Of a DNA stretch of 64,000 nt, positions 1 through 64,000 are shown one piece after another (position 1 is the first letter of the stretch; every line of letters begins with the position of its first letter). The stretch spans positions 25,998 to 89,997 of the forward strand of contig JAFVXW010000020.1 of NCBI GenBank assembly GCA_017500935.1. Direction: 5' to 3'. Below the pieces are notes generated by a model. It was not told the DNA's origin. It worked only from the letters and a program-made list of their open reading frames with translations, and did no database searches. Source of the stretch: Lachnospiraceae bacterium (GTDB taxonomy: Bacteria; Bacillota; Clostridia; Lachnospirales; Lachnospiraceae). The position numbers and the translations under genes are program-made.

Positions 1-2197
1 TGTGAACACTTACAATATCACCGCTCTGAATCTCAATCTGATCAGAGGTTGAACCCCATCCGACATAAGCCAGCGGATATGCATAATTGACATAATAGTT
101 TAAGTTTGTGCCATGATCCCAGAAATCCATAAAGCTGGAACCTGCATCCTGAGACCAGGAAATGGCTTCCTTAAATGCTTCCGGATCATCCTGATAGGAA
201 ATACCTGTACCAACCTCATCCTGGCTGTATCCCAGATAATAAAGTTCGGTCGCTGCAATGAACGCATGCATCACTGTGACATGATCATAAGCACTTTCCG
301 GTGTACCTTTTTTCTGCTGGCTCCGGATACTGCCGTTTTCATCCACATAACAATAAGGATTGTAATAATACTTCTCCAGACCATACAAGGACAGATCAAA
401 GTACGGAACGGTAAGCTCCATATCAATCATGATTTCGCCGGAATCATTAGGTTCATGAAACTCATACCATCCTTCTGTTACCGTAAAATTCACAGTCACA
501 GGCTTAATCTTGGAAACAGCCGCCACACCGGATACCATAATCCGGTAATCCTTTTGAACGTTGGGAATGGTATATACATTTCCTTCCCCGGTCAGCTCAA
601 GTTCATAAGGCTTTGTTCCTTTATCCAGATCACTCTGGGGAATCACTTCCTGTGCAATGACCGTAAAATCATCACCGGCCTTAAATCCATCCACAAAATC
701 CAGCGTAAAGGAATATGGCTCATCTCTCCTGGCTGTCTTTTCACCGTTTACCCGATAGCCATATCCTTCGCCCGGAAGTTTGATGGAATGTGATCCCGGG
801 ATGACCTGTACTCCAAAAACAGTAACTGCCAAAGGACCGCTGACATTTAAAACGGTGTAGCTGCCGTCACTGGCAGGCTCAATCTCTTCGCCGTTGACCT
901 TAACCGCAAAATTATAGTCATTTGTTTCATAACCTGCGTTGATCTCAACAGTAAATGAATACGCCTTTCCCTGCTGTGCCTTGGCTTCACCGCTAAACGT
1001 ACAGCCATTGTGATCCTGGAAAGAAACATCATAACTTTCTGTTTCTGTACTGCCAAGCGCACAGTTATCACAAACAGTACCTGTATGCTCTTTGGCAATC
1101 TGCCAGTCAAGAACCGGATAAGGACAGCTTGATACATAAGCGTCACCAAGCAACTGGACAAAATCTTCATCTGCCATAGCCGCCGCAGTCATTGCTTCTG
1201 CCCGGTAAACAGGTTCCTGTTCTGCACTGGTACTGAAATCCGGCACACTTTTTGCAGATACAGTACCCAGAAAATAGCAGTTGCTGATCACATTGGTGGT
1301 GTTATACTGTCTGCCGATCACGGCATAGGTGCTGCTGCCTGCGTTATAACAATTCTGAACCTTCACACCGTTGTTTAAATGTCCTGCAATACCGGCTACT
1401 GCTGTGCTGCCTGTCACACGGCCGGTGTTATAGCTGTTTTTGATGTGATTGTCACCCTTATACCCCTGGTGCCAGCCGACAATACCGCCGACACATTCAT
1501 TACCGTGGATATTTCCGTTATTATAACAGCCCTCAATCCGGGTACTGATATAGCAGGCACTGCCCATAATACCGCCCACATAGTCATTGGCAGTAATACT
1601 GGCCTCATTGCCGCAGTTTTCGATCAGTACATCATTATAGAAGGTAGTGCCTTGCTGGCTGTATCTTACGGAACCAACGATACCGCCGACATAATTCTCT
1701 CTTGTGTTGGTAACCGTTGCCCTGTTGATACATCCGAAAATGTGTGTAAATGTCACATCATGTGCAATAGGAGTACGACGGACACTTCCGGCAGTTTTTA
1801 CATTCTGAATCGTTACAATGGCGTCAGATGTACCTTTCACAAAGCCAAACATGCCCCAGTTAGCCTCCTTAAAGGTAACTGTATGCCCCTGACCATCGAA
1901 TGATCCGGAAAATGGATAGTGATTGATACCGATACCGGGCCAGCTTGTCTGTTCTGTCAGATCAATATCTTCTGTCAGTACACCGCTGATACCCGTATTA
2001 CCTCCGTTTACCTCTTGGGCAAACCAAAGCAGTTCTTCCGCGGTGCCAATCTGATAACAGTCATCCACAAGATCCGGTATTTCTGCTTCTGTACTTCCGC
2101 TTTTGACCGCCGCTGCATCAGCTTTGGTTCCAAAAACAGAAAAACTTCCCATCACCATGACAAGCGCAAGGATCAGGGCAAAAATGCGTTTACTCAC
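1..2197 (-). CDS. secreted GLUG-repeat / DUF4430-like protein, 3' end outside window
   Basis: An open frame runs from a GTG at 2197 (GGAGG about 8 nt upstream) through the left edge, giving about 732 residues with no stop. Residues 1-30 form a Sec signal peptide (hydrophobic ALILALVMVMG, then ADA-AA). Residues about 165-310 carry repeated VGGIVG/VGGIMG/VAGIAG units of the GLUG type, seen in Gram-positive surface proteins. Residues about 600-732 resemble DUF4430, the transcobalamin C-terminal-like domain, with V-T-V-x-H-A near its start and a GWGSTSDQIEIQSGD stretch near the edge. Three cobalamin riboswitches in the leader support a corrinoid-related role, for example extracellular corrinoid binding; that function is inferred. 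Any C-terminal anchor or partner genes lie outside the window. Confidence 0.8.
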   Translation of the reverse strand, partial: MSKRIFALILALVMVMGSFSVFGTKADAAAVKSGSTEAEIPDLVDDCYQIGTAEELLWFAQEVNGGNTGISGVLTEDIDLTEQTSWPGIGINHYPFSGSFDGQGHTVTFKEANWGMFGFVKGTSDAIVTIQNVKTAGSVRRTPIAHDVTFTHIFGCINRATVTNTRENYVGGIVGSVRYSQQGTTFYNDVLIENCGNEASITANDYVGGIMGSACYISTRIEGCYNNGNIHGNECVGGIVGWHQGYKGDNHIKNSYNTGRVTGSTAVAGIAGHLNNGVKVQNCYNAGSSTYAVIGRQYNTTNVISNCYFLGTVSAKSVPDFSTSAEQEPVYRAEAMTAAAMADEDFVQLLGDAYVSSCPYPVLDWQIAKEHTGTVCDNCALGSTETESYDVSFQDHNGCTFSGEAKAQQGKAYSFTVEINAGYETNDYNFAVKVNGEEIEPASDGSYTVLNVSGPLAVTVFGVQVIPGSHSIKLPGEGYGYRVNGEKTARRDEPYSFTLDFVDGFKAGDDFTVIAQEVIPQSDLDKGTKPYELELTGEGNVYTIPNVQKDYRIMVSGVAAVSKIKPVTVNFTVTEGWYEFHEPNDSGEIMIDMELTVPYFDLSLYGLEKYYYNPYCYVDENGSIRSQQKKGTPESAYDHVTVMHAFIAATELYYLGYSQDEVGTGISYQDDPEAFKEAISWSQDAGSSFMDFWDHGTNLNYYVNYAYPLAYVGWGSTSDQIEIQSGDIVSVH

Positions 2198-2331
2198 GCA
2201 AAATACCTCCTTAAATCATAAAAATATCTATCAGATCGCCAAAAGGCGCAAAGGTGGGGAGCCCGGCTGATACCGTCAGTTCTGAAAAGACCGGACAGTA
2301 TTTAGCTTAGGCTGCATATGTAATGCAGTTC

Positions 2332-2515
2332 GTAGGTCTTCTGACTTATACGTTCAGAGAGTTCTCTCAGCGCCTGCCTTTTGCCTTCTCAGGTTTTACC
2401 CCAATGACCTGCTTTCGCAGAAAAAAGACAGCCTCCGTACATACAGCACCTCGGATTTTTATCCGCCGTGTTCCGGATTCTCACCGGATTCCCTTGTTCA
2501 GCTGAACAAGAATGC
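2332..2515 (-). promoter_or_regulatory. cobalamin riboswitch 1 (gene-proximal of three)
   Basis: Read on the minus strand, the element has GGGAATCCGGTGAGAATCCGG, then a variant of the GCCACTG core (GGTGCTGTATG), GTCATTGGGG, CCTGAGAAGGC and the closing AAGTCAGAAGACCT. This is the expected order for a cobalamin riboswitch. Its 3' end lies about 135 nt before the GTG of the secreted protein. No T-tailed hairpin follows, so the platform may act on the ribosome binding site; that is inferred. Confidence 0.88.
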
Positions 2516-2643
2516 GTGTCTTTTGTTTCCAATCGGTCGCGCATCAGCCACAAACTAAGCCGGATATCTATTTAAAACCGCCAAAAGCGGCGGAATTCCT
2601 CATTATTTTGCACAAGCAGCCTCGTATTATCGTTTTTTACCAT

Positions 2644-2680
2644 AAAAAAACGACAGCAAATAAACATTCGCTGCCGTTTT
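2644..2680 (-). terminator. intrinsic terminator of riboswitch 2
   Basis: On the minus strand AACGGCAGCG pairs with TGCTGTCGTT across a 10-nt loop and is followed by seven T. It sits about 70 nt downstream of riboswitch 2 and upstream of riboswitch 1, so it fits that element's expression platform. A second strong hairpin (CCTTTG...CAAAGG, 2703-2735) lies between them and could be part of the switch. Confidence 0.8.
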
Positions 2681-2749
2681 CTGCTTTTTATACAAAGCCA
2701 ATAACCCCTTTGCCCATCGCACGGGTACAAAGGAGTCTCTTTCATTCCA

Positions 2750-2935
2750 GTAGGTCTTCTGACTTATGTCTCAAACAATGATCTGCCTGCCTTCTCAGAA
2801 AAATCCAATGACTGACTTTCGTCAACGACAAACCATCTCGACACTTACAGCGCCGGCAGCGCGGGGACTTACACCCCATTCTCTTATTCAGCCAGGTACT
2901 CGTCATGCGCTATACCCGGCCACTGGAACTAACTA
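2750..2935 (-). promoter_or_regulatory. cobalamin riboswitch 2 (middle of three)
   Basis: On the minus strand: GAATGGGGTGTAAGTCCCC, a core variant GGCGCTGTAAG-TGTCGAG, GTCATTGG, CTGAGAAGGC and AAGTCAGAAGACCTAC. It differs in its stems from riboswitches 1 and 3, so it is not a recent duplicate. It is followed by its own terminator. Confidence 0.88.
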
Positions 2936-2952
2936 TTTATTTTTTTAATAAC

Positions 2953-3006
2953 AAAAAAGGTTATGGCGTTCTTACCTATATAAAGGCAGAATATCACCAT
3001 AACCAT
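2953..3006 (-). terminator. intrinsic terminator of riboswitch 3
   Basis: On the minus strand GGTTATGGTG pairs with CGCCATAACC across about 27 nt and is followed by six T. It begins about 25 nt after riboswitch 3, so it is a plausible regulated terminator. Confidence 0.75.
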
Positions 3007-3029
3007 TCCTGGCAAGTATTCTATCGACC

Positions 3030-3235
3030 ACAGCAGTTCTCCCGACTTGCATCTCAAACGAAGAAAGATCCTGCCTTCTCAGGTTGCCCCAATGACTGGC
3101 TTTCGCCAACGAATCTTTTTCTCGATGCCCACGGTATTGGTTAATGCGGGGATTTGGATAAAATCCTGACCCCATTCCCTTATGTAGCTCCAAAGCCTGA
3201 CTTTTGTCTTTACAGCAAGGGAGCCTCTGTGCAAT
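3030..3235 (-). promoter_or_regulatory. cobalamin riboswitch 3 (promoter-proximal of three)
   Basis: On the minus strand: AAGGGAATGGGGTCAGGA, a diverged core (ACCGTGGGCATCGAG), GCCAGTCATTGGGG, CCTGAGAAGGC and AAGTCGGGAGAACTGC. The order and spacing match a cobalamin riboswitch, though the core and the last box are less canonical than in the other copies. The 5' limit is approximate. A promoter must lie above it, or transcription continues from the HNH-repeat gene that ends at 3302. Confidence 0.8.
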
Positions 3236-3301
3236 TTTCCGAGTTCATTATAATTGATTTACTTTTAGATTACAATAACATATTTTCAGAATATGTATCG
3301 C

Positions 3302-3478
3302 TTATTCCTGTTTCACAGGCTTTAATCCCGCATTTTCCAATGCTCTGGGCCACGGTCCCAGCACAGACTTGATAAACTGGATATCCCGCATTTCAAAATC
3401 CGCTTTTTTCGGGATTCTGCCCAGTTCTTCTGCCTTTCTGCGAAGCAGGAATGTTGCATACTGTTTTTTATTCATCAT
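3302..3478 (-). CDS. small HNH-repeat / homing-endonuclease-associated-repeat-like protein
   Basis: A 58-residue frame starts at ATG 3478 (an adjacent ATG at 3475 is possible) and ends at TAA 3302. It contains AEELGRIPKKADF followed by a helical part ending near ENAGLKP, the pattern of the short repeat found in homing-endonuclease-associated and some DNA-binding proteins. It begins 9 nt after the cysteine-rich gene and is probably the last cistron of the riboswitch-4 operon. It is one repeat with no nuclease domain, so a small DNA-binding role is possible but unproven. It is easily missed because it is short. Confidence 0.6.
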   Translation of the reverse strand: MMNKKQYATFLLRRKAEELGRIPKKADFEMRDIQFIKSVLGPWPRALENAGLKPVKQE

Positions 3479-3487
3479 CTATTGCTG

Positions 3488-3784
3488 TTATTTATGTGAC
3501 TGTACTTTTTTATTCATACTTCTGTTCTTCTTCTCCACATCCACGATCTGACTGAATTTATCATTCACATGATCATATCCTTCCGGGGTATGCGGCTTTA
3601 AACATGCAGAACAGTCCTTGATTCCCTTGGAGGTATATGTATAATCCCCGCCGCAGTCTTCCAGTACATACAAAGGACAATAGCAAAACATACAGCTGAA
3701 TTCCCTGTCATCTGCAATATCATGGCATGGAAAAAAACTGCAGCTTCTGTTCTGAAAAAAACGCTCCGAATTTTCTCTAATCAC
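3488..3784 (-). CDS. cysteine-rich small domain protein
   Basis: The likely start is GTG 3784, preceded by AAGGGG; the longer frame would overlap the upstream gene without a binding site. The 98-residue product has FFQNRSCSFFPCH, FSCMFCYCPLY, DCGG and KDCSACLKPH, the conserved cysteines of the PF04071 'cysteine-rich small domain', a probable metal-binding module. A basic tail ends in KKVQSHK. It lies 17 nt after the DUF2284 gene. The molecular role of the family is not established; the riboswitch over this operon suggests a corrinoid-linked one (inference). Confidence 0.8.
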   Translation of the reverse strand: MIRENSERFFQNRSCSFFPCHDIADDREFSCMFCYCPLYVLEDCGGDYTYTSKGIKDCSACLKPHTPEGYDHVNDKFSQIVDVEKKNRSMNKKVQSHK

Positions 3785-3801
3785 TGTTTTCCCCTTATTT
3801 T

Positions 3802-4338
3802 TCAAGCAATCGCGATCATCCCAAACATAAACAGCTTTTCCGGTATCCAAGCAAATTCCAGATGACAGCGTTCTGCAAGCTTTGCCACATCGATACAATA
3901 CGCAGAAATGCAGCTGATCCTTTTTTCAGGGAAAACGCAGGGTTCTCCGGTTACCTGTCTGCAGGGACTGCAGAAAGAACATCCTCCATATCCAAGCGTC
4001 AGACAATTCATACCTTCCTGCCGCAATGCTTCTGCCAGTGCAAGCACTGACTTATTCAGCATGTTCCTGCCGTTTTGAATGGCTTTCTGATTCTCATAAC
4101 TGCCGATTTCATAAGTCATCTGCAGTACCAGCGCTTTCTTTTTTTCCAGAAGTCTCTGATGAACCTCCTGCGGCGTCCCGCAGGCAGGGGGACAGGAATA
4201 ATTCGCATCATATTTGCCGCAGCGGTTTTCTTCGCAGAATTTCCGGAAACTGCCGTCAACCGGAATGTCCTTTGTATCGATCACTGCTGCATGAAATCCG
4301 GCTTTTTCAGCCATTTTTATAAGTTCTGAATCTGTCAT
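3802..4338 (-). CDS. DUF2284 predicted metal-binding protein
   Basis: 178 residues from ATG 4338, preceded by a purine-rich AAGGAAGAAAG. Cysteines occur in CGKYDANYSCPPACG (residues about 40-54), GYGGCSFCSPC (about 117-127), then CVFP and CISAYC, the DUF2284 pattern expected to hold metal, probably an iron-sulfur cluster. The family is found in anaerobes, sometimes beside corrinoid or methyltransferase genes, but no reaction is assigned. It starts 18 nt after the preceding TIM-barrel gene, so it is co-transcribed and shares riboswitch 4. Confidence 0.82.
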   Translation of the reverse strand: MTDSELIKMAEKAGFHAAVIDTKDIPVDGSFRKFCEENRCGKYDANYSCPPACGTPQEVHQRLLEKKKALVLQMTYEIGSYENQKAIQNGRNMLNKSVLALAEALRQEGMNCLTLGYGGCSFCSPCRQVTGEPCVFPEKRISCISAYCIDVAKLAERCHLEFAWIPEKLFMFGMIAIA

Positions 4339-4356
4339 TTCTTTCTTCCTTTTCTG

Positions 4357-6159
4357 TTATCTGTTTGGACTTTCATAGCGTTTTTCCGTATCACGCATAT
4401 GCGCCAGCATGATCTGCGCTTTCTTTTCCAGCTGCCTGGGCAGATTCTGGCTTAACAGGAAAATATCTTCTCCCACTTCCGGCTCTGTCACCACAAAAAA
4501 GCGTTCCGTTCTTCCTCTTAAAAGTGCCGCCAGCTGATATGCATTGTCGATCTCGTCACGGGCGATCTCGTTCATCCGGTAATATCTGTCATCTCCGGTG
4601 ATCGGCCATACAGTCTTTAACTCTGCTGCCTCCTCTGCCTTTGTGGAATCCAGAATATACTGATATTCCGCCGCATGTGAAAGTGTATCGATCAGACAGC
4701 ACATCACCTTCAGACGGTCTTTCAACATCTTGCTGTCAGCGATTTTCCAGACCTCATTTTCACTCATATGATCCAGAAGCTGCATCGCACGTTTCAAATT
4801 CTTTTTGGCATCCTGACAGCACAGCCTGGTAATACGTGATGCAGAAAATCCGCTCAAAAATTCCATGCCCTGAATATTCACATAATCCTGCGCCTGCTGC
4901 TCAGTCATTGCCTGGAACAGATACGGGCGGTAATACTGCTTCTCTTCCTCAGTCAGAAGCTCCGGATAAGGCACCAGCGGGCGGTTGATCAGTCTCTGGC
5001 TCACCAGCGGCATCATAACAAAGTTATCCAGCTGCAGGCAGGTCAGTTTTTCAAAGGCCACATCGATCTCAGTCCAAACCTGCAGCATTTTATCTGCGTT
5101 AGAGCATCCCGCCACCTTTTCGGCAGCCTTGGCCTGTACATTCTGAAGGTCTCTGTACGTCGGACCGCCGATTTCCAGCCATGCTTCCAATACCGCTTCA
5201 TATTCATGATGTGTGCATTCCGGCAAAAGAAGCTTCAGCCATTGAGCCTCACCCTGCTCCTGCTCCCATAAAATTTTGGAAAATGCCAGCGGGAAAGGAA
5301 TGTTTTTCAACGGTCTTGCATGTTCATAGCGGGTAAAATTATACTGAAAAACAGGTCTTTTTCCCTCTTTATTCCGGCCGCTTAACAGCTGTCCGTCATG
5401 CAGACTGCTGTAGCACTGATCCATCGCCGGATCGGGCTTCTTAAAGCCGAGAATATCGCTGGTCAGATCAATGACCATTTCTTTTCCATGATCAGCTGCC
5501 GCCTGCGTAAAAACGTCCAGAAAGCCCAGCAGACGCTTGGAAAGCGGAATATCGCGGCAGGCTGACGGTCCGTTTTCACCGACATAAAGCCCGTGGGACC
5601 AGCACAGTCCGGTGCCGCTGTCGTTGGTGATGATCTGAATATAGGAAATATCCACATCCCTGTATAAAATGTCCATCGCCTCGCGATAGAGCATCAGCAC
5701 CTCCGGATCATCCACACAGGGCGCAAAATACATATGGGTACTTCTGCGCGGATGGTCACATCTGGGGCCTCTCCAGTTGGGATGTTCCAGATACACTTCC
5801 TCCGGCAGATAAAAAGGATCGATCAGCACAAGGGCCGCCTTTAACCCATACTGCTTTGCAATTCTGGCCCGTTCCTTAAGCAGTTCTCTGTTAAGTTCTG
5901 CATATTCTGTATCCAGCCACGGCTTTAATGCATCGGGAACCGCAAGCTTAAACAGACTTGTCTGCAGCATTCCCCAGTTCGGATAGGGATCATTTCCCTG
6001 ACATTCCCATTCTTCCCTGCGCTTTGGAACATCCGAAATAAAAACATACTCTGCACCCAAAGCCGCTGCTCTCTGTGCCTCTTTCTCAAACTCCTCCAAA
6101 GACTGTTCCAGATAGGTTCTTTCGTGAAAATACTGAAACATCCATGTTTTGTTTTTCAT
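4357..6159 (-). CDS. glycoside-hydrolase-like TIM-barrel protein under a cobalamin riboswitch
   Basis: 600 residues from ATG 6159; AAGGAGG lies 11 nt upstream, and a longer frame to 6270 would start inside a palindromic repeat. There is no signal peptide, so it is cytoplasmic. The N-terminal half has alternating strand/helix character (ALGAEYVFISDV, YGLKAALVLIDP, ISYIQIITNDSGTG, KEMVIDLTSDI) resembling TIM-barrel glycosidase-like proteins; the C-terminal half is helical. No catalytic pair can be assigned. It is first in an operon with DUF2284, the Cys-rich small domain and an HNH-repeat peptide. Because its leader holds a cobalamin riboswitch, it may act in corrinoid metabolism or as a B12-independent substitute; both are inference. 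Confidence 0.65.
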   Translation of the reverse strand: MKNKTWMFQYFHERTYLEQSLEEFEKEAQRAAALGAEYVFISDVPKRREEWECQGNDPYPNWGMLQTSLFKLAVPDALKPWLDTEYAELNRELLKERARIAKQYGLKAALVLIDPFYLPEEVYLEHPNWRGPRCDHPRRSTHMYFAPCVDDPEVLMLYREAMDILYRDVDISYIQIITNDSGTGLCWSHGLYVGENGPSACRDIPLSKRLLGFLDVFTQAAADHGKEMVIDLTSDILGFKKPDPAMDQCYSSLHDGQLLSGRNKEGKRPVFQYNFTRYEHARPLKNIPFPLAFSKILWEQEQGEAQWLKLLLPECTHHEYEAVLEAWLEIGGPTYRDLQNVQAKAAEKVAGCSNADKMLQVWTEIDVAFEKLTCLQLDNFVMMPLVSQRLINRPLVPYPELLTEEEKQYYRPYLFQAMTEQQAQDYVNIQGMEFLSGFSASRITRLCCQDAKKNLKRAMQLLDHMSENEVWKIADSKMLKDRLKVMCCLIDTLSHAAEYQYILDSTKAEEAAELKTVWPITGDDRYYRMNEIARDEIDNAYQLAALLRGRTERFFVVTEPEVGEDIFLLSQNLPRQLEKKAQIMLAHMRDTEKRYESPNR

Positions 6160-6250
6160 GTCACAAAAATCCTCCTTGCCAATGTGGTACTTTGCAAAAA
6201 AATGTAATCCGCCCAAGAACGCATGAACCAGTGACCGCCGTATATCAGAA

Positions 6251-6346
6251 AGTGTGCGTTTTGCGCACACTCCGCGCCTAAGCGATTATAATCGCATGCG
6301 CGGCTCGCGTCAGCGACAAACTTCAGTACGCGCGAGTGCGCATATA
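6251..6346. repeat. dispersed palindromic element, copy A
   Basis: It begins AGTGTGCGTTTTGCGCACACT, has an inner ATTATAAT palindrome (GCGATTATAATCGC), and ends with CGCGCGAGTGCGCATATAAG. The same edge motifs, AGTGTGC...TTTGCGC and CGCGCG-AGTGCG-TATA, recur at 22666-22730 and 30463-30501. It lies between riboswitch 4 and its first gene. Confidence 0.6.
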
Positions 6347-6348
6347 AG

Positions 6349-6392
6349 TTTTTTTATACGATAGGGAACTTGTTTCCTATCGTATAAAAAAA
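6349..6392. terminator. near-perfect inverted repeat, bidirectional terminator-like
   Basis: Two 20-nt arms (TTTTTTTATACGATAGGGAA and its complement, one mismatch) flank a 4-nt loop. T runs on both strands make it a potential terminator in both directions. It abuts the riboswitch-4 terminator. Confidence 0.7.
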
Positions 6393-6423
6393 GCTGCAGC
6401 AATCTTAAGGACTGCCGCAGCCG
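6385..6423 (-). terminator. intrinsic terminator of cobalamin riboswitch 4
   Basis: On the minus strand GGCTGCGGCA pairs with TGCTGCAGC over an 11-nt loop, followed by seven T. It lies about 60 nt after the aptamer; a smaller hairpin CCAGTCT/AGACTGG (6450-6470) lies between and may be part of the switching structure. Confidence 0.75.
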
Positions 6424-6484
6424 TTTTTTCTGCAAACAAAATAACCCCCCAGTCTTATCTCGAGACTGGCGGCATTTCCCGTTT

Positions 6485-6662
6485 AAGCAGGTCTCCTGAC
6501 TTGCCTCTCATCAGCTTACGCACCAGCCTTCTCAGGGAAAATCCCCAATGACCGACTTTCGTCTTGTGTGCAGCCTCCTTGCATACAGTGGCGGTACCGT
6601 TCCGGATTCTGACCGGATTCACTATTCTCCATTGAGTCCATACGCATCTCAATGGCACTTAA
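6485..6662 (-). promoter_or_regulatory. cobalamin riboswitch 4
   Basis: This is the most canonical copy. On the minus strand it reads GAATCCGGTCAGAATCCGG, ACGGTACCGCCACTGTATGC, GGAGGC, GTCATTGGGGA, CCTGAGAAGGC and AAGTCAGGAGACCTGC. Downstream on that strand are a terminator and then the operon starting at 6159; the divergent cobT reads the other way and is not its target. Confidence 0.93.
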
Positions 6663-6870
6663 ACGTATTTTTTCGTAATTTCGATAAAAGCAAACGCTTC
6701 TGATTTAAGATTACACACAATCCTGCCTTTTGTCAATCCGGACACTTTAAGATATGCACACTTTGTAAAATTTGCGGCATAAAGTTTTCTCTTTCGGGCA
6801 ATTGACACACATTCCCGGAATGCATACAATAAAAAACAGGATACTTGTACCCGGAAAGGACCTGATTTTG

Positions 6871-7932
6871 ATGACCACAAATGACCTGACACAACTTCTT
6901 ACCACGATCACCCCGGCCAGCCAAAAGGCTTATGATGCCTGTATATATCATCTTGACCACATTGCCAAGCCCATCGGCAGCCTTGGAAAGCTGGAAAGTC
7001 TGCTGGCTGATATTGCGGGCGCTTCAGGCACACCCCTGATCAATATTGAAAAAAAATGCGTTCTGGTATTCTGTGCAGACAACGGCGTTCTGGCACAGGG
7101 TGTTGCCCAGAGCACGCATGAAGTCACCACCGCGATCACCCAGTCTCTGGTCCGTCATACCACCAGTGTATGCGCCATGGCAAAGGCCGCCGATGCTGAT
7201 GTGTTCCCGATCGACATGGGTATGATCGACACTGTGGAAGGACTGCTGCCCTGTTCTGTTGCCAAAGGCACCTGCGATATTTCCCAGGGTGCTGCCATGA
7301 CCAGACAGCAGGCCGTGGGAGCGATCTGTACCGGTATTGAACTGGTCCGTCAGAAAAAAGAGGAAGGTTACCGCCTGATCGCCACCGGTGAAGCCGGAAT
7401 CGGCAATACCACAACCTCCAGTGCAGTTCTGTCCGTTTTGTTAAACCAGCCTGTGGAACTGGTTACCGGCAGAGGCTCCGGCCTTTCCGACGAAGGCTTA
7501 AAACGCAAGCAAAACGCCATCCGCCAGGCCATTGCAGTCAACCAGCCTGATCCTTCTGACCCGCTGGATGTCTTAAGCAAGCTGGGCGGTTTTGACATTG
7601 CCGCCATGTGCGGTGCCTTTATCGGCGGCGCACTCTGTCACATCCCGGTGATCATGGACGGTTTTATCTCCGGCGTTGCCGCACTTTGTGCCATCCGCTT
7701 AAATCCGCTGATCCGCGGCTATATTTTACCTTCCCACATCACCGCTGAACCCGCAGGACAGATGCTGATGAAGGAAATGGGCTTTGCTCCCATGATTCAC
7801 GGCGATATGCGTCTGGGCGAAGGCACCGGTGCCGTGGCCTTGATGCCGCTTTTAGATCTGGCAGTTTCCGTCTACTACAATGCAGCATCCTTTGACGATA
7901 TTCACGTGGAGAAATACGAAAAATGGAAATAA
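6871..7932 (+). CDS. cobT: nicotinate-nucleotide--dimethylbenzimidazole phosphoribosyltransferase
   Basis: CobT activates the lower-ligand base by moving phosphoribose from nicotinate mononucleotide, giving alpha-ribazole phosphate for the cobamide nucleotide loop. ATG 6871 (GGAAAGGA upstream) gives 353 residues, the usual length; an open frame back to 6772 has no good start. Visible are KPIGSLGKLE (residues about 31-40), the phosphate-binding TGEAGIGNTTT (about 172-182), GRGSGLSDEGL and GDMRLGEGTGA, whose Glu at residue 317 matches the catalytic base of the family. cobU overlaps its 3' end by 10 nt. No riboswitch was found on this strand, although four occur nearby on the other. Confidence 0.95.
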   Translation: MTTNDLTQLLTTITPASQKAYDACIYHLDHIAKPIGSLGKLESLLADIAGASGTPLINIEKKCVLVFCADNGVLAQGVAQSTHEVTTAITQSLVRHTTSVCAMAKAADADVFPIDMGMIDTVEGLLPCSVAKGTCDISQGAAMTRQQAVGAICTGIELVRQKKEEGYRLIATGEAGIGNTTTSSAVLSVLLNQPVELVTGRGSGLSDEGLKRKQNAIRQAIAVNQPDPSDPLDVLSKLGGFDIAAMCGAFIGGALCHIPVIMDGFISGVAALCAIRLNPLIRGYILPSHITAEPAGQMLMKEMGFAPMIHGDMRLGEGTGAVALMPLLDLAVSVYYNAASFDDIHVEKYEKWK

Positions 7933-8453
7933 ATAAAGCATGTTCCAACATCACTCTGATCATCGGCGAAAACAGCAGCGGCAAAAGCCTTTTTGCAGAA
8001 AATCTCACCGTTGAACTTAGCCCCGAAAGCAATGCCAGCCGCATTTATCTGGCCACCATGGTTCCCCAGACAAAAGAAAATGACCTACGCATCGAAAAAC
8101 ACCGCATCCAGCGCCAGAACAAAGGCTTTGTCACCATTGAAAAGGACTGGAATATTGACCGGATTGAAGTCTCAAAAGATTCTGTTGTCCTTTTGGAAGA
8201 CATCTCCAACCTGCTGGCAAACGGCATTTTTATCCATCATCAGACGGTATCTGATGCTTTTGCACAGATCACGGCACTTGCCGCCAAATGCCGTCACCTG
8301 ATCGCAGTCAACATCGCCGGTCTTTGCGCAGACGGCTATGATGAAGAAACCGCCTCCTATATCAACGGCATCAATGCCCTAAATGACCGCATCGGTGCCG
8401 TTGCAGACACTGTATACCGAATGCAGAATGGAAAGGCTATTCTGCAAAAATAA
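7923..8453 (+). CDS. cobU: adenosylcobinamide kinase / guanylyltransferase-type protein
   Basis: CobU phosphorylates adenosylcobinamide and transfers GMP to it, giving adenosylcobinamide-GDP for CobS. The 176-residue product has a P-loop GENSSGKS at residues about 15-22, ATMVPQ, and EKHRIQRQNKGFVTIEKDW (about 57-75), which corresponds to the His-Arg region that carries the guanylyl intermediate. VVLLEDISNLLAN matches the Walker B-like segment. It is translationally coupled to cobT by a 10-nt overlap. cobS and cobC are not in the window. The protein is somewhat diverged from enterobacterial CobU, so bifunctionality is assumed from family. Confidence 0.88.
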   Translation: MEINKACSNITLIIGENSSGKSLFAENLTVELSPESNASRIYLATMVPQTKENDLRIEKHRIQRQNKGFVTIEKDWNIDRIEVSKDSVVLLEDISNLLANGIFIHHQTVSDAFAQITALAAKCRHLIAVNIAGLCADGYDEETASYINGINALNDRIGAVADTVYRMQNGKAILQK

Positions 8454-8465
8454 TAGATAAACGTC

Positions 8466-8505
8466 CAAAAGCTCTCCCTGACAGAAATCATGGAGAGCTT
8501 TTCTA
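8466..8505. terminator. bidirectional terminator between cobU and the TIM-barrel gene
   Basis: AAAGCTCTCC and GGAGAGCTTTT pair around a 13-nt loop with a T run, between convergent genes. Confidence 0.75.
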
Positions 8506-8520
8506 TGTCTGTTCTTATTA

Positions 8521-9282
8521 TCATGCATCTACTTTAATAAATATCTGGTCAAGCATCCACCGTACGGATGGAGCAGCCTCGATCAGTTCCAACGTATATG
8601 TGGCATCCGGGCATAATCTGTCAGCCTGTTCAAAAAATGCCTTCATCGGTATCGTGCCGCAGTCCAGCGCACTGTGGGAATCCCTGCTTGTGTCATTATT
8701 ATGTACATGAAAATGACTGATCCAGGGCGCACAGCAGTCGATCCACTCAGATACCGGAATTTTGGAATAGGCATTCACATGCCCGATATCCAGACAGATC
8801 CGGAAATTCGGATGATTCACACTGCTCACAATATCTGCAAGCATCTGCGGTTCTTCCTCAAACACATTCTCCAAAACGATCTCCACACCGGGATCTTCTT
8901 TGAAATAATCCTTCCAGAACAAAATAGACTGTTCAATAAACCACACCGGATAATACAAACGTTCATAATAACCGCTGTGGAAAATCACTTTTTTTGCCCC
9001 GTACTCTTTTGCCAGTGCGATTGCCTGTCTGTAACGCTCTGCCGCCAGCGCACGCACTTTTCTGTCAATGGCACAGGGAAATAACTCATTAAAAGGCCCG
9101 TGCAGCACACAGCTCTCAATTCCATCCAAAGTCTTGCGCACCACCGGATCTGTCTCTTCAAATTCATCGTCCATATTCCAGGCAGTGCAATACTCTGCGA
9201 TTTCAATGCCAAACCCTGCTTCCAAGGCAATTACGCGTGAATTTTCATCAATCGTGGAAATATAAAACTGTTCTTTTTTCAT
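8521..9282 (-). CDS. AP-endonuclease-2-family TIM-barrel protein, candidate cobamide-remodelling enzyme
   Basis: 253 residues from ATG 9282 (CAGGAGAG upstream; the ATG at 9288 is less well placed). The sequence fits the PF01261 xylose-isomerase-like TIM barrel: LHGPFNELFP (residues about 60-70), KVIFHSGYY, EIVLENVFEEEP, RICLDIGHVNAYS, ISHFHVHNND and TLELIEAAP supply the usual His/Glu/Asp metal ligands. The family covers sugar isomerases, endonuclease IV and CbiR, an enzyme described in Akkermansia that opens cobamides for re-loading with another base. Convergence with cobTU makes a CbiR-type role attractive, but family membership alone cannot decide it; a sugar-phosphate isomerase remains possible. 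Confidence 0.75.
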   Translation of the reverse strand: MKKEQFYISTIDENSRVIALEAGFGIEIAEYCTAWNMDDEFEETDPVVRKTLDGIESCVLHGPFNELFPCAIDRKVRALAAERYRQAIALAKEYGAKKVIFHSGYYERLYYPVWFIEQSILFWKDYFKEDPGVEIVLENVFEEEPQMLADIVSSVNHPNFRICLDIGHVNAYSKIPVSEWIDCCAPWISHFHVHNNDTSRDSHSALDCGTIPMKAFFEQADRLCPDATYTLELIEAAPSVRWMLDQIFIKVDA

Positions 9283-9387
9283 GTGCACTCTCCTGCTTTT
9301 TATGTTTTATTATTGCGTCAAAGTAATCTGCTGCTTAGTTACAGGGATTTTAACATACTTTTTTGTGTTTTTCAAAAGGTTTGTTTT

Positions 9388-9507
9388 CTGCTTTTCGTTC
9401 TCGCTTGGGGATGTCTGGGGTATCTTTTGAGCTTTTTTTCTTCTTTGAGATACTCTTCTGGTATCTTTTCTGCTTTCATTCTCCTTTGAAATACTCTGGG
9501 TATCTTA
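9388..9507. repeat. three degenerate tandem repeats, period 41
   Basis: Units at 9388-9428, 9429-9469 and 9470-9507 share a pyrimidine-rich first half (CTGCTTT-like) and a second half TTTGAGATACTC-TCTGGTATCTT. Each second half can fold as a GATAC/GTATC hairpin. They occupy most of the 367-nt gap between the TIM-barrel gene and Uma2; no gene is seen there. Confidence 0.6.
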
Positions 9508-9590
9508 AACATGAAAAAAGCTTGTTGAGATACCGGACACTAAAAACAAACCGCACCAAAAGCGAACAAACGCAAATTATTCATGTTGAG

Positions 9591-9619
9591 TTGAAACAAT
9601 TATTTGTTTCGGTTATAAT
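9591..9619 (+). promoter_or_regulatory. sigma-A-like promoter with internal operator-like palindrome
   Basis: TTGAAA (9591-9596), a 17-nt spacer and TATAAT (9614-9619) lie 30 nt before the Uma2 start. Between the boxes GAAACAA and TTTGTTTC form an inverted repeat (9593-9610) well placed for a repressor. Confidence 0.65.
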
Positions 9620-9649
9620 AAAGTATAAGTTAACGGAAGGAGGAAGATT

Positions 9650-10195
9650 ATGCCGTTACCTCAAAAGACATATTATACAATCGATGATATATATGCTTTA
9701 CCTGAAGGCCAACGAGCCGAGCTGATCGATGGCGAACTCTATATGATGGCTCCTCCAAGTACGCGCCATCAAATTATCTCCGGCTGGCTGTTTAACCAGA
9801 TTTACAATTTCATTCAGAATAATCAGGGCAAATGCAGTGTATTTAACGCTCCATTCGCAGTCTACCTTACCGCCGATGACGAAAAATACTTTGAACCCGA
9901 TATTGCTGTTATCTGTGATCCGGATAAAATAGACGACAAAGGCTGTCAGGGTGCCCCTGACTGGATCATTGAAATCGTCTCTCCTGCCAGCAGAACCATG
10001 GATTACTATATCAAACTCTCTGAATATAAAAAAGCCGGTGTCAAAGAATACTGGATTGTCGATCCGACCAAAAAGTTCATCATGGTATATAATCTGCGTG
10101 ACGAAGAACCGCCGATCATTTATCCTTTTTCTGCCAAAATCACGCCGCTGCTTTATCAGAATCTGGAAATTGATTTTTCGAAATTGAATATTTAA
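9650..10195 (+). CDS. Uma2-family (DUF820) endonuclease-like protein
   Basis: 181 residues from ATG 9650, with AAGGAGG just upstream. The order YTIDDIYALPEGQRAELIDGELYMM, PSTRHQ, YFEPDIAVICDP (residues about 83-94), PDWIIEIVSPASR (about 103-115) and YKKAGVKEYWIVDP is typical of Uma2 proteins, which have a PD-(D/E)XK nuclease fold: the Asp in EPDIAV and the Glu in WIIEIVSP are the likely catalytic pair. The biological role is unknown; many genomes carry several copies. It has its own promoter with an operator-like palindrome and its own terminator. Confidence 0.9.
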   Translation: MPLPQKTYYTIDDIYALPEGQRAELIDGELYMMAPPSTRHQIISGWLFNQIYNFIQNNQGKCSVFNAPFAVYLTADDEKYFEPDIAVICDPDKIDDKGCQGAPDWIIEIVSPASRTMDYYIKLSEYKKAGVKEYWIVDPTKKFIMVYNLRDEEPPIIYPFSAKITPLLYQNLEIDFSKLNI

Positions 10196-10198
10196 CAT

Positions 10199-10242
10199 TA
10201 AAAATAATGACCCAGACCATTCTTGTCTGAGTCATTATTTTT
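10199..10242. terminator. terminator after Uma2 gene
   Basis: AAAAATAATGAC-CAGAC pairs with GTCTG-GTCATTATTTTT around a short loop; A and T flanks allow termination on both strands. Confidence 0.8.
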
Positions 10243-10271
10243 AATGCAGGAGATGGAGCGAGTTCCCATCT

Positions 10272-10802
10272 TCAATGCCAATACTCATTTTTATCATGAA
10301 ATATCGCCCAAAAATCATTTGTCAATTCCTTTAAAAAATCCAAATTTAGATAATACCTTTTTTCTAAAAAATTCAATGTTTGATATGCATTATCAACATC
10401 CGATTGTGTTATTTCCCTATTTTCAAAAGCTCTGAGCAATTCATCTTCATCCAAGACTATTTTTTGCCCATTAGGTGTTATAACCATATCCAAATATAAA
10501 TCATCTTCAAATGGAATTCCATTATCAACACCTACCTTTTTGGCTATGTCAAAATACCATTCAACCAATTTATTATCAGCATCAAACATTATTGTAATGG
10601 CATAATTTGCATTATCAGGATAGACTTCTATCCATTCATATTTTTCATCCTGAATACATACATTATCTATTCCATTATTAACAATGAGAGGTTTCTCTAA
10701 ACCTTTTATTTTTATATTACATACATATCCCGAAAAACTGGCTTTTTCTATTCTTTTCTGCATATAATCACCACTTACAGAGTTTGCATATCTATAGCTC
10801 AT
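10272..10802 (-). CDS. DUF402 domain protein
   Basis: 176 residues from ATG 10802, with AAGGAGATGTAAC upstream. The middle resembles DUF402, the fold of FomD-like and Ntdp nucleotide phosphatases: WIEVYPDNANYAITIMFDADNKLVEWYFDI (residues about 57-86), then DDLYLDMVITPNG and LDEDELLRAFE, with acidic residues that bind metal in the family. The substrate cannot be predicted. The gene is clearly richer in A and T than its neighbours and lies between a nuclease-like gene and a tRNA gene, which suggests horizontal transfer. Confidence 0.8.
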   Translation of the reverse strand: MSYRYANSVSGDYMQKRIEKASFSGYVCNIKIKGLEKPLIVNNGIDNVCIQDEKYEWIEVYPDNANYAITIMFDADNKLVEWYFDIAKKVGVDNGIPFEDDLYLDMVITPNGQKIVLDEDELLRAFENREITQSDVDNAYQTLNFLEKRYYLNLDFLKELTNDFWAIFHDKNEYWH

Positions 10803-10896
10803 ATGTTACATCTCCTTCTTACATTATTATAATCTATCAAACACATTTTTTATATGCCAAGTTTTCCTTTTATGAATGCAAGCAGCTACTGGCCCT

Positions 10897-10943
10897 GTAA
10901 AACAAAAAACGCCAAATCCACGTAACACGTAAATTCAGCGTTC
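10897..10943 (-). terminator. terminator downstream of tRNA-Leu
   Basis: On the minus strand AACGC-(A/T)-ACGTG / TACGT-GCGTT forms an interrupted hairpin followed by six T, directly after the tRNA 3' end. Confidence 0.6.
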
Positions 10944-10948
10944 TTTCC

Positions 10949-11031
10949 TGCCGGCAGTGGGACTTGAACCCACACGATGTTGCCATCAACAGATTTTGAG
11001 TCTGCCTCGTCTGCCATTCCGACATGCCGGC
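10949..11031 (-). tRNA. tRNA-Leu (anticodon CAA)
   Basis: On the minus strand GCCGGCA at the 5' end pairs with TGCCGGC plus discriminator A at the 3' end. The anticodon loop CTCAAAA gives CAA (reads UUG). A long variable arm (TTGATGGCAACATC) and GTTCAAGTC T-loop confirm a class II tRNA-Leu. CCA is not encoded. Confidence 0.96.
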
Positions 11032-11059
11032 CTATATTTATTCCTACTAGGACTATAAA

Positions 11060-11105
11060 ATCCAACAGCCGAGTATTATAATAACATACCCGGCTGTTGA
11101 TTGCA
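11060..11105 (-). terminator. probable terminator after the DUF1540 gene
   Basis: CAACAGCCG-GTAT and ATAC-CGGCTGTTG form a stable hairpin around an AT loop, but the following T run is short (GGATTTTA). The loop TTATTATAATA could also hold a -10 box for the tRNA gene. Confidence 0.5.
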
Positions 11106-11133
11106 AGTATTTTTTTACCCGAAAGCAGTTCTT

Positions 11134-11460
11134 TTATCTCGCTTCCATACGTTCCTTAAAGGTTGCGCAGGCGGTTTCCTTACAGTCGTTTGCGCCATTG
11201 CCCTTGATGTCCACGTGATCTGCGTGACATTTGTAGTTGGTGTTGTACATGCATCTGACTGCTTCACAGTCAATGCTGATGGTACGGCTGGGATGTTCGG
11301 TTGCATTCTTTACAGAAGCATCCCCCTGCTTTCTGAAGCTTTCGCAGCAGGTTTCCTTGCTGTCACCGGCATGGGTGCCGCCAACCATGATATCACCTTT
11401 GCTGCATAAGTGTTCTTTGTTATAGGTACAGTTTTCTACGCCGCATTTTAAATTTGCCAT
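11134..11460 (-). CDS. DUF1540 protein with two cysteine-rich modules
   Basis: 108 residues from ATG 11460, with AAAGGAGGC upstream; the longer frame to 11559 is not supported. Two similar modules are visible: CGVENCTYNKEHLCSKGDIMVGG...ETCCESF (residues about 5-45) and CEAVRCMYNTNYKCHADHVDIKG...TACATF (about 63-103). Each has four cysteines with C-x(4-5)-C-x(6-7)-C spacing, the DUF1540 pattern, thought to bind metal. Such small proteins are common in Clostridia, some expressed in sporulation, but the function is unknown. Confidence 0.88.
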   Translation of the reverse strand: MANLKCGVENCTYNKEHLCSKGDIMVGGTHAGDSKETCCESFRKQGDASVKNATEHPSRTISIDCEAVRCMYNTNYKCHADHVDIKGNGANDCKETACATFKERMEAR

Positions 11461-11530
11461 AAAAGCCTCCTTTTTTAAACGCTCATTGATCGAGCTCTTA
11501 CAGCAATAGTCTGTGCGGTTTTCAAAAAAA

Positions 11531-11562
11531 TATGCGGCAGTCTTTAAAAACTGCCGCACAAT
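11531..11562 (-). terminator. thrS terminator
   Basis: On the minus strand TGCGGCAGT pairs with ACTGCCGCA around TTTTAAAG and is followed by TATTTTTTT. Confidence 0.85.
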
Positions 11563-11579
11563 TTTGATACATTTTTTAA

Positions 11580-13538
11580 TTATTTTTCAGCAACAACTTC
11601 TTCTTTGCGGATTTCTTTGGTTCTGATTTCCTTGCAGATTGCATTTACGAAATCATCCAGAGCCTTCACGCCTTCATCACCTGCAAAACGGCTTCTTACT
11701 GCAACGGTTCTGTCAGCTTCTTCCTGTGCACCAACTACAAGCATGTAAGGAAGCTTGTCAAGACGTGCTGCACGGATCTTGTAGCCGATCTTTTCGGAAC
11801 GGTTATCAACAGTTGCCAGCACACCGTTGTTCTTTAATTCTTCGCATACGCTGTTTGCGTAGTCGATATATTTCTCGGAAATAGGAAGGATACGAACCTG
11901 TTCAGGACACAGCCATGTAGGGAATTTACCTTCGTATTTTTCGATCAGCCAAGCCAGAGTTCTTTCATAGCAGCCCATGGAAGTTCTGTGAATGATGTAA
12001 GGACGAACCTTATCACCGTTCTGATCGATATAAGTCATGTCAAAACGTTCTGCCAGGAACATATCCAGCTGAATGGTGATCATGGTATCTTCCTTGCCGT
12101 ATACGTTCTTAGCCTGAATGTCGAGCTTAGGACCGTAGAATGCTGCTTCGCCTTCTTCTTCGGTAAATTCGATGTCGTTGGCACGAAGCATCTGACGCAT
12201 CATTTCTTCGACTTCCATCCACTGTTCCAGAGTGCCCAGATATTTGCCCATGTTGTTGGGATCGCACTTGGAAAGACGGTAGGTTACATCACCTTCCAGA
12301 CCCAGAGTGGTCAGGCAGTATTTTGCCAGATTTACACAGCCATGGAATTCTTCTTCCACCTGATCGGGTCTGATCACCAGATGTCCTTCGGAAATGGTGA
12401 ACTGACGTACACGGGTAAGACCGTGCATTTCGCCGGAATCTTCATTTCTGAAAAGTGTGGAGGTTTCACCGTATCTTAAAGGCAGATCTCTGTAAGATTT
12501 CTGGCTCTGTTTGTATACATAATACTGGAAAGGACAGGTCATGGGACGAAGTGCAAATACTTCATCATCGGTTTCTTCATCGCCCAGAACGAACATGCCT
12601 TCTTTGTAATGTCCCCAGTGGTCAGAGATCACATACAGATCCTTCTTTGCCATCATGGGAGTCTTGGTGCGGACATAGCCGCGTCTTTCTTCTTCGTCTT
12701 CGATCCATCTCTGCATGGTCTGGATCATCTTTGCGCCCTTGGGCATCAGCAGGGGCAGACCCTGACCGATCACGTCAACGGTTGCAAACAGTTCCATTTC
12801 GCGGCCCAGTTTGTTGTGGTCACGTTTCTTTACATTTTCAAGATATTCCAGATACTCAGCCAGTTCTTCCTTCTTATTGAAAGCAGTACCGTAGATTCTC
12901 TGCAGCTGTGCATTTTCGGATTTTCCTCTCCAGTATGCCATAGAGGAGGAGATCAGCTTGAATGCCTTGATACCCTTGGTGCTCATCAGGTGAGGACCTG
13001 CGCAAAGGTCAACAAATTCGCCCTGGCTGTAGAAAGAAATCTTTGCATCTTCGGGAAGGTCTCTGATCAGCTCTACCTTGTAAGGCTCACCCTTTTCTTC
13101 CATAAAAGCAATCGCTTCTTCTCTGGGAAGCTCAAAACGCTCCAGCTTCTTGCCTTCTTTGATGATCTTTTTCATCTCAGCTTCGATCTTATCCAGATCT
13201 TCTCTGGAAAAAGGCGCATGTTCAAAATCGTAGTAGTAACCGGTATCAATGCTGGGACCGATTGCCAGCTTGGCATCGGGGAATACACGCTTAACAGCTT
13301 CTGCCATTACATGGGAAGTGGTGTGGCGGATAGCAGCCAGACCTTCCCTGTCATTTGCAGTCAGAATGCTTAATTCGCAGTCTTCTTCGATAACAGTACG
13401 CAGATCTTTTACTTCGCCGTTTACCATACCGGCGCAAGCCACTCTTGCAAGACCTTCACTGATGTCCTGAGCGATTTCAAAAATGCTCATTGCCTGTGCG
13501 TATTCTTTTACAGAACCGTCTTTTAAAGTAATCTTCAT
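11580..13538 (-). CDS. thrS: threonyl-tRNA synthetase
   Basis: ThrRS charges tRNA-Thr in the cytoplasm. ATG 13538 has GGAGG 7 nt upstream and gives 652 residues; an in-frame ATG at 13550 overlaps that binding site. Domains run TGS (MKITLKDGS..., residues 1-60), the editing/SAD domain with HTTSHVMAEAVKRVFP (about 70-85), the class II core with RPMTCPFQYYVYKQ and HGLTRVRQFTISEGH, RTSMGCYERTLAWLIE (motif 3), and the anticodon-binding domain starting at VRILPISEKY. The Cys in MTCP and later His residues are the Zn ligands. It follows the Cys-rich membrane gene and is under the same T-box leader. Confidence 0.97.
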   Translation of the reverse strand: MKITLKDGSVKEYAQAMSIFEIAQDISEGLARVACAGMVNGEVKDLRTVIEEDCELSILTANDREGLAAIRHTTSHVMAEAVKRVFPDAKLAIGPSIDTGYYYDFEHAPFSREDLDKIEAEMKKIIKEGKKLERFELPREEAIAFMEEKGEPYKVELIRDLPEDAKISFYSQGEFVDLCAGPHLMSTKGIKAFKLISSSMAYWRGKSENAQLQRIYGTAFNKKEELAEYLEYLENVKKRDHNKLGREMELFATVDVIGQGLPLLMPKGAKMIQTMQRWIEDEEERRGYVRTKTPMMAKKDLYVISDHWGHYKEGMFVLGDEETDDEVFALRPMTCPFQYYVYKQSQKSYRDLPLRYGETSTLFRNEDSGEMHGLTRVRQFTISEGHLVIRPDQVEEEFHGCVNLAKYCLTTLGLEGDVTYRLSKCDPNNMGKYLGTLEQWMEVEEMMRQMLRANDIEFTEEEGEAAFYGPKLDIQAKNVYGKEDTMITIQLDMFLAERFDMTYIDQNGDKVRPYIIHRTSMGCYERTLAWLIEKYEGKFPTWLCPEQVRILPISEKYIDYANSVCEELKNNGVLATVDNRSEKIGYKIRAARLDKLPYMLVVGAQEEADRTVAVRSRFAGDEGVKALDDFVNAICKEIRTKEIRKEEVVAEK

Positions 13539-13559
13539 AATATCCTCCATTTCAGAATC

Positions 13560-13955
13560 TTATCTGATCTTAAAATAACTTTTTCTTTCTTTTTTGGCTG
13601 CTTCATCTTCCTCTTCCAGAGTCAGATCACCCTCACAGCAAAGCTCCTGATTGCCGCAGAATTCATGTTCGCCGCAGCAGCGTTCTTCATCGCAGTCTGT
13701 TTTGCAGCAAAGACCGCCTTCGCACTCACAGTCGCCGCAGCTGTCACAGTCACAGCCTTCACATTCATCGTCTGCAGCATAATTATTTCCGTTTCCACAG
13801 CCAAAATACTGTGTTTTATTCTTTCTGGGAGAAAGCAGCATACCCAGAAAAATGCCGGTAAAGAGTGCCACAAGAATACTTAATACTACATCCAGTTTTG
13901 TCATTTTGCTGTCCTCCGCCAAAACGGCGGTCAGCTCATCGAGTCTTTTCTTCAT
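13560..13955 (-). CDS. small membrane protein with cysteine-rich cytoplasmic or external tail
   Basis: 131 residues from ATG 13955 (GGAGGCAAT upstream). After a short N-terminal helix (KKRLDELTAVLAEDS) comes one membrane segment (VVLSILVALFTGIFLGMLL, residues about 25-43), then a basic PRKNK and a long tail with some 17 cysteines alternating with Asp/Glu (ECEGCDCDSCGDCEC, CCGEHEFC). No family is recognised with certainty. The tail could bind metal. It is the first gene after the thrS T-box and ends 21 nt before thrS, so it is made when threonyl-tRNA is scarce; the reason is unknown. Confidence 0.75.
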   Translation of the reverse strand: MKKRLDELTAVLAEDSKMTKLDVVLSILVALFTGIFLGMLLSPRKNKTQYFGCGNGNNYAADDECEGCDCDSCGDCECEGGLCCKTDCDEERCCGEHEFCGNQELCCEGDLTLEEEDEAAKKERKSYFKIR

Positions 13956-14061
13956 ATTGCCTCCTTGTTGTTTGAGTGTAGAATTTACAGTTCCGTGCCA
14001 AACCCGCAAGCTGACGCTTGCCCGTTCGCAGGCTTCGCCTTCCACGGATCATTGCCAACGC

Positions 14062-14385
14062 GAAAAAAATCCCATGCACTCTGTTAAAAGTGCATGGGAC
14101 GTAAATAACGCGGTTCCACCCTGCTTGCTCTGTCTTTAGGCTGACACGGATGTGCCGCCTGCACAATACAAAACAGATAAAAAAAACTGCCGGTACTGAC
14201 ACAGAACCTCTCATTATGATGATAACGGAATCACCGGACCGGATTGGGGTCACTCAGAGCAGGTCTTGGGCAATCCTCTTCGTCAGGATACTTACAGCAC
14301 AGTTTATCAAAAACCGGTATCCCTCTCTGTCACGTTCCGATTGCTTACTCGTCTCTTCAACGTGTTTTCAAATATATGTATGCAT
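14062..14385 (-). promoter_or_regulatory. T-box leader of the thrS operon
   Basis: On the minus strand the T-box core AGGGTGGAACCGCG (at 14109-14122) is followed by a strong terminator (TCCCATGCACT/AGTGCATGGGA, T7; 14062-14100). Upstream is a long Stem I whose 3' side reads GAGTGACCCC, where ACC would be a threonine specifier, fitting thrS. Upper boundary approximate. Confidence 0.9.
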
Positions 14386-14460
14386 TGTAATCCAATTTTT
14401 TGATTTTGTAAAGTTGAAATTTTTGCTTTTTTCACCAGAACAAACCAAATCCATGCTCAT

Positions 14461-15672
14461 TCAGTCTTCCAAAATACCATGCATGGGGCTGTAGCACATG
14501 GGCTCAGGACGTTCATACTTTGTTGTCAGCTCAATCCATCTGCCTTCTTTGCTGGACTTGGAGAAGCTGGTCAGAATTTCCAGCACATGCAGCTGCTGCT
14601 TATAATTTGCACGCCAGTTTCTGCCGCTGCGCACTGCCTTGCACATATCGGTCAGACCAAGGGCACGGGAATTTTCGCAGTAATCAAACATCAGCGGAAT
14701 CTGCTTATAACCTTTGTAATAGGTGATCGCATCACGTTTTTCAAGGCCCGGATCGGTTTTGGGCGCCGCCGCTGTATCTTCGGGACGAAGAAGCAGGATC
14801 GGTCCGCCAAAGGTATTGGGGTCGGGTACCACCAGGGTTCCTCTGGTTCCGTACACTTCAAAACGAGCCTGATCTTCCGGTGCATAATAAACATCAAAAC
14901 TGGTACAGATCTGTGCGATCGCACCGTTTGAAAACTGAATGCTGCCTGTCAGATGGGTATCCACGTCCACATCCACCACAGTTCCGTAATGCGGCTGGGA
15001 AGTGATGATACGCTGTGCAAAGCCTTTGCGGGTCATACCGCAGACTGCCTTTGCCTCACCCAAAAGCTGCAGCAGGGCTGTCACATAGTAAGGACCCATA
15101 TCCAGCATGGGGCCGCCGCCTCTTTTATAGAAAAATTCCGGATCCGGATGCCAGGTTTCAGGGCCATGACCGATCATGGTACATCTTGCACCGAGCACAT
15201 CTCCGATCATACCGTCATCGATCACTTTGCGGCAGGTCTGAAGTCCTGCGCCCATAAAGGTATCCGGTGCGCCGCCCAGACACAGATTCTTTTCCAGAGC
15301 CAGTTTTACCAGTTCAGCAGCTTCCTCCATATCCACTGCCAGCGGTTTTTCAGAGTAAACATGCTTGCCGTGCAAAAGAGCCTGTTTTGTCACTTCATAA
15401 TGTTCATAAGGACGGGTAATATTCAGGATCACTTCCACTTCCGGATCATTAAAAGCTTCGTACATATCTGTATACAGCTTGGGAACACGCACATCTGCGC
15501 CCTTTGCTATCTGCTCTTTTACATACTCAATGCCTTTTTGGGCTCTTTCCTCGATCAGATCGCAGACACCGCAGACTTCGACTTCCTTAAAGGTATGGAT
15601 GATATTCTGCAGATAAATTCCGCTGATCGCACCTACACCGATAAAAGCAACTTTTACCTTATTATTTAACAT
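14461..15672 (-). CDS. Gfo/Idh/MocA-family NAD(P)-dependent oxidoreductase
   Basis: 403 residues from ATG 15672 (GGAGGGCGG upstream; the frame to 15735 lacks a start signal). The N-terminal Rossmann domain has FIGVGAISG at residues about 8-16 and the family hallmark YSEKPLAVDMEEA (about 98-110), whose Lys is the usual catalytic residue. LGGAPDTFMGAG and the C-terminal GFO_IDH_MocA_C-like half follow. Members oxidise or reduce sugars or inositols. No transporter or sugar gene is adjacent, so the substrate cannot be named. Confidence 0.9.
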   Translation of the reverse strand: MLNNKVKVAFIGVGAISGIYLQNIIHTFKEVEVCGVCDLIEERAQKGIEYVKEQIAKGADVRVPKLYTDMYEAFNDPEVEVILNITRPYEHYEVTKQALLHGKHVYSEKPLAVDMEEAAELVKLALEKNLCLGGAPDTFMGAGLQTCRKVIDDGMIGDVLGARCTMIGHGPETWHPDPEFFYKRGGGPMLDMGPYYVTALLQLLGEAKAVCGMTRKGFAQRIITSQPHYGTVVDVDVDTHLTGSIQFSNGAIAQICTSFDVYYAPEDQARFEVYGTRGTLVVPDPNTFGGPILLLRPEDTAAAPKTDPGLEKRDAITYYKGYKQIPLMFDYCENSRALGLTDMCKAVRSGRNWRANYKQQLHVLEILTSFSKSSKEGRWIELTTKYERPEPMCYSPMHGILED

Positions 15673-15749
15673 AACCGCCCTCCGCTTATCAGGTATCGTA
15701 AAAAACAGGTCTGAACCGCACAGATTCAGACCCATTGATCATTCAAAAC

Positions 15750-16256
15750 TTATTTGTTCTTGCCGCAGCACTTTTTGTACTTCTTACCGCTGCCGCAGGG
15801 ACAGGGATCGTTGGGATAAACCTTTGCAGCCTTAACAACTGTAGTAGAGCTCTTCTGCTCTTTGTACAGGTTCTTCTTATCTTCTTCGCTGTAAATTGCA
15901 TTCCACTCTTCCAGACCATACAACCAGTCAGCTTCTGCAGCAACCATGTTCTTGTAAAGCAGTGCTTTGTCAAATCCCAGATTTACAACGGTATCTTCTT
16001 CCATCTCTTCGATGGGGTTAGCCTTTACAAGGCTGTCATTGATACCATCAAGGAAACCTGTCATGGTCATAATGCTGACATTATATTTTTCTGCGAGTTC
16101 CTTAACAGTACCGGTAACTACTTCATCGGGATTCTTAAGAAGCTCTGCATAGATTTCTTTTTCCTGTAAAAAATACTCAGACCAGAATTTCTGCAGCTGA
16201 TTTTTATCTGCCTGCTGATCGTAGGCAATTTTCTGCCATGTTGCTAATAATGCCAT
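15750..16256 (-). CDS. SEC-C motif protein
   Basis: 168 residues from ATG 16256 (GAGGTGGAACA upstream). The body is helical and acidic (residues 1-140), and the C-terminus is a textbook SEC-C zinc motif, [18 protein letters not shown]. The same motif ends SecA and many small proteins, where it binds zinc and sometimes ribosomes or SecB. The function of this standalone form is not known. It stands alone between an oxidoreductase and a DegV gene. Confidence 0.85.
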
Positions 16257-16376
16257 TGTTCCACCTCGTTTTATTCTTCGCGCTCTGCGCTTTTTGTATA
16301 TTCATGGATATATCAGAACGTATCTATCCTATCCAATTATATATTACCAAACGAAAATGTGCAAGGTAAAAAAAAT

Positions 16377-17240
16377 TTATACCAGATTTTTTACCACACC
16401 GATGCCCACAGCTCCCGGTCCGATATGACAGGAAATGCTCAGCGGCAAAGGCTCCAGGGTAAAACTTACGCCAAAAACTTCTTCCAGTTCCTTTATATAT
16501 TCTTCCGCTTCGCCGGGATCACCTGTATACGCACTGTAAAAAGAAAGTTTCCCTGCTTCTGCCTCATTTAAAAAACGGTTTTCCAGATCGTCCTGCAGGG
16601 CCTTTACCATCATCTTATGCGCCTGTTTTTTGCCGCGCGCCTTTGCATAGGCATCCAGCTTCTCTCCCTGAATCTGAAGAACCGGCTTGATATTCAAAAC
16701 AGTGCCCACTGCCGCTGCCGCAGGCGTGATGCGTCCGCCTTTTTTCAGATATTTTAAAGATTCCAGCGTAATATAAATGCTGGCTTCCAGCTTTTCCTTT
16801 TCCAGCGTTTCGCAGATCGCTGACGCATCCATTCCCTCTTTTGCCATCTTTGCCGCTTCCAGAACAGACTGTTTTAAGGAAACAGAAATACGCTGATTGT
16901 CCACCACAAAAACTTTCCCCTCATAGTCCTGTGCCATCATGATGGCTGTCTGACAGGAAGATGACAGGCTGGAAGACATGGGAATATAAATCACCTGCTC
17001 GTAAGTCTCAAGCAGCTTTTCCCAAAGGTCGATCACATCCCCCGGAGAAGGACAGGAAGTGGAAATCTCTGCTTCCTGCGTCAGTTTTTCATAAAAAGCT
17101 TCCTGGGTCAGATTCACGCCCTCCAGATAAAACTTTCCGTCTATATAAAAAGGCATCGGAATCACAAAAATTCCGATCTTTTCGGCCTCAAGCTGTGTGA
17201 TACCGCTGTTGCTGTCTGTAACGATCGCAATTTTATTCAT
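16377..17240 (-). CDS. DegV-family fatty-acid-binding protein
   Basis: 287 residues, full length for the family, from ATG 17240. DegV/FakB proteins hold a fatty acid for phosphorylation by a FakA kinase in phospholipid synthesis. Visible are the N-terminal IVTDSNSGI, the middle STSCPSPGDVIDLWEKLL with the Ser that touches the lipid head, YIPMSSSLSSSC, VVDNQRISVSLKQ, and the C-terminal SCHIGPGAVGIGV with the conserved His. No fakA is near. Which lipid is carried cannot be told. Confidence 0.92.
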   Translation of the reverse strand: MNKIAIVTDSNSGITQLEAEKIGIFVIPMPFYIDGKFYLEGVNLTQEAFYEKLTQEAEISTSCPSPGDVIDLWEKLLETYEQVIYIPMSSSLSSSCQTAIMMAQDYEGKVFVVDNQRISVSLKQSVLEAAKMAKEGMDASAICETLEKEKLEASIYITLESLKYLKKGGRITPAAAAVGTVLNIKPVLQIQGEKLDAYAKARGKKQAHKMMVKALQDDLENRFLNEAEAGKLSFYSAYTGDPGEAEEYIKELEEVFGVSFTLEPLPLSISCHIGPGAVGIGVVKNLV

Positions 17241-17391
17241 GCAGGTAACATCTCTCCTTTTTTGTCTTACTTAAGTATTCTGCCATTTTGAAAGTATATC
17301 ACAGATTTTTTTCAAAAAAAAGTCAATTTCCCTTGAGAAACCTCTGCCGCTCTACTATACTGAACCTATAACACTTTTTGGGAGAATAAAC

Positions 17392-17628
17392 ATGAAGAAA
17401 AATCATAAACGTCTCGCAGCGACCGCAGCTATTCTGTTTTTAGTTGCCCTGTATATTTTCACCTTTATCACAGCTTTCTTAAAAATCGAAAACTGGAACC
17501 GTCTGTTTTTAGCCAGTGCAGCAGCCACTGTTTTTGTGCCGATCCTTGTCTGGATCTTCATCTGGCTTTACGGCAAATATACAGACCGCCATACCATGGC
17601 TGATATACAGAATGAAAAAGAGGAATGA
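17392..17628 (+). CDS. small two-helix membrane protein
   Basis: 78 residues from ATG 17392, after a promoter-like region (TTGAGA...TATACT about 17333-17362) and GGGAG. Two hydrophobic segments (LAATAAILFLVALYIFTFITAFL, residues about 8-30; LFLASAAATVFVPILVWIFIWLYG, about 39-62) are followed by a charged tail ending in KEE. Similar proteins are common and uncharacterised in Lachnospiraceae. It ends in a bidirectional terminator. Confidence 0.75.
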   Translation: MKKNHKRLAATAAILFLVALYIFTFITAFLKIENWNRLFLASAAATVFVPILVWIFIWLYGKYTDRHTMADIQNEKEE

Positions 17629-17648
17629 TTTTGGGTCATTCCTCTTTT
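17613..17648. terminator. bidirectional terminator
   Basis: AAGAGGAATGA pairs with TCATTCCTCTT with T6 on the plus strand and A-rich flank on the other; it serves the small membrane gene and probably the convergent ABC operon. Confidence 0.85.
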
Positions 17649-17668
17649 TTGATACTTTATTTATACTG

Positions 17669-18433
17669 TCAGCTGTTTAACTTTCCGATAAAATCTCGGA
17701 TACGCTTATTCTCTGATCCAAACACTTCCTCTGCACTGCCCTGCGCCAGAATATCGCCGTGCTCTAAAAAGATCACTCTGTCTGAAATCTCGCGGGCAAA
17801 CTGCATTTCATGCGTAACAATGATCATCGTCATGTTTTCACGCGCAAGCTGTTTGATCACCTTTAAGACTTCCCCTGTCAGCTCCGGATCCAGCGCTGAT
17901 GTCGGCTCATCAAAAAACAGAATCTGCGGCTTTAATGCCAGTGCCCTGGCAATGGAAACACGCTGCTGCTGTCCGCCGGAAAGCTGATAAGGATAGGCAT
18001 CTCCCTTATCTTCCAGTCCAAACTGCATCAAAAGCTTTTCTGCCCGTTCCTTTGCTTCCTTTTTAGAGATCTTGTCCACAGTCATCGGTGCATCCATGAT
18101 GTTTTTGAGCACACTGTAATGAGGAAACAGGTTAAAATTCTGAAAAACAAGACCAAAATAGCGGCGGATTCTGCGAAGATCCGCTTTGGATGCCAGCACG
18201 CACTTACCGTCCTCTTCCTTTACCGCATGTTCGCCCATGTAGATCAGCTCACCGCCGTCCATTTCCTCCAGCATGGTCGCACAGCGCAGCAGTGTGGATT
18301 TTCCCGAACCGGAAGGTCCGATAATGGAAACCACTTCTCCCTCTGCAATTTCCAGAGAAATATCCTTTAAAACAGTGTTGCCGTCAAATTCCTTATGCAG
18401 ATTTTTTATGGTCAACAGATTTTTTCTTTCCAT
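17669..18433 (-). CDS. polar amino-acid ABC transporter, ATP-binding subunit
   Basis: 254 residues, typical GlnQ/HisP length. Walker A GPSGSGKST (residues about 40-48), Q-loop GLVFQNFNLFPH, signature LSGGQQQR (about 149-156), Walker B ILFFDEPTSALD and switch IVTHEM are all intact. It pairs with the permease gene 13 nt upstream and the binding protein before that, forming an importer of a polar amino acid; the ligand is not evident. Confidence 0.95.
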   Translation of the reverse strand: MERKNLLTIKNLHKEFDGNTVLKDISLEIAEGEVVSIIGPSGSGKSTLLRCATMLEEMDGGELIYMGEHAVKEEDGKCVLASKADLRRIRRYFGLVFQNFNLFPHYSVLKNIMDAPMTVDKISKKEAKERAEKLLMQFGLEDKGDAYPYQLSGGQQQRVSIARALALKPQILFFDEPTSALDPELTGEVLKVIKQLARENMTMIIVTHEMQFAREISDRVIFLEHGDILAQGSAEEVFGSENKRIRDFIGKLNS

Positions 18434-18446
18434 CTTCTGCCTCCCC

Positions 18447-19121
18447 TTATCTGTAATAATTCAGCTTCGTTTCCACATATTCCATGCCGGAAGCCACAAC
18501 CAGATTGAAAATATAGTAAAATACACCGGCAACCATCAGCGGCATAACAGAAGACTGCGCCGCTGCAAACTGCTTTGCTGCCGTAAACATCTCCACCTGC
18601 GCCAAAACAAAGGCTAAGGAGGTATCCTTTACCAAGGTGATCATTTCATTGGTGATCGGCGGCAGGATCCGCTTGATCACCTGCGGCAGAATGATCTTCA
18701 TAAAGGTCTGTGTTTTGGTATATCCCAGCACTTTCGCAGCCTCATACTGCCCTACCGGCATGGATTCAATGCCGGAACGGTAAATTTCGGCAAAATAGGC
18801 GGCATAGTTTAATACAAATGCCAGAATCACCGCAGAGAAACGCCAGCTGTTTGTGATTTTGATGCCGAATACATAAAACGGTGAAAAATAGACCACTACC
18901 AGCTGCAGCATCAGCGGCGTTCCGCGCATAATGGAAATGTATGCCTTATTCAAGGTACGCAGCAGTCTGTTTTTAGACATTCTGCCAAAGGCAAACAAAA
19001 GTCCCAGCGGAAGTGAAAACACCAGTGTCAGGATAAAAATTGTCAGCGTTACACCAAATCCGGAAATCATATCCGGCAGCATGATCGCCAGTTTGTTCAT
19101 AAAATCTGCAAGATTCTGCAT
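18447..19121 (-). CDS. polar amino-acid ABC transporter, permease
   Basis: 224 residues from ATG 19121 (GGAGG 4-5 nt upstream; the frame to 19169 is not needed). Membrane segments alternate as in HisM/GlnP, and the EAA loop that docks the ATPase is clear: GQYEAAKVLGYTKTQTFMKIILPQ (residues about 141-164). TLFMRGTPLMLQL-type motif appears as SIMRGTPLMLQLVVVYF (about 61-77). It is followed by the ATPase gene. Confidence 0.93.
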   Translation of the reverse strand: MQNLADFMNKLAIMLPDMISGFGVTLTIFILTLVFSLPLGLLFAFGRMSKNRLLRTLNKAYISIMRGTPLMLQLVVVYFSPFYVFGIKITNSWRFSAVILAFVLNYAAYFAEIYRSGIESMPVGQYEAAKVLGYTKTQTFMKIILPQVIKRILPPITNEMITLVKDTSLAFVLAQVEMFTAAKQFAAAQSSVMPLMVAGVFYYIFNLVVASGMEYVETKLNYYR

Positions 19122-19156
19122 ATTTCCTCCAAAATAAAACAATACCGGAAAACGCA

Positions 19157-19192
19157 AAAAGAACGGCATCCATTTCCTTAGGATGCCGTTCC
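19157..19192 (-). terminator. intercistronic terminator between binding protein and permease
   Basis: On the minus strand AACGGCATCC pairs with GGATGCCGTT, followed by CTTTTTG. It probably lets the binding protein be made in excess over the membrane parts. Confidence 0.75.
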
Positions 19193-19207
19193 CATTACCA
19201 TCCTGTG

Positions 19208-20038
19208 TTATTTACCAAGACATACACTTTCTGTCATACCAAAGTCTGCATATTTCTCCGCGATTTCCATAAAGGTTCCGTCTTCTGCCATCTCAAGAAG
19301 CGTCTCTTCCACAACATCCTTCAGTGCAGTATTGCCTCTTAAGAAACCTACGCCGTACTGTTCTGTTGCAAGCTGTTCTTCCAGAACGGTGAAGCCGCCG
19401 CCTCTCTGGGAAATGTGATAGTTTGCAACACCGATATCCATTGCCAGTGCATCAATTGCGCCTGCTTCCAGATCCATAAATGCGGTATTGTAATCTGCAT
19501 ACTGATTCATGCTGCCAAAGGATGCTTTCAATGCTTCATTTGCGGAATCTTCCAGCGCTGCCAATGCAGAAGAACCCTTCTGAACACCTACCACCACACC
19601 AGCAAGATCAGCCTTGGATGTGATACCGGAATCATCTGCTACTACAAATACCTGGCTGTTGTCTACATAAGGCACTGTCCAGGTATAAAAATCTTCTCTG
19701 CCGTTAATGGTAAAGCCGTTCCAGATACAGTCAATGGTGCCTGCTTCCAGCTCCATGTCCTTGGCATCCCATTCAATGGGCTGCTTAACCAGTTCCCAGC
19801 CGAGTCTGTCGCATACTTCTGCAGCCAGATCAAGGTCAAAACCTACATATTCGCCTGAATCGTCCTTGTAACCGTAAGGAGGAAACTCTGCATCAAAACC
19901 AACAACGAACTTGCCATCATCTACAGTGCCGTTCGCATTCTGCTGATCATCAGTTTTCGGTGCTTCTTTTGTGCCGCAGGCAGCCAGACCTGCAACCATA
20001 ACAGTTGCCATCAAACATGCAAAAACTCTCTTCTTCAT
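19208..20038 (-). CDS. polar amino-acid ABC transporter, substrate-binding lipoprotein
   Basis: 276 residues. A lipoprotein signal (MKKRVFACLMATVMVAGLAAC, lipobox LAAC with Cys at about 21) anchors it outside the membrane. The SBP family 3 fold shows FVVGFDAEFPPYGYKDDSGEYVGFDLDLAAEVC (residues about 48-80), WDAKDMELEAGTIDCIWNGFTI and VGVQKGSSALAAL. EFPPYGY and WNGFTI are characteristic of ligand-pocket residues of arginine/cystine/glutamine binders. It is first in the operon. Confidence 0.93.
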   Translation of the reverse strand: MKKRVFACLMATVMVAGLAACGTKEAPKTDDQQNANGTVDDGKFVVGFDAEFPPYGYKDDSGEYVGFDLDLAAEVCDRLGWELVKQPIEWDAKDMELEAGTIDCIWNGFTINGREDFYTWTVPYVDNSQVFVVADDSGITSKADLAGVVVGVQKGSSALAALEDSANEALKASFGSMNQYADYNTAFMDLEAGAIDALAMDIGVANYHISQRGGGFTVLEEQLATEQYGVGFLRGNTALKDVVEETLLEMAEDGTFMEIAEKYADFGMTESVCLGK

Positions 20039-20066
20039 AATGATGTTCTCCCCATCTTTTATTTTA

Positions 20067-20136
20067 GTGTGTTATTAATTTACCACACTAAATTATGTTA
20101 CCTGAACCATAGCACAATTTACATAATATTGTCAAG
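20067..20136 (-). promoter_or_regulatory. promoter and operator-like palindrome of the ABC operon
   Basis: On the minus strand TTGACA, an 18-nt spacer and TATGGT are followed by TAGTGTG-N12-CACACTA (20067-20092). The inverted repeat lies at or just after the transcription start, fitting a repressor site; the regulator is unknown. Confidence 0.5.
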
Positions 20137-21201
20137 TTATTCTTTTACAATCACGCCTCCTGCAAAAATATGTCTATTTTCATAAAAAACTGCAGACTGT
20201 CCCGGTGTCACGGCACGGACCGGAACCATAAATTCACATTCCAAAAGATCGTTATCCACCAGTCTGATCCTGCATAAATCACCCTTATGGGCATAACGGA
20301 TTTTTCCCAGCAGCTCTCTGGGTTCACGCAGCGTTTCCTCTGCCATAAAATTTAAATTTCTGCAGTAAAGCTTTGTGGTAAAAAGCTCTTCACTTTCCCC
20401 GATCACCACTTCATTGGTTTCCGGGCGGATATCTGTCACAAATACCGGATGCCCCATCGCCAGATTCAGTCCTTTTCTCTGTCCGATGGTATAATGAATG
20501 ATTCCCTGATGTTCACCCAGAATTTTTCCATCTCTGGTCACAAAATGACCGGTTTTAAAAGCCCTGTCACTATCCGGCAGTGCAGCGTTTTGCGTATATC
20601 TCTGAATAAAGGCTGCATGATCATGATCGGGTATAAAACAGATTTCCTGACTGTCTCTTTTATGTGCAACAGGAAGTCCTGCATCCATGGCCATTTTTCT
20701 GACTTCATCCTTGGGATATTCTCCCACCGGCATCAGGGTAGAAGCTAACTGCTCCTGTGTCAGCTGATACAGCGCATATGTCTGGTCCTTGGACGCCGTT
20801 ACAGAATTGGTAACTGCCAGTCTGCCGTTTTCCAGCCGCATGATCCTTGCATAATGACCTGTTGCGATCTTATCTGCTCCCTGGGATTTTGCATAGGAAA
20901 GCATCGCCTCCCATTTGATCTTGCGGTTGCAGACCACACAGGGATTGGGCGTGCGCCCTGCCAGATAATCAGCGGCAAAGGTGTCTATTACTTCTTTTTC
21001 AAATTCTTTGGTAAAATCCACCACCTGATGAGAAATGCCCAGCGTATCGGCAACAGCCTTTGCATCCTTTTCAATGTCATCCATTCCGTCAAAATGATGC
21101 ATGGTCACACCGTGCACATCATATCCTTGTTCCAGCAATAATAAAGCGGCTACCGATGAATCCACACCACCGGAAAGTCCGACGATCACTTTTTCTTTCA
21201 T
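20137..21201 (-). CDS. mnmA: tRNA-uridine 2-sulfurtransferase
   Basis: MnmA thiolates uridine 34 of tRNA-Glu/Gln/Lys using ATP and a persulfide donor. 354 residues, normal length. The PP-loop GLSGGVDSS is at residues 8-16; the two catalytic cysteines are in TPNPCVVCNRKIKWE (about 94-108) and SQEICFIPD (about 193-201). The C-terminal barrel includes IGQRKGLNLAMGHPVFVT. It stands alone here without its usual iscS/nifU neighbours. Confidence 0.96.
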   Translation of the reverse strand: MKEKVIVGLSGGVDSSVAALLLLEQGYDVHGVTMHHFDGMDDIEKDAKAVADTLGISHQVVDFTKEFEKEVIDTFAADYLAGRTPNPCVVCNRKIKWEAMLSYAKSQGADKIATGHYARIMRLENGRLAVTNSVTASKDQTYALYQLTQEQLASTLMPVGEYPKDEVRKMAMDAGLPVAHKRDSQEICFIPDHDHAAFIQRYTQNAALPDSDRAFKTGHFVTRDGKILGEHQGIIHYTIGQRKGLNLAMGHPVFVTDIRPETNEVVIGESEELFTTKLYCRNLNFMAEETLREPRELLGKIRYAHKGDLCRIRLVDNDLLECEFMVPVRAVTPGQSAVFYENRHIFAGGVIVKE

Positions 21202-21318
21202 AATTTACTCACTCCTTTTCCCTAAAATAACAAACACAGGCTCTTTCGTCAAGCCAATCCCATCATGAGACCAGAGACTTACGCATACAATAAAGCAACC
21301 TGCTGTTTGGAGATTCCT

Positions 21319-22653
21319 ATGCGCAAAAATAAACTCATAACAGGAACCCTGATCTTAACGGCGGCCGGATTTGCCAGCCGTTTCATTGGTTTTTTTTACA
21401 GAATTTTTCTCTCGCGGATGTTTTCCGCAGAACAAATGGGCATTTATGAACTGATTAATCCTATTCTGGCACTTTGCTATGCCCTCTGTACTTCCGGAAT
21501 CCAGAACGCGATCTCAAAATATACCGCTTCCTGTATCGGTCCGGATGCCAAAAACAGACAGCTTCGTGTTTTACTTTCCGGTCTTTACTTTTCACTGTTT
21601 CTGTCTGCAGGATACAGCTTTGCGGTATACCGTTTTTCGGATCAGATCGCACAAAATCTTTTGATGGAAGAACGCTGCGCGCCCCTTTTGCGCATCATTG
21701 CGCTTTCTTTCCCCGCAGCCTGTGTCCATTCCTGCATCAACGGTTATTATTACGGCACTCACAAAACAGAACTTCCTGCATTCTGTCAGCTGGTGGAACA
21801 GATTTTCCGTGTCGGCAGTGTTTTTTTATTCTGGCAATACAGCATCACCCATCCTGTCACCTTCCGGATCAGCGCAGCTGCTGTCGGCCTTGTCATCGGA
21901 GAAGTTGTTTCTGCTGTGCTCTCCATCGTACTTACCTGGATTCACTTTACGTTTCATACCGGCGCTGCTGCCTTTGCAGGCTTTCGTAAAGCAGACTTTT
22001 CTCCGCTGTCTCTGCTTATTTTTGCCCTTCCACTGACCTTTAACCGGGTTTGTTTAAATCTTTTGTCTGCTGCTGAAGCCGCCTGGATACCGGTAAAGCT
22101 GACCCAATACGGTTTTACCGATGCAGAAGCACTTTCTGTATACGGCACTCTGACCGGTATGGCCATGACCTGTATCTTTTTTCCAACTGCCATGACTAAT
22201 TCTGTAGCGGTCCTGATCATGCCGCTGGTGTCCTCTGCTGACGCCGGCAAAAACCGGGATTACTTAAAAAGACTTATCCTCAAATGCAGTTTCTTCTGTC
22301 TTTCCATCGGATTTGTCTGTATGCTTTTCTTTTATATCGCAGGACTGCCTCTGGGAAACCTTTTGTTTCATAATGCCGACGCCGGACATTTTATCCGCAG
22401 TCTGAGCTTTCTGTGTCCTTTTCTATATCTGAATACAACACTCTTTTCCGTACAGAACGGGCTGGGGAAAACAGGGCTTACCTTTTTTGCCAATCTGTGC
22501 GCCATAGACATACGCCTGTTTTTTGTTTTTTTCTGTATCCCTGCACTGGGAGTCAGCGGATACTTATACGGCCTTTTTGTCAGCCAGATTTTTGTCACAC
22601 TGTTTCATCTGTTTACACTGGGACGCTTTTTTTCAAAAATATCTGATTCATAA
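21319..22653 (+). CDS. MOP-superfamily polysaccharide flippase (SpoVB/MurJ-like)
   Basis: 444 residues from ATG 21319 (GGAG upstream; the frame to 21265 is shorter on signals). About 12 to 14 hydrophobic segments are visible, starting with LITGTLILTAAGFASRFIGFFYRIFLSRM, the usual N-terminus of SpoVB-type flippases (residues 4-32), and later EQMGIYELINPILALCYAL. Such proteins turn over lipid-linked oligosaccharides, in spore-formers often for spore cortex or cell wall. The exact substrate is not clear. It converges on xerD. Confidence 0.88.
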   Translation: MRKNKLITGTLILTAAGFASRFIGFFYRIFLSRMFSAEQMGIYELINPILALCYALCTSGIQNAISKYTASCIGPDAKNRQLRVLLSGLYFSLFLSAGYSFAVYRFSDQIAQNLLMEERCAPLLRIIALSFPAACVHSCINGYYYGTHKTELPAFCQLVEQIFRVGSVFLFWQYSITHPVTFRISAAAVGLVIGEVVSAVLSIVLTWIHFTFHTGAAAFAGFRKADFSPLSLLIFALPLTFNRVCLNLLSAAEAAWIPVKLTQYGFTDAEALSVYGTLTGMAMTCIFFPTAMTNSVAVLIMPLVSSADAGKNRDYLKRLILKCSFFCLSIGFVCMLFFYIAGLPLGNLLFHNADAGHFIRSLSFLCPFLYLNTTLFSVQNGLGKTGLTFFANLCAIDIRLFFVFFCIPALGVSGYLYGLFVSQIFVTLFHLFTLGRFFSKISDS

Positions 22654-22665
22654 AGCCATAAAAAT

Positions 22666-22730
22666 AGTGTGCTCTTTGCGCCGAGCGCGGTTGCCGTAGG
22701 CAACATTTACCGCGCGCGCGAGTGCGTATA
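22666..22730. repeat. dispersed palindromic element, copy B
   Basis: Edges AGTGTGCTCTTTGCG and CGCGCGCGCGAGTGCGTATA match copy A. Inside, GCGCGGT and ACCGCGC and an inner GTTGCC/GGCAAC form a nested hairpin. It lies between two convergent genes. Confidence 0.6.
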
Positions 22731-22773
22731 AAAAAACTGTATTGTACAGTATATAAGCTGTGCAATACAGTTT
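22731..22773 (-). terminator. xerD terminator
   Basis: On the minus strand AAACTGTATTG pairs with CAATACAGTTT, followed by T6. The opposite strand ends with a weaker T run. Confidence 0.8.
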
Positions 22774-22776
22774 CTA

Positions 22777-23661
22777 TTATCCTCTGGGATGGGTTTTGGT
22801 ATAGACTTCCCTGATCTTATGATGCCCCATTTGAGCATAAATCTGTGTGGTGGAAATGTCGGAATGTCCAAGCATCTCCTGCACACTCTTTAAATCAGCG
22901 CCGTTCTCCACAAGATGTGCGGCAAAAGAATGGCGAAGGGTATGAGGTGTGATCTCATCTGTAATACCCGCCAGCTGGGCATAATGCTTGACAAGCTTCC
23001 AGAATCCCTGACGGCTCATGGGTTTTCCGGAATAATTGACAAACAGGATATTCTCACTGCCGTTCTGCACCAATTCCATGCGGCCCTTGCTTAAATAGAC
23101 TAAAAGAGCTTCTCTGGCCTTGTTTCCAAACGGAATGATACGCTCTTTGCTTTTATCGTGGCAGACAATATATCCCATCTGCATATTCACATCGGAGAGA
23201 GTAAGCGAAATCAGTTCAGAGACTCTGATCCCTGTCGCATATAACAGTTCCAGCATGGCTCTGTCCCGGATTTCCTTGGCACTTGTACCGCATGGCTGCT
23301 CCAGAAGCTTTTCCACATCCTCTAAGGATAAAACCCCGGGTTCTTTCTTTTCCACACGCGGTGCCTTAATGTTCTCAGAAACATCCTCGCTGACATATCC
23401 ATACTTATGTAAAAAATGGTAAAAAGCCTTGACCGACGCGATATTGCGCGAAATTGTCGCAGCCTTGAAATTTTCTCTCTCCAGATAAAGCACATAGGAC
23501 TGCAGCGTTGTCTCTGTCACCGCGCTGATACTGCTGATTCCATGCTGTTCCATGTAAGAAGACAGCTTCTTTAAATCCCGCTGATAAGACAACTCCGTGT
23601 TTTCGGAAGTTCTCTTCACGATATGCAGATATGACATAAACTCCCGAATCAATTCCTCCAT
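22777..23661 (-). CDS. xerD: site-specific tyrosine recombinase
   Basis: XerD with XerC resolves chromosome dimers at dif. 294 residues, the standard length. The N-terminal SAM-like core-binding domain (residues 1-85) is followed by the catalytic domain with the full set: Arg in ATGIRVSEL (about 142-150), Lys in DKSKE, HTLRHSFAAHL (about 238-248, His and Arg), LGHSDISTTQIYAQM with the second His and the nucleophile Tyr. It is placed just after spoIIM, an order common in spore-forming Firmicutes. Confidence 0.95.
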   Translation of the reverse strand: MEELIREFMSYLHIVKRTSENTELSYQRDLKKLSSYMEQHGISSISAVTETTLQSYVLYLERENFKAATISRNIASVKAFYHFLHKYGYVSEDVSENIKAPRVEKKEPGVLSLEDVEKLLEQPCGTSAKEIRDRAMLELLYATGIRVSELISLTLSDVNMQMGYIVCHDKSKERIIPFGNKAREALLVYLSKGRMELVQNGSENILFVNYSGKPMSRQGFWKLVKHYAQLAGITDEITPHTLRHSFAAHLVENGADLKSVQEMLGHSDISTTQIYAQMGHHKIREVYTKTHPRG

Positions 23662-23759
23662 TGTACAAATACCCTTCTTGAAAACCGTGAAAAATTACCA
23701 ATTTATGAGAATAATTATAATCATTTTTTCGGAGAAAAGCAATGTCAATTTTTTGCGTT

Positions 23760-24302
23760 TCACGTCGAAAACATTGTAAATATCAGCTTTATCAGCCCCG
23801 GCCCTATATATGCTTCCAACGCACTAGCCATCAGCAGCATACCGGCCGAAAACACCAGCATGCCTTTGGCCTTTTTCTGAACACACTGTTCCCAGACCTC
23901 CAGATATCCCAGCATCAAAAAAAGTCCCTGCGGCAAAACACACCCGCAAAAAAGCGGAAAAGCCCGGATTCCAAATCGCACCGCCAGCACTGCCAGCATG
24001 ATACCTGCCAAAAAACCGCTCCAGCCAAAAAACAAAACTGCCCCGGCAACCGCTCCTCCTGCAGCCGACACCAAAAGGATCAGAAACAGAAACTCTGTAC
24101 GCCTTTGCAAAATATAAAAGAAGAATTTGTGAGAATCAATGTCCAGAACCGTCATTTTCTCAAACAGACTGCGGTTCAAAAAATCCGTATTCCAGACCAT
24201 TCTTTCATACTCAAGACAAATCAGCGCAATCCCCAGCACAAAAGAAATTACAAAGACAGCAGACCACTTCCGTTTGTTTTGGCTTTTCGGAAAAAAGGAC
24301 AT
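23760..24302 (-). CDS. spoIIM: stage II sporulation protein M-like
   Basis: 180 residues with about five membrane helices (AVFVISFVLGIALICLEY, FLFLILLVSAAGGAVAGAVLFF, GFLAGIMLAVLAVRFG, GLFLMLGYLEVWEQC, LVFSAGMLLMASALEAYI). SpoIIM is part of the DMP complex that dissolves septal peptidoglycan during engulfment. CGCVLPQGLF matches the family's conserved loop. The place next to xerD supports the call over a generic membrane protein. Length is slightly under the Bacillus protein. Confidence 0.8.
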   Translation of the reverse strand: MSFFPKSQNKRKWSAVFVISFVLGIALICLEYERMVWNTDFLNRSLFEKMTVLDIDSHKFFFYILQRRTEFLFLILLVSAAGGAVAGAVLFFGWSGFLAGIMLAVLAVRFGIRAFPLFCGCVLPQGLFLMLGYLEVWEQCVQKKAKGMLVFSAGMLLMASALEAYIGPGLIKLIFTMFST

Positions 24303-24356
24303 AAAAAACCCCCAGATCCATATACATTTTCATGTATATGCAGATTTGGGGGTTAG
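24303..24356 (-). terminator. rny terminator
   Basis: On the minus strand AACCCCCA-AT...CATATACATG / GTATATG...AT-TGGGGGTT forms a long stem followed by TTTTTT; the sequence overlaps the spoIIM start region. Confidence 0.85.
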
Positions 24357-24379
24357 ATGCTAATTACTTACGCAGGAAC

Positions 24380-25930
24380 TTATTTTGCGTAGTCGGTTAC
24401 ACGGCTCTCTCTGATCACATTGATCTTGATCTGTCCGGGATATTCCAGTTCAGCTTCGATCTGCTTGGAAATATCGCGTGCCAGAAGTACCATGTCAGAA
24501 TCAGAAATCTGTTCCGGAACAACCATAACTCGAATTTCTCTTCCGGCCTGAATAGCAAAAGATTTGTCTACACCTTTGAAATTGTTGGAAATGTCTTCTA
24601 ATTGTTTTAATCTGCTGGTATAAGTTTCCAGCGTTTCTCTTCTTGCACCGGGTCTTGCCGCAGAGATTGTATCAGCAGCCTGTACGATACATGCAATCAG
24701 AGAGTTGGGTTCCACATCACCGTGATGGGATTCTACTGCGTTGATAACAGTAGCGGATTCCTTGTATTTCTTACAAAGTTCAGCACCAAGCTGGATATGG
24801 GAGCCTTCCATTTCATGGTCAACTGCCTTACCGATATCATGCAGCAGACCTGCACGCTTCGCCATTCTTACATCCAGTCCCATCTCAGCAGCTAAAAGTC
24901 CGGATAACTGTGCTACTTCAATGGAATGCTTCAGTGCGTTCTGTCCGTAACTGGTTCTGAATTTCATCTTACCCAAGAGTCTTACAAGTTCAGGATGAAT
25001 GCCATGCACTCCTACTTCAAGGATTGCAGCTTCACCTTCTTCTTTGATCATGGCTTCCACTTCGCGCTGCGCTTTTTCCACCATTTCTTCGATTCTTGCG
25101 GGATGAATACGTCCGTCAACGATCAGTTTTTCCAGAGCGATTCTGGCAACTTCACGTCTGATCGGATCAAATCCGGAAAGCACTACTGCTTCCGGGGTGT
25201 CATCAATGATCAGATCTACACCTGTCAGTGTCTCGAGCGTTCTGATATTTCTTCCTTCACGTCCGATGATACGTCCCTTCATCTCATCATTGGGGAGCTG
25301 TACTACAGAAATTGTAGTTTCGGAAACATGGTCTGCCGCACATTTCTGGATAGCATTTACCACATATTCCTTAGCCTTCTTGTCGGCTTCTTCTTTGGCG
25401 CGGGTCTCAAGTTCCTTGATCATCACGGCCGTTTCATGTTTTACTTCATCTTCAACAATTTTCAGCAAATAATCTTTTGCCTGGTCGGAGGTTAAACCAG
25501 AAATTCTTTCCAGTTCCTGTATTCTCTGCTCGTTCAGCTTTGAAATCTCTTCGCGCTGCTTTGCTAATTCCTCCTCGCGCTTCGCAAGATGCGCTTCTTT
25601 CTTCTCGATCGAGTCCGCTTTCTTATCGATGTTCTCTTCCTTCTGCTGCACTCTTCTTTCGAAGCGCTGCACTTCGGCTCTGCGTTCCTTGATCTCCTTA
25701 TCCAGTTCGTTCTTGGTACGAATGGATTCTTCCTTCACCTCCAGAAGTCCTTCACGTTTCTTGGCTTCTGCAGTCTTTAATGCTTCATCAATAATCTCTC
25801 TTGCCTTGTCTTCCGCACTTCCGATCTTACCTTCGATCTCGCTCTTTTTACGATTCGAAGCGACTACTGCGGTGACGGGGATAGAAATAACCAGCGTGAT
25901 GATTACCGCTATTGCGATTGGTCCCAGCAT
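24380..25930 (-). CDS. rny: ribonuclease Y
   Basis: RNase Y is the membrane-bound endoribonuclease that starts mRNA decay in many Firmicutes. 516 residues, normal. An N-terminal membrane helix ([19 protein letters not shown], 5-23) is followed by a very long charged coiled coil (about 30-190), a KH domain with [15 protein letters not shown] (about 218-232), and an HD domain with [12 protein letters not shown] and [12 protein letters not shown] (His-Asp pair near 350), ending in [25 protein letters not shown] lies before the ATG. Confidence 0.97.
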
Positions 25931-26049
25931 TACAGGAGCACCTCCTTATTTAATTTTCATTGTACGATATCAGTTATAGAATGTATGTATAAAGCACATT
26001 CTTATAATCATTTACAACACTACAATTTTATACAATATTAGTAGTTATG

Positions 26050-26682
26050 TCAAGTATAAATGCACAAATCAAAGTCTGCTTCCATCGCTTTTTTTATCAC
26101 CTCTGCCCGAATTCCTTTTCGGTACAGCCAGGCGGCAATCCGCTGTTTTTCCTTAAAATCTGCGGTCTGCGGGTCATATTTTTTCTTGGAAAGAAGGTGA
26201 CATGCCAGTGTAAGATCGTTATCCTGTAAATTTTCTTCTTCCGTATCTGTCAGAATTTCTTCGACCAGATCACGGCTTAGACCTTTCCGGGCAAGATCTT
26301 CCCTGATCCTGCGCAGGCTCTTTTTGCCGCTCTGATTCTCAATATAATCTTTTGCGTAGCGTCTGTCGTCCACATACCCGTAGGACTTTACATATTCCAG
26401 GGCATCCTGCGCAATAAAGGGCGGATAACCGCCTGTGATAAGCTTATTGAGCAGTGCCTGCTGCGGATAATCCCTTTCTTTCAACAGATTCATGGATAGA
26501 AGTCTTGCCCTCTTTTTCAGAACATTCTCACAGATATCCTGCCAGAGTGTATCTGTGATTTCGCTGCCTTCTCTGATTCCGTAGAAACGAAGTTCGCCTT
26601 TGTACAATACAAAGGCGATCTCTTCATCAAGATATATTCTTGTTCTGGACGAGGACAGCTGCTGTGTCTTCGTAACGATCAT
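26050..26682 (-). CDS. recX: RecA regulator RecX
   Basis: RecX binds RecA filaments and limits recombination. 210 residues with three-helix repeats typical of the family: ENVLKKRARLLSMNLLKERDYPQQALLNKLI (residues about 49-79), YVDDRRYAKDYIENQSGKKSLRRIREDLARKGLSRDLVEEIL, and a C-terminal repeat ending in YRKGIRAEVIKKAM. It begins 4 nt after recA, so both are made from the LexA-controlled promoter. Confidence 0.93.
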   Translation of the reverse strand: MIVTKTQQLSSSRTRIYLDEEIAFVLYKGELRFYGIREGSEITDTLWQDICENVLKKRARLLSMNLLKERDYPQQALLNKLITGGYPPFIAQDALEYVKSYGYVDDRRYAKDYIENQSGKKSLRRIREDLARKGLSRDLVEEILTDTEEENLQDNDLTLACHLLSKKKYDPQTADFKEKQRIAAWLYRKGIRAEVIKKAMEADFDLCIYT

Positions 26683-26685
26683 AAT

Positions 26686-27738
26686 TTATCTTGCAGATTT
26701 TCCTGCTTTCTCCTCTTTTTCTCCCGGCGCAGATGTCACTCTAGCTGTAAGGCCGTAAAATTCTCTCACCTTAGCCTCCACCTGTGCACAGATTTCCGGA
26801 TTTTCTTTCAGATAAAGTTTGGCATTCTCACGTCCCTGACCGATCTTATTGCCGTCATATGCATACCACGCACCGCTCTTGTTGATGATATTGGTGCTGG
26901 CCGCCAGGTCCAGAATATCTCCCACCATGGAAATGCCTTCTCCGAACATAATATCAAATTCAGCTTCCTTAAAAGGAGGCGCGATCTTATTCTTCACAAC
27001 CTTAACACGGGTACGGTTACCGATCACTTCACCGCCCTGCTTTAAGGCTTCAATTCTTCTTACATCCAGACGTACGGAGGAGTAGAACTTCAGTGCACGG
27101 CCGCCGGTGGTGGTCTCCGGATTGCCGAACATCACGCCAACCTTCTCACGCAGCTGGTTGATAAAGATAACGGTACAGTTGGACTTGCTGATCACTGCAG
27201 TCAGCTTACGGAGTGCCTGGGACATCAGTCTCGCCTGCAGACCTACATGGGAATCACCCATATCGCCTTCGATCTCGGCTTTGGGAACCAGTGCTGCCAC
27301 AGAGTCCACAACCACGATATCGATCGCGCCGGAACGCACCATGGTCTCTGTGATCTCCAGAGCCTGCTCACCGTTATCAGGCTGGGAAATGTACAGATTG
27401 TCAATATCAACGCCGATATTCTTGGCATATACCGGGTCAAGTGCATGTTCTGCATCGATAAATCCGGCAATACCGCCGTTCTTCTGTACTTCTGCGATCA
27501 TATGAAGTGTTACGGTGGTCTTACCGCTGGACTCAGGTCCGTAAATCTCTATAATTCTGCCCTTGGGAATACCGCCCAGTCCCAGTGCGATATCAAGACT
27601 TAAAGAACCTGTGGGAATCGTCTCTACATTCATCTGTGCGGAAGGATCACCCAGCTTCATAACCGCGCCCTTGCCGTACTGCTTCTCAATCTGTGATATT
27701 GCGGCATCCAATGCCTTTAACTTATCGTCTCTTTCCAT
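26686..27738 (-). CDS. recA: RecA recombinase
   Basis: RecA forms filaments on single-stranded DNA, exchanges strands and triggers LexA cleavage. 350 residues. Walker [10 protein letters not shown] (residues about 66-74), catalytic EAHALDP region ([18 protein letters not shown]), Walker [11 protein letters not shown], and L1/L2 loops ([35 protein letters not shown]) are all present. Two LexA boxes lie in its promoter. Confidence 0.99.
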
Positions 27739-27753
27739 TTCATTCTTCCTTTC

Positions 27754-27795
27754 AGAACAGATGTTCTCTTTGCATTATAATAAAACATTTGTTCG
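27754..27795 (-). promoter_or_regulatory. recA promoter with two LexA (SOS) boxes
   Basis: AGAACAGATGTTCT (27754-27767) is a perfect palindrome of the Firmicutes GAAC-N4-GTTC type. A second, CGAACAAATGTTTT on the minus strand (27782-27795), matches one half fully. A TATAAT-like -10 lies between them, so bound LexA would cover the promoter. Confidence 0.85.
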
Positions 27796-27911
27796 TTTTT
27801 GTCAATTGTTTTACTGCATAAGTTTTATTAGTTTTGAAATATTTGGCGAAATGCCGGATATGCAAAACGGAATGGTTCTTTTTTATTTTACCACATCAGG
27901 AAAAAACCGCA

Positions 27912-27961
27912 AGAAAAAACCAAAGGCATGCCTGTTTTTTTGCACATGTCTTTGGTTTCCT
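27912..27961 (-). terminator. terminator between cinA and recA
   Basis: On the minus strand AACCAAAGACATGT pairs with GCATG-CTTTGGTT (one bulge), followed by six T. Confidence 0.8.
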
Positions 27962-27965
27962 ATTT

Positions 27966-28517
27966 TTACATATTTTCAGAAGCTTCCTTATATTCAAGAA
28001 TACAGCTGCGCATCAGCATCAGTGCTGCCTCTACAGAAGCCTCTCTGACCTGAAGCCGGCTTCCTGAAAACAAGCAGTGTTTTATGGTTGTTTTCTGCCG
28101 CACACAGCAGGCAATATAGACAAGCCCCACCGGTTTCTGCTGCGTTCCGCCGCCGGGTCCTGCAATGCCTGTGACAGATACCGTCACATCCGCGCCGGTT
28201 CTTTTGGCAGCACCTTCTGCCATCTCCCCTGCGCACTCTGCACTGACTGCCCCGTAATTCTTAAGCGTCTCTTCTTTTACACCGACCAGCTCTGTCTTGG
28301 CTTCGTTGGCATAGGTGATAAATCCCTGTCTGTACACTTCCGAAATCCCTGCCACATTGACAAGGCGTGCCGAAAGCATACCGCCTGTACAGGATTCCAC
28401 AACAGAAACAGTCATATGGGATGCGGTCAGAAGATCCACCACTTCTTTTTCCAGACTGAAATCTTCCTGCAGCATATCAGCCGCCCCGCTCTCTGCACAA
28501 ACCTGCTTAGTTACCAT
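27966..28517 (-). CDS. pncC: CinA C-terminal domain protein (nicotinamide-nucleotide amidohydrolase)
   Basis: 183 residues covering only the C-terminal CinA domain; the N-terminal molybdopterin-like domain of full CinA is absent. Visible are SVVESCTGGMLSARLVNVAG (residues about 38-57), RQGFITYANEAKTELVGV, and VSVTGIAGPGGGTQQKPVGLVYIA, with the Ser/Lys-type catalytic residues of NMN deamidase PncC. The extra N-terminal 20 residues (MVTKQVCAESGAADM) may be start misplacement; ATG 28517 is used because GGAG precedes it. It is between pgsA and recA as in many clostridia. Confidence 0.85.
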   Translation of the reverse strand: MVTKQVCAESGAADMLQEDFSLEKEVVDLLTASHMTVSVVESCTGGMLSARLVNVAGISEVYRQGFITYANEAKTELVGVKEETLKNYGAVSAECAGEMAEGAAKRTGADVTVSVTGIAGPGGGTQQKPVGLVYIACCVRQKTTIKHCLFSGSRLQVREASVEAALMLMRSCILEYKEASENM

Positions 28518-28537
28518 AATCTCCTCCGGCTCAACCG

Positions 28538-29074
28538 TTATTTCTGTTCCCTGATCACATCTTTATTTTTGATCAGATAATCGATCAGAGAAACAACAGT
28601 AAGGATCAGTGCGATCCACATAATGATCTTGGTCAGAATAGAAAATACAGTAATATCCGCGATCATCATACAGATCATGATCATCTGAAAAACGGTTTTG
28701 AACTTGCCCCAGTAGCTGGCTGCAATCACAACACCGTTATCGGATGCGATCAGTCTGAAGCCGCTGATGATAAATTCACGGCTGATAATAACGATCACGA
28801 TCCAGGAAGGAAGCTGACCGTTTTCCACCAGACAGATCATTGCCGCACATACCAGCAGCTTGTCTGCCAGAGGGTCCATAAACTTACCAAAGTTGGTTAC
28901 CAGATTGTGTTTTCTGGCAAGATGTCCGTCCAGAAGATCTGTCAGACTGGCAATGATAAACAGGGCAAGTGCGATCCATTTGGAAGCAGCTCCGCCAAGA
29001 CCTGTCAGCATAAATAATACAAAAACCGGAATCATGATGACTCTTAAGATCGTCAGTTTATTCGGTAAATTCAT
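28538..29074 (-). CDS. pgsA: CDP-diacylglycerol--glycerol-3-phosphate 3-phosphatidyltransferase
   Basis: PgsA makes phosphatidylglycerol phosphate in the membrane. 178 residues with four to six membrane helices. The CDP-alcohol phosphotransferase motif D-G-x2-A-R-x8-G-x3-D-x3-D reads DGHLARKHNLVTNFGKFMDPLADK (residues about 49-72). It overlaps rimO by 17 nt. Confidence 0.95.
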   Translation of the reverse strand: MNLPNKLTILRVIMIPVFVLFMLTGLGGAASKWIALALFIIASLTDLLDGHLARKHNLVTNFGKFMDPLADKLLVCAAMICLVENGQLPSWIVIVIISREFIISGFRLIASDNGVVIAASYWGKFKTVFQMIMICMMIADITVFSILTKIIMWIALILTVVSLIDYLIKNKDVIREQK

Positions 29075-30395
29075 CTTCCAATTCTCCTATTAAATCATAT
29101 TCATATGATCCTGTGACTCTTACTTTTACAAAATCACCGGTCATCAGCTCTCTGCCTGTATTGACAAACAGATAACCGTCCACATTGGGCGCATCGCGGT
29201 AAGTTCTTGCCACATAAGCATGCTCATCCGCCACTTTGCCTTCAATCATGGCCCACATGGTTTCCCCGATCATGGAATCAGCCTTGTCAAAGGCGATATC
29301 CTGCTGCAGCTCCATGATCTCTTCCTGCCACTGCACCTTTACTTCTTCATCCACCTGATCGGGCATCACAGCCGCGGGTGTTCCCTCTTCCTGAGAGTAG
29401 GTAAATACGCCGAGACGGTCAAATTCCCATGTGTTGACAAAATCCACCACTTCATCATGTTCCCTCTGGGTCTCTCCGGGGAAACCTGCGATCAGGGTTG
29501 TACGCAGACAGATATCCGGGATCTCGGTACGTAATTTTTCGATCACGCCTTCCAGTTCCTCTTTTCTGGTGCGTCTGCCCATACGCATCAGGATTCTGTC
29601 GGCAGCATGCTGGATCGGCATATCCAGATAGTTGCAGATCTTTTCTTCTTCCTTCATAACCTGGATCAGCTCGTCTGTGATTTCTTCCGGATAGCAGTAT
29701 AACAGACGGATCCATCGTAAGCCTTCCACCTGACAGAGTCTGCGCAGAAGCTCGGGAAGCATTTTTTTGCCGTATAAGTCAATTCCGTAAAGGGTTGTCT
29801 CCTGTGCCACCAAAATCAGTTCCTTGCATCCGCCGTCTGCAAGAATCTGTGCTTCTTTTACCAGTTCCTCCATGGGAACGGAACGGAAATTGCCGCGGAT
29901 ATGGGGAATGATACAGTAAGTACAGCGTTTGTTGCAGCCTTCCGCAATTTTTAAGTATGCAAAATGACCGCCTGTGGTCACACTTCTGGGTTTGCCGTAT
30001 ACGCAGGCACGGTTGATATCCATCACATGGTCTTTGGCCTGTCCGCCCAGAACACCTTCCAGCGCCTCCACAATGGCATCGATGGCAGTCGTTCCAAGAA
30101 GCGCGTCCACCTCAGGAATCTCTGCATGGATCTCTTCCTGATAACGCTGTGCCAGACATCCGCATACCAGCAGTGCTTTAAGCTGTCCTTCATTTTTAAG
30201 CTGTGCCAGTTCCAGGATCGTATTGATACTTTCTTCCTTGGCATCATTGATAAAACAGCAGGTGTTGACGATCGCCACATCCGCCTGTGTCTCATCATCA
30301 GTGAATGTATATCCTTTCTGAGCAAGCTGGCCCAGCATCATCTCTGTATCCACAAGATTTTTGTCGCATCCCAGAGATATGAACAAAACTCGCAT
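29058..30395 (-). CDS. rimO: ribosomal protein S12 methylthiotransferase
   Basis: RimO is a radical-SAM enzyme that methylthiolates Asp of S12. 445 residues. The N-terminal UPF0004 domain has cysteines in LGCDKNLVDTE, NTCCFI and VCGCLAQRY; the radical-SAM loop is CNKRCTYCIIPHIRG (residues about 155-169). A TRAM domain ends the protein (VRVTGSYEYDLIGEL). MLGQL and DKN motifs favour RimO over MiaB. It lies in a run with pgsA and cinA. Confidence 0.95.
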   Translation of the reverse strand: MRVLFISLGCDKNLVDTEMMLGQLAQKGYTFTDDETQADVAIVNTCCFINDAKEESINTILELAQLKNEGQLKALLVCGCLAQRYQEEIHAEIPEVDALLGTTAIDAIVEALEGVLGGQAKDHVMDINRACVYGKPRSVTTGGHFAYLKIAEGCNKRCTYCIIPHIRGNFRSVPMEELVKEAQILADGGCKELILVAQETTLYGIDLYGKKMLPELLRRLCQVEGLRWIRLLYCYPEEITDELIQVMKEEEKICNYLDMPIQHAADRILMRMGRRTRKEELEGVIEKLRTEIPDICLRTTLIAGFPGETQREHDEVVDFVNTWEFDRLGVFTYSQEEGTPAAVMPDQVDEEVKVQWQEEIMELQQDIAFDKADSMIGETMWAMIEGKVADEHAYVARTYRDAPNVDGYLFVNTGRELMTGDFVKVRVTGSYEYDLIGELEDEFTE

Positions 30396-30462
30396 AGATC
30401 AAACTCCTTTTATAGATATAAGCAGGGACCACACGCAAAATATGCTGTATGCCCCCTGCCAT

Positions 30463-30501
30463 ATACGCACTTTCGCGCGGTTTGTGCGCAAAGCGCACAC
30501 T
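30463..30501. repeat. dispersed palindromic element, copy C (inverted)
   Basis: On the minus strand it reads AGTGTGCGCTTTGCGCACA then CCGCGCG and AGTGCGTATA, the same parts as copies A and B with a shorter middle. It sits just after the rpoZ stop codon. Confidence 0.6.
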
Positions 30502-30504
30502 GTT

Positions 30505-30750
30505 TTATTCTTCGGTGTCTTCCTCGCCCAGGATCTTGATCTTGCCCTGATTGAGTTCTTCCACAGCGATGGAAAGAGGCTTGTCGCCAAGGCTGGTCTT
30601 GATCATGGGATCATTGCCTGCAATGATCTGTCTTGCACGCTTGGAAGTTGCCATAACGATAGAATAGCGGCTGTTGACGATCTTTTCTTCGCCGGGTTCA
30701 ACCTCACTGTTTACTACTTTCATAAGATCAGAATAAGACGGATGTAACAT
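30505..30750 (-). CDS. rpoZ: RNA polymerase omega subunit
   Basis: 81 residues. The omega fold is shown by MLHPSYSDLM, YSIVMATSKRARQIIAG (residues about 28-44) and KPLSIAVEELNQGKIKIL (about 56-73), ending in an acidic tail. It overlaps the gmk stop by one base, the usual gmk-rpoZ order. Omega helps RNA polymerase assembly. Confidence 0.93.
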   Translation of the reverse strand: MLHPSYSDLMKVVNSEVEPGEEKIVNSRYSIVMATSKRARQIIAGNDPMIKTSLGDKPLSIAVEELNQGKIKILGEEDTEE

Positions 30751-31388
30751 TATTTTTCTCCTTTCACAAGAGCATTCAGCTCTTTTCTCATATTTTCTAT
30801 CATAGCTTTATTCCTGTCGGGACGGCAGTGCGCTGCGCTGATCACGCTGTGCATATGCTCCACACATTCCTCCAGGTCATCATCGACGATCAAAAGATCA
30901 TATGCCTCAATGCCTTCTGCTTCTTCTGCAGCGCGGGCCATGCGGGCATCGATCACTTCCTGCGTCTCAGTTCCCCTTGCAGTAAGACGTCTCTTTAATT
31001 CCTGCGCAGAAGGCGGCATGATAAATACCAGCAGCGCATCCGGGAACTTTTCTTTTACCTTTAAGGCTCCCTGGATCTCAATCTCCAAGATCACGTCCTT
31101 GCCGGCATCCATCTGCTCTTCCACATACGCGCGGGGGGTTCCGTAATAATTCTCACAATACTGTGCATATTCGATGAGACCTTCCGCTACGATCGTGTCT
31201 TCAAATTTGGCTTTATCCACAAAAAAGTAGGATACGCCGTCTTTTTCTCCCTCTCTGGGCTTTCTGGTGGTCATGGACACAGAAAGCGCATAATTGGGAT
31301 ATCTGTTGATCAGTTCTTTCATCACGGTTCCTTTTCCCGCACCGGAAAAACCGGAAACCACGATCAGAATTCCTTTATGCTTCATCAT
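30750..31388 (-). CDS. gmk: guanylate kinase
   Basis: Gmk phosphorylates GMP to GDP. ATG 31388 (GAGGAAA upstream) gives 212 residues; a second ATG at 31385 is adjacent, and the frame to 31403 lies inside remA. P-loop SGFSGAGKGTV (residues about 10-20), GMP-binding SVSMTTRKPREGEKDGVSYFFV (about 36-57), EYAQYCENYYGTP and EIEIQGAL are as expected. It overlaps the 3' end of remA. Confidence 0.96.
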   Translation of the reverse strand: MMKHKGILIVVSGFSGAGKGTVMKELINRYPNYALSVSMTTRKPREGEKDGVSYFFVDKAKFEDTIVAEGLIEYAQYCENYYGTPRAYVEEQMDAGKDVILEIEIQGALKVKEKFPDALLVFIMPPSAQELKRRLTARGTETQEVIDARMARAAEEAEGIEAYDLLIVDDDLEECVEHMHSVISAAHCRPDRNKAMIENMRKELNALVKGEK

Positions 31389-31635
31389 TTTCCTCTTTCT
31401 CAAAAGCAGCTCTGGCTGCGATCGTCTCCGGAAGCAGTGCCGACAGGATCAGCTGACTGTTCTCCATGACAAGCACGGATTTGGTCTTTCTTCCCTGGGT
31501 GGCATCCACCGCATTGTCTATCTCCCTGGCATGCTGTATCAGACGTCTGACAGGCGCAGATTCCGGGCTTACTACCGCGATGATCTTATCCGTATTCACG
31601 ATATTGCCAAAGCCGATATGAATAAACTGGCTCAT
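31375..31635 (-). CDS. remA: RemA-like DNA-binding regulator (DUF370)
   Basis: 86 residues. HIGFGNIVNTDKIIAVVSPESAPVRRLI (residues about 6-33) and DATQGRKTKSVLVMENSQLILSALLPETI (about 44-72) match RemA, a curved oligomeric DNA-binding protein which in Bacillus activates matrix genes. In clostridia the gene sits before gmk as a member of a housekeeping operon; its targets here are unknown. Confidence 0.93.
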   Translation of the reverse strand: MSQFIHIGFGNIVNTDKIIAVVSPESAPVRRLIQHAREIDNAVDATQGRKTKSVLVMENSQLILSALLPETIAARAAFEKEENDEA

Positions 31636-31698
31636 TTCTCACTCCTGTCTGCAGCATCTGCTGTATGATAACTGTTCAGTCCCTTCACAGGTACGCTG

Positions 31699-32577
31699 CT
31701 ATTCAATGTTCTGGATCTGCTCTCTGATCTTTTCGATCAGGGTCTTTAATTCAATACCGCAGTTGGAAATCTCCAGATCTGTGGTCTTGGACAAGGTAGT
31801 GTTGGCTTCCCTGTTCATCTCCTGTGCTAAAAAGTCCAGCTTTCTGCCGATGCTTCCGCCGCCGGTCAGAATCTGCTTCATGGTGACGATATGGCTGTTT
31901 AAGCGAACCAGCTCTTCATCCACGCAGACCTTGTCTGCAAAAATGGTCACTTCGGTCAGCAGTCTGCCTTCATCCACCTGTGTCTCACCCAAAAGATCCT
32001 GGATACGGTCCGTGATCTTTTTGCGGTACTCTGCCACGATGATCGGGGAACGCTCCTCGATAAACGCCACATGGCCGCTCATCTCATCCAACTTTGCCAA
32101 AAGATCTCTGCAAAGGTTGTCGCCTTCTTTGATACGGGTCTCCACAAAACCTTCCGCAGCACCGCGCACTGCTTTTTCAAGGCTCTTCCAGATACCCTCT
32201 TCGTCAATCTGTACTTCATCCATGGTAAATACTTCCGGATAACGGGACAGGGTGGATACGCGGATATCGTCTTCCAGGCCAAAATCCTGTGCCATCTGTC
32301 TTAAGTATCCCAGATACTTGCCTGCCACATCCTTATTGTACTGGATGCTGACGCTGTCAGAAGCCATTTCTTCATATGTAATAAAAATATCAACCTTACC
32401 GCGCTGCATGTATTCTTTTAAAACATTGCGGATCGCTGCCTCAAAAAAGTTAAGCTTCTTGGGCATCTTGATGTTGACATCAAGATAACGGTGGTTGACA
32501 GATTTCATCTCCACAGTCACTTTGCGCTCAGCATCTGCAACCTCGCATCTGCCAAAGCCGGTCATACTCTTTATCAT
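31699..32577 (-). CDS. YicC-family endoribonuclease
   Basis: 292 residues, usual length. MIKSMTGFGRCE (1-12), MKSVNHRYLDVNIKMP (about 25-40) and the C-terminal GGSIGRKLDFLAQEMNREANTTLSKT...ELKTLIEKIREQIQNIE (about 235-292) are the family signatures. YicC proteins are described as RNases acting on small RNA targets. It is the first gene of the remA-gmk-rpoZ run. Confidence 0.93.
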   Translation of the reverse strand: MIKSMTGFGRCEVADAERKVTVEMKSVNHRYLDVNIKMPKKLNFFEAAIRNVLKEYMQRGKVDIFITYEEMASDSVSIQYNKDVAGKYLGYLRQMAQDFGLEDDIRVSTLSRYPEVFTMDEVQIDEEGIWKSLEKAVRGAAEGFVETRIKEGDNLCRDLLAKLDEMSGHVAFIEERSPIIVAEYRKKITDRIQDLLGETQVDEGRLLTEVTIFADKVCVDEELVRLNSHIVTMKQILTGGGSIGRKLDFLAQEMNREANTTLSKTTDLEISNCGIELKTLIEKIREQIQNIE

Positions 32578-32805
32578 ATGTGTCTCCCATTTGAAAACGG
32601 TCTGTCAAAGACCTGTAAATACATCGCTGTGATCAAAGGAACATACTCCCCATAATCCATTATATTATAAAGTAAGGAAGCTTTAGAGTCAAGATTTAAG
32701 TTACGGTGTTGCCCCATATAAAAACTTCTGCTATACTGTTGGATATAGCGGCCTGTATTGTGCCCTGCAAAACCACTGATCCACCCCTGAAAGGAATCTT
32801 ACGCC

Positions 32806-34542
32806 ATGGCATTTGACGGCATTACCATTGCAAATATTGTTTCTGAACTGAATTCCGTTTTACTGGACGGACGCCTTTATAAAATCGCACAGCCGGAACC
32901 CGACGAGCTTTTACTTACCGTAAAAAATAACGGCAGCCAGTACCGTCTGTGCTTAAGCGCCAGTGCTTCCCTGCCTCTTTTGCACCTGACACAGGAAAAC
33001 AAGCAAAGCCCCATGACAGCGCCCAATTTCTGTATGCTTCTGCGCAAACATATTCAGAACGGCCGTATTGTTTCCATTACCCAGCCCGGACTTGAACGTA
33101 TCGTCAATTTTGAGATCGAGCATCTGGACGAACTGGGCGATGTCTGCCGCAAAAAACTGATCATTGAGATCATGGGCAAACACAGCAACATCATTTTCTG
33201 CGACCAGGACCATAAAATTCTTGACAGTATCAAGCATATTTCCGGTCTGGTAAGCTCCGTGCGCGAGGTTCTGCCCGGCAAGCCCTATTTTATCCCCGAG
33301 ACCCAGGAAAAGGCAGATCCGCTTTCTGTCACCAGGGAAACTTTTGAACAGCTTGTATATTCCAAGCCCTGCGACTGTTTCAAGGCACTTTACACCTCCT
33401 TTACCGGCCTGTCTCCTGCCATTTCGCATGAAATCTGCCACCGCGCCGGCGGAAATGCGGATGCCTCCACAGCCGCTTTGACCGCTTCTGACAAAGAGGC
33501 GCTCTGGAATGCATTTTCTGCCATGATGGAAGATATCAAGGTACAGCGTTTTGCCCCCTGCATCGTATATGAAAACGGCATTCCGGCTGAATATGCGGCA
33601 TTCCCTCTCTCTTCCTACGCAGCTGCCTCCCGCAAAGATTACGATTCCATTTCTGCGCTGCTTTCTGATTATTACGCAGAAAAAAGCATGATCACCCGTA
33701 TCCGCCAGCGTTCTGCCGATCTGCGCCGCGTGGTTTCCACCGCCCTTGAGCGCAACATCAAAAAATACGATCTGCAGTGCCGCCAGATGAAGGATACCGA
33801 AAAAAAGGACAAATATAAAGTCTACGGTGAGCTGTTAAACACCTACGGCTACGGCGTTGCCCCCGGTTCCAAATCCATGGAGGCGCTCAACTACTACACC
33901 GGCGAAATGATCACGATCCCGCTGGACCCCCAGCTTTCCTGTCAGGAAAATGCAAAAAAATATTTTGAACGCTACAATAAGCTCAAACGTACCTACGAAG
34001 CTCTTTCCAAACTGACATTGGAAGTAAAGGAAGAAATCGACCATCTGGAATCTGTCAGCACAGCGCTGGACATTGCCCAGAAGGAAGATGACCTTGTCCA
34101 GATCAAGGAGGAACTGATCGAAAGCGGCTATATCAAGCGCAAAGGCGGTTCCAAAAAGGTAAAGATCACAAGCAGACCCTTCCATTATGTCAGCAGCGAC
34201 GGTTTTCATATGTATGTCGGCAAAAACAACTACCAGAACGAAGAACTGACCTTTAAAACGGCGGTCGGCAATGACTGGTGGTTCCATGCAAAGGATATGC
34301 CCGGCTCCCACGTTATCGTCAAGACAAACGGCGAAGAACTTCCCGACCAGACCTTTGAAGAAGCTGCACGCCTTGCCGCTTTCTATTCCAAAGGAAAGGG
34401 ACAGGAGAAAGTGGAAATCGACTACATTGAGAAAAAACATGTCAAAAAAGTGGCCGGTGCCAAACCAGGATTTGTCATCTACCACACCAATTACTCCATG
34501 ATCATCAATACGGATATTTCAGGCATTACCCTGCTTGACTAA
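32806..34542 (+). CDS. rqcH: ribosome quality-control factor RqcH (NFACT family)
   Basis: RqcH binds stalled 50S subunits and adds C-terminal alanines to mark nascent chains. 578 residues. NFACT-N begins MAFDGITIANIVSELNSVLLDGRLYKIAQPEPDELLL (1-37), with the MGKHSNIIF segment near 125; a long coiled coil runs at about 380-430 (NKLKRTYEALSKLTLEVKEEIDHLESV), and the NFACT-R domain has NDWWFHAKDMPGSHVIVKT (about 488-506). Older databases call it fibronectin-binding protein; there is no signal peptide. It faces away from yicC. Confidence 0.94.
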   Translation: MAFDGITIANIVSELNSVLLDGRLYKIAQPEPDELLLTVKNNGSQYRLCLSASASLPLLHLTQENKQSPMTAPNFCMLLRKHIQNGRIVSITQPGLERIVNFEIEHLDELGDVCRKKLIIEIMGKHSNIIFCDQDHKILDSIKHISGLVSSVREVLPGKPYFIPETQEKADPLSVTRETFEQLVYSKPCDCFKALYTSFTGLSPAISHEICHRAGGNADASTAALTASDKEALWNAFSAMMEDIKVQRFAPCIVYENGIPAEYAAFPLSSYAAASRKDYDSISALLSDYYAEKSMITRIRQRSADLRRVVSTALERNIKKYDLQCRQMKDTEKKDKYKVYGELLNTYGYGVAPGSKSMEALNYYTGEMITIPLDPQLSCQENAKKYFERYNKLKRTYEALSKLTLEVKEEIDHLESVSTALDIAQKEDDLVQIKEELIESGYIKRKGGSKKVKITSRPFHYVSSDGFHMYVGKNNYQNEELTFKTAVGNDWWFHAKDMPGSHVIVKTNGEELPDQTFEEAARLAAFYSKGKGQEKVEIDYIEKKHVKKVAGAKPGFVIYHTNYSMIINTDISGITLLD

Positions 34543-34545
34543 AGC

Positions 34546-34583
34546 CAAAAGGCGTGAACTCACAAAAGCTCACGCCTTTTTTG
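34546..34583. terminator. bidirectional terminator after rqcH
   Basis: AAAAGGCGTGA pairs with TCACGCCTTTTTT around 12 nt, between convergent genes. Confidence 0.85.
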
Positions 34584-34587
34584 ACTC

Positions 34588-34845
34588 TTATAAGGTCGCG
34601 CTGGTAAACAGAGATTTCACATGATCGATCTCTTCCTGGGTTGCCTTGCTGGCAGGCACATAATAGGATTTTTCACGCGCGATCTGATACAGTTCTTCCT
34701 GAGACTGTTCGCAGGCAGTACGGATCTGCTTGAGGGCAGTTTTTAATTCCTTGTTTTCGGTCTGGGGAATCATTTCTCCAAAGCGCACCAGTTCACCGTT
34801 GATCCCGGTTAAGGTGTCTGCTACCATTGTCTTATCTTCCAACAT
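34588..34845 (-). CDS. spore coat protein CotF-like
   Basis: 85 residues, almost wholly helical: VADTLTGINGELVRFGEMIPQTENKELKTALKQIRTACEQSQEELYQIAREKSYYVPASKATQEE. The tail YYVPASKA with a following short stretch resembles the coat F family (ferritin-like helical bundle) of clostridial spores. It lies 15 nt after another small coat-like gene, forming a pair. Direct role in the coat is inferred from family. Confidence 0.75.
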   Translation of the reverse strand: MLEDKTMVADTLTGINGELVRFGEMIPQTENKELKTALKQIRTACEQSQEELYQIAREKSYYVPASKATQEEIDHVKSLFTSATL

Positions 34846-34860
34846 GTCGGACTCCTTTCC

Positions 34861-35046
34861 TTACTGCAAAAATTTCATCAAAGTCTGCTTGTTTTCCATC
34901 GCAGATTTTGCGCCTTTTTCAAAAAACTGCTTGATCTGCGGGTCCTGTGCGCTTTCCGCATACGCCTTCATTTTGCAGTGTGTGGTGTCATATCCGCCCA
35001 TCAGGTGACGGAGATTCTGTAAATCAAGTTCTGATAAATTAGCCAT
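34861..35046 (-). CDS. small CotF-family spore coat protein
   Basis: 61 residues from ATG 35046, with AAAGGAGGTAGCAGC upstream; the longer frame to 35142 is rejected because it lacks a binding site. Sequence MANLSELDLQNLRHLMGGYDTTHCKMKAYAESAQDPQIKQFFEKGAKSAMENKQ resembles the N-terminal half of coat F proteins. Paired with the gene at 34588. Confidence 0.75.
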   Translation of the reverse strand: MANLSELDLQNLRHLMGGYDTTHCKMKAYAESAQDPQIKQFFEKGAKSAMENKQTLMKFLQ

Positions 35047-35116
35047 GCTGCTACCTCCTTTACACCACAAGTATGCCCGCCGCCCCCTGTCTTTATGCAT
35101 CCTCTTTTTCCATTCT

Positions 35117-36007
35117 TCAGTGATTTCCAAAAACCTCTTCATAGGAAACGATCACTTCTGCAAACCCGCTGGAATACGGACCGATCTGCGCCGGAGGCAG
35201 ATAAAATACTATGCCGGTATCCCCGATATAAGCATCCACCTCATCCCAGTCCACATCGTCAATGATCTCTGCTGCATCCTCAAAATATTCCGCTTCCGGT
35301 GCACTTGTGATCAGGTCATAAAACTTTTTTTCCAGCATAGTCTCCCACTGATCTTCTGTCATACGGCTTTCGTGAAACAGTGTTGTGGGACAGCCGTCTG
35401 TACGCCGAAACCAATAGCTTTCGCGGTCGGAAACACCGTGATTGCCGCCCTCGTACAGCCATGATTCCATCAAAACATTGGCAAAGCCGTTTTGTACCGT
35501 AACCCGGCTCACATCATATTCTTCACTCCAGGCGCCCATCCATCCGGCATCCTTACTCTCTCTATACACCTCCAGCGCCTGCCGCCATGCTGCATCGTCA
35601 TCCTGCTCATATTCTTTGAGCTTACTGTCCTTCCACATTTCAAAAAAAGAATTCACGGATGTATGAAACTCTTCCTCCCCGATCAAAACCGGATATGCCA
35701 GTTTTGCCTCAAAAATCACAGCATCATCCTCTGCCTGAAAAGCTTTTTGTTCATACTTTATCTCATAGGTCAAATCTCCTGCACTTCCTCCCACCAAAGA
35801 GTCTGCATCCGGTGACTGCCCCTGGGCTGCCTGACTGCCGTTGTGGCTGTTTTCCATGTTCTGCTGTATATCTGACAAATTTTCCTGTTCCTGCGTCTGT
35901 GTCTGGGATTCTGTCTGCTCCTGCTGACCTGGGTCTTTCTTTTTCCCGCATCCGCACAAAAAAGCAAACAGCAGACAGACTGCGATGATCATACACTTCT
36001 TTTTCAT
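35117..36007 (-). CDS. DUF3298/RsiV-like lipoprotein
   Basis: 296 residues with a lipoprotein signal (CMIIAVCLLFAFLCGC; Cys near 20) and a Gln/Thr/Glu-rich linker (residues about 27-65). The rest has EDDAVIFEAKLAYPVL, EGGNHGVSDRESYWFRRTDG and a C-terminal VIFYLPPAQIGPYSSGFAEVIVSYEEV, the DUF3298 pattern (seen in RsiV and PdaC). GGNHG is a typical family motif. It may be a cell-surface sensor or carbohydrate-related protein; a sigma factor gene is not adjacent. Confidence 0.82.
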   Translation of the reverse strand: MKKKCMIIAVCLLFAFLCGCGKKKDPGQQEQTESQTQTQEQENLSDIQQNMENSHNGSQAAQGQSPDADSLVGGSAGDLTYEIKYEQKAFQAEDDAVIFEAKLAYPVLIGEEEFHTSVNSFFEMWKDSKLKEYEQDDDAAWRQALEVYRESKDAGWMGAWSEEYDVSRVTVQNGFANVLMESWLYEGGNHGVSDRESYWFRRTDGCPTTLFHESRMTEDQWETMLEKKFYDLITSAPEAEYFEDAAEIIDDVDWDEVDAYIGDTGIVFYLPPAQIGPYSSGFAEVIVSYEEVFGNH

Positions 36008-36126
36008 TATGCCTCCATTCCGGATCTGTGATCCATGGTTTTGTTAATGGAGAGTTTTCCCAGAAAAATGAACATCTATACTGATGTATGAAAAAAGTAT
36101 GCATCAAAAAACACACAGGCGCGCAA

Positions 36127-36167
36127 AAAAAGCGCCAGCCGCTTTTTTGCGGTTGGCGCCATTTTTT
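36127..36167 (-). terminator. glgA terminator
   Basis: On the minus strand GGCGCCAACCGC pairs with GCGG-TGGCGC around AAAAAA, followed by seven T. Confidence 0.85.
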
Positions 36168-36186
36168 ACAATCTTTATTATTTGGA

Positions 36187-37632
36187 TCAGCCGATCAGCC
36201 AGTCATACATTTCCTGATATTTTTTCGCGGATACAAACCAGGAGAAATCAGCTTCCATTGCACGAACAACGATCTTATCCCATTCGTCCTTCTTTTCATC
36301 GTAGATCTTCTGCGCATACTTGATGGTATTGAACATATCATGCGCATTGTAGTTGGTGAAACTGAAACCGGTTCCGGTTCCTTCAAATTCATTGTAAGGT
36401 TCTACGGTATCCTTTAAGCCGCCGGTCTCGCGAACGATGGGCAGAGTGCCGTAACGCAGACTCATCAGCTGGCTTAAGCCGCAGGGTTCAAATAAGGAAG
36501 GCATCAGGAACGCGTCACAGGATGCATAAATCTTGTGGGACAGCGGATCAGAGTAGTAAATCTGTGCGGAAACCTTGCCGTTATACTTTTCAGCAAAATG
36601 ACGGAACATATTTTCATAACGGGTTTCGCCGGTTCCCAGTACCACGATCTGCACATCTTCCTGACAGATCTCATCCATCATATAATCGATCAGGTCAAAG
36701 CCTTTCTGGTCGGTCAGACGGGATACGATACCGATCAGCATCACATCGTCTTTCTGTTCCAGACCAAGCTCAGCCTGCAGCGCACGTTTGTTTTTGATCT
36801 TCTCGGTCAGAACATTTTCTGCATTATAGGTATGTGCGATATACTTGTCATCTTCGGGATTGAAAGAATCATAATCGATGCCGTTAACAATACCGCGCAG
36901 ATCATTGGCTCTTGCATTGAGCAGACCGTTTAAGCCTTCGCCGTAGAAATCGGTCTTGATCTCTTCCGCATAGGTGTCACTTACTGTGGTGATGGCATCT
37001 GCATAAACAAGACCGCCCTTTAAGAGGTTTGCATCATTGTATGCTTCCAGCTTGTCGGAAGTAAACAGATGCATGGGAAGTCCGGTAATTTCCTGTGTTT
37101 CCTTAATATTCCATTTTCCCTGGAATTTTAAGTTATGGATGGTCATAACGGTCTTAATGTCACGATAGAAATCCATCACTTTGAAACGTTCCTTTAAATA
37201 TACGGGAATCAGACCGGTCTGCCAGTCATGACAGTGGATCAGGTCGGGCTTAAAGTCGATCACGGGCAGAATACAAAGCGCTGCTTTGGAGAAATATGCA
37301 AATTTCTCAATTTCAAACATGGCATTGTCGCTGTAAGGCTTAAATCCGCCGAAATAGTATTCACTGTCGATGAAATAATATTTGATGCCTTCATATTCTG
37401 CTTCCAGAATGCCCACATATTCATTCTTATAATAGTAATCCATATAAAAATGAGTAACAGGCTTTAAAAGATCCTTCATCTTCTGCGCCATACAGGTGTA
37501 TTTGGGCAGAATTACACGCACATCGTAACTTTCTTTATCCAGGCATTTCGGAAGAGAACCAACAACGTCAGCCAGACCGCCGGTTTTAATAAAAGGTACG
37601 CCTTCCGATGCTACAAACAAAATCTTTTTCAT
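36187..37632 (-). CDS. glgA: glycogen synthase (ADP-glucose)
   Basis: GlgA adds glucose from ADP-glucose to glycogen. 481 residues from ATG 37632 (GGGAGGACA upstream; the frame to 37677 is not used). GT5 motifs are visible: ASEGVPFIKTGGLADVVGSLP (residues about 7-27; KTGGL binds ADP-glucose), CHDWQTGLIPVYLK (about 127-140), GIVSRLTDQKGFDLI (about 290-304) and PSLFEPCGLSQLMSLRYGTLPIVRETGGLKDTV (about 375-407). It stands alone; glgC and glgD are outside. Confidence 0.95.
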   Translation of the reverse strand: MKKILFVASEGVPFIKTGGLADVVGSLPKCLDKESYDVRVILPKYTCMAQKMKDLLKPVTHFYMDYYYKNEYVGILEAEYEGIKYYFIDSEYYFGGFKPYSDNAMFEIEKFAYFSKAALCILPVIDFKPDLIHCHDWQTGLIPVYLKERFKVMDFYRDIKTVMTIHNLKFQGKWNIKETQEITGLPMHLFTSDKLEAYNDANLLKGGLVYADAITTVSDTYAEEIKTDFYGEGLNGLLNARANDLRGIVNGIDYDSFNPEDDKYIAHTYNAENVLTEKIKNKRALQAELGLEQKDDVMLIGIVSRLTDQKGFDLIDYMMDEICQEDVQIVVLGTGETRYENMFRHFAEKYNGKVSAQIYYSDPLSHKIYASCDAFLMPSLFEPCGLSQLMSLRYGTLPIVRETGGLKDTVEPYNEFEGTGTGFSFTNYNAHDMFNTIKYAQKIYDEKKDEWDKIVVRAMEADFSWFVSAKKYQEMYDWLIG

Positions 37633-37728
37633 GAAATGTCCTCCCATAAGTAAGATGTCCTGCTTACCCCCAAGCAAGCTTTACAATATTATACAACATC
37701 CGTCAATTTTAGGAAAGAATTATTTCAC

Positions 37729-38247
37729 TTATTTATACTGCAGTCTGATCTTATCTGCGATAAGGGCAATAAATTCGGAGTTCGTCGGCTTTCCCTTACC
37801 GGTATTGATGGTATATCCAAAGAGAGAATCCAGCGTTTCCATCCTGCCGCGGTTCCACGCCACTTCAATGGCATGACGGATGGCCCGCTCCACGCGGCTT
37901 GCCGTAGTCTGATATTTCTCCGCAATGGTGGGATACAAGGTTTTGGTAACAGATCCCAGCATATCCATATCATTGACGGACATGGATATGGCATCACGCA
38001 GATACTGGTATCCTTTGATGTGTGCAGGTACACCGATCTCGTGGATCATATCCGTCACATCTTTTTCCAGATCATGTTCCTTTGAACCCTCTGTTTTTGT
38101 TTCGCCAAGTTTTGTTTCATCGTTTTTGATGCTGCCAGCAGGCACCGTGATCATAATCTGAAACTCTTTATTGTTCTTCATCAGATCCGTCAGGATCTGC
38201 ACCACTCTTTCGCCTTCTCTTCCCGCCGTCAAACTAATCTGCTCCAT
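37729..38247 (-). CDS. Spo0A-type DNA-binding protein without receiver domain
   Basis: 172 residues from ATG 38247 (GGAGGATAATA upstream). There is no phosphoacceptor receiver domain. The C-terminal part (about 68-172) is the Spo0A effector domain: [71 protein letters not shown], including the recognition helix region [12 protein letters not shown]. The first 67 residues are unrelated ([22 protein letters not shown], then a charged linker). It would bind 0A boxes without needing phosphorylation. Candidate 0A boxes lie upstream. A longer frame to 38361 exists but lacks start signals. Confidence 0.85.
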
Positions 38248-38364
38248 TATTATCCTCCATTCCGGCTTTTTGCGTCCTTTTTCCGTAAAAAACATTGCTT
38301 TCCGACTGCAGCAGCAATCGGGAATACGTTTATTATAGGATTCCCATGCCGGATTCTGCAAGAA

Positions 38365-38427
38365 TTTGACATCGCGAAATAATGACCTGTTTCGTCCGCA
38401 TCAGTCTCATTCTGTCCTTATTCGACA
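38365..38427 (-). promoter_or_regulatory. candidate Spo0A boxes upstream of the Spo0A-like gene
   Basis: TGTCGAA on the minus strand (38421-38427) equals the 0A-box core, and TGTCAAA (38365-38371) differs at one base. Both lie 118-180 nt before the ATG. A 7-base motif can arise by chance, so support is moderate. The rest of the 300-nt gap holds the M28 terminator and no gene. Confidence 0.45.
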
Positions 38428-38488
38428 TATTCCAGTGCGAAACTTCTCGAAATTTCTGATTCAAAAACAGAATACTAAAAAGTGTGTA

Positions 38489-38524
38489 CATAAAAAACCC
38501 GCTCTCTGTGAGAAAGCGGGTTTT
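38489..38524 (-). terminator. terminator after the first M28 gene
   Basis: On the minus strand AAAACCCGCT pairs with AGCGGGTTTT around TTCTCACAGAG-type loop, followed by TTTATG. Confidence 0.8.
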
Positions 38525-38547
38525 CATCTTATCAGATAAGTATTGCC

Positions 38548-39783
38548 TTATTTCTTTTCAGGACGCTTGCGAAGCAGGTATTTGTCCAGTTCTTCTTTCA
38601 TGTTGTCAGGCATGGTCTTGGTAACAGGCATCTGTTTTGCATTTGCCATACGATCCAGGAATGCATCGATGAAGTCAATGTCATCGCTCATCTGCTGTGC
38701 GCTCATGATGTCAAGGCAGTCATGGCTGCAGTGGATCGCAGAACAGCCGCCGGGAGAGATACGTGCAAAGGAGATCGCAGGAACACCCTTGTCAGCAAAA
38801 GGAGTGGAGTCGCTGGAGTATACGCCCTGGCTTGCCTTGATCTGGAAGCCAACTTCGTTTGCAAAATATTCCAGATAATGAACAGTCTTTTCTTCGGTGG
38901 TACATACGCCGATGAAGCCGCCCATTACACAGCCGATCATATCAATATTTACACACAGATCAATGTTTGCCAGTGCGTCTTCATGATCTCTTACATATGC
39001 CTTGGAACCGTAGAGACCTCTTTCTTCGGAACCGGTCCAGATAAAGCGCAGACCGCGGCGATGAGGTTTGTTCATGTAGCTTTCAGCCAGTGCAAGCAGT
39101 GCTACGCTGCCGGACATGTTGTCGTATGCGCCGTGGGAAAGGGGAACAGAGTCATAATGTGCAGTCAGCGCGATATATTCATCGGTTTCGCCGGGCAGAT
39201 CCAGAACCACGTTGCGGGATTCACCTACATATTCTTCCTGTTTGATCACGATCTTGGCAGTCTTTGCGCCGCTGCGCACGATTTCGATCGCATCTCTTAC
39301 ATTGATATGTACGCCGAGCATCTTTTCATTGCCTTCAGCTACCATTTCTCTGAATTCTCTCTTGTCGATATCATAATCAGGGAAATGAACATTGCCGTCA
39401 TAGGTAATAAAGCCAACTGCGCCGTTTGCCAGCATATCCATATAAGACCAGCGTCTTAAATAGCCGTCAAATAAAACGATCTTACCCTTGCACTGTTTGA
39501 GAGAATATGCATCCTCTACATTGCGCAGATAAAAGAGTTCTGCTTCCACTTCGCCGCTTCCGCAGTTTAAGTAACCTTCACATTTGATTTCCTTGCCGTC
39601 AACAACTAAAACAGCTTCCTGCATGTTTGCCATCTGGATGGGGAACGCTTCGATTACTGCTTCCAGACCAAGCTTTGCACATTCATCCTGGAAGTATTTT
39701 GCTACCTGAAGTTCTTCCTCAGTACCGCCTGCATGAATATAGGCAGTATCCTGGAAAATCTGATCGATTTTTTCCAATTTCAT
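38548..39783 (-). CDS. M28-family zinc metallopeptidase, copy 1
   Basis: 411 residues. Metal ligands of the M28 aminopeptidase fold are visible: ALTAHYDSVPLS (residues about 208-219, His), GAYDNMSGSVALL (about 220-232, Asp), TGSEERGLYGS (about 251-261, Glu-Glu), VNIDMIG (about 279-285, Asp) and IHCSHDCLD (final His). A PA-like insert lies at about 90-180. No signal peptide, so intracellular. It shares most of its length with the next gene and follows it by 90 nt. Substrate likely small peptides. Confidence 0.9.
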   Translation of the reverse strand: MKLEKIDQIFQDTAYIHAGGTEEELQVAKYFQDECAKLGLEAVIEAFPIQMANMQEAVLVVDGKEIKCEGYLNCGSGEVEAELFYLRNVEDAYSLKQCKGKIVLFDGYLRRWSYMDMLANGAVGFITYDGNVHFPDYDIDKREFREMVAEGNEKMLGVHINVRDAIEIVRSGAKTAKIVIKQEEYVGESRNVVLDLPGETDEYIALTAHYDSVPLSHGAYDNMSGSVALLALAESYMNKPHRRGLRFIWTGSEERGLYGSKAYVRDHEDALANIDLCVNIDMIGCVMGGFIGVCTTEEKTVHYLEYFANEVGFQIKASQGVYSSDSTPFADKGVPAISFARISPGGCSAIHCSHDCLDIMSAQQMSDDIDFIDAFLDRMANAKQMPVTKTMPDNMKEELDKYLLRKRPEKK

Positions 39784-39873
39784 GATGATTTCCTCCGTTT
39801 TGGTTCCGTCTGTTCGGAACTGCTTTTCTTATTATAATCTTTCTGTACAGGATTGTCAAAAAGCAACTGACCT

Positions 39874-41106
39874 TTATTTTTTGCCGGGACGTTTGCGCAG
39901 CAGGTATTCAGCCAGTTCGGTCTTTAACTTTTCAGGAATTTCTCTGCCGACGGGCATCTGCTTTGCATTTACCATACGGTTGGTAAACTTGTTGATAAAT
40001 TCAATGTCGTCGCTTAACTGTTCCATTTTCAAAATTTCCACAGTATCATATCTGCAGTGTCCTGCTGCGGTATTGCCGGGAGCCAGACGTGCAAAGGAAA
40101 CTGCAGGAACGCCGTTGTCTGCAAAAGGAGTGGAGTCACTGGAGTATACGCCGGGTCTTGCAGACAGAGGGAAGCCTTCCTCATTTGCCATGTATTCAAT
40201 GTAGCTTACCAGCTTGTTTTCTGTGGTGCAGACTGCATGGAATCCGCCCATAACAGGTCCGATCATGTCGATATTGACACAAAGTACGATCTTAGCCAGT
40301 TCATCTGCATGATCCTTGCAGTATGCCTTGGCGCCCAGAAGACCTCTTTCTTCGGAGCCGCACCATACAAAACGCAGGCCGTAGCGGTGAGGATGATCCT
40401 TGAAGTATTCTGCTGCTGCAAGCAGTGCAACCGCACCGGACATATTGTCGTATGCACCGTTTGCCAAAGGAACAGAGTCATAATGTGCGGTCATCACGAT
40501 ATATTCATCGATTTCACCGGGCAGATCCAGAACCACATTGCGGGATTCACCCATATATTCATCCTGTTCGATCACGATCTTTGCAGTCTTTGCGCCGCTT
40601 CTGATGATCTCAACAGCATCTTTTACGTTGATATTGGCTGCAAGAAGCTTCTTTCCTGCACCTACAACAGCGCGCAGCTCCTTCTGGTCAATGTCATTGT
40701 TGTCAAAATGCACATTGCCGTCAAAAGTGATAAAGCCAACTGCACCGTGTTCAAAAATATCCTGGAAGGACCAGTGTCTGATGATGGTGTCGATCATAAC
40801 GATCTTGCCCTTGCACTGTTTTAAGCTGTATGCATCTTCCACATTGCGCAGGTAATACAGTTCCGCTTCCACTTCACCGCTGCCGGAATTCTTATATCCT
40901 TTGCAGGGAATTTCTTTTCCGTCAATATACAGTTTGGCTTCTTTGATATTTGCCATCTGTACTTCAAAAGGTTCAATGGATGCTTCCAGACCAAGCTGTG
41001 CACATTCCTTCTGAAAATACTGTGCAACCTGCAGTTCTTCGTCGCTGCCGCCTGCATGCACAAATGCAGTATCCAGAAAAATCTGATTCATTTTTTCCAA
41101 TTTCAT
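39874..41106 (-). CDS. M28-family zinc metallopeptidase, copy 2
   Basis: 410 residues from ATG 41106 (GGAGGATATAGCG upstream). All metal-binding parts are kept: MTAHYDSVPLANGAYDNMSGAVALL, CGSEERGLLGAKAYCKDH, VNIDMIGPVMGG, SSDSTPFADNGVPAVSFARL and GHCRYDTVE. It is similar throughout to copy 1, indicating tandem duplication; the two differ in the PA-like insert and in the final His segment (CSHDCLD versus CRYDTVE), so substrate range may have split. Probably an operon with copy 1. Confidence 0.9.
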   Translation of the reverse strand: MKLEKMNQIFLDTAFVHAGGSDEELQVAQYFQKECAQLGLEASIEPFEVQMANIKEAKLYIDGKEIPCKGYKNSGSGEVEAELYYLRNVEDAYSLKQCKGKIVMIDTIIRHWSFQDIFEHGAVGFITFDGNVHFDNNDIDQKELRAVVGAGKKLLAANINVKDAVEIIRSGAKTAKIVIEQDEYMGESRNVVLDLPGEIDEYIVMTAHYDSVPLANGAYDNMSGAVALLAAAEYFKDHPHRYGLRFVWCGSEERGLLGAKAYCKDHADELAKIVLCVNIDMIGPVMGGFHAVCTTENKLVSYIEYMANEEGFPLSARPGVYSSDSTPFADNGVPAVSFARLAPGNTAAGHCRYDTVEILKMEQLSDDIEFINKFTNRMVNAKQMPVGREIPEKLKTELAEYLLRKRPGKK

Positions 41107-41194
41107 CGCTATATCCTCCATTTAACAGGCTTTTTCTATGAAAGCTCTGTTTTTATCTTATCATAGTTTTCCCGTATTGAAAACGGAAAGCTCA

Positions 41195-42373
41195 CTAAAA
41201 TGCCTTGAAAAGTTCAACTGCTTTTCTGACGATACGATATACAGGACCTTCCAGCTCCTTCTGCGCATTTTTCAGTTCTTCCCGGATCTGAATGTTCTGC
41301 GGGCAATGCTTTTCACATTTGCCGCAGCCGATACAGTTGGATGCCTTTGTGGAATCCTTGCGCAGTGCGGTACACATCATATATTCCACACCTGCCCAGA
41401 ATCTGCCCTCTGCGAATCTTCTGTTATAGGCGGCAAAGGTTCCGGGAATGTCCACGTTTTTAGGGCAGGGCATACAGTATGCGCAGCCGGTGCATCCCAC
41501 CTTCATCTTCGCATTGATGGCTGCTGCCACCTGCTTTAACATCTGCTGCTCCTTTTCACCCAGCTCTCCCACCCGTGTTTCGGATGCTGTCTGTATGTTG
41601 TCGCGCACCATTTCTTCCGAATTCATACCGGACAGTACACAGCTTACCTGCGGCTGGTCAAACAGCCATTTAAAAGCCCACTGCGCCGGTGTATGCTTTA
41701 CGGGATACTCAGCAAAAATCTTCTTTGCCTCCTCCGGAAGTCTGCTGACCAACTTGCCGCCGCGCAGAGGCTCCATGATGATCACGGGAATCCCTTTCTG
41801 TGCTGCATGCATCAGTCCCTTTCTTCCGGCCTGAGTATGTTCATCCATGTAATTGTACTGAATCTGTACAAAATCCCAGTCATACACATCCACCAGTCTG
41901 CAGAACATATTGGAATTTCCATGGTAGGAAAAACCGATCTGACGGATCTGGCCGTTTCTTTTTTTCTCCTGAATCCATTCTTTGATGCCCAGCTCACACA
42001 GGCGGTTCCATGTTTCGATATCCGAAAGCATGTGCATCAGATAATAATCCACATGATCGGTCTGCAGGCGTTTTAACTCTTCCTGAAAAAGCTTTTCCAT
42101 GCCTTCTTTGCTTCTGATCAGATAATGCGGCAGCTTGGTCGCGATATTGACTTTATCACGCAGTCCGTTTTTGGCTAAAATCTGTCCAAGGGCTGCCTCA
42201 CTGCCCGGATACACATAGGCTGTATCAAAATAGTTCACACCGCCTTCGATGGCCAGCAGGATTTCTTTTTCTGTTTTTTCCATATCCGGTCTGCCAAGCT
42301 TTTGCGTAAAACGCATACAGCCATAGCCCAAAACGGAAATCTCATTGCCGTAACGGTCTTTTCTGTAGATCAT
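41195..42373 (-). CDS. aldo/keto reductase with C-terminal 4Fe-4S ferredoxin domain
   Basis: 392 residues from ATG 42373. The AKR barrel shows GYGCMRFTQ (about 17-25), NYFDTAYVYPGSE (about 51-63; Asp and Tyr), NIATKLPHYL (Lys, about 77-86) and DYYLMHML (His). After residue 290 two iron-sulfur motifs follow: CTGCAYCMPCPKNVDIPG and CIGCGKCEKHCPQNIQ, each with the Cys spacing of 4Fe-4S ferredoxins. Such fused reductases are frequent in anaerobes; electrons probably come from ferredoxin. Substrate unknown. Confidence 0.93.
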   Translation of the reverse strand: MIYRKDRYGNEISVLGYGCMRFTQKLGRPDMEKTEKEILLAIEGGVNYFDTAYVYPGSEAALGQILAKNGLRDKVNIATKLPHYLIRSKEGMEKLFQEELKRLQTDHVDYYLMHMLSDIETWNRLCELGIKEWIQEKKRNGQIRQIGFSYHGNSNMFCRLVDVYDWDFVQIQYNYMDEHTQAGRKGLMHAAQKGIPVIIMEPLRGGKLVSRLPEEAKKIFAEYPVKHTPAQWAFKWLFDQPQVSCVLSGMNSEEMVRDNIQTASETRVGELGEKEQQMLKQVAAAINAKMKVGCTGCAYCMPCPKNVDIPGTFAAYNRRFAEGRFWAGVEYMMCTALRKDSTKASNCIGCGKCEKHCPQNIQIREELKNAQKELEGPVYRIVRKAVELFKAF

Positions 42374-42442
42374 CTCAAAATACCTCTTTCTTCCCGACTC
42401 ACACAAAAAAAGTGTGCGGGTGTGCATTAAAAATCAGCTGCT

Positions 42443-42754
42443 TTAACGAACCAGAATAAATTCTGCCGCAAGCACCACCACACAGCAGATGACAGACACC
42501 GGCAAAAGCCCGGCACCGCACCAGGCGGCCGCAACACCCACGATCAGTGCCAGTGCCCCTGCAAGCGGACTCTGGGTTGCTTCCATGATCGCCGGAAATG
42601 TCATAACTGCCAGCGTCACATACGGTACATAATATAAAAATGACTGGATAAATCTGCTTTTGATCTGTCTGCGGATCAAGGTCATGGGCAGTACGCGGAT
42701 CGCATAGGTCACTGCTGCCATGACAAGCAGGTAAAGATATATATTTTTCTCCAT
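42443..42754 (-). CDS. azlD: branched-chain amino-acid exporter subunit AzlD
   Basis: 103 residues with four hydrophobic helices (YLYLLVMAAVTYAIRVLPMTLI, FLYYVPYVTLAVMTFPAIM, LAGALALIVGVAAAWCGAGLLPVS, VICCVVVLAAEFILV). AzlD proteins pair with AzlC to export branched-chain amino acids. The gene begins 4 nt after azlC, and RVLP is a conserved family motif. Confidence 0.9.
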   Translation of the reverse strand: MEKNIYLYLLVMAAVTYAIRVLPMTLIRRQIKSRFIQSFLYYVPYVTLAVMTFPAIMEATQSPLAGALALIVGVAAAWCGAGLLPVSVICCVVVLAAEFILVR

Positions 42755-42757
42755 CGC

Positions 42758-43513
42758 TTACTCCTCCTGCGCTTCCTGTTCTGCTTCTTTGGGAAACAAA
42801 AGTGCCGCAGCGGCAGAAAATACCACTGTTAAAATAATGGTTCTGGTTCCGGATGAAATTGCCGCAAACAAAGGCAGCACGGATGCCAGATAACTGGCCG
42901 CAAAACAAAGCAGGATCAAAACTGCGATCACTTTGTTTTTCTTGGCCGGCGGAATAATGATCGCGATAAACATGCCGTAAAGTGCCACTGAAAAAGCACT
43001 CACAAGTCTGACCGGCAAAAGATTTCCTGCAAGTCCCCCAAGCAGTGTTCCCAGTGCCCAGGCCGGAGAGGCAAACAGGATCGCACCGTACATATGCCAG
43101 GGATTTATGAATCCGGGTTTGGAGATCGCCACGCCAAACAATTCATCCGTAATAAAATAAGACATCAGCATACGGTGAAAACCGGACATCTTCGGATGGG
43201 CGCGCTGACTCATGGCACAGCTCATCAGCAGATAGCGCGCATTGGCGATAAAGGTCATAATGGCAGTTTCCAGAAGTGTCGCAGAGGCGGCGATCATGGT
43301 AAAGCCGGCATACTGTCCTGCAGATGCATGGCACAAAAGACTGGCAAGCATCCCCTGAAAAGGTGTCATTCCGGCATTTCTTGCAGCGATTCCCAGCGAA
43401 AAAGAAACCGCAAAATAGCCCAGTCCGATGGGGATTCCGGCTTTAAAGCCTTCCCGAAGCGCTTTTTTGTTTGCTGTCACCTTGCCTGACAGCATGTTAT
43501 CTTTCAGTTTCAT
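42758..43513 (-). CDS. azlC: branched-chain amino-acid exporter AzlC
   Basis: 251 residues. ALREGFKAGIPIGLGYFAVSFSLGIAARNAGMTPFQGMLASLLCHASAGQYAGFTMI (residues about 18-75) is the typical AzlC start, with later NARYLLMSCAMSQR and DELFGVA. Seven to eight membrane helices are seen. It is first in the azlCD operon. Regulation is not apparent in the sequence. Confidence 0.92.
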   Translation of the reverse strand: MKLKDNMLSGKVTANKKALREGFKAGIPIGLGYFAVSFSLGIAARNAGMTPFQGMLASLLCHASAGQYAGFTMIAASATLLETAIMTFIANARYLLMSCAMSQRAHPKMSGFHRMLMSYFITDELFGVAISKPGFINPWHMYGAILFASPAWALGTLLGGLAGNLLPVRLVSAFSVALYGMFIAIIIPPAKKNKVIAVLILLCFAASYLASVLPLFAAISSGTRTIILTVVFSAAAALLFPKEAEQEAQEE

Positions 43514-43598
43514 TATTTTAATCCTTATATTCCAATATTTTTGTGCTGCATTTTATCCAAAAGCACCACGAAACTTATCATAACACAGCCTGACACAA

Positions 43599-43632
43599 AA
43601 AGAAACAGGCTCCGGTCAATCGGAGCCTGTAA
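43599..43632 (-). terminator. terminator of the paaK-ACT operon
   Basis: On the minus strand ACAGGCTCCG pairs with CGGAGCCTGT around ATTGAC, followed by TTCTTTTTG. Confidence 0.85.
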
Positions 43633-43646
43633 ATTACAGAGTTTTT

Positions 43647-44069
43647 TTAGAACAGTTCATCCTGATCTGCAGTCTTGATTCCGGCCGCAGTCAGCGCTTC
43701 GATCGCTTTTGCATTGTCATCCACACGGAAGATCATGTATGCGCCTTCCTTGGCACCCACAAATGCATAGGTATATTCCACCATAATATGCGCCTTGTAG
43801 AGCACTTCCAGGATCGCAGCCATACTGCCGGGTTCATCCGCGATCGCTGCTGCCAGTACATCTGTCACAGTGATCAGATAGCCGCCTTCTCTTAATACTG
43901 TTTCCACCTTTGCAGAATCCTCACAGATGATGCGCAGGATTCCAAAATCCTGTGTATCTGCGATGGAAAGTGCCTTGATATTGATATCATGGTTTGCGAT
44001 GTATCTGGTTACTTCTGCCAGTTCACCTTTTTTGTTTTCAATAAAAACGGAAATCTGCTTAATGCTCAT
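43647..44069 (-). CDS. tandem ACT-domain protein
   Basis: 140 residues from ATG 44069 (AAAGGAG upstream; a TTG at 44087 would give an unlikely N-terminus). Two ACT folds are visible: MSIKQISVFIENKKGELAEVTRYIANHDINIKALSIADTQDFGILRIIC (1-49) and VTDVLAAAIADEPGSMAAILEVLYKAHIMVEYTYAFV (about 67-105). ACT domains bind amino acids and regulate enzymes or genes. It is co-transcribed with paaK under a Phe T-box, so it may sense phenylalanine or an aromatic relative; that is inferred. Confidence 0.88.
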   Translation of the reverse strand: MSIKQISVFIENKKGELAEVTRYIANHDINIKALSIADTQDFGILRIICEDSAKVETVLREGGYLITVTDVLAAAIADEPGSMAAILEVLYKAHIMVEYTYAFVGAKEGAYMIFRVDDNAKAIEALTAAGIKTADQDELF

Positions 44070-44083
44070 ACCCTTTTCTCCTT

Positions 44084-45391
44084 TCAATCATGAAGTTTGC
44101 GTTTATCAACGACTCTGACTGCCTTGCCTTCACTTCTGGTGATGGTCTTGGGTGCAACCAGATGAACTGTGGGTCCGATTCCAAGCATGGTTCTGATCGC
44201 TGCTGACAGTGCTTTTTCTTTTGCTGCAAGTCCTTTTACGGTATCGGTGAACTGTTCGGGAGTCAGTTCCACATAAACATCCAGTGTATCGGTGTTGCGT
44301 TCTCTGTCAACTTCGATCATATAGTTGGGAGAATAACCTTCTTTTAACAAAACAGTCTCAATCTGGGACGGGAATACATTGACGCCGCGAATGATCAGCA
44401 TGTCATCGCTTCTGCCCATGGGTTTGGCCATCTTGATCAGGGTACGGCCGCAGGAGCATTTTTCTCTGGAAAGCACACAGATATCTCTGGTGCGGTAACG
44501 AAGCAGCGGAAATCCTTCCTTATCAAGGCTGGTAAATACCAGTTCTCCCTTGGTGCCTTCCGGAAGCACTTCACCGGTATCGGGATCAATGATCTCTGCT
44601 AAGAAGTGATCTTCATTGATATGCATGCCGGTCTGTGCTTCACATTCAAATGCCACACCGGGGCCTGTGCTTTCTGTCAGTCCGTAAATATCATAAGCTT
44701 TGATTCCCAGAGATTTTTCGATATCCCTGCGCATCTCTTCTGTCCAGGGTTCTGCGCCGAAAATACCTGCCTTTAAATCAAGGTCATCGGGAGTCAGGCC
44801 CATTTCCTTGATGCTTTCTCCCAGATATGCAGCGTAGGAAGGGGTACAGCAAAGGATTGTGGAATGCAGATCCCGCATGAACTGAATCTGACGTTCGGTA
44901 TTGCCGGAAGACATGGGCAGTGTCAGACAGCCTACTTTCTGGGAACCGCCGTTTAAGCCAAAGCCGCCGGTAAACAGACCGTATCCGTATCCCACATGAC
45001 ATACGTCTTCATTGGTACCGCCTGCAGCCATGATCGCACGCGCACAGCAGTCATCCCAGAGATCAATGTCATTTTGTGTATAGAATGCAACCACGCGGCG
45101 TCCGGTTGTACCGCTGGTGGAATGAATGCGCACGCAGTTTTTTAAATCTGTTCCCAACAGTCCGTAAGGGTATGCATCGCGCAGATCGGACTTTGTCAGA
45201 AACGGAAGCTTGTGCAGATCATCGATGGACTGGATATCCTCAGGCTTTACGCCTTTTTTGTCCATAAGGTCACGGTAATAAGGCACGTTTTCATAAACGT
45301 GTTTTACCTGTTTTACAAGTTTTTCAGACTGAAGCTTTTTCATCTCTTCAACCGGCATGGTTTCGATTTCTTTCTGGTAGTAGTTTGCCAT
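44084..45391 (-). CDS. paaK: phenylacetate-CoA ligase
   Basis: PaaK activates phenylacetate or a related aryl acid to the CoA thioester using ATP. 435 residues, normal. Adenylate-forming motifs are visible: RIHSTSGTTGRRVVAFYT (residues about 89-106; P-loop-like), YGYGLFTGGFG, AYDIYGLTESTGPGVAFEC (about 231-249), and LLRYRTRDICVLSREKCSCGRTLIKM (about 297-322) with zinc-binding-like cysteines, ending in KAVRVVDKRKL. GGTGATC lies before ATG 45391. In gut anaerobes the same enzyme can feed reductive carboxylation of aryl acids into amino acids; see the T-box. Confidence 0.93.
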   Translation of the reverse strand: MANYYQKEIETMPVEEMKKLQSEKLVKQVKHVYENVPYYRDLMDKKGVKPEDIQSIDDLHKLPFLTKSDLRDAYPYGLLGTDLKNCVRIHSTSGTTGRRVVAFYTQNDIDLWDDCCARAIMAAGGTNEDVCHVGYGYGLFTGGFGLNGGSQKVGCLTLPMSSGNTERQIQFMRDLHSTILCCTPSYAAYLGESIKEMGLTPDDLDLKAGIFGAEPWTEEMRRDIEKSLGIKAYDIYGLTESTGPGVAFECEAQTGMHINEDHFLAEIIDPDTGEVLPEGTKGELVFTSLDKEGFPLLRYRTRDICVLSREKCSCGRTLIKMAKPMGRSDDMLIIRGVNVFPSQIETVLLKEGYSPNYMIEVDRERNTDTLDVYVELTPEQFTDTVKGLAAKEKALSAAIRTMLGIGPTVHLVAPKTITRSEGKAVRVVDKRKLHD

Positions 45392-45472
45392 TTTGATCAC
45401 CTTTCCTTTTTTACTTTTCAGCTCTTTGGCTGTCTGGGCTGACGCCCTCCGGAATGTAAAAAGGTAAAAAAA

Positions 45473-45770
45473 ATCCTCTGCATTCCGATTAAGAATACAG
45501 AGGACGAGAAAATCAATAATCCCGTGGTACCACCTCAGTTCGCTGCCATCTCACGACAACAGCCTTATCAGGTACTTACATACCTTAGTTCTGTAACGGG
45601 AACACCCGTTGCATCCTACTTAGGATCGCTCCTGTTCAGCGCACTGCTAACAGAATGAATTCGAGAAGGACGCCCCCTTTGCCTCGCACCAACCGGCAAC
45701 TCTCTCCAGGTTCTTTCCAACCTACTGGTTTCTGCTCTTCGCATTTAACGTGTACAACATATTCTGTTGA
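45473..45770 (-). promoter_or_regulatory. T-box leader of paaK-ACT, specifier reading UUC (Phe)
   Basis: On the minus strand the T-box core GAGGTGGTACCACGGG (45521-45536) is followed by a terminator (TCCTCTGTATTC/GAATGCAGAGGA, T7; 45473-45505). Stem I upstream includes AGAGAGTTGCCGGTTGGTGCGAGGCAA and then the specifier context CTCGAATTCATT, where TTC at 45657-45659 is phenylalanine. Upper limit approximate. Confidence 0.88.
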
Positions 45771-45814
45771 TATTCTGCATGATAGCACTTTAAATCACAA
45801 AAGTCAACAGTTTT

Positions 45815-46342
45815 TTATTTCATTTCATCTGCAGGTCTTAAATCATCCACAAGAGTCATGCTCTCAAGCACCTTCTTGGGTACAAACAGCTTATGGGTGA
45901 AGGTATTGATCACAATCTCCTCCACATTTTCCATCTGCGAAACCAGCTTTGCGCACTGCTTAAAGGGCATCTGCAGCCAGTAATATTTCTCGAAAAATTC
46001 CTTGGGAACTTCTGCCTGTCTGGAGAATACAGGCATGTATGCTCTGTCGTCGGGATGCTTTAAAATAACAGTCTTCATGCTTACCTTTAAGGAAGCACCG
46101 GTTTTGTTCTCCTTTGCTTCTTTCATAAGCTTCATATCTTCTTCAGAAACCTTCATGGGCACACCTACAGGCACATTGTCCATCAGACACTGCATAACAG
46201 GCATCAGAGTGGTCTGGTCCTGCTTCTGATGATACAGCTGGATCAGTGCAGTCAGAAGTTCTCCTCTCTGCTGGGCATTTAAATTCTCGTATGCGGCTTT
46301 TGCCTTTTCCATGGTTGCTTTGCGTTTATCGTTTTTGCTCAT
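45815..46342 (-). CDS. SseB-like protein
   Basis: 175 residues from ATG 46342 (weak AAAGAGACT upstream; a frame to 46372 is also possible). The C-terminal half resembles the SseB domain, with a strand-loop YMPVFSRQAEVPKEFFEKYYWLQMPFKQCAKLV (about 100-132) and VEEIVINTFTHKLFVPKKVLESM. The N-terminus is helical (MEKAKAAYENLNAQQRGELLTALI). SseB domains occur in many Firmicutes with no known role. It lies alone between the T-box and the GH92 gene. Confidence 0.7.
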   Translation of the reverse strand: MSKNDKRKATMEKAKAAYENLNAQQRGELLTALIQLYHQKQDQTTLMPVMQCLMDNVPVGVPMKVSEEDMKLMKEAKENKTGASLKVSMKTVILKHPDDRAYMPVFSRQAEVPKEFFEKYYWLQMPFKQCAKLVSQMENVEEIVINTFTHKLFVPKKVLESMTLVDDLRPADEMK

Positions 46343-46471
46343 AGTCTCTTTTTCTGCATTTTTGACATGCAAACAGACATCTTATGTCTGAAAATACAGA
46401 AAATCCTCCTTTTTTATCTCTGTAATATGTTATCCTTTTTCCGATATAAAGTCAAGTTCTGAAAAATCTCT

Positions 46472-48532
46472 TCAGATTCCAAGCACGCTTTTCAGTTCTG
46501 CATGGGAAATCATCGTTCTGTCTCCCAAATGTCCCAGAGGCTTTCCGAGAATACGGATATTCTCAACCATAGGTGCGGTCACGGTGTATTCTGCTTTGCC
46601 GGGGCAGACAGGGTAAAGACCAAGGCTTGCAAATAGATACCAGATTGCTGTGGTTCCGTTGTCTTCATCACCGGGGAAGCCGTCATCCTCGCCGGAAAAG
46701 CCTTCGCGGCAGATTTTTTCAAGCCAGTAATCCGCTTTCTGTCTTTCTCCCAGATATGCATACATAAACGGAATGTGGAAGCTGGGCTGATTGGAGATCG
46801 CACACTGTCCCCAGTCGCAGGCAGCCATTTCGCTCATTTCATGAATCTCACGGCCGTATCCGCCCACCTCAAATTCTGCGGGAGCCGCAAAAAATTCATC
46901 AAGCTTAGCGATCAGCGCTTCTTTTCCGCCCATCAGCTCTGCCAGACCTTCGATATCATGCTGTACGGCAAAGGTGGTCTGCCATGCAGCAGCCTCTGTA
47001 TAATCGCCGCCCCAGGAAATCGGGGTAAATCCGGGCTTCATATTGCCGTCTTCATCTTTGGCGCGCATAAATCCGGTTTCGGGATCAAAGATATTGCGGT
47101 AGTTTTTGGAGCGTGCCAGATATTTTTCTTTTTTCTGTTCGTCCCCCAGAATCTCTGCCACCTGTGCAAGACAGTAATCAAAGTATGCGGCATCCAGTGT
47201 CAGATTCACGCTTTCTTTATACTGCATGGGTACATAGCCGCGCTTTAAATATTCTGCACAGCCGTCTCTTCCGTAAGCAGGACGGTCAGATGCGGTATTG
47301 GCGTGCTTTTCCATACCTGCAAAGCCTTCTCTAAGAAGCTTTCCGGAAAGAATTCCCTTTGCAGCAAGATCTGCGATCACGGCATCAATACCGGTACTGG
47401 GCATACAGTTTTTGGCAGTTCCGGCAGTCCAGCAGGGAAGCCAGCCGCCGTCGCGGTAATCCTGAATAAAGCCGTCCAGCATTTCGCGGCATTCCTCAGG
47501 TGCCACAATAGAAAAGAAAGGATATACGGTTCTGTAGGTATCCCAAAAGCCATTGTCCGTATAACGGTAACCGGGCAGTACAGCATCTGCAGAGGGCGCA
47601 TAGTGAACGGGTTCTCCCTGCGCATTAACTTCATACGCCTTATGCGGAAACAGGCCTGCTCTGTACATACAGCTGTAAAATGCTTTCATCTTATCTTCAT
47701 CAGCAGTCACTTCCACACGGGACAGCCACTGATTCCAGATTTTCTCATTTTCGTCGCGCAAAGCGTAAAAGCTGTCGTACACAGAATCGTGTTCCAGATT
47801 GAGAAGCGCCTGTTCATAGCTGATAAAGGAAGTTGCCATTCTGCATTCAATGCTGCTCTTTTTCAGTGCGATGTGCATTGACGCACCCTTGCCGCTGACA
47901 GAAAGACCTTTTTTCTGCCCTTCTTCATCATCTGTCAGAATGCCGTCAACATCCACAGCATCTGTCTCAAACTGAATGACAAAATAACTGTAGAGTTTTC
48001 CGGGATCATAAGACTGCATGGTATCACAGTCTGTCTTTACAAACAGGCGGTGATTTTCGGTGTCATATTCATAGGTATACTCTGCGCCGTGCACTGCCAT
48101 GAAAGACAGGAATTTATCAAAATCCCTATGAAAGGCAAGACGTATGCAGGCACCGTATTCTGTGGGTGTCAGTTCAAAATCCGCATAGCAGCGGTTCATA
48201 TAATATTTCATATAATGAGGCATCAGAACGGTCTTTTTGGGATCGAAACTGCTCCATGCACGGAAAAATCTGCCGAAAGCCGTTGTTGTCTGCGGCAGCA
48301 TAACCAGCGCACCGTGTTCTCCGATCCAGCAGGAAGGCTGGTGGGTCAGGCGGAAGCCTTCAAAGCAGCGGTCCTGGGGATGATAAAACCATCCGCCGCG
48401 GGAGGCATCTGTCTGCGGCGCAAAGCTTGCAAAGCCAAAGGGTCTTTGCACCAGAGGCAGGGTATTGCCCTGAGAGAAACGGTTGGTTGACTGTGAGCCC
48501 TGTTTAATGTTGACATATTGTAAGTAATTCAT
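46472..48532 (-). CDS. GH92 alpha-mannosidase
   Basis: 686 residues from ATG 48532 (GAGGTGCTT upstream). GH92 enzymes remove alpha-linked mannose with calcium help. Conserved parts: GNTLPLVQRPFGFASF (about 22-37), GFWDTYRTVYPFF (about 330), DRPAYGRDGCAEYLKRGYVP, EIHEMSEMAACDWGQCAISNQPSFHIPFMYAYLG and the GH92 hallmark GFPGDEDNGTTAIWYLFASLGLYPVCPG (about 631-658). No signal peptide, so it acts on imported oligosaccharide. Followed by another glycosidase-like gene, implying glycan use. Confidence 0.93.
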   Translation of the reverse strand: MNYLQYVNIKQGSQSTNRFSQGNTLPLVQRPFGFASFAPQTDASRGGWFYHPQDRCFEGFRLTHQPSCWIGEHGALVMLPQTTTAFGRFFRAWSSFDPKKTVLMPHYMKYYMNRCYADFELTPTEYGACIRLAFHRDFDKFLSFMAVHGAEYTYEYDTENHRLFVKTDCDTMQSYDPGKLYSYFVIQFETDAVDVDGILTDDEEGQKKGLSVSGKGASMHIALKKSSIECRMATSFISYEQALLNLEHDSVYDSFYALRDENEKIWNQWLSRVEVTADEDKMKAFYSCMYRAGLFPHKAYEVNAQGEPVHYAPSADAVLPGYRYTDNGFWDTYRTVYPFFSIVAPEECREMLDGFIQDYRDGGWLPCWTAGTAKNCMPSTGIDAVIADLAAKGILSGKLLREGFAGMEKHANTASDRPAYGRDGCAEYLKRGYVPMQYKESVNLTLDAAYFDYCLAQVAEILGDEQKKEKYLARSKNYRNIFDPETGFMRAKDEDGNMKPGFTPISWGGDYTEAAAWQTTFAVQHDIEGLAELMGGKEALIAKLDEFFAAPAEFEVGGYGREIHEMSEMAACDWGQCAISNQPSFHIPFMYAYLGERQKADYWLEKICREGFSGEDDGFPGDEDNGTTAIWYLFASLGLYPVCPGKAEYTVTAPMVENIRILGKPLGHLGDRTMISHAELKSVLGI

Positions 48533-48595
48533 AAGCACCTCTTTGTCTGATACTTCTGTTTTCCCATATAGGAATGGTCCGAACAGCTTATTTTA

Positions 48596-51448
48596 TCATA
48601 TTTCCTGTTTTTCAACAAGAGTGTAGTGTATTTTCACAGGCTGCCTTACCCTTGGACCAACGCCACCGTCTTTTCCTTTTATCCATGCACTCAGCTCAGG
48701 ATTGCAGAATATATTAAAGCAGCGCTGTCCCGTACGGAAGGTTCCTGTCCAGCGATTCTGCCTGGGGTCATACGTCAGAGCAGGCATCTGCGGCTGCGTG
48801 GGATGCACAAAATAAACTGCTTCTATCTGCTCAGCCTTCACACCACTTTTTACTGTCACCGTAAATTCCATATCCTGATCTGAAAAGATCTGCGGCGCAA
48901 CTTCCAGCGAATCGATCACAAGGCGCGGATCCTGATACAGCACGGAAGGCTTCTGCCATTCTTCAAAAACCACTTCCTCTGCATCCATGCCATCCACATT
49001 TTCCGGATAATCCACAAAAATCCCCAGAAAACTATCCGCTGCAAGCCCCTCTATCCTCAGGCAGATTTCATTTTCGCAGCCGTACGCAGCATAGTCTTCC
49101 ACAAATGCATAATGCAGGACTGCGGTATCACGCAGCTTAAGCCTGTGTACCGGTACCTGCTGCCTGTTTAAAAAAAGCTGCACCTGATCCGGAAGTTTTG
49201 CACCGTCAAAGGGCAGATACAGGATAAGTCTGTGCGGCAATGCTCCCGTAAACGTAAACGGCATACCGTCTTTATGCCATTTTTCGATCTTTTCCTCCAG
49301 TTTTGCCGCTCCGGCACTTTGTTTTTTCTGCAAAGCCTTCTGCAGCGGTTCTTTAAACACAGCCTTTGCATAAAGCGTGATCTCTTTTTGTGCTTCATGA
49401 ACCGGATAGAAAAATTCCTGACCGTTATCCAGCAGGAAACGGTCAACTGTCTGAATCCTGCGCGGTATTTCCTGCAGCATATCAGATGCCGTATCTGCCA
49501 GTTCCAGCACCAGCGCACCGTATGGCGGCAGTGTGATCTCGCAGATATCTCCATAACGGTAGGGCTTTTTATAGCACATCCCTTCCTGCTTTTTTTCTAT
49601 TCCGTCAAAATACAAAATTTTCAGATAAAAAACATTCTGTGTCTCAATGCCAAGCTGACGGTCCAAAACAAGTTTCTTTTTCAGGACTTTAGGCGAGGAA
49701 TTGAACAAAAACAGCTGTCCTTTGTCTTTGTCGATTCTTGCAAATCCGTCGATCATACCGTTTGCCACCCTGTCGGCAACAGGCCTTGTGAATTGACAAT
49801 AGCGGTAATTTTGCCTTGCCCATTCAATCCATTTCCGATAAAACACTGCAAACGCTGAATCCTTGTCCAGCTTATCGGGCAGCGTGCAGTGCGTCACACT
49901 GCCGCAGCAGGCAATGGCAGAAAGCAGCGCGTGCTTCCAGCCATTCTGATCCCAGGCCTGTTCCATCTGCGGATCAAACCAGCTCTCTCCCATCCGGGGC
50001 ACCAGCCCGTGTCCGATACTTGCCGGCAGAAAACGAAAATGCATGGACCACTGATTCTGCAGGCGCGTTCCGTGCGCATTCATACGGTCATCGGAAAGAT
50101 CACTGTGAAGAGTCGCTCCGAAAAGAACCGTCTGTTCCCAGTAGACTTCATGCTGTGAAAAATACTGAAATCCCCAGATACCGTATTCTTTTCTGCCGTA
50201 AAATGACATCAAAAACAGCTCCGGAAAGTTTTGCTTTAATCTCTGCAGCAGTTTCCGGGAATTGCGCCATCCTTTATAGGCACCTTTTCCCGGAAGATGC
50301 CCATGATTTTGTGCATAACAGTCATTTCCGTTTCCCGGTCCCGGGTCCCAGGACCAATAACCCAGATCATATTTTTCTATCGTATTTTTCTGTACTTCAA
50401 ACCACCAGTCCAGATATTCATCACATCCCAGACAGTTTTCCTGCGCCGTATTTCCAAAAGCATCCTTCTTTTTCCATTCTGTCTTATGGGGCATATACGG
50501 CAGAAGCGCTGCATTGCCGCCGCTTCCGTTAAAGGCACATCCCATGTAATAGCCGCAGCGCATTCCCTTATCCTGCGCATAATGCAGAATCTTCTCCGCT
50601 GCAGACCCTGCAGGCGCAAGCTCCCAGTAAGGCTTGTCCTCTGACGGGATCACCGTATTGACATGAGGATTAAAAGCGATCATATCACCGTTTATCTGCG
50701 CAAACCGGTCAATGGTTTTCAGATAGTCAGAAACTTCTGCCTCTGTCTGCGGAAACTGTTTTTTGGGGTAAAAGAAAAAATACAGTATATTGTGAAACTC
50801 CTGCCTGATCACATCATAATATTCGTTCACATACCGCAGCATGGCGTCAATTTCAGCCTGATCCAGCATAATTTCACCGCAGGGATTGAAAAAACGCGGT
50901 CTTTTGATCCCTGTCTGTACTGCTTCCAGATTGACCGGTTCAATCTCTGCGATCATTGTGCCGCTTCTTTGATAAGCACCCAGAAACTGCGGTTCGGTCT
51001 CATAAACCTTTCCTGTTTCTAAGATCAAAGAAGGTTCATAGGAAACCGTCAGCTCTTTTTCTTTCAGTAAAACCGTAAAAAAAGGATTTTCGGCACCTGT
51101 ATAAAAACCGTGCTTTTTATATCGCACAAAACCGGCAGCCGGTGCATCGATAAAACTGCGGTACATGATAAACTCATCCGGTCTTAACGGCATCTCCATT
51201 CCAAACTCAACACGGTGCAGGATCAGATCCTGTTTGCATATAAATTCGGCACTGCGGTATACTGTGCCGCCGCTTTTTTCAAAGACACGGATCTGCACTC
51301 TGAGGTATTCATTTTCAAAGAAAAAACTGTTCCCGTCTCTTTCTGCATCCTCCTGCAAAAAAAGCATTTCTCCAAACTGTGTGTGAATCCTGACAAAGCC
51401 TTCTGCCAGCATCTGTATCATGGTTTCCTTTTCAAAACAGGCACACAT
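48596..51448 (-). CDS. large glycoside-hydrolase-like protein (clan D-type barrel)
   Basis: 950 residues from ATG 51448. The middle (about 250-560) looks like an alpha-galactosidase-type barrel: GMRCGYYMGCAFNGSGG, YDLGYWSWDPGPGNGNDCYAQNHGH (about 380-404, an Asp in the place of a nucleophile), and FPELFLMSFYGRKEYG. N-terminal beta-rich and C-terminal beta-sandwich (about 600-950) flanks have no clear family. No signal peptide. CAZy-family assignment is not possible from the sequence alone; neighbouring GH92 suggests host or plant glycan breakdown. Confidence 0.6.
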   Translation of the reverse strand: MCACFEKETMIQMLAEGFVRIHTQFGEMLFLQEDAERDGNSFFFENEYLRVQIRVFEKSGGTVYRSAEFICKQDLILHRVEFGMEMPLRPDEFIMYRSFIDAPAAGFVRYKKHGFYTGAENPFFTVLLKEKELTVSYEPSLILETGKVYETEPQFLGAYQRSGTMIAEIEPVNLEAVQTGIKRPRFFNPCGEIMLDQAEIDAMLRYVNEYYDVIRQEFHNILYFFFYPKKQFPQTEAEVSDYLKTIDRFAQINGDMIAFNPHVNTVIPSEDKPYWELAPAGSAAEKILHYAQDKGMRCGYYMGCAFNGSGGNAALLPYMPHKTEWKKKDAFGNTAQENCLGCDEYLDWWFEVQKNTIEKYDLGYWSWDPGPGNGNDCYAQNHGHLPGKGAYKGWRNSRKLLQRLKQNFPELFLMSFYGRKEYGIWGFQYFSQHEVYWEQTVLFGATLHSDLSDDRMNAHGTRLQNQWSMHFRFLPASIGHGLVPRMGESWFDPQMEQAWDQNGWKHALLSAIACCGSVTHCTLPDKLDKDSAFAVFYRKWIEWARQNYRYCQFTRPVADRVANGMIDGFARIDKDKGQLFLFNSSPKVLKKKLVLDRQLGIETQNVFYLKILYFDGIEKKQEGMCYKKPYRYGDICEITLPPYGALVLELADTASDMLQEIPRRIQTVDRFLLDNGQEFFYPVHEAQKEITLYAKAVFKEPLQKALQKKQSAGAAKLEEKIEKWHKDGMPFTFTGALPHRLILYLPFDGAKLPDQVQLFLNRQQVPVHRLKLRDTAVLHYAFVEDYAAYGCENEICLRIEGLAADSFLGIFVDYPENVDGMDAEEVVFEEWQKPSVLYQDPRLVIDSLEVAPQIFSDQDMEFTVTVKSGVKAEQIEAVYFVHPTQPQMPALTYDPRQNRWTGTFRTGQRCFNIFCNPELSAWIKGKDGGVGPRVRQPVKIHYTLVEKQEI

Positions 51449-51532
51449 TTTCTTCTCCTTCCTACTGTCATATCTGGACAGAAACTGATCCTGTATATAT
51501 AATAGGGATAATAATCCAACGGAGGTATTATC

Positions 51533-52282
51533 ATGAGAATGGTTCTCTTAACGGCTCTGGGAGTCGGCGGTGCTACTGTTGCCGGTTCGATTCTGGGCTT
51601 CCTTTTCAAAAACATTTCACACAAATTTTCCGACATCGTTCTTTCCTTTGCCGCCGGCGTCATGCTGGCAGCTGCCGTACTGGGGCTGATCCTGCCCTCT
51701 TTGGAATATGGCGGAGACTTTGGAATCGTCATTACCGTTGTCGGTATTTTTGCCGGTGCATTCTGCCTGACTTTGATCGACAAACTGGTTCCGCATCTGC
51801 ATAAACTGGTAGGACCTGATATCGAATCCCACAACAATTCCAGTTTAAGTAAGGTTCTGCTGTTTGTGACAGCCATTGCGATCCATAACCTGCCCGAAGG
51901 TATCGCTGCCGGTGTCAGCTTCGGTTCCGGCGATGTTTCACAGGCCCTGATGATCGCCGGCGGCATCGCACTGCAGAACATTCCGGAAGGCATGGTCATC
52001 ATCGGCCCCATGCTGGCAGCCGGTGTTTCTCCTGGCAGAACCTTTATATGCGCCATGATCACCGGTCTGGTAGAGGTGGTTGGTACACTGATCGGCTATT
52101 TGGCAGTCAGTGTGTCTGCTTTTATCCTGCCTTTTGGTCTGGCCTTTGCAGGCGGCACCATGCTTTATGTCATCAGTGATGAAATGATCCCTGAAACCCA
52201 TCACGGTGACTCCCGCGGTGCAACCTGGGCACTTTTGGCCGGTTTCTGCATCATGCTGATCAGCGATGTACTTCTGGGTTAA
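51533..52282 (+). CDS. ZIP-family metal transporter
   Basis: 249 residues with about eight membrane helices. HNLPEGIAAGVSFGSGD (residues about 122-138) and QNIPEGMVIIGPML (about 150-163) are the paired ZIP metal-binding helices (HN-x-PEG). FAAGVMLAAAVLGLILPSLEY and SDEMIPETHHGDSRGA are typical of the GufA/ZupT subgroup. Imports zinc or other divalent metal. Follows a TATAAT-like promoter and GGAGG. No regulator site recognised. Confidence 0.92.
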   Translation: MRMVLLTALGVGGATVAGSILGFLFKNISHKFSDIVLSFAAGVMLAAAVLGLILPSLEYGGDFGIVITVVGIFAGAFCLTLIDKLVPHLHKLVGPDIESHNNSSLSKVLLFVTAIAIHNLPEGIAAGVSFGSGDVSQALMIAGGIALQNIPEGMVIIGPMLAAGVSPGRTFICAMITGLVEVVGTLIGYLAVSVSAFILPFGLAFAGGTMLYVISDEMIPETHHGDSRGATWALLAGFCIMLISDVLLG

Positions 52283-52311
52283 AGACGCTGCTGTTATTAT
52301 CAGGATAACAT

Positions 52312-52360
52312 AAAAAGAACCTGTCATGTTTCACTTTTTCAAACATGACAGGTATTTTTT
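52312..52360. terminator. bidirectional terminator between ZIP and HAD genes
   Basis: ACCTGTCATGTTT and AAACATGACAGGT pair around 9 nt with TATTTTTT on the plus strand. Confidence 0.85.
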
Positions 52361-53045
52361 AACCTAAAAACTGCAAAATTTCCTGCAGATTCAAAATTTC
52401 ATGATCGATCCGCAGATCCGTTTTATTGGGCAATCCATAAGGATTATACCAGCAGCATACGATTCCTGCATTGTTGCCGCCCTGCATATCGCTGGTCAGG
52501 GAATCTCCCACGATCATCACTTCGTCTTTTTGATATTCGCCGATCTTGTCAAAAACATGCTCAAAGAATCCGATTCCCGGTTTTTCCACGCCGACCTGTT
52601 CTGAAATAAACACATCCTCAAACAGCTTTCCAAGGCCTGATCTGTCCAGCTTCTTACTCTGGGCTGTCAACGTTCCGTTGGTTACTGCATACTGCTTTAC
52701 ACGCCCTTTTAAGCCTTTGACCAGTTCGTAACTGTCATCACAAAAACAGATGGTGTCTCCAAGACGCTGCTGGTATTCTTTGTTAAACGCTTCTGCACAG
52801 TCGGTCACGATTCCTTCTCCGGCAAAAAATTCACGGAAGCGTTCCACCAGAACCTGCGCCTTGGTAATCTCTCCCCGTTCCAGACGCTCCCAGTAGGTTC
52901 TGTTGATCGCAGAATACCTGGCTATCATTTCATCGGTGCATTCCCCCAGTGAAAATACCGAAAAACAGGTTTGCAGCGCAGCATGTTCCGCTTTCAGAAA
53001 GTCAAGCAGCGTTCCGTCAATATCCCACAAAATGACTTTGATCAT
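52359..53045 (-). CDS. HAD-family pyrimidine 5'-nucleotidase (YjjG type)
   Basis: 228 residues. HAD motif I DIDGTLLDF (residues about 8-16), motif II TNGTLTAQSKKL (about 123-134), Lys in EKPGIGFFEHVFD and motif III VMIVGDSLTSDMQGGNNAGI (about 174-193) are intact. FEDVFISEQVGVEKP matches YjjG, which removes phosphate from odd pyrimidine nucleotides. GGGAGGAATT lies before the ATG, within the end of a truncated transporter frame. Confidence 0.9.
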   Translation of the reverse strand: MIKVILWDIDGTLLDFLKAEHAALQTCFSVFSLGECTDEMIARYSAINRTYWERLERGEITKAQVLVERFREFFAGEGIVTDCAEAFNKEYQQRLGDTICFCDDSYELVKGLKGRVKQYAVTNGTLTAQSKKLDRSGLGKLFEDVFISEQVGVEKPGIGFFEHVFDKIGEYQKDEVMIVGDSLTSDMQGGNNAGIVCCWYNPYGLPNKTDLRIDHEILNLQEILQFLG

Positions 53046-53046
53046 G

Positions 53047-53187
53047 TTAAAATTCCTCCCAAGATTCTGACAGCATTATTCTCCTTCCAGTACTGCAAGC
53101 CAGATAAAAGATATCCAGAAAGCTTCCCAGCGCATCGATCACCGCATAGCAAAAAGGCATGGCAAATGCGATCACTAACAACCACAT
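53047..53187 (-). pseudogene. truncated start of a DMT/EamA-type transporter (remnant)
   Basis: 46 codons from ATG 53187 with AAAGGAG upstream. MWLLVIAFAMPFCYAVIDALGSFLDIFYL resembles the first membrane helix of EamA-type transporters, then the frame continues with the unrelated TGRRIMLSESWEEF and stops. The rest of a usual 280-300 residue protein is missing. It ends next to the HAD start, so the deletion joined the remnant to the next gene. A real short membrane peptide is the alternative. Confidence 0.45.
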
Positions 53188-53285
53188 TTCAGTGCTTCTC
53201 CTTTGTATTTGTTTTAGATAACTATGCAAAGGGAATCACAAATTTAATAGTTTGTCAATTCTTTTTTGTATTTCCGCCATCAGCG

Positions 53286-53897
53286 TCACCTGTTCATTTT
53301 TAAAATCAAAACACCTTTTATCACAAACAGTAAAAAAATAACCGTCACAGCATAAGGTTCCCTTGCCAAAGCCAAAAAAAGCACTGCAGCCGCACTCACC
53401 ACCATAGAAATAACTGTCACTGATTTCTGCATTTTTTCAGCTTTATATACAGTTAAGATCATTTTTACCGTTCCCAGCAGCATCAGAAAAACAAATAACA
53501 CCCAGTAAACCATCCGATTCAGTACAGTTGTTTCCGTATACCGGAGTAAATTTACAGAATGCACCGCCTCAGCAGCTGTTTTGGAATACAGAGGAAGCAC
53601 AATGAGCATCAAAGAAAACAGATCCACTGTTCCGATCAATATTTCACACATATTCCGCATATTGGACCTGTTTTCTTTTTCTGCAATGAAAATCAGTTTT
53701 TCTCCCGACAAAAGATCGTCGATGGACACCTGAAAATATCCTGATATTTCCTTTAAGGATTCAATATTGGGATATCCTCTGCAGGATTCCCATTTGGAAA
53801 CAGCAGTTCTGGATACAAACAAAGCTTCTGCCAGTTCTTCCTGGGTAAGTCCTCTGCTTTTTCGCAGTTCCTGCAGTTTTTCACCAAATTCCACCAT
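53286..53897 (-). CDS. XRE-family regulator with C-terminal membrane segments
   Basis: 203 residues. The HTH_3 domain LQELRKSRGLTQEELAEALFVSRTAVSKWESCRGYPNIESLKEISGYFQVSIDDLLSGE (residues about 8-66) is complete. Four hydrophobic segments follow (VDLFSLMLIVLPLY, MVYWVLFVFLMLLGTVKMIL, VTVISMVVSAAAVLFLAL, YAVTVIFLLFVIKGVLIL). This layout is common in Firmicutes. It overlaps no gene and is 12 nt from the PAP2 gene, so probably co-transcribed with it. Confidence 0.88.
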   Translation of the reverse strand: MVEFGEKLQELRKSRGLTQEELAEALFVSRTAVSKWESCRGYPNIESLKEISGYFQVSIDDLLSGEKLIFIAEKENRSNMRNMCEILIGTVDLFSLMLIVLPLYSKTAAEAVHSVNLLRYTETTVLNRMVYWVLFVFLMLLGTVKMILTVYKAEKMQKSVTVISMVVSAAAVLFLALAREPYAVTVIFLLFVIKGVLILKMNR

Positions 53898-53909
53898 AAA
53901 ACCTCCTGA

Positions 53910-54563
53910 TCATGTTTCCTTCCCAAAATACAGTACCGCTCCCTGATACAGCCAAAACAATCCGCCGCTTAAAAAAAGCGCTCCCACAATATCCGTAAGC
54001 CAGTGCACGCCGCAGATCATTCTTCCAGTCATCATAAATACGGAAAACAATACCGTCAAAATATGTATTACCCGTTTTAACGTTTCCTTCCTGATTCTGC
54101 ACTGCATCTGAAAATCCAGTGTCGGCATTACACTCAGCACCAGCAGTGTTGTGGAGGATGGATAAGAAGCTTCTGCTACTCCTTCGATCAGGACCGGTCT
54201 GTAATTGACCGGTATCATTTCAAAAATCAGATACCCTAATATTACAATCACATAATATATCCCCAGAATCAGGATGTCAAAATCAACTTTCCTAAGACTT
54301 TTTCTGCGGATCAGCTGATACAGACCAAGGCCGCCAAATCCCATACACACACAAACCGGAATAAGCCCCAGCCAGTCTGTAATCGTATAAAGTGTCATAT
54401 GCACGCCGGTCAATGCGTGAAACCAGCTGTTTAACGCGGCAAAACCAACTTGCGTTTGCGTTTCTCCCAAAATCCGCACATCGATCCGCTGTATCAGCAC
54501 AGTCCAGATACCAAACGCTCCAAGCAGACAAATCCCCTTACAAAACACGCTTTTTTTACTCAT
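53910..54563 (-). CDS. PAP2-family membrane phosphatase-like protein, altered C2 motif
   Basis: 217 residues with six hydrophobic segments. PAP2 motifs: RPV in VNYRPVLIEG (C1), SYPSSTTLLVL (C2) and GRMICGVHWLTDIVGA (C3, Arg-His-Asp). The C2 motif normally reads PS-G/S-H; here the His is Thr (codon ACA), which should remove a catalytic residue. The rest is intact. It may be inactive or act in another way. Sits after an XRE gene. Confidence 0.75.
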   Translation of the reverse strand: MSKKSVFCKGICLLGAFGIWTVLIQRIDVRILGETQTQVGFAALNSWFHALTGVHMTLYTITDWLGLIPVCVCMGFGGLGLYQLIRRKSLRKVDFDILILGIYYVIVILGYLIFEMIPVNYRPVLIEGVAEASYPSSTTLLVLSVMPTLDFQMQCRIRKETLKRVIHILTVLFSVFMMTGRMICGVHWLTDIVGALFLSGGLFWLYQGAVLYFGKET

Positions 54564-54639
54564 GTCATCAGTTCCTTTCTTTTTCTCAGTTTTTGGTCCG
54601 TCTTACAATCTGACAGAAAGCTGTAAAAAAAAAAAGAAA

Positions 54640-54675
54640 CGTGCAGTCACAACGACGACACGTTTCGTATCACAT
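54640..54675. terminator. hairpin near the 3' end of the RhuM-Fic remnant
   Basis: GAAACGTG and CACGTTTC pair across 15 nt; A10 on one flank gives T-tail for the minus strand (54630-54640). It would end minus-strand reads coming from the remnant. Confidence 0.6.
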
Positions 54676-54717
54676 AAAAAACTGTCTTATTATATGTTTT
54701 TTACTTCCATTAAAAAA

Positions 54718-55061
54718 TCACAGCATACAGTTCATAATAACACTGATCATCATCTCTTTTTCTTCCGGTCTTGATTCTGCGATCATGATCGTAAGTGCTA
54801 CCAGCGTTGAATCCTCAATCTTCTTTTTCCCATCCAGAAATAACGCTGAATTTCGATCCAGAAAATACAAAAACATAGTCGCGGCAATTCTCTTATTACC
54901 ATCAAAAAAACTATGATTTTTGGTCACAAAATATAAAAGATTCTCTGCCTTTTCTTCCAAGGATTCGTAAATATCTACACCGGCAAATGACTGTCAACCG
55001 CTACAGACAGCACAATACTTTTATCTTCTGTTTCAAAAATCACGATTTCATTCTTATTCAT
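54718..55061 (-). pseudogene. RhuM-Fic gene with its middle deleted
   Basis: From ATG 55061 about 20 codons (NEIVIFETEDKSIVL) match the start of the intact gene at 60655-61575. Then the frame breaks, and from about 54990 the sequence matches the last 85 residues, with QSFAGVDIYESLEEKAENLLYFVTKNHSFFDGNKRIAATMFLYFL, including the Fic motif HSFFDGNKR. About 240 residues between are missing. The new join is out of frame. The start overlaps the stop of a small HTH gene, so it was a two-gene unit. Confidence 0.85.
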
Positions 55062-55203
55062 TCTCCTGTTCCTCCAATTCTATTCCATTTTCTTTTGCAA
55101 ACTTCTGTACCCTGACATAATATGCGATCAATCGAAGTACATAATCCGGCATCTGTCTCCTTCCTGCTTCCCACTCTTCCAGCGTTCTCAACGGAATCCC
55201 CAT
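55054..55203 (-). CDS. small HTH-type protein, antitoxin-like, possibly truncated
   Basis: 49 residues from ATG 55203: MGIPLRTLEEWEAGRRQMPDYVLRLIAYYVRVQK... The open frame reaches back past TAFSQYMGIP to about 55265 but without a start codon, so the N-terminus may be lost. RTLEEWEAGRRQMPDYVLRLI fits the recognition helix of XRE-like addiction-module regulators. It overlaps the RhuM-Fic remnant start (55061) by 8 nt, suggesting a former antitoxin-toxin pair. Confidence 0.6.
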   Translation of the reverse strand: MGIPLRTLEEWEAGRRQMPDYVLRLIAYYVRVQKFAKENGIELEEQENE

Positions 55204-55368
55204 ATACTGTGAAAATGCCGTGTTTGAATATACAAAAAAATATTCCTTTATGTAATGCTGCTCATTATCATTTTGCTTACCTTATCATCGAAAAAGCGTC
55301 TGGACATCCTCTGCCAAACATAGTATGATGTACATAAATTTTGCAAATATCAGGAGTTATTTTTACCT

Positions 55369-56592
55369 ATGAATCAAAATAAGCAGACGCTTTCTCTTCG
55401 CTGGATGTATCTTGCCATCGGTGTCATCGCCATGCTTTTTGCCGGTGTTTTGTATGCCTGGTCTATTTTAAAATCCCCTCTGGCCGCAGATTTTGGCTGG
55501 GGTGCTTCCGAGCTTGCCTTAAACTTCACACTGGCCATGAGTTTTTTCTGTATCGGAGGTCTTTTGGGTGCACAGCTTTCCAGACGTGCAGGCCATAAAG
55601 CAGCTCTCGTCACTGCCGGTCTGCTGTCCGCTCTGGGATTTGTTCTCACCGCGACACTGTCCGGAACCTCTGTATGGATGCTGTATCTGACCTACGGTGT
55701 GCTGACCGGTCTTGGTATCGGGATTGCCTATAATGTCGTGATCGGCACTGTCAGTGCCTGGTTTCCCGATCAGAAAGGGCTTTGCTCCGGCTGCCTGATG
55801 ATGGGCTTTGGTGCTTCTTCCCTGATCCTTGGCAACGCAGCAGATGCTCTGTTTAAAAGTGTACTCGGCTGGCGTACAACCTATATTATTCTGGGTGCCT
55901 CCATCTGTATCGTACTGCTTCTGGCAGGCTTTTTATTAAAAAAACCGGATTCTTCCGCCAATCTGCCGCAGCCAAAGGCTGCAAAGAGCGCTGCCGCAGA
56001 AGCCTTTGCAAAGAAAGATTACACCTCCATGCAGATGCTTGGACGCCCCTCTTTCTGGCTGGCATTTTTGAGTATCTCCTTTCTGGCAGCAGTCGGCAGC
56101 TCAGTGATCAGCTTTGCCAAGGATCTGGCTTTGTCTGTACAGGCTCCCGAATCACTGGCTGTTTCCCTGGTGGGTGTACTGTCGGTATGTAACGGTCTTG
56201 GCCGTATCATCACCGGTGCTGTTTTTGACAGAATAGGCCGCCGCAAGACCATGCTGTGTGCAAACATCATTACGATCTGTGCTGCTGCCGTTACGCTTTT
56301 GGCCGTGTCTGTCGGTTCCCTGCCCCTTTGTATCGCAGGTCTGTGCCTGACCGGTATGTCCTACGGTTCCTGTCCTACCATTACCGCAGCCTTTACTTCC
56401 ACCTTCTTTGGCATGAAGTATTTTTCCACCAACATGGCTCTTATGACCTTTACTGTCATGGCCGGTTCCCTGATCGCCACGGTTTCAAACAAAGTTTTAG
56501 AGATCACAGGCGGTTATACTTCCACCTTTATGATGCTGCTGGCACTGACCTTTACCGCACTGGTACTGAATGCCTTTATCCGAAAACCCTGA
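55369..56592 (+). CDS. MFS transporter, OFA (oxalate/formate antiporter-like) group
   Basis: 407 residues with 12 hydrophobic segments. Start RWMYLAIGVIAMLFAGVLYAWSILKSPLAADFGW (residues about 11-44) and MSFFCIGGLLGAQLSRRAGHKAAL, with a second MFS loop FDRIGRRKTML. Middle signature TGLGIGIAYNVVIGTVSAWFPDQKGLCSG (about 115-143) is characteristic of OFA members. Substrates in this group are small carboxylates; not determined here. Preceded by AGGAG. Confidence 0.88.
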   Translation: MNQNKQTLSLRWMYLAIGVIAMLFAGVLYAWSILKSPLAADFGWGASELALNFTLAMSFFCIGGLLGAQLSRRAGHKAALVTAGLLSALGFVLTATLSGTSVWMLYLTYGVLTGLGIGIAYNVVIGTVSAWFPDQKGLCSGCLMMGFGASSLILGNAADALFKSVLGWRTTYIILGASICIVLLLAGFLLKKPDSSANLPQPKAAKSAAAEAFAKKDYTSMQMLGRPSFWLAFLSISFLAAVGSSVISFAKDLALSVQAPESLAVSLVGVLSVCNGLGRIITGAVFDRIGRRKTMLCANIITICAAAVTLLAVSVGSLPLCIAGLCLTGMSYGSCPTITAAFTSTFFGMKYFSTNMALMTFTVMAGSLIATVSNKVLEITGGYTSTFMMLLALTFTALVLNAFIRKP

Positions 56593-56618
56593 TTTATAAA
56601 AAAGTGTATGCTTTACGC

Positions 56619-56662
56619 ATAACAAACGGCAGTCTTCCTCAAACCGGGACAGACTGCCGTTT
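56619..56662. terminator. bidirectional terminator after MFS gene
   Basis: AAACGGCAGTCT pairs with AGACTGCCGTTTT around 15 nt, between convergent genes. Confidence 0.8.
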
Positions 56663-56669
56663 TCCTGTT

Positions 56670-57341
56670 TTATCCAAATAATCTTTTTGCGGTTTCTTCC
56701 AATTCTCTGCGCTCCTGTACATCATCATAAGAAGCACTTCTGTCATCAACACCTTTCACGACACGGATGGAAAACAGTCCATCCCTGTTGCAGTAAAAGA
56801 GAAGCTTTTTCACACCGTTTATCTTGATCCGTGCCTCTGCATTTCCTTCCGGATACAGTTTTATCATCTGTATTTTGTCGGATGATACACCTGCTATGAA
56901 AGAAATATAATGCTGTTTTGTCATATCATGTTCAATACGGATATAATACTCATCTTCCACCTGTTCCACGAAAATCATATGATCTTCGTCTGTTTCTTCT
57001 GCCTGACAGGGAAAAAGCTGTATTCCATGACAGTGGATCACTGCCTCTCCCATACCGTGAATCACATTTCCGCATACCGGACAAACATAAAACTGGGAAC
57101 GCAGCATATTTGCCGATACATTGATATTGCTGACTGTATTTCCGGAAATCAGTTCTGTTATGGAAACGCCCAGAATTTGGGCGATCGGTTCCAGCAGGGA
57201 AATGTCCGGATAGCCCTTGGCTGTCTCCCATTTTGAAACGGTTTTGGCTGAAACACGCAGTTTTTCCGCCAGTTGAGTCTGTGTCAGATTGTTTTTTTCG
57301 CGCAGCTGCCGGATCACTGCACCTGTTACATAAGGATTCAT
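56670..57341 (-). CDS. XRE regulator fused to a desulfoferrodoxin-like domain
   Basis: 223 residues. HTH_3 VIRQLREKNNLTQTQLAEKLRVSAKTVSKWETAKGYPDISLLEPIAQILGVSITELISG occupies residues about 9-68. A short zinc-like loop YVCPVCGNVIHG (about 86-97) is followed by a domain like the iron site of desulfoferrodoxin: RIEHDMTKQHYISFIAGVSS (His-x5-His) and FYCNRDGLFSIRVV. In true superoxide reductases the last motif is CN-x-HG; here His is Asp, so iron binding may be lost or changed. It may sense oxygen or iron stress. Confidence 0.8.
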   Translation of the reverse strand: MNPYVTGAVIRQLREKNNLTQTQLAEKLRVSAKTVSKWETAKGYPDISLLEPIAQILGVSITELISGNTVSNINVSANMLRSQFYVCPVCGNVIHGMGEAVIHCHGIQLFPCQAEETDEDHMIFVEQVEDEYYIRIEHDMTKQHYISFIAGVSSDKIQMIKLYPEGNAEARIKINGVKKLLFYCNRDGLFSIRVVKGVDDRSASYDDVQERRELEETAKRLFG

Positions 57342-57428
57342 TGTTTCTCACCTCCATACCTGTATCATAATGGCAGAATCTGCTTTTTTCCACCTACGCT
57401 GCGTAGACTTACTTTCATTTCCTGACAT

Positions 57429-57471
57429 GATAAAACGACAGAAGCAAGCGCTCCTGCCGTTTTATCGTTTC
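57429..57471 (-). terminator. terminator after the GH13 gene region
   Basis: GATAAAACG-CAG-AGCGCTTGCT-CTG-CGTTTTATC forms a long interrupted hairpin between the GH13 3' end and the XRE start; T tracts flank the stem. Confidence 0.6.
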
Positions 57472-57473
57472 AC

Positions 57474-59126
57474 TTACTCCCACAGATACACGCGGGCGTC
57501 ATAGGGTTTTAAAGTCAGAGATCTGGTATCTTTGTAATTACACAGAATTAATTTCGCCGTACTCAGATCAAATTCCTTCGGCACTTTCCAGTTTTCTTCT
57601 TTTTCAGAGAAAGAACATACCACCAGTATTTTCTGACCTGCTGTTTTTCTTGAATAGGTATACAGGGCAGACGAATATTTGCCGTATTCTTTGTAGATGC
57701 CTTTTTTTACGCAGGGAAGTTCTTTGCGCAGACATATCACTTCCCGGTAAAAATTCAAAACAGAATCGCTGTCCTTTTCCTGATCCGCCACATTGACTTC
57801 CCTGTAGTTTTCATTGACATAAAACCAGGGAGTTCCGGTTGTGAATCCGGCATTTTCGCTGTCATCCCACTGCAGCGGCGTACGGGCAGAATCACGTGAG
57901 CCATGCCAGAGACGTTCCAGACGCTTCTTTGGAGACTTTTTCGTACCCACATTTTCATACTGCCAACGGGTCTGCACATCCTCATACATGGCCGGATCAG
58001 AGGGATACCAGTTGCTCATGCCAATCTCCTGCCCCTGATACACAAAGGGCGTTCCTTTTAAGAACATATAGGATACTGCCAGCATTTTGGCACTTTCCGT
58101 GCGGAACTTTTCACTGCCGTAACGGGATACCATTCTGGGATGATCATGGTTCTCAATGTAGAGCATGTTCCACCCCCTGCCCTCCAGACCGTTCTGCCAT
58201 GCCGAATATGCCTTCTTTAACTTGCGCAGCGAAAATTTCATATGATTGAAGTCTGTAAACATACAGTCCGCTTCCTGTGATGCAAACTGAATCATCATAT
58301 CCAGCACCGGATCATTCTTTTCATCGATATATTTAAGCGCAGTCTTTGGCTTTACCATCGGTGCTTCCGCCAAAGTCATGCAGTCGTAATGTGAAAAAAC
58401 ATCCTTTTTAAATTCTTCCAGATATTCATGCAGGTGCGGGCCGTGATTAAAATAGAAAAATCCTTTGGATGCCGGCATGATGTGATCATCGGGCAGACCT
58501 TCTTTTTTGGAAATAAAGGTGATCACATCTTCGCGGAAACCGTCCACGCCAAGCTCCAGCCAGAACCGCAGAATCTGTTTCACTTCTTCTCTCACCAGCG
58601 GATTATCCATATTTAAATCTGCCTGCTCTATCGCAAACAGATGCATATAGTATTCCTGTCTGACTTCATCCCACTGCCATGCCTTGCCTTCAAACAGAGA
58701 ATCCCAGTTATTGGGCAGTTTTCCGTTTGCTTTGGCCGGACGCCAGATATAGTAATCTGTATAGGGTTCGATTTTCTGACGGCTCTTTTGGAACCACTCA
58801 TGTTCAGTGCTGGTATGGTTTACCACCAGATCCATGATCACCTTCATCCCCCGTTCATGCGCACCGTCCAGCACTTTCTTAAAGGCTTCCATACCGCCAA
58901 ACTCACCGGCAATATCCATATAGTCGGAAATATCATAGCCGCAGTCTACACCCGGTGACGGATACAGCGGTGAAAACCAGATACCGTCACAGCCAAGAGA
59001 CTGAATATAATCTAATTTTTCATAAACACCGATCAGATCCCCCATACCGTCACCGTTGCCGTCCTTAAAGGAGCGCGGCCAGATCTGATAGAAAACTTTA
59101 TCTTTAAACCAATATTTTTGATTCAT
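57474..59126 (-). CDS. GH13 alpha-glucosidase (oligo-1,6-glucosidase type)
   Basis: 550 residues from ATG 59126 (GGAGGTATCT upstream). Conserved parts of the alpha-amylase barrel: KVFYQIWPRSFKDGNGDGMGDLIGV (residues about 8-32), VMDLVVNHTSTEHEWF (about 97-112), DGFREDVITF (about 197-206, nucleophile Asp), LAEAPMV (acid/base Glu) and ENHDHPRMVSRYG (about 320-332). This is the neopullulanase-oligoglucosidase arm. No signal peptide: intracellular, cleaving isomalto- or malto-oligosaccharides. Neighbours show no transporter. Confidence 0.93.
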   Translation of the reverse strand: MNQKYWFKDKVFYQIWPRSFKDGNGDGMGDLIGVYEKLDYIQSLGCDGIWFSPLYPSPGVDCGYDISDYMDIAGEFGGMEAFKKVLDGAHERGMKVIMDLVVNHTSTEHEWFQKSRQKIEPYTDYYIWRPAKANGKLPNNWDSLFEGKAWQWDEVRQEYYMHLFAIEQADLNMDNPLVREEVKQILRFWLELGVDGFREDVITFISKKEGLPDDHIMPASKGFFYFNHGPHLHEYLEEFKKDVFSHYDCMTLAEAPMVKPKTALKYIDEKNDPVLDMMIQFASQEADCMFTDFNHMKFSLRKLKKAYSAWQNGLEGRGWNMLYIENHDHPRMVSRYGSEKFRTESAKMLAVSYMFLKGTPFVYQGQEIGMSNWYPSDPAMYEDVQTRWQYENVGTKKSPKKRLERLWHGSRDSARTPLQWDDSENAGFTTGTPWFYVNENYREVNVADQEKDSDSVLNFYREVICLRKELPCVKKGIYKEYGKYSSALYTYSRKTAGQKILVVCSFSEKEENWKVPKEFDLSTAKLILCNYKDTRSLTLKPYDARVYLWE

Positions 59127-59178
59127 AGATACCTCCAATCCATTTATATCTTTATCATTACGCCTGTTTTTTTCCTTA

Positions 59179-60545
59179 TTATGCCTGCAATGTATACATC
59201 AGTTTAGGAAGAAGCTGTTTTTTGCGTGAAACAACACCCTTTAATGTACAGCAGTGCTCCGTTACTAAAACCTGATATGCCTCTTTTATCAAGGTTTCAG
59301 AGCCTTTCCCGAAACAGAGCAGCTCCGTTGTTTCATTTATGATATCTGTCAGCATGAAAAATGTCATATCGCACTGATGATTCATGATTTCTTTTTTAAG
59401 ATAAGGGATCAGAATCCGTTTTACATTCTCCAAAGCCTCTGCAGACATAAAGCTGACCTGCCCTATGCAAAGCGTGTTTTTGCCAATTACAAACTTCTTA
59501 TAATCCTGATACAGAATTTCTTCCGGGCTTTTCTCACCGACATTGCTTCCCGCAAGAAACATTTCCCCCGCAAAGGTATGAATATCAATTCCCGCTATGG
59601 CTGCAAGCCCGTTAGCTGCCTGTACATCTTTCTCTGTACAGGTCGGCGAACGAAACAGCAAGGTATCCGATATAATAGCAGCACACAGACAACCGGAAAT
59701 TCACGGAATCGTTTTTTCATCATGATCTCACGTGCATATTCCAGAGAATCATCCTTGCGGAACGTGATCAGATCATCCCGTTTCATAAAAAATCTGATCG
59801 GAATACTCTGATATATCAGTCTTCCGACTGTAAATGCATCATGAGGTGTGGAAATGATCACGATATTCTTCTCTTTGGCAAGCTGCTGTATGGATCCGGA
59901 AACTTTATTTCCCATACACACGATCATGCATCTGACATGTATATCGATGGCTGTCAGCTGTGTATCCGTTCTGTTTCCGGTTATGACCATATCACCTTCA
60001 CTCATAAGACTTTCCATGGTGTCCGTCTGCGTAGAACCGCTCCATACTTTGCCGGATTCAAAATGGCTTTTGCCGTTTCCCACTATAATCTGACCGTCCA
60101 GAGTGTCTGCGATATTCTGATAAGTAGGACGTGCTTTGGCCAGAACAGTATTATCTGCAGCATCCATATAGGATTTGGCGATATCACCATATGTAATAAG
60201 TCCATGCAAAGTACCGTCATCATTAATGATCGGAAGCGTACCGTTTCCCTGGCTGCGCATCATATTCCAGGCCTGTTTCACAGTAATGTCGGGACTTGCG
60301 CCCGGAATTTCCTGAATATCCATATCCTTTACCTGTGCTCTTACATCAGGTAGAAATTCCGGAACCGAAACTCCAAAACACTGAAGCACAAAAGCAGTTT
60401 CTTCATTCACAGCTCCGGCTCTTTTGGGGATGAACTTTCCTTTTGCAGTTCTGTTTTTAATATCTGCATACGCAATTGAGGAGCATATGGAATCTGTATC
60501 CGGATTTTTATGTCCGATCACATAGGTTTTCATTTCATTTTTCAC
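59179..60545 (-). pseudogene. ppaC: Mn-dependent inorganic pyrophosphatase (CBS-DRTGG type) with catalytic segment deleted
   Basis: From GTG 60545 (GGAGG upstream) the frame matches the N-terminal part of family II pyrophosphatases of the CBS-containing type: VIGHKNPDTDSICSSIAYAD (residues about 9-28), CBS regions (about 70-130 and 245-285) and a DRTGG part (about 140-240). At FREFPVV (near 59690) it breaks off and, in another frame, resumes at CAAIISDTLLFRSPTCTEKDVQAAN and runs to the DHHA2 C-terminus. The stretch with the DHH metal-binding motif, roughly 80-90 residues, is absent, so the product cannot be active as pyrophosphatase. Confidence 0.85.
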
Positions 60546-60654
60546 CAGAACGCCTCCTCTCTGTTAAAGTCAGTTTTCTTTATTGTAACACACACAGTCC
60601 TAAATTGACAGGCGCAAACGCTTCCGGCAAAGATTTTGCTTCAACTTCCATTTA

Positions 60655-61575
60655 TCATTGCATACAATTCATAACCACACTGATCATCATCTCTTTTTCA
60701 TCAGGTCTGGACTCTGCAATCATAATGGTGAGCGCCACTAACGTTGAATCCTCTATTTTCTTTTTTCCATCTATAAACAGAGCCTGATTTTTATCCAAAA
60801 AGTACAAAAACATAGTTGCCGCAATCCTCTTGTTGCCATCAAAAAAACTGTGATTTTTCGTCACAAAATATAAAAGATTTGCAGCTTTTTCCTCCAATGA
60901 GTCATAAACTTCGGCACCTCCAAATGTCTGATAAATACTTCCCAGACTTCCCTTAAAAGATTCGTCTTTTTCTTTTCCAAACAAATCCGACTCATCACCA
61001 AACCGCATACTCTGGATCACCTGCATACATTCTTCATAACCAAGAACATATATCGCCTCATTTCCTTTCGGTCTTGTCATGTTCTGATGGTCATAACAGT
61101 CCAGCAAATCCAGTGCATGACTGTATTTTTCAATAACAGAAAGCACCTGTTTGCTATCCAAATCGTTTTCTGTACGTTTCATAATCCGTATCACTTCTCC
61201 CAGCTGTTTGATACGATTATCATTCACTGCATATCCTTTTAATATGTATTGCTTTAAAACCGAATTGGCCCAACGGCGAAACTCCACGCCTCGTTTGGAT
61301 TTAACGCGGTAACCGACAGAAATGATGACGTCTAATGTGTAAAACGGTACCGATTGTTTAACACCATCAACACGCATTTTTTGCGTGTTGTTATCTTTAT
61401 TCACTTCTTCCTCAGAAAAAACATTATTAATATGTTTTCTGATCGTTTTCTCGTCTCGCTCAAATAAGACCGCCATTTGATTAGCACTTAGCCACACCGT
61501 TTCATTTTCCACAGCCACCGGCAGCACAATACTTCTATCTTCTGCTTCAAAAATCACAATTTCATTCCTGTTCAT
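60655..61575 (-). CDS. RhuM-family protein with C-terminal Fic domain
   Basis: 306 residues from ATG 61575 (GGAG 9 nt upstream; frame to 61701 not used). The N-terminal RhuM region has LPVAVENETVWLSANQMAVLFERDEKTIRKHINNVF (residues about 19-54) and FYTLDVIISVGYRVKSKRGVEFRRWAN (about 80-106). The C-terminal Fic/Doc part has HSFFDGNKRIAATMFLYFL (about 244-262), the AMP-transfer signature. RhuM-Fic proteins are thought to be toxins or modifiers; no antitoxin is beside this copy. An internally deleted twin is at 54718. Confidence 0.88.
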   Translation of the reverse strand: MNRNEIVIFEAEDRSIVLPVAVENETVWLSANQMAVLFERDEKTIRKHINNVFSEEEVNKDNNTQKMRVDGVKQSVPFYTLDVIISVGYRVKSKRGVEFRRWANSVLKQYILKGYAVNDNRIKQLGEVIRIMKRTENDLDSKQVLSVIEKYSHALDLLDCYDHQNMTRPKGNEAIYVLGYEECMQVIQSMRFGDESDLFGKEKDESFKGSLGSIYQTFGGAEVYDSLEEKAANLLYFVTKNHSFFDGNKRIAATMFLYFLDKNQALFIDGKKKIEDSTLVALTIMIAESRPDEKEMMISVVMNCMQ

Positions 61576-61687
61576 ACTGTATTTTCTCCAATCCTGTTTC
61601 CTTTTCTTCCAGTTCCCTATACGTCTGCGCGTCGTATGACTATTATGACACACCAGATTCTGTTTGTCATTTAAGCTGTAATTTAAA

Positions 61688-61732
61688 AAAGCAGGCAACA
61701 CAATAAGATACTTATTGCATTACCTGCCAGTC
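61688..61732 (-). terminator. terminator hairpin after the flavodoxin gene
   Basis: On the minus strand GGCAGGTAATGCAATAAG pairs with CTTATTGTGTTGCCTGC, followed by six T. A near-copy occurs at 63885-63928. Confidence 0.85.
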
Positions 61733-61737
61733 GTTCA

Positions 61738-62199
61738 CTAGTGATTTCTATTCAAAATAATCGTTTTTTGATAAAACTTCACCGCATCCGCTATTTCTTT
61801 CTCGTCCGGATGTCCTTTCGCGATTCCGCCAATCACCTTAAACGGCCCGAATGTATCAAAGCCAAGACACAAATAAGTACCCAGTTCATGGCAATTTTTA
61901 GCTTTCACAATTTTTCTGATGGCATCAAAATACACCACCGGACTTTTTACACCGCAAGTACCGATAAAAAACACTTCTTTATTTTCAGGAAGATTTTTCT
62001 CTGCCAAAGACAAAACCTGCTTGGCAAAAGAAGAAAAGTAAATTCCCGATGCAAACCCGATACAATCAAAGTCATCAAGATCAATGGTCGTATTCTCCGT
62101 AACATCAATCAAAATAACCTCAAATTTTGAAGCAATCGCATCCACAAGTTTTTTCGTATTTCCATGATGCTTTGAATAATAAACAATGGCTGTTTTCAT
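61738..62199 (-). CDS. flavodoxin-domain protein
   Basis: 153 residues. FMN phosphate loop IVYYSKHHGNTKKLVD (residues about 4-19) and later FIGTCGVKSPVVYFDAI with ASGIYFSSFAKQVL fit the flavodoxin fold. Such short forms carry electrons in anaerobes, or act as NADPH-quinone-type reductases. Standing alone with a T-tailed terminator; its partner cannot be told. Confidence 0.88.
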   Translation of the reverse strand: MKTAIVYYSKHHGNTKKLVDAIASKFEVILIDVTENTTIDLDDFDCIGFASGIYFSSFAKQVLSLAEKNLPENKEVFFIGTCGVKSPVVYFDAIRKIVKAKNCHELGTYLCLGFDTFGPFKVIGGIAKGHPDEKEIADAVKFYQKTIILNRNH

Positions 62200-62344
62200 A
62201 ATGTACCACCTTTTTTAACGCTCTTTTTCACATTGATTATAACATATACCGCAAAAACAGGACAGATGGACATGGTATCCACTTGTCTTTTTCCTAAATG
62301 ATCGGACTGCCGCTCACGAGTGATTGTCATCAGGGACAACATTT

Positions 62345-62968
62345 TTAGAGTCTGTTTATCTCGTCTTGTAAATTTCTCAGGAATCGCCCTGCATGGGCTC
62401 CATCCATCTGCGTATGATGAAACTGAAAAGATACAGGTAAATAGTAGCGAAAAGCTTTTCTCCTATATCTTCCCCAGATCATAAATGGGTTATTGAAAAT
62501 CCCGCTGTTCATGCCGACGGCACCATCAATTTCGGTATCAATAATGGCTGATGTTCCGATCACCATACAATCACATGACAAATCTCTATCCTGACAGTTT
62601 TCAGCCACCTGAGAAGTATATTTCAAATAGTCCTGATTGAATTTTGCCAGATTATCTGCAAAGAAAATATCACAGGAACTCACTTCTCCAATCTTGTTTT
62701 TTACAATGGTATTCACTGCAATAGAATCGTACTTCACCAGTTTTTCTCCAACAGGAAGTATGTAGAATTCTTTTATAGAAACCGCTGCCTTCCCGATGCA
62801 AAAAACAAGAAGCATATTAAATTTCATTTGTTTCCTTTGCGATATTTTCATTAAATTTGTCACATCCAAAGTCTTGAAAAATGTGACCATCGGGTTAGGG
62901 GCCTTTATCCAAAGTTCATATGCCGATGCTCGTGTTGTATCCTGAGGTTTCATTTCTCGTGCCATCAT
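62345..62968 (-). CDS. chloramphenicol acetyltransferase-like O-acetyltransferase
   Basis: 207 residues, as usual for CAT. The catalytic motif HHTQMDGAHAGRFL (residues about 186-199; HH-x3-DG) is intact, and FNMLLVFCIGKAAVSIKEF and SYRR-like KAFRYYLPVSFQFHH match the family fold. It need not act on chloramphenicol; many gut CatA-like proteins have unknown acceptors. The ATG overlaps the stop of the AraC-GNAT gene by 4 nt, so they are co-regulated. Confidence 0.9.
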   Translation of the reverse strand: MMAREMKPQDTTRASAYELWIKAPNPMVTFFKTLDVTNLMKISQRKQMKFNMLLVFCIGKAAVSIKEFYILPVGEKLVKYDSIAVNTIVKNKIGEVSSCDIFFADNLAKFNQDYLKYTSQVAENCQDRDLSCDCMVIGTSAIIDTEIDGAVGMNSGIFNNPFMIWGRYRRKAFRYYLPVSFQFHHTQMDGAHAGRFLRNLQDEINRL

Positions 62969-63807
62969 TCTGTTTTCTCCTTATCCGAAAGATTCAATAC
63001 GAATCGCTGTGTGGGATAGCCATATTCTATCAGCAATTCCCTCTCTGCAAAGCCAAGGCTTTTCAATAAATCACGATGACCGGTATCTGCTTTATCCCCT
63101 TCCCGGTAGGTAGTCATGCTGATTTCCCGTCCCGGCAGATGTTTTTCCAAAAGTACTTCTAAAAATAATTTCTGAATCCCTTGATTGCGATATTGGGGAT
63201 GAATCCCTAAAAAATCGATACTGCCGGAGTTCTTTGAAAACGTCATGGCACCGATCATAATATTGCCTTCTTTTAAAATCAGAGCCCTTTCTTCTATGGC
63301 TTTTGAAATCTCATGCAAATAATCCGCTTCGTCCATAGCCGGATATCCGTCAATCACCAAGCGCATCAAATCCATCCACGCTTGAATATCTTCCACCTTT
63401 GCAATACAGACATCTTCCTTTGTAAAAACTTTGGGAGAGATAATCTTATGCAATACAAATTGGAGCTGCAGCGGATAAAAAGTACCACGATCCCGATACT
63501 GCGCAGGCGGTACTTTATACATGGATTTAAAGGCAGATGAAAATGCCTGCTGACTTTCATAACCACAGAAGAAAGCAACTTCAATAATTGGTTTAGAAGA
63601 AAATACCAACAGCTTTGCAGCTTCTGTCAGTTGACGGCGCTGCACATAATCATGAACAGTCATTCCTACCGTATTAGTAAACATACGGTGCAGGTGGTAT
63701 TTCGAATAATGAATGGCTTCCGACACCTTTTCCAGATCAAGCTTTTCATCAAGATGAGATTCAATATAGTCAATGACAGTCTCTATATTCATAATAAGAT
63801 TTTCCAT
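62965..63807 (-). CDS. AraC-family regulator fused to GNAT acetyltransferase domain
   Basis: 280 residues from ATG 63807 (GAGGAGGGG upstream). The N-terminal AraC HTH pair is clear: VIDYIESHLDEKLDLEKVSEAIHYSKYHLHRMFTNTVGMTVHDYVQRRQLTEAAKLLVFSSKPIIEVAFFCGYESQQAFSSAFKSMYKVPPAQYR (residues about 7-101). The C-terminal half (about 135-275) is GNAT-like, with SIDFLGIHPQYRNQGIQKLFLEVLL (acetyl-CoA loop RNQGIQ). The fusion overlaps the CAT-like gene by 4 nt. It probably regulates the same small operon in response to an acetylatable ligand. Confidence 0.88.
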   Translation of the reverse strand: MENLIMNIETVIDYIESHLDEKLDLEKVSEAIHYSKYHLHRMFTNTVGMTVHDYVQRRQLTEAAKLLVFSSKPIIEVAFFCGYESQQAFSSAFKSMYKVPPAQYRDRGTFYPLQLQFVLHKIISPKVFTKEDVCIAKVEDIQAWMDLMRLVIDGYPAMDEADYLHEISKAIEERALILKEGNIMIGAMTFSKNSGSIDFLGIHPQYRNQGIQKLFLEVLLEKHLPGREISMTTYREGDKADTGHRDLLKSLGFAERELLIEYGYPTQRFVLNLSDKEKTE

Positions 63808-63884
63808 TGTTCCCCTCCTCTTCACATGAGATTATAGCAAAGAAACACCGGGTGGGTTTTCATATTTCTTGCTGTTTGTTACTA

Positions 63885-63928
63885 AAAAAGCAGGTAACAT
63901 AATGATCGCTCATTACATTACCTGCTTA
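63885..63928 (-). terminator. terminator of the truncated right-edge gene
   Basis: On the minus strand GCAGGTAATGTAATGAGCG pairs with CATTATGTTACCTGC, followed by six T; homologous to the hairpin at 61688. Confidence 0.85.
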
Positions 63929-63931
63929 AGA

Positions 63932-64000
63932 TTATCCCGCTGCATCCAGCATATTCTCAATAAATATTCCGTAGCCCCTCGTGGGGTCGTTTACAAGAAC
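63932..64000 (-). CDS. C-terminal 22 residues of an unidentified protein
   Basis: The frame enters from the right edge and ends VLVNDPTRGYGIFIENMLDAAG at TAA 63932. Not enough sequence is in view to name it. The terminator just after supports a real gene end. Confidence 0.6.
   Translation of the reverse strand, partial: VLVNDPTRGYGIFIENMLDAAG

Follow-up and report, generated by a model that had tools for sequence, protein, structure and literature searches.

Leaders in which one riboswitch class is repeated have been described, and 26 AdoCbl doublets are given in a 2022 survey of tandem riboswitches (PMC9481103), where such repetition is predicted to be pseudo-cooperative. The leader described here resembles these doublets in that the same class recurs within it, but it holds three switches and the third lacks a convincing terminator. 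The same survey describes a seven-riboswitch region of Desulfobacca acetoxidans in which three AdoCbl riboswitches with terminators lie close together; these, however, are in three clusters separated by ORFs, and each is paired with c-di-GMP or c-AMP-GMP switches. Three complete switches of the same class before one operon are found in the Bc3-5 c-di-GMP-I triple-tandem of Bacillus thuringiensis (PMC4759541), which has been tested and was reported to be more stringent and digital. Its ligand is a different one and its three members are described as similar in structure, whereas ours are strongly diverged. The corrinoid riboswitches of P. megaterium metE (repressing) and A. halodurans cobT (activating) share with our array the class and, presumably, the L5-L13 logic and control through a terminator (PMC10653944); those are single, whereas in our second switch the complement of L5 lies within the terminator arm.

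No AdoCbl triplet was found in the accessible text of the 2022 survey (PMC9481103) and no cobalamin triplet in the main text of a 2025 survey (PMC12452182), and in a search of open-access text the phrase "three cobalamin riboswitches" referred to three per genome or transcriptome and not to an array. An earlier note on this DNA, made from the sequence alone, had known of no described triple of this kind. As far as these sources go this holds for cobalamin, for which we found none described, but not for triplets as such, which the 2022 survey names for other riboswitch classes (PMC9481103).

The window is a stretch of 64,000 nucleotides of a contig from a Lachnospiraceae bacterium. A search of a 2-kb stretch of it (cmscan, Rfam 15, gathering thresholds) gave three RF00174 matches on the minus strand, at 3015-3220 (RS1; 32.1 bits, E = 6.8e-6), 2732-2942 (RS2; 60.0 bits, E = 7.4e-14) and 2314-2566 (RS3; 54.7 bits, E = 2.4e-12). 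The gathering cut-off is 31.5 bits, so that RS1 passes by a margin of 0.6 bits. Where families of the clan overlap the tool retains the best one, and this was RF00174 at all three positions. Since there are five RF00174 matches in the whole genome of 3.56 Mb, three within 0.9 kb are not a chance occurrence. The earlier note had proposed three cobalamin riboswitches in series on this strand at 2332-3235, which proves right to about 20 bases, and far from failing on two of the three copies the Rfam covariance model accepts each of them.

In transcript order, all on the minus strand, the leader comprises a promoter-like site, RS1, a first intrinsic terminator (T1), RS2, a second (T2), RS3, a Shine-Dalgarno sequence and the GTG at 2197-2195. 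The promoter-like site is sigma-70-like (TTGTAA-17-TATAAT, 3247-3275) and matched 10 of 12 positions in a consensus scan. RS1 extends by eye to about 3235 through an outer P1 helix (3015-3235). T1 (2953-3004) and T2 (2644-2680; 13 pairs) fold at -21.6 and -19.8 kcal/mol, respectively, each with a U run behind it, and the T1 stem is kept in three relatives that carry the same array. These relatives also keep a hairpin between RS2 and T2 (2705-2735) and, by alignment, a hairpin GCGCC-UUUU-GGCG in the platform of RS3 (2237-2249), a possible anti-Shine-Dalgarno partner. The Shine-Dalgarno sequence AAGGAGG (2206-2212) belongs to a first gene that encodes a secreted protein of 964 residues with a C-terminal dockerin (Pfam Dockerin_1, 1.8e-8); it occupies 1-2197, is cut by the edge of the window and continues on the contig (G000:C3). 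As judged from sequence, this is a leader of about 1.05 kb, presumably transcribed from one promoter, with three complete, diverged cobalamin riboswitches of class-I type that would be expected to bind corrinoids.

In RS1 the loop of a GGGG/CCCC hairpin (within 3150-3169) holds an extra small hairpin, GGAU-AUCC in the window and GGAC-GUCC in the relative L044, and we take this insertion to lie in L4, the hairpin loop preceding L5. In corrinoid riboswitches L5 is a UCCCG-like loop (PMC10653944); in RS2 it is held by GCUGCCG at 2854-2860, which complements the 5' arm of T2 at 2670-2676.

The assignment of T1 and T2 in the window rests on folding, because a consensus terminator scan of the window did not have them among its sites; the same scan found T2 in L045 and L044. 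Its two minus-strand sites, against 1.7 expected by chance, were at 2593-2578, between T2 and RS3, and at 2200-2185, a weak site that overlaps the start codon of the first gene, and neither has a sense-strand counterpart in the scans of L045 and L044. Behind RS3 a structure search gave just a structure of -9.1 kcal/mol besides the weak site 2200-2185. Both were considered as a terminator of RS3 and both were taken as chance. RS3 thus appears to be without a convincing terminator and to precede the ribosome-binding site, so that the earlier note was also correct in placing terminators after the first two switches and none after the third. The promoter scan of the leader region of the window gave five sites against 3.0 expected in shuffles. 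Before RS1, TTGCAA-17-TATAAT is the only promoter-like match in the leaders of L045 and L044, and it is seen by eye in L043. The window has further weak promoter-like sites on the minus strand at 3015-2988 and 2242-2215 (9/12 each), which are without counterpart in the consensus scans of L044 and L045. No conserved promoter-like site between the switches, which the earlier note had named as a sign of separate transcripts, was found in the scans of the window, L044 and L045.

A scan of named genomes with the first gene found three relatives, all of them MAGs labelled Oscillospiraceae: L043 (SIG483), L044 (RGIG8578, from water deer cecum) and L045 (RGIG6248, from sheep rectum). Their first genes are 57-71% identical to that of the window (58-71% over the gene), and the array is present in all three, with eight of the nine switches over the RF00174 cut-off; RS1 of L044 falls below it at 23.1 bits, and all three switches pass in L043 and L045. 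As three other MAGs carry the same array it is not an assembly accident, and the leaders of L043 and L045, which are nearly identical, count almost as one. Orthologous switches are 80-94% identical to those of the window (RS1, the most conserved, 85-94%; RS2 and RS3 80-82%), whereas the three types are 45-58% identical to each other, from which it follows that the array is old and, as the earlier note held, no fresh tandem copy. Within the window RS1, RS2 and RS3 are 48-56% identical to one another and 51-56% identical to RS4, a fourth riboswitch located further upstream. A more distant homologue (G225, 46%) has no RF00174 match.

All three relatives have an HNH_repeat-type ORF of 135-136 residues between T2 and RS3 (Pfam PF18780 was found in those of L045 and L044, and that of L043 was assigned by sequence), so there the first two gates also precede that gene. 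In the window the ORF is missing between RS2 and RS3, and a 58-residue HNH_repeat ORF (PF18780) lies upstream of RS1 at 3302-3478 on the minus strand. Several smaller features were seen in the relatives. One stem-loop of RS3 in L044 holds about 160 inserted bases (5530-5690). In L045 (5870-6000) and L043 (5790-5925) the hairpin and ribosome-binding site between RS3 and the first gene seem to have been duplicated, with a two-codon frame left over. L045 (3110-3621) and L043 (3890-4029, minus strand) also have a weak match to AdoCbl (RF01482), below the cut-off and diverging from the array; that of L045 precedes a DUF4430 lipoprotein.

Pairing was counted for RS1+T1 and RS2+T2 over the four sequences, two of which are nearly identical, and the structures counted derive from the same alignments, so that the counts favour them. 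For RS2+T2, 98.9% of cells were paired over 91 pairs and 9 of the 91 pairs had changes in both partners; on four of five measures the real alignment was equalled by none of 500 shuffles and on the fifth by 4 of 500, and slid versions of the structure were 39-50% paired. In T2 itself, 4 of the 13 pairs have changes on both sides among the four genomes. For RS1+T1, 99.1% of cells were paired over 85 pairs, and the cells paired, the cells changed on both sides and the covariation score each beat all 500 shuffles; the number of pairs changed on both sides (6) and the further pair types were unremarkable (164 and 355 of 500 shuffles, respectively). These counts point to conserved folding with compensatory changes in RS2+T2, and in RS1+T1 on three of the five measures.

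The earlier note had the array standing before one secreted-protein gene; that gene is in fact the first of an operon-like run of about 28 kb, which continues on the minus strand from the 964-residue frame to the end of contig C3 (frames found mechanically). Pfam matches in the run include dockerin, cohesin, Big_2, InlB-like repeats, a MoxR-type AAA protein, transglutaminase/TgpA, a beta-propeller protein with a dockerin, DUF4430 (3.4e-16) and CbiQ (2.1e-7). An alpha-toroid lipoprotein is matched by squalene-cyclase models below their cut-offs, and the contig ends within the first part of an ABC ATPase. The two largest intergenic gaps, of 219 and 147 bases, each hold one 9/12 promoter-like site, and no minus-strand terminator was found in them by the consensus scan. 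The gene order is common to this genome and G645, except that a 578-residue gene is only partly matched there and the 499- and 811-residue genes correspond to one gene in G645. In each of the four genomes DUF4430 is encoded on the strand of RS3, 24-27 kb downstream of it.

Side by side, the alpha-toroid and DUF4430 lipoproteins recall the alpha and beta domains of transcobalamin and intrinsic factor, DUF4430 being a domain that vertebrate transcobalamins carry in their C-terminal region (PMC4350170); here, in contrast, the proteins are bacterial, the two parts are split over two proteins, and they are accompanied by CbiQ and an ATPase. A model of the toroid protein (mean pLDDT 82) had terpene cyclases as its best Foldseek matches, and these match better by E-value than transcobalamin, which is among the 50 matches listed (E 1.9e-3 to 4.7e-3, TM 0.50-0.53). 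The predicted fold agrees with a transcobalamin-like role without singling it out. For the DUF4430 lipoprotein a search by sequence found no solved relative (best E 0.69). In G075 a single RS3-type switch, by eye with a terminator of its own, heads a compact cluster of toroid/DUF4430, toroid, CbiQ and ATPase genes. From its gene content the run is probably a corrinoid capture-and-uptake operon.

Upstream of the array are the HNH_repeat ORF, a zf-like gene (PF04071), a DUF2284 gene and a gene of 637 residues, and CobT and CobU are encoded nearby on the other strand. RS4, the genome's fourth cobalamin riboswitch (6469-6677, minus strand; 93.8 bits), stands before the 637-residue gene, in which no Pfam family was found at 0.01, and is near CobT and CobU. 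The fifth (L008 9339-10517, minus strand; 37.9 bits) stands before a protein with a weak DUF4430 match and an ECF S component.

The reading that we prefer, with a probability of about 0.68, is a triple corrinoid OFF gate before a capture-and-uptake operon. One promoter would give rise to a leader with three separate corrinoid riboswitches, of which RS1 and RS2 would each decide whether RNA polymerase stops at its own terminator and RS3 would most likely control translation start of the first gene. All three would be OFF switches and, with corrinoid plentiful, any one of them would shut the operon, so that a costly surface machine would be made only in real shortage. Gut bacteria compete for corrinoids, and through the array a cohesin/dockerin surface assembly and proteins resembling those of the transcobalamin type would come under corrinoid control in such bacteria.

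If RS1 and RS2 are OFF switches, T1 and T2 must somehow be kept from forming while no ligand is bound, and helices made with bases of the two aptamers are candidate antiterminators. GCUGCCG of RS2 complements CGGCAGC/U in the 5' arm of T2 with 7 pairs in all four genomes, which 1 of 300 column shuffles did as well, and AGGCAGGAU of RS1 can pair with AUUCUGCCU/GUUCUGCCU in T1 in all four genomes (9 bp; 17 of 300 shuffles as good), the arms for these shuffle tests having been chosen after viewing candidate helices. In stepwise folding of RS2 of the window, L5 paired with T2 at 3 of 13 transcript lengths, shortly before the terminator was complete. For RS3 the best pairing between aptamer and platform was not above chance, being equalled in 68 of 300 column shuffles; candidates for a helix that would sequester the Shine-Dalgarno sequence were found and were rejected on this ground. 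When the platform is folded alone, the Shine-Dalgarno sequence pairs with coding sequence in the window genome and L045.

By arithmetic, three independent equal gates would reduce the 10-90% span from 81-fold to 32-fold and bring the midpoint to 0.26 K. The earlier note had suggested a steeper switch; the span does narrow, but the gain is small against the lowered midpoint and a leak that is multiplied down. The main benefit of stacking would be that shut-off is tighter and the response comes earlier, as would fit an operon of 28 kb. Lower leak, a lower threshold, different corrinoids and opposite signs are all possible reasons for stacking, and an old array with three strongly different aptamers in four genomes is a natural system in which to ask why switches are stacked.

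One rival of this OFF gate concerns the sign of the switches. In described corrinoid riboswitches the L13 partner of L5 is bound when corrinoid is bound, and in one activating riboswitch P13 and the terminator are mutually exclusive (PMC10653944). Because GCUGCCG holds L5 and its complement is in the T2 arm, the pairing that could serve as a ligand-free antiterminator of an OFF switch also fits an ON switch. RS2, and perhaps RS1, might accordingly be activated by corrinoid, with the 5' arm of the terminator as kissing-loop partner, while RS3 represses; the operon would then be made only with some but not too much corrinoid, or with the wrong corrinoid. We consider such mixed signs quite unlikely. 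In all four genomes the 5' arm of T2 does contain the exact complement of L5 of RS2 (UGCCG), and in a control scan of 36 loci, which covered three of the four array genomes, located L5 by a simple pattern that took the wrong letters for RS1 and RS3 and included several doubtful controls, 11 full complements were found, 7 of them upstream of a terminator and 1 in a 5' arm. For RS1, L5 was read by eye as UACCG, which can pair with UGGUG of T1, though weakly (-3.4 kcal/mol); the available text of PMC10653944 presents one activating case only, and it would be strange for uptake genes to be under ON control. OFF is favoured as the sign by what the run encodes and by the repression described for other members. 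In its full form, with RS1 and RS2 both ON switches whose L5 seizes the terminator 5' arm and RS3 an OFF switch, the leader would act as a band-pass or corrinoid-type filter, and a capture machine of 28 kb would be built only when corrinoid is present but insufficient; this we regard as quite unlikely too. We know of no natural leader in which activating switches are combined with repressing ones of the same riboswitch class.

The array could also be two units, RS1 and RS2 forming a doublet mainly for the HNH_repeat gene and RS3 being the proper operon switch; in the window the three would stand together since the small gene is absent from between them. The position of that ORF in L043, L044 and L045 is what would be expected, as is RS3 alone heading the compact cluster in G075. 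In a tree of 50 of the 64 sequences, 14 weak or short matches having been dropped beforehand, RS1 joins RS2 (UFBoot 95) apart from RS3, which joins the G075 single switch (UFBoot 100); the 12 array members are not one clade, and RS1, on a long branch, nests within RS2 and so keeps it from being a clade. RS3 thus seems to be the old partner of the uptake genes, to which the RS1/RS2 pair was added later. We nevertheless judge two separate units unlikely, as no promoter-like or sense-strand terminator-like site lies between the ORF and RS3 in L045 and L044 and the window has no ORF separating RS2 from RS3. That RS1 no longer binds corrinoid, a degenerate aptamer being kept for its terminator or for leader structure, is suggested by its low scores here and in L044, by a core that is off consensus and by the insertion in the GGGG/CCCC hairpin loop. 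Against this, RS1 is the most conserved of the three switches and its helices keep pairing through changes, and in G156 an RS1-type switch was seen with no second one, on a contig that begins shortly upstream; decay of RS1 is in our opinion rather improbable.

No other pair of cobalamin riboswitches on the same strand within 1 kb was found in 98 genomes (the host's own and relatives, strict filters), and in a class survey of 341 genomes the best 150 matches included at least two same-strand pairs about 650 bases apart (G695:C15 and G970:C1). An RS1 model matched 15 of 397 genomes at E <= 1e-6, the host genome included, and 9 of the other 14 loci were read in detail; the T1-arm motif is present in one of the 14, that of G156. 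There an RS1-type switch (L086, G156:C37:1-700; 22.1 bits, below the Rfam cut-off) stands before a secreted protein and has 161 bases in one loop, including two near-identical repeats (partly by eye). Judged by eye, the protein encoded after L093 is HNH_repeat-like and the one after L088 is a toroid protein; mini-aptamers about 90-150 bases upstream of their RF00174 matches, also noted by eye, were unsupported by Rfam and were rejected.

The first gene was absent from all 12 other genomes in the genus. At E 1e-20 it was missing from 295 of 299 genomes sampled across the family (four hits, the host included), and at E 1e-40 from 391 of 392 sampled across the order. This distribution is patchy, and the gene has perhaps moved sideways. 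The host assembly is 5.67% contaminated. ThrS (11580-13550, minus strand) is nearest to another genus (83%), with identities of 43-54% to the 10 of 12 congeners that gave a match, whereas the single-copy MnmA of the contig has its closest counterparts in three congeners (62-65%, as against 42-47% for the seven further congeners that gave a match), and for this reason the contig was not called foreign despite ThrS. The window also contains a T-box leader at 45497-45748 on the minus strand (100.5 bits).
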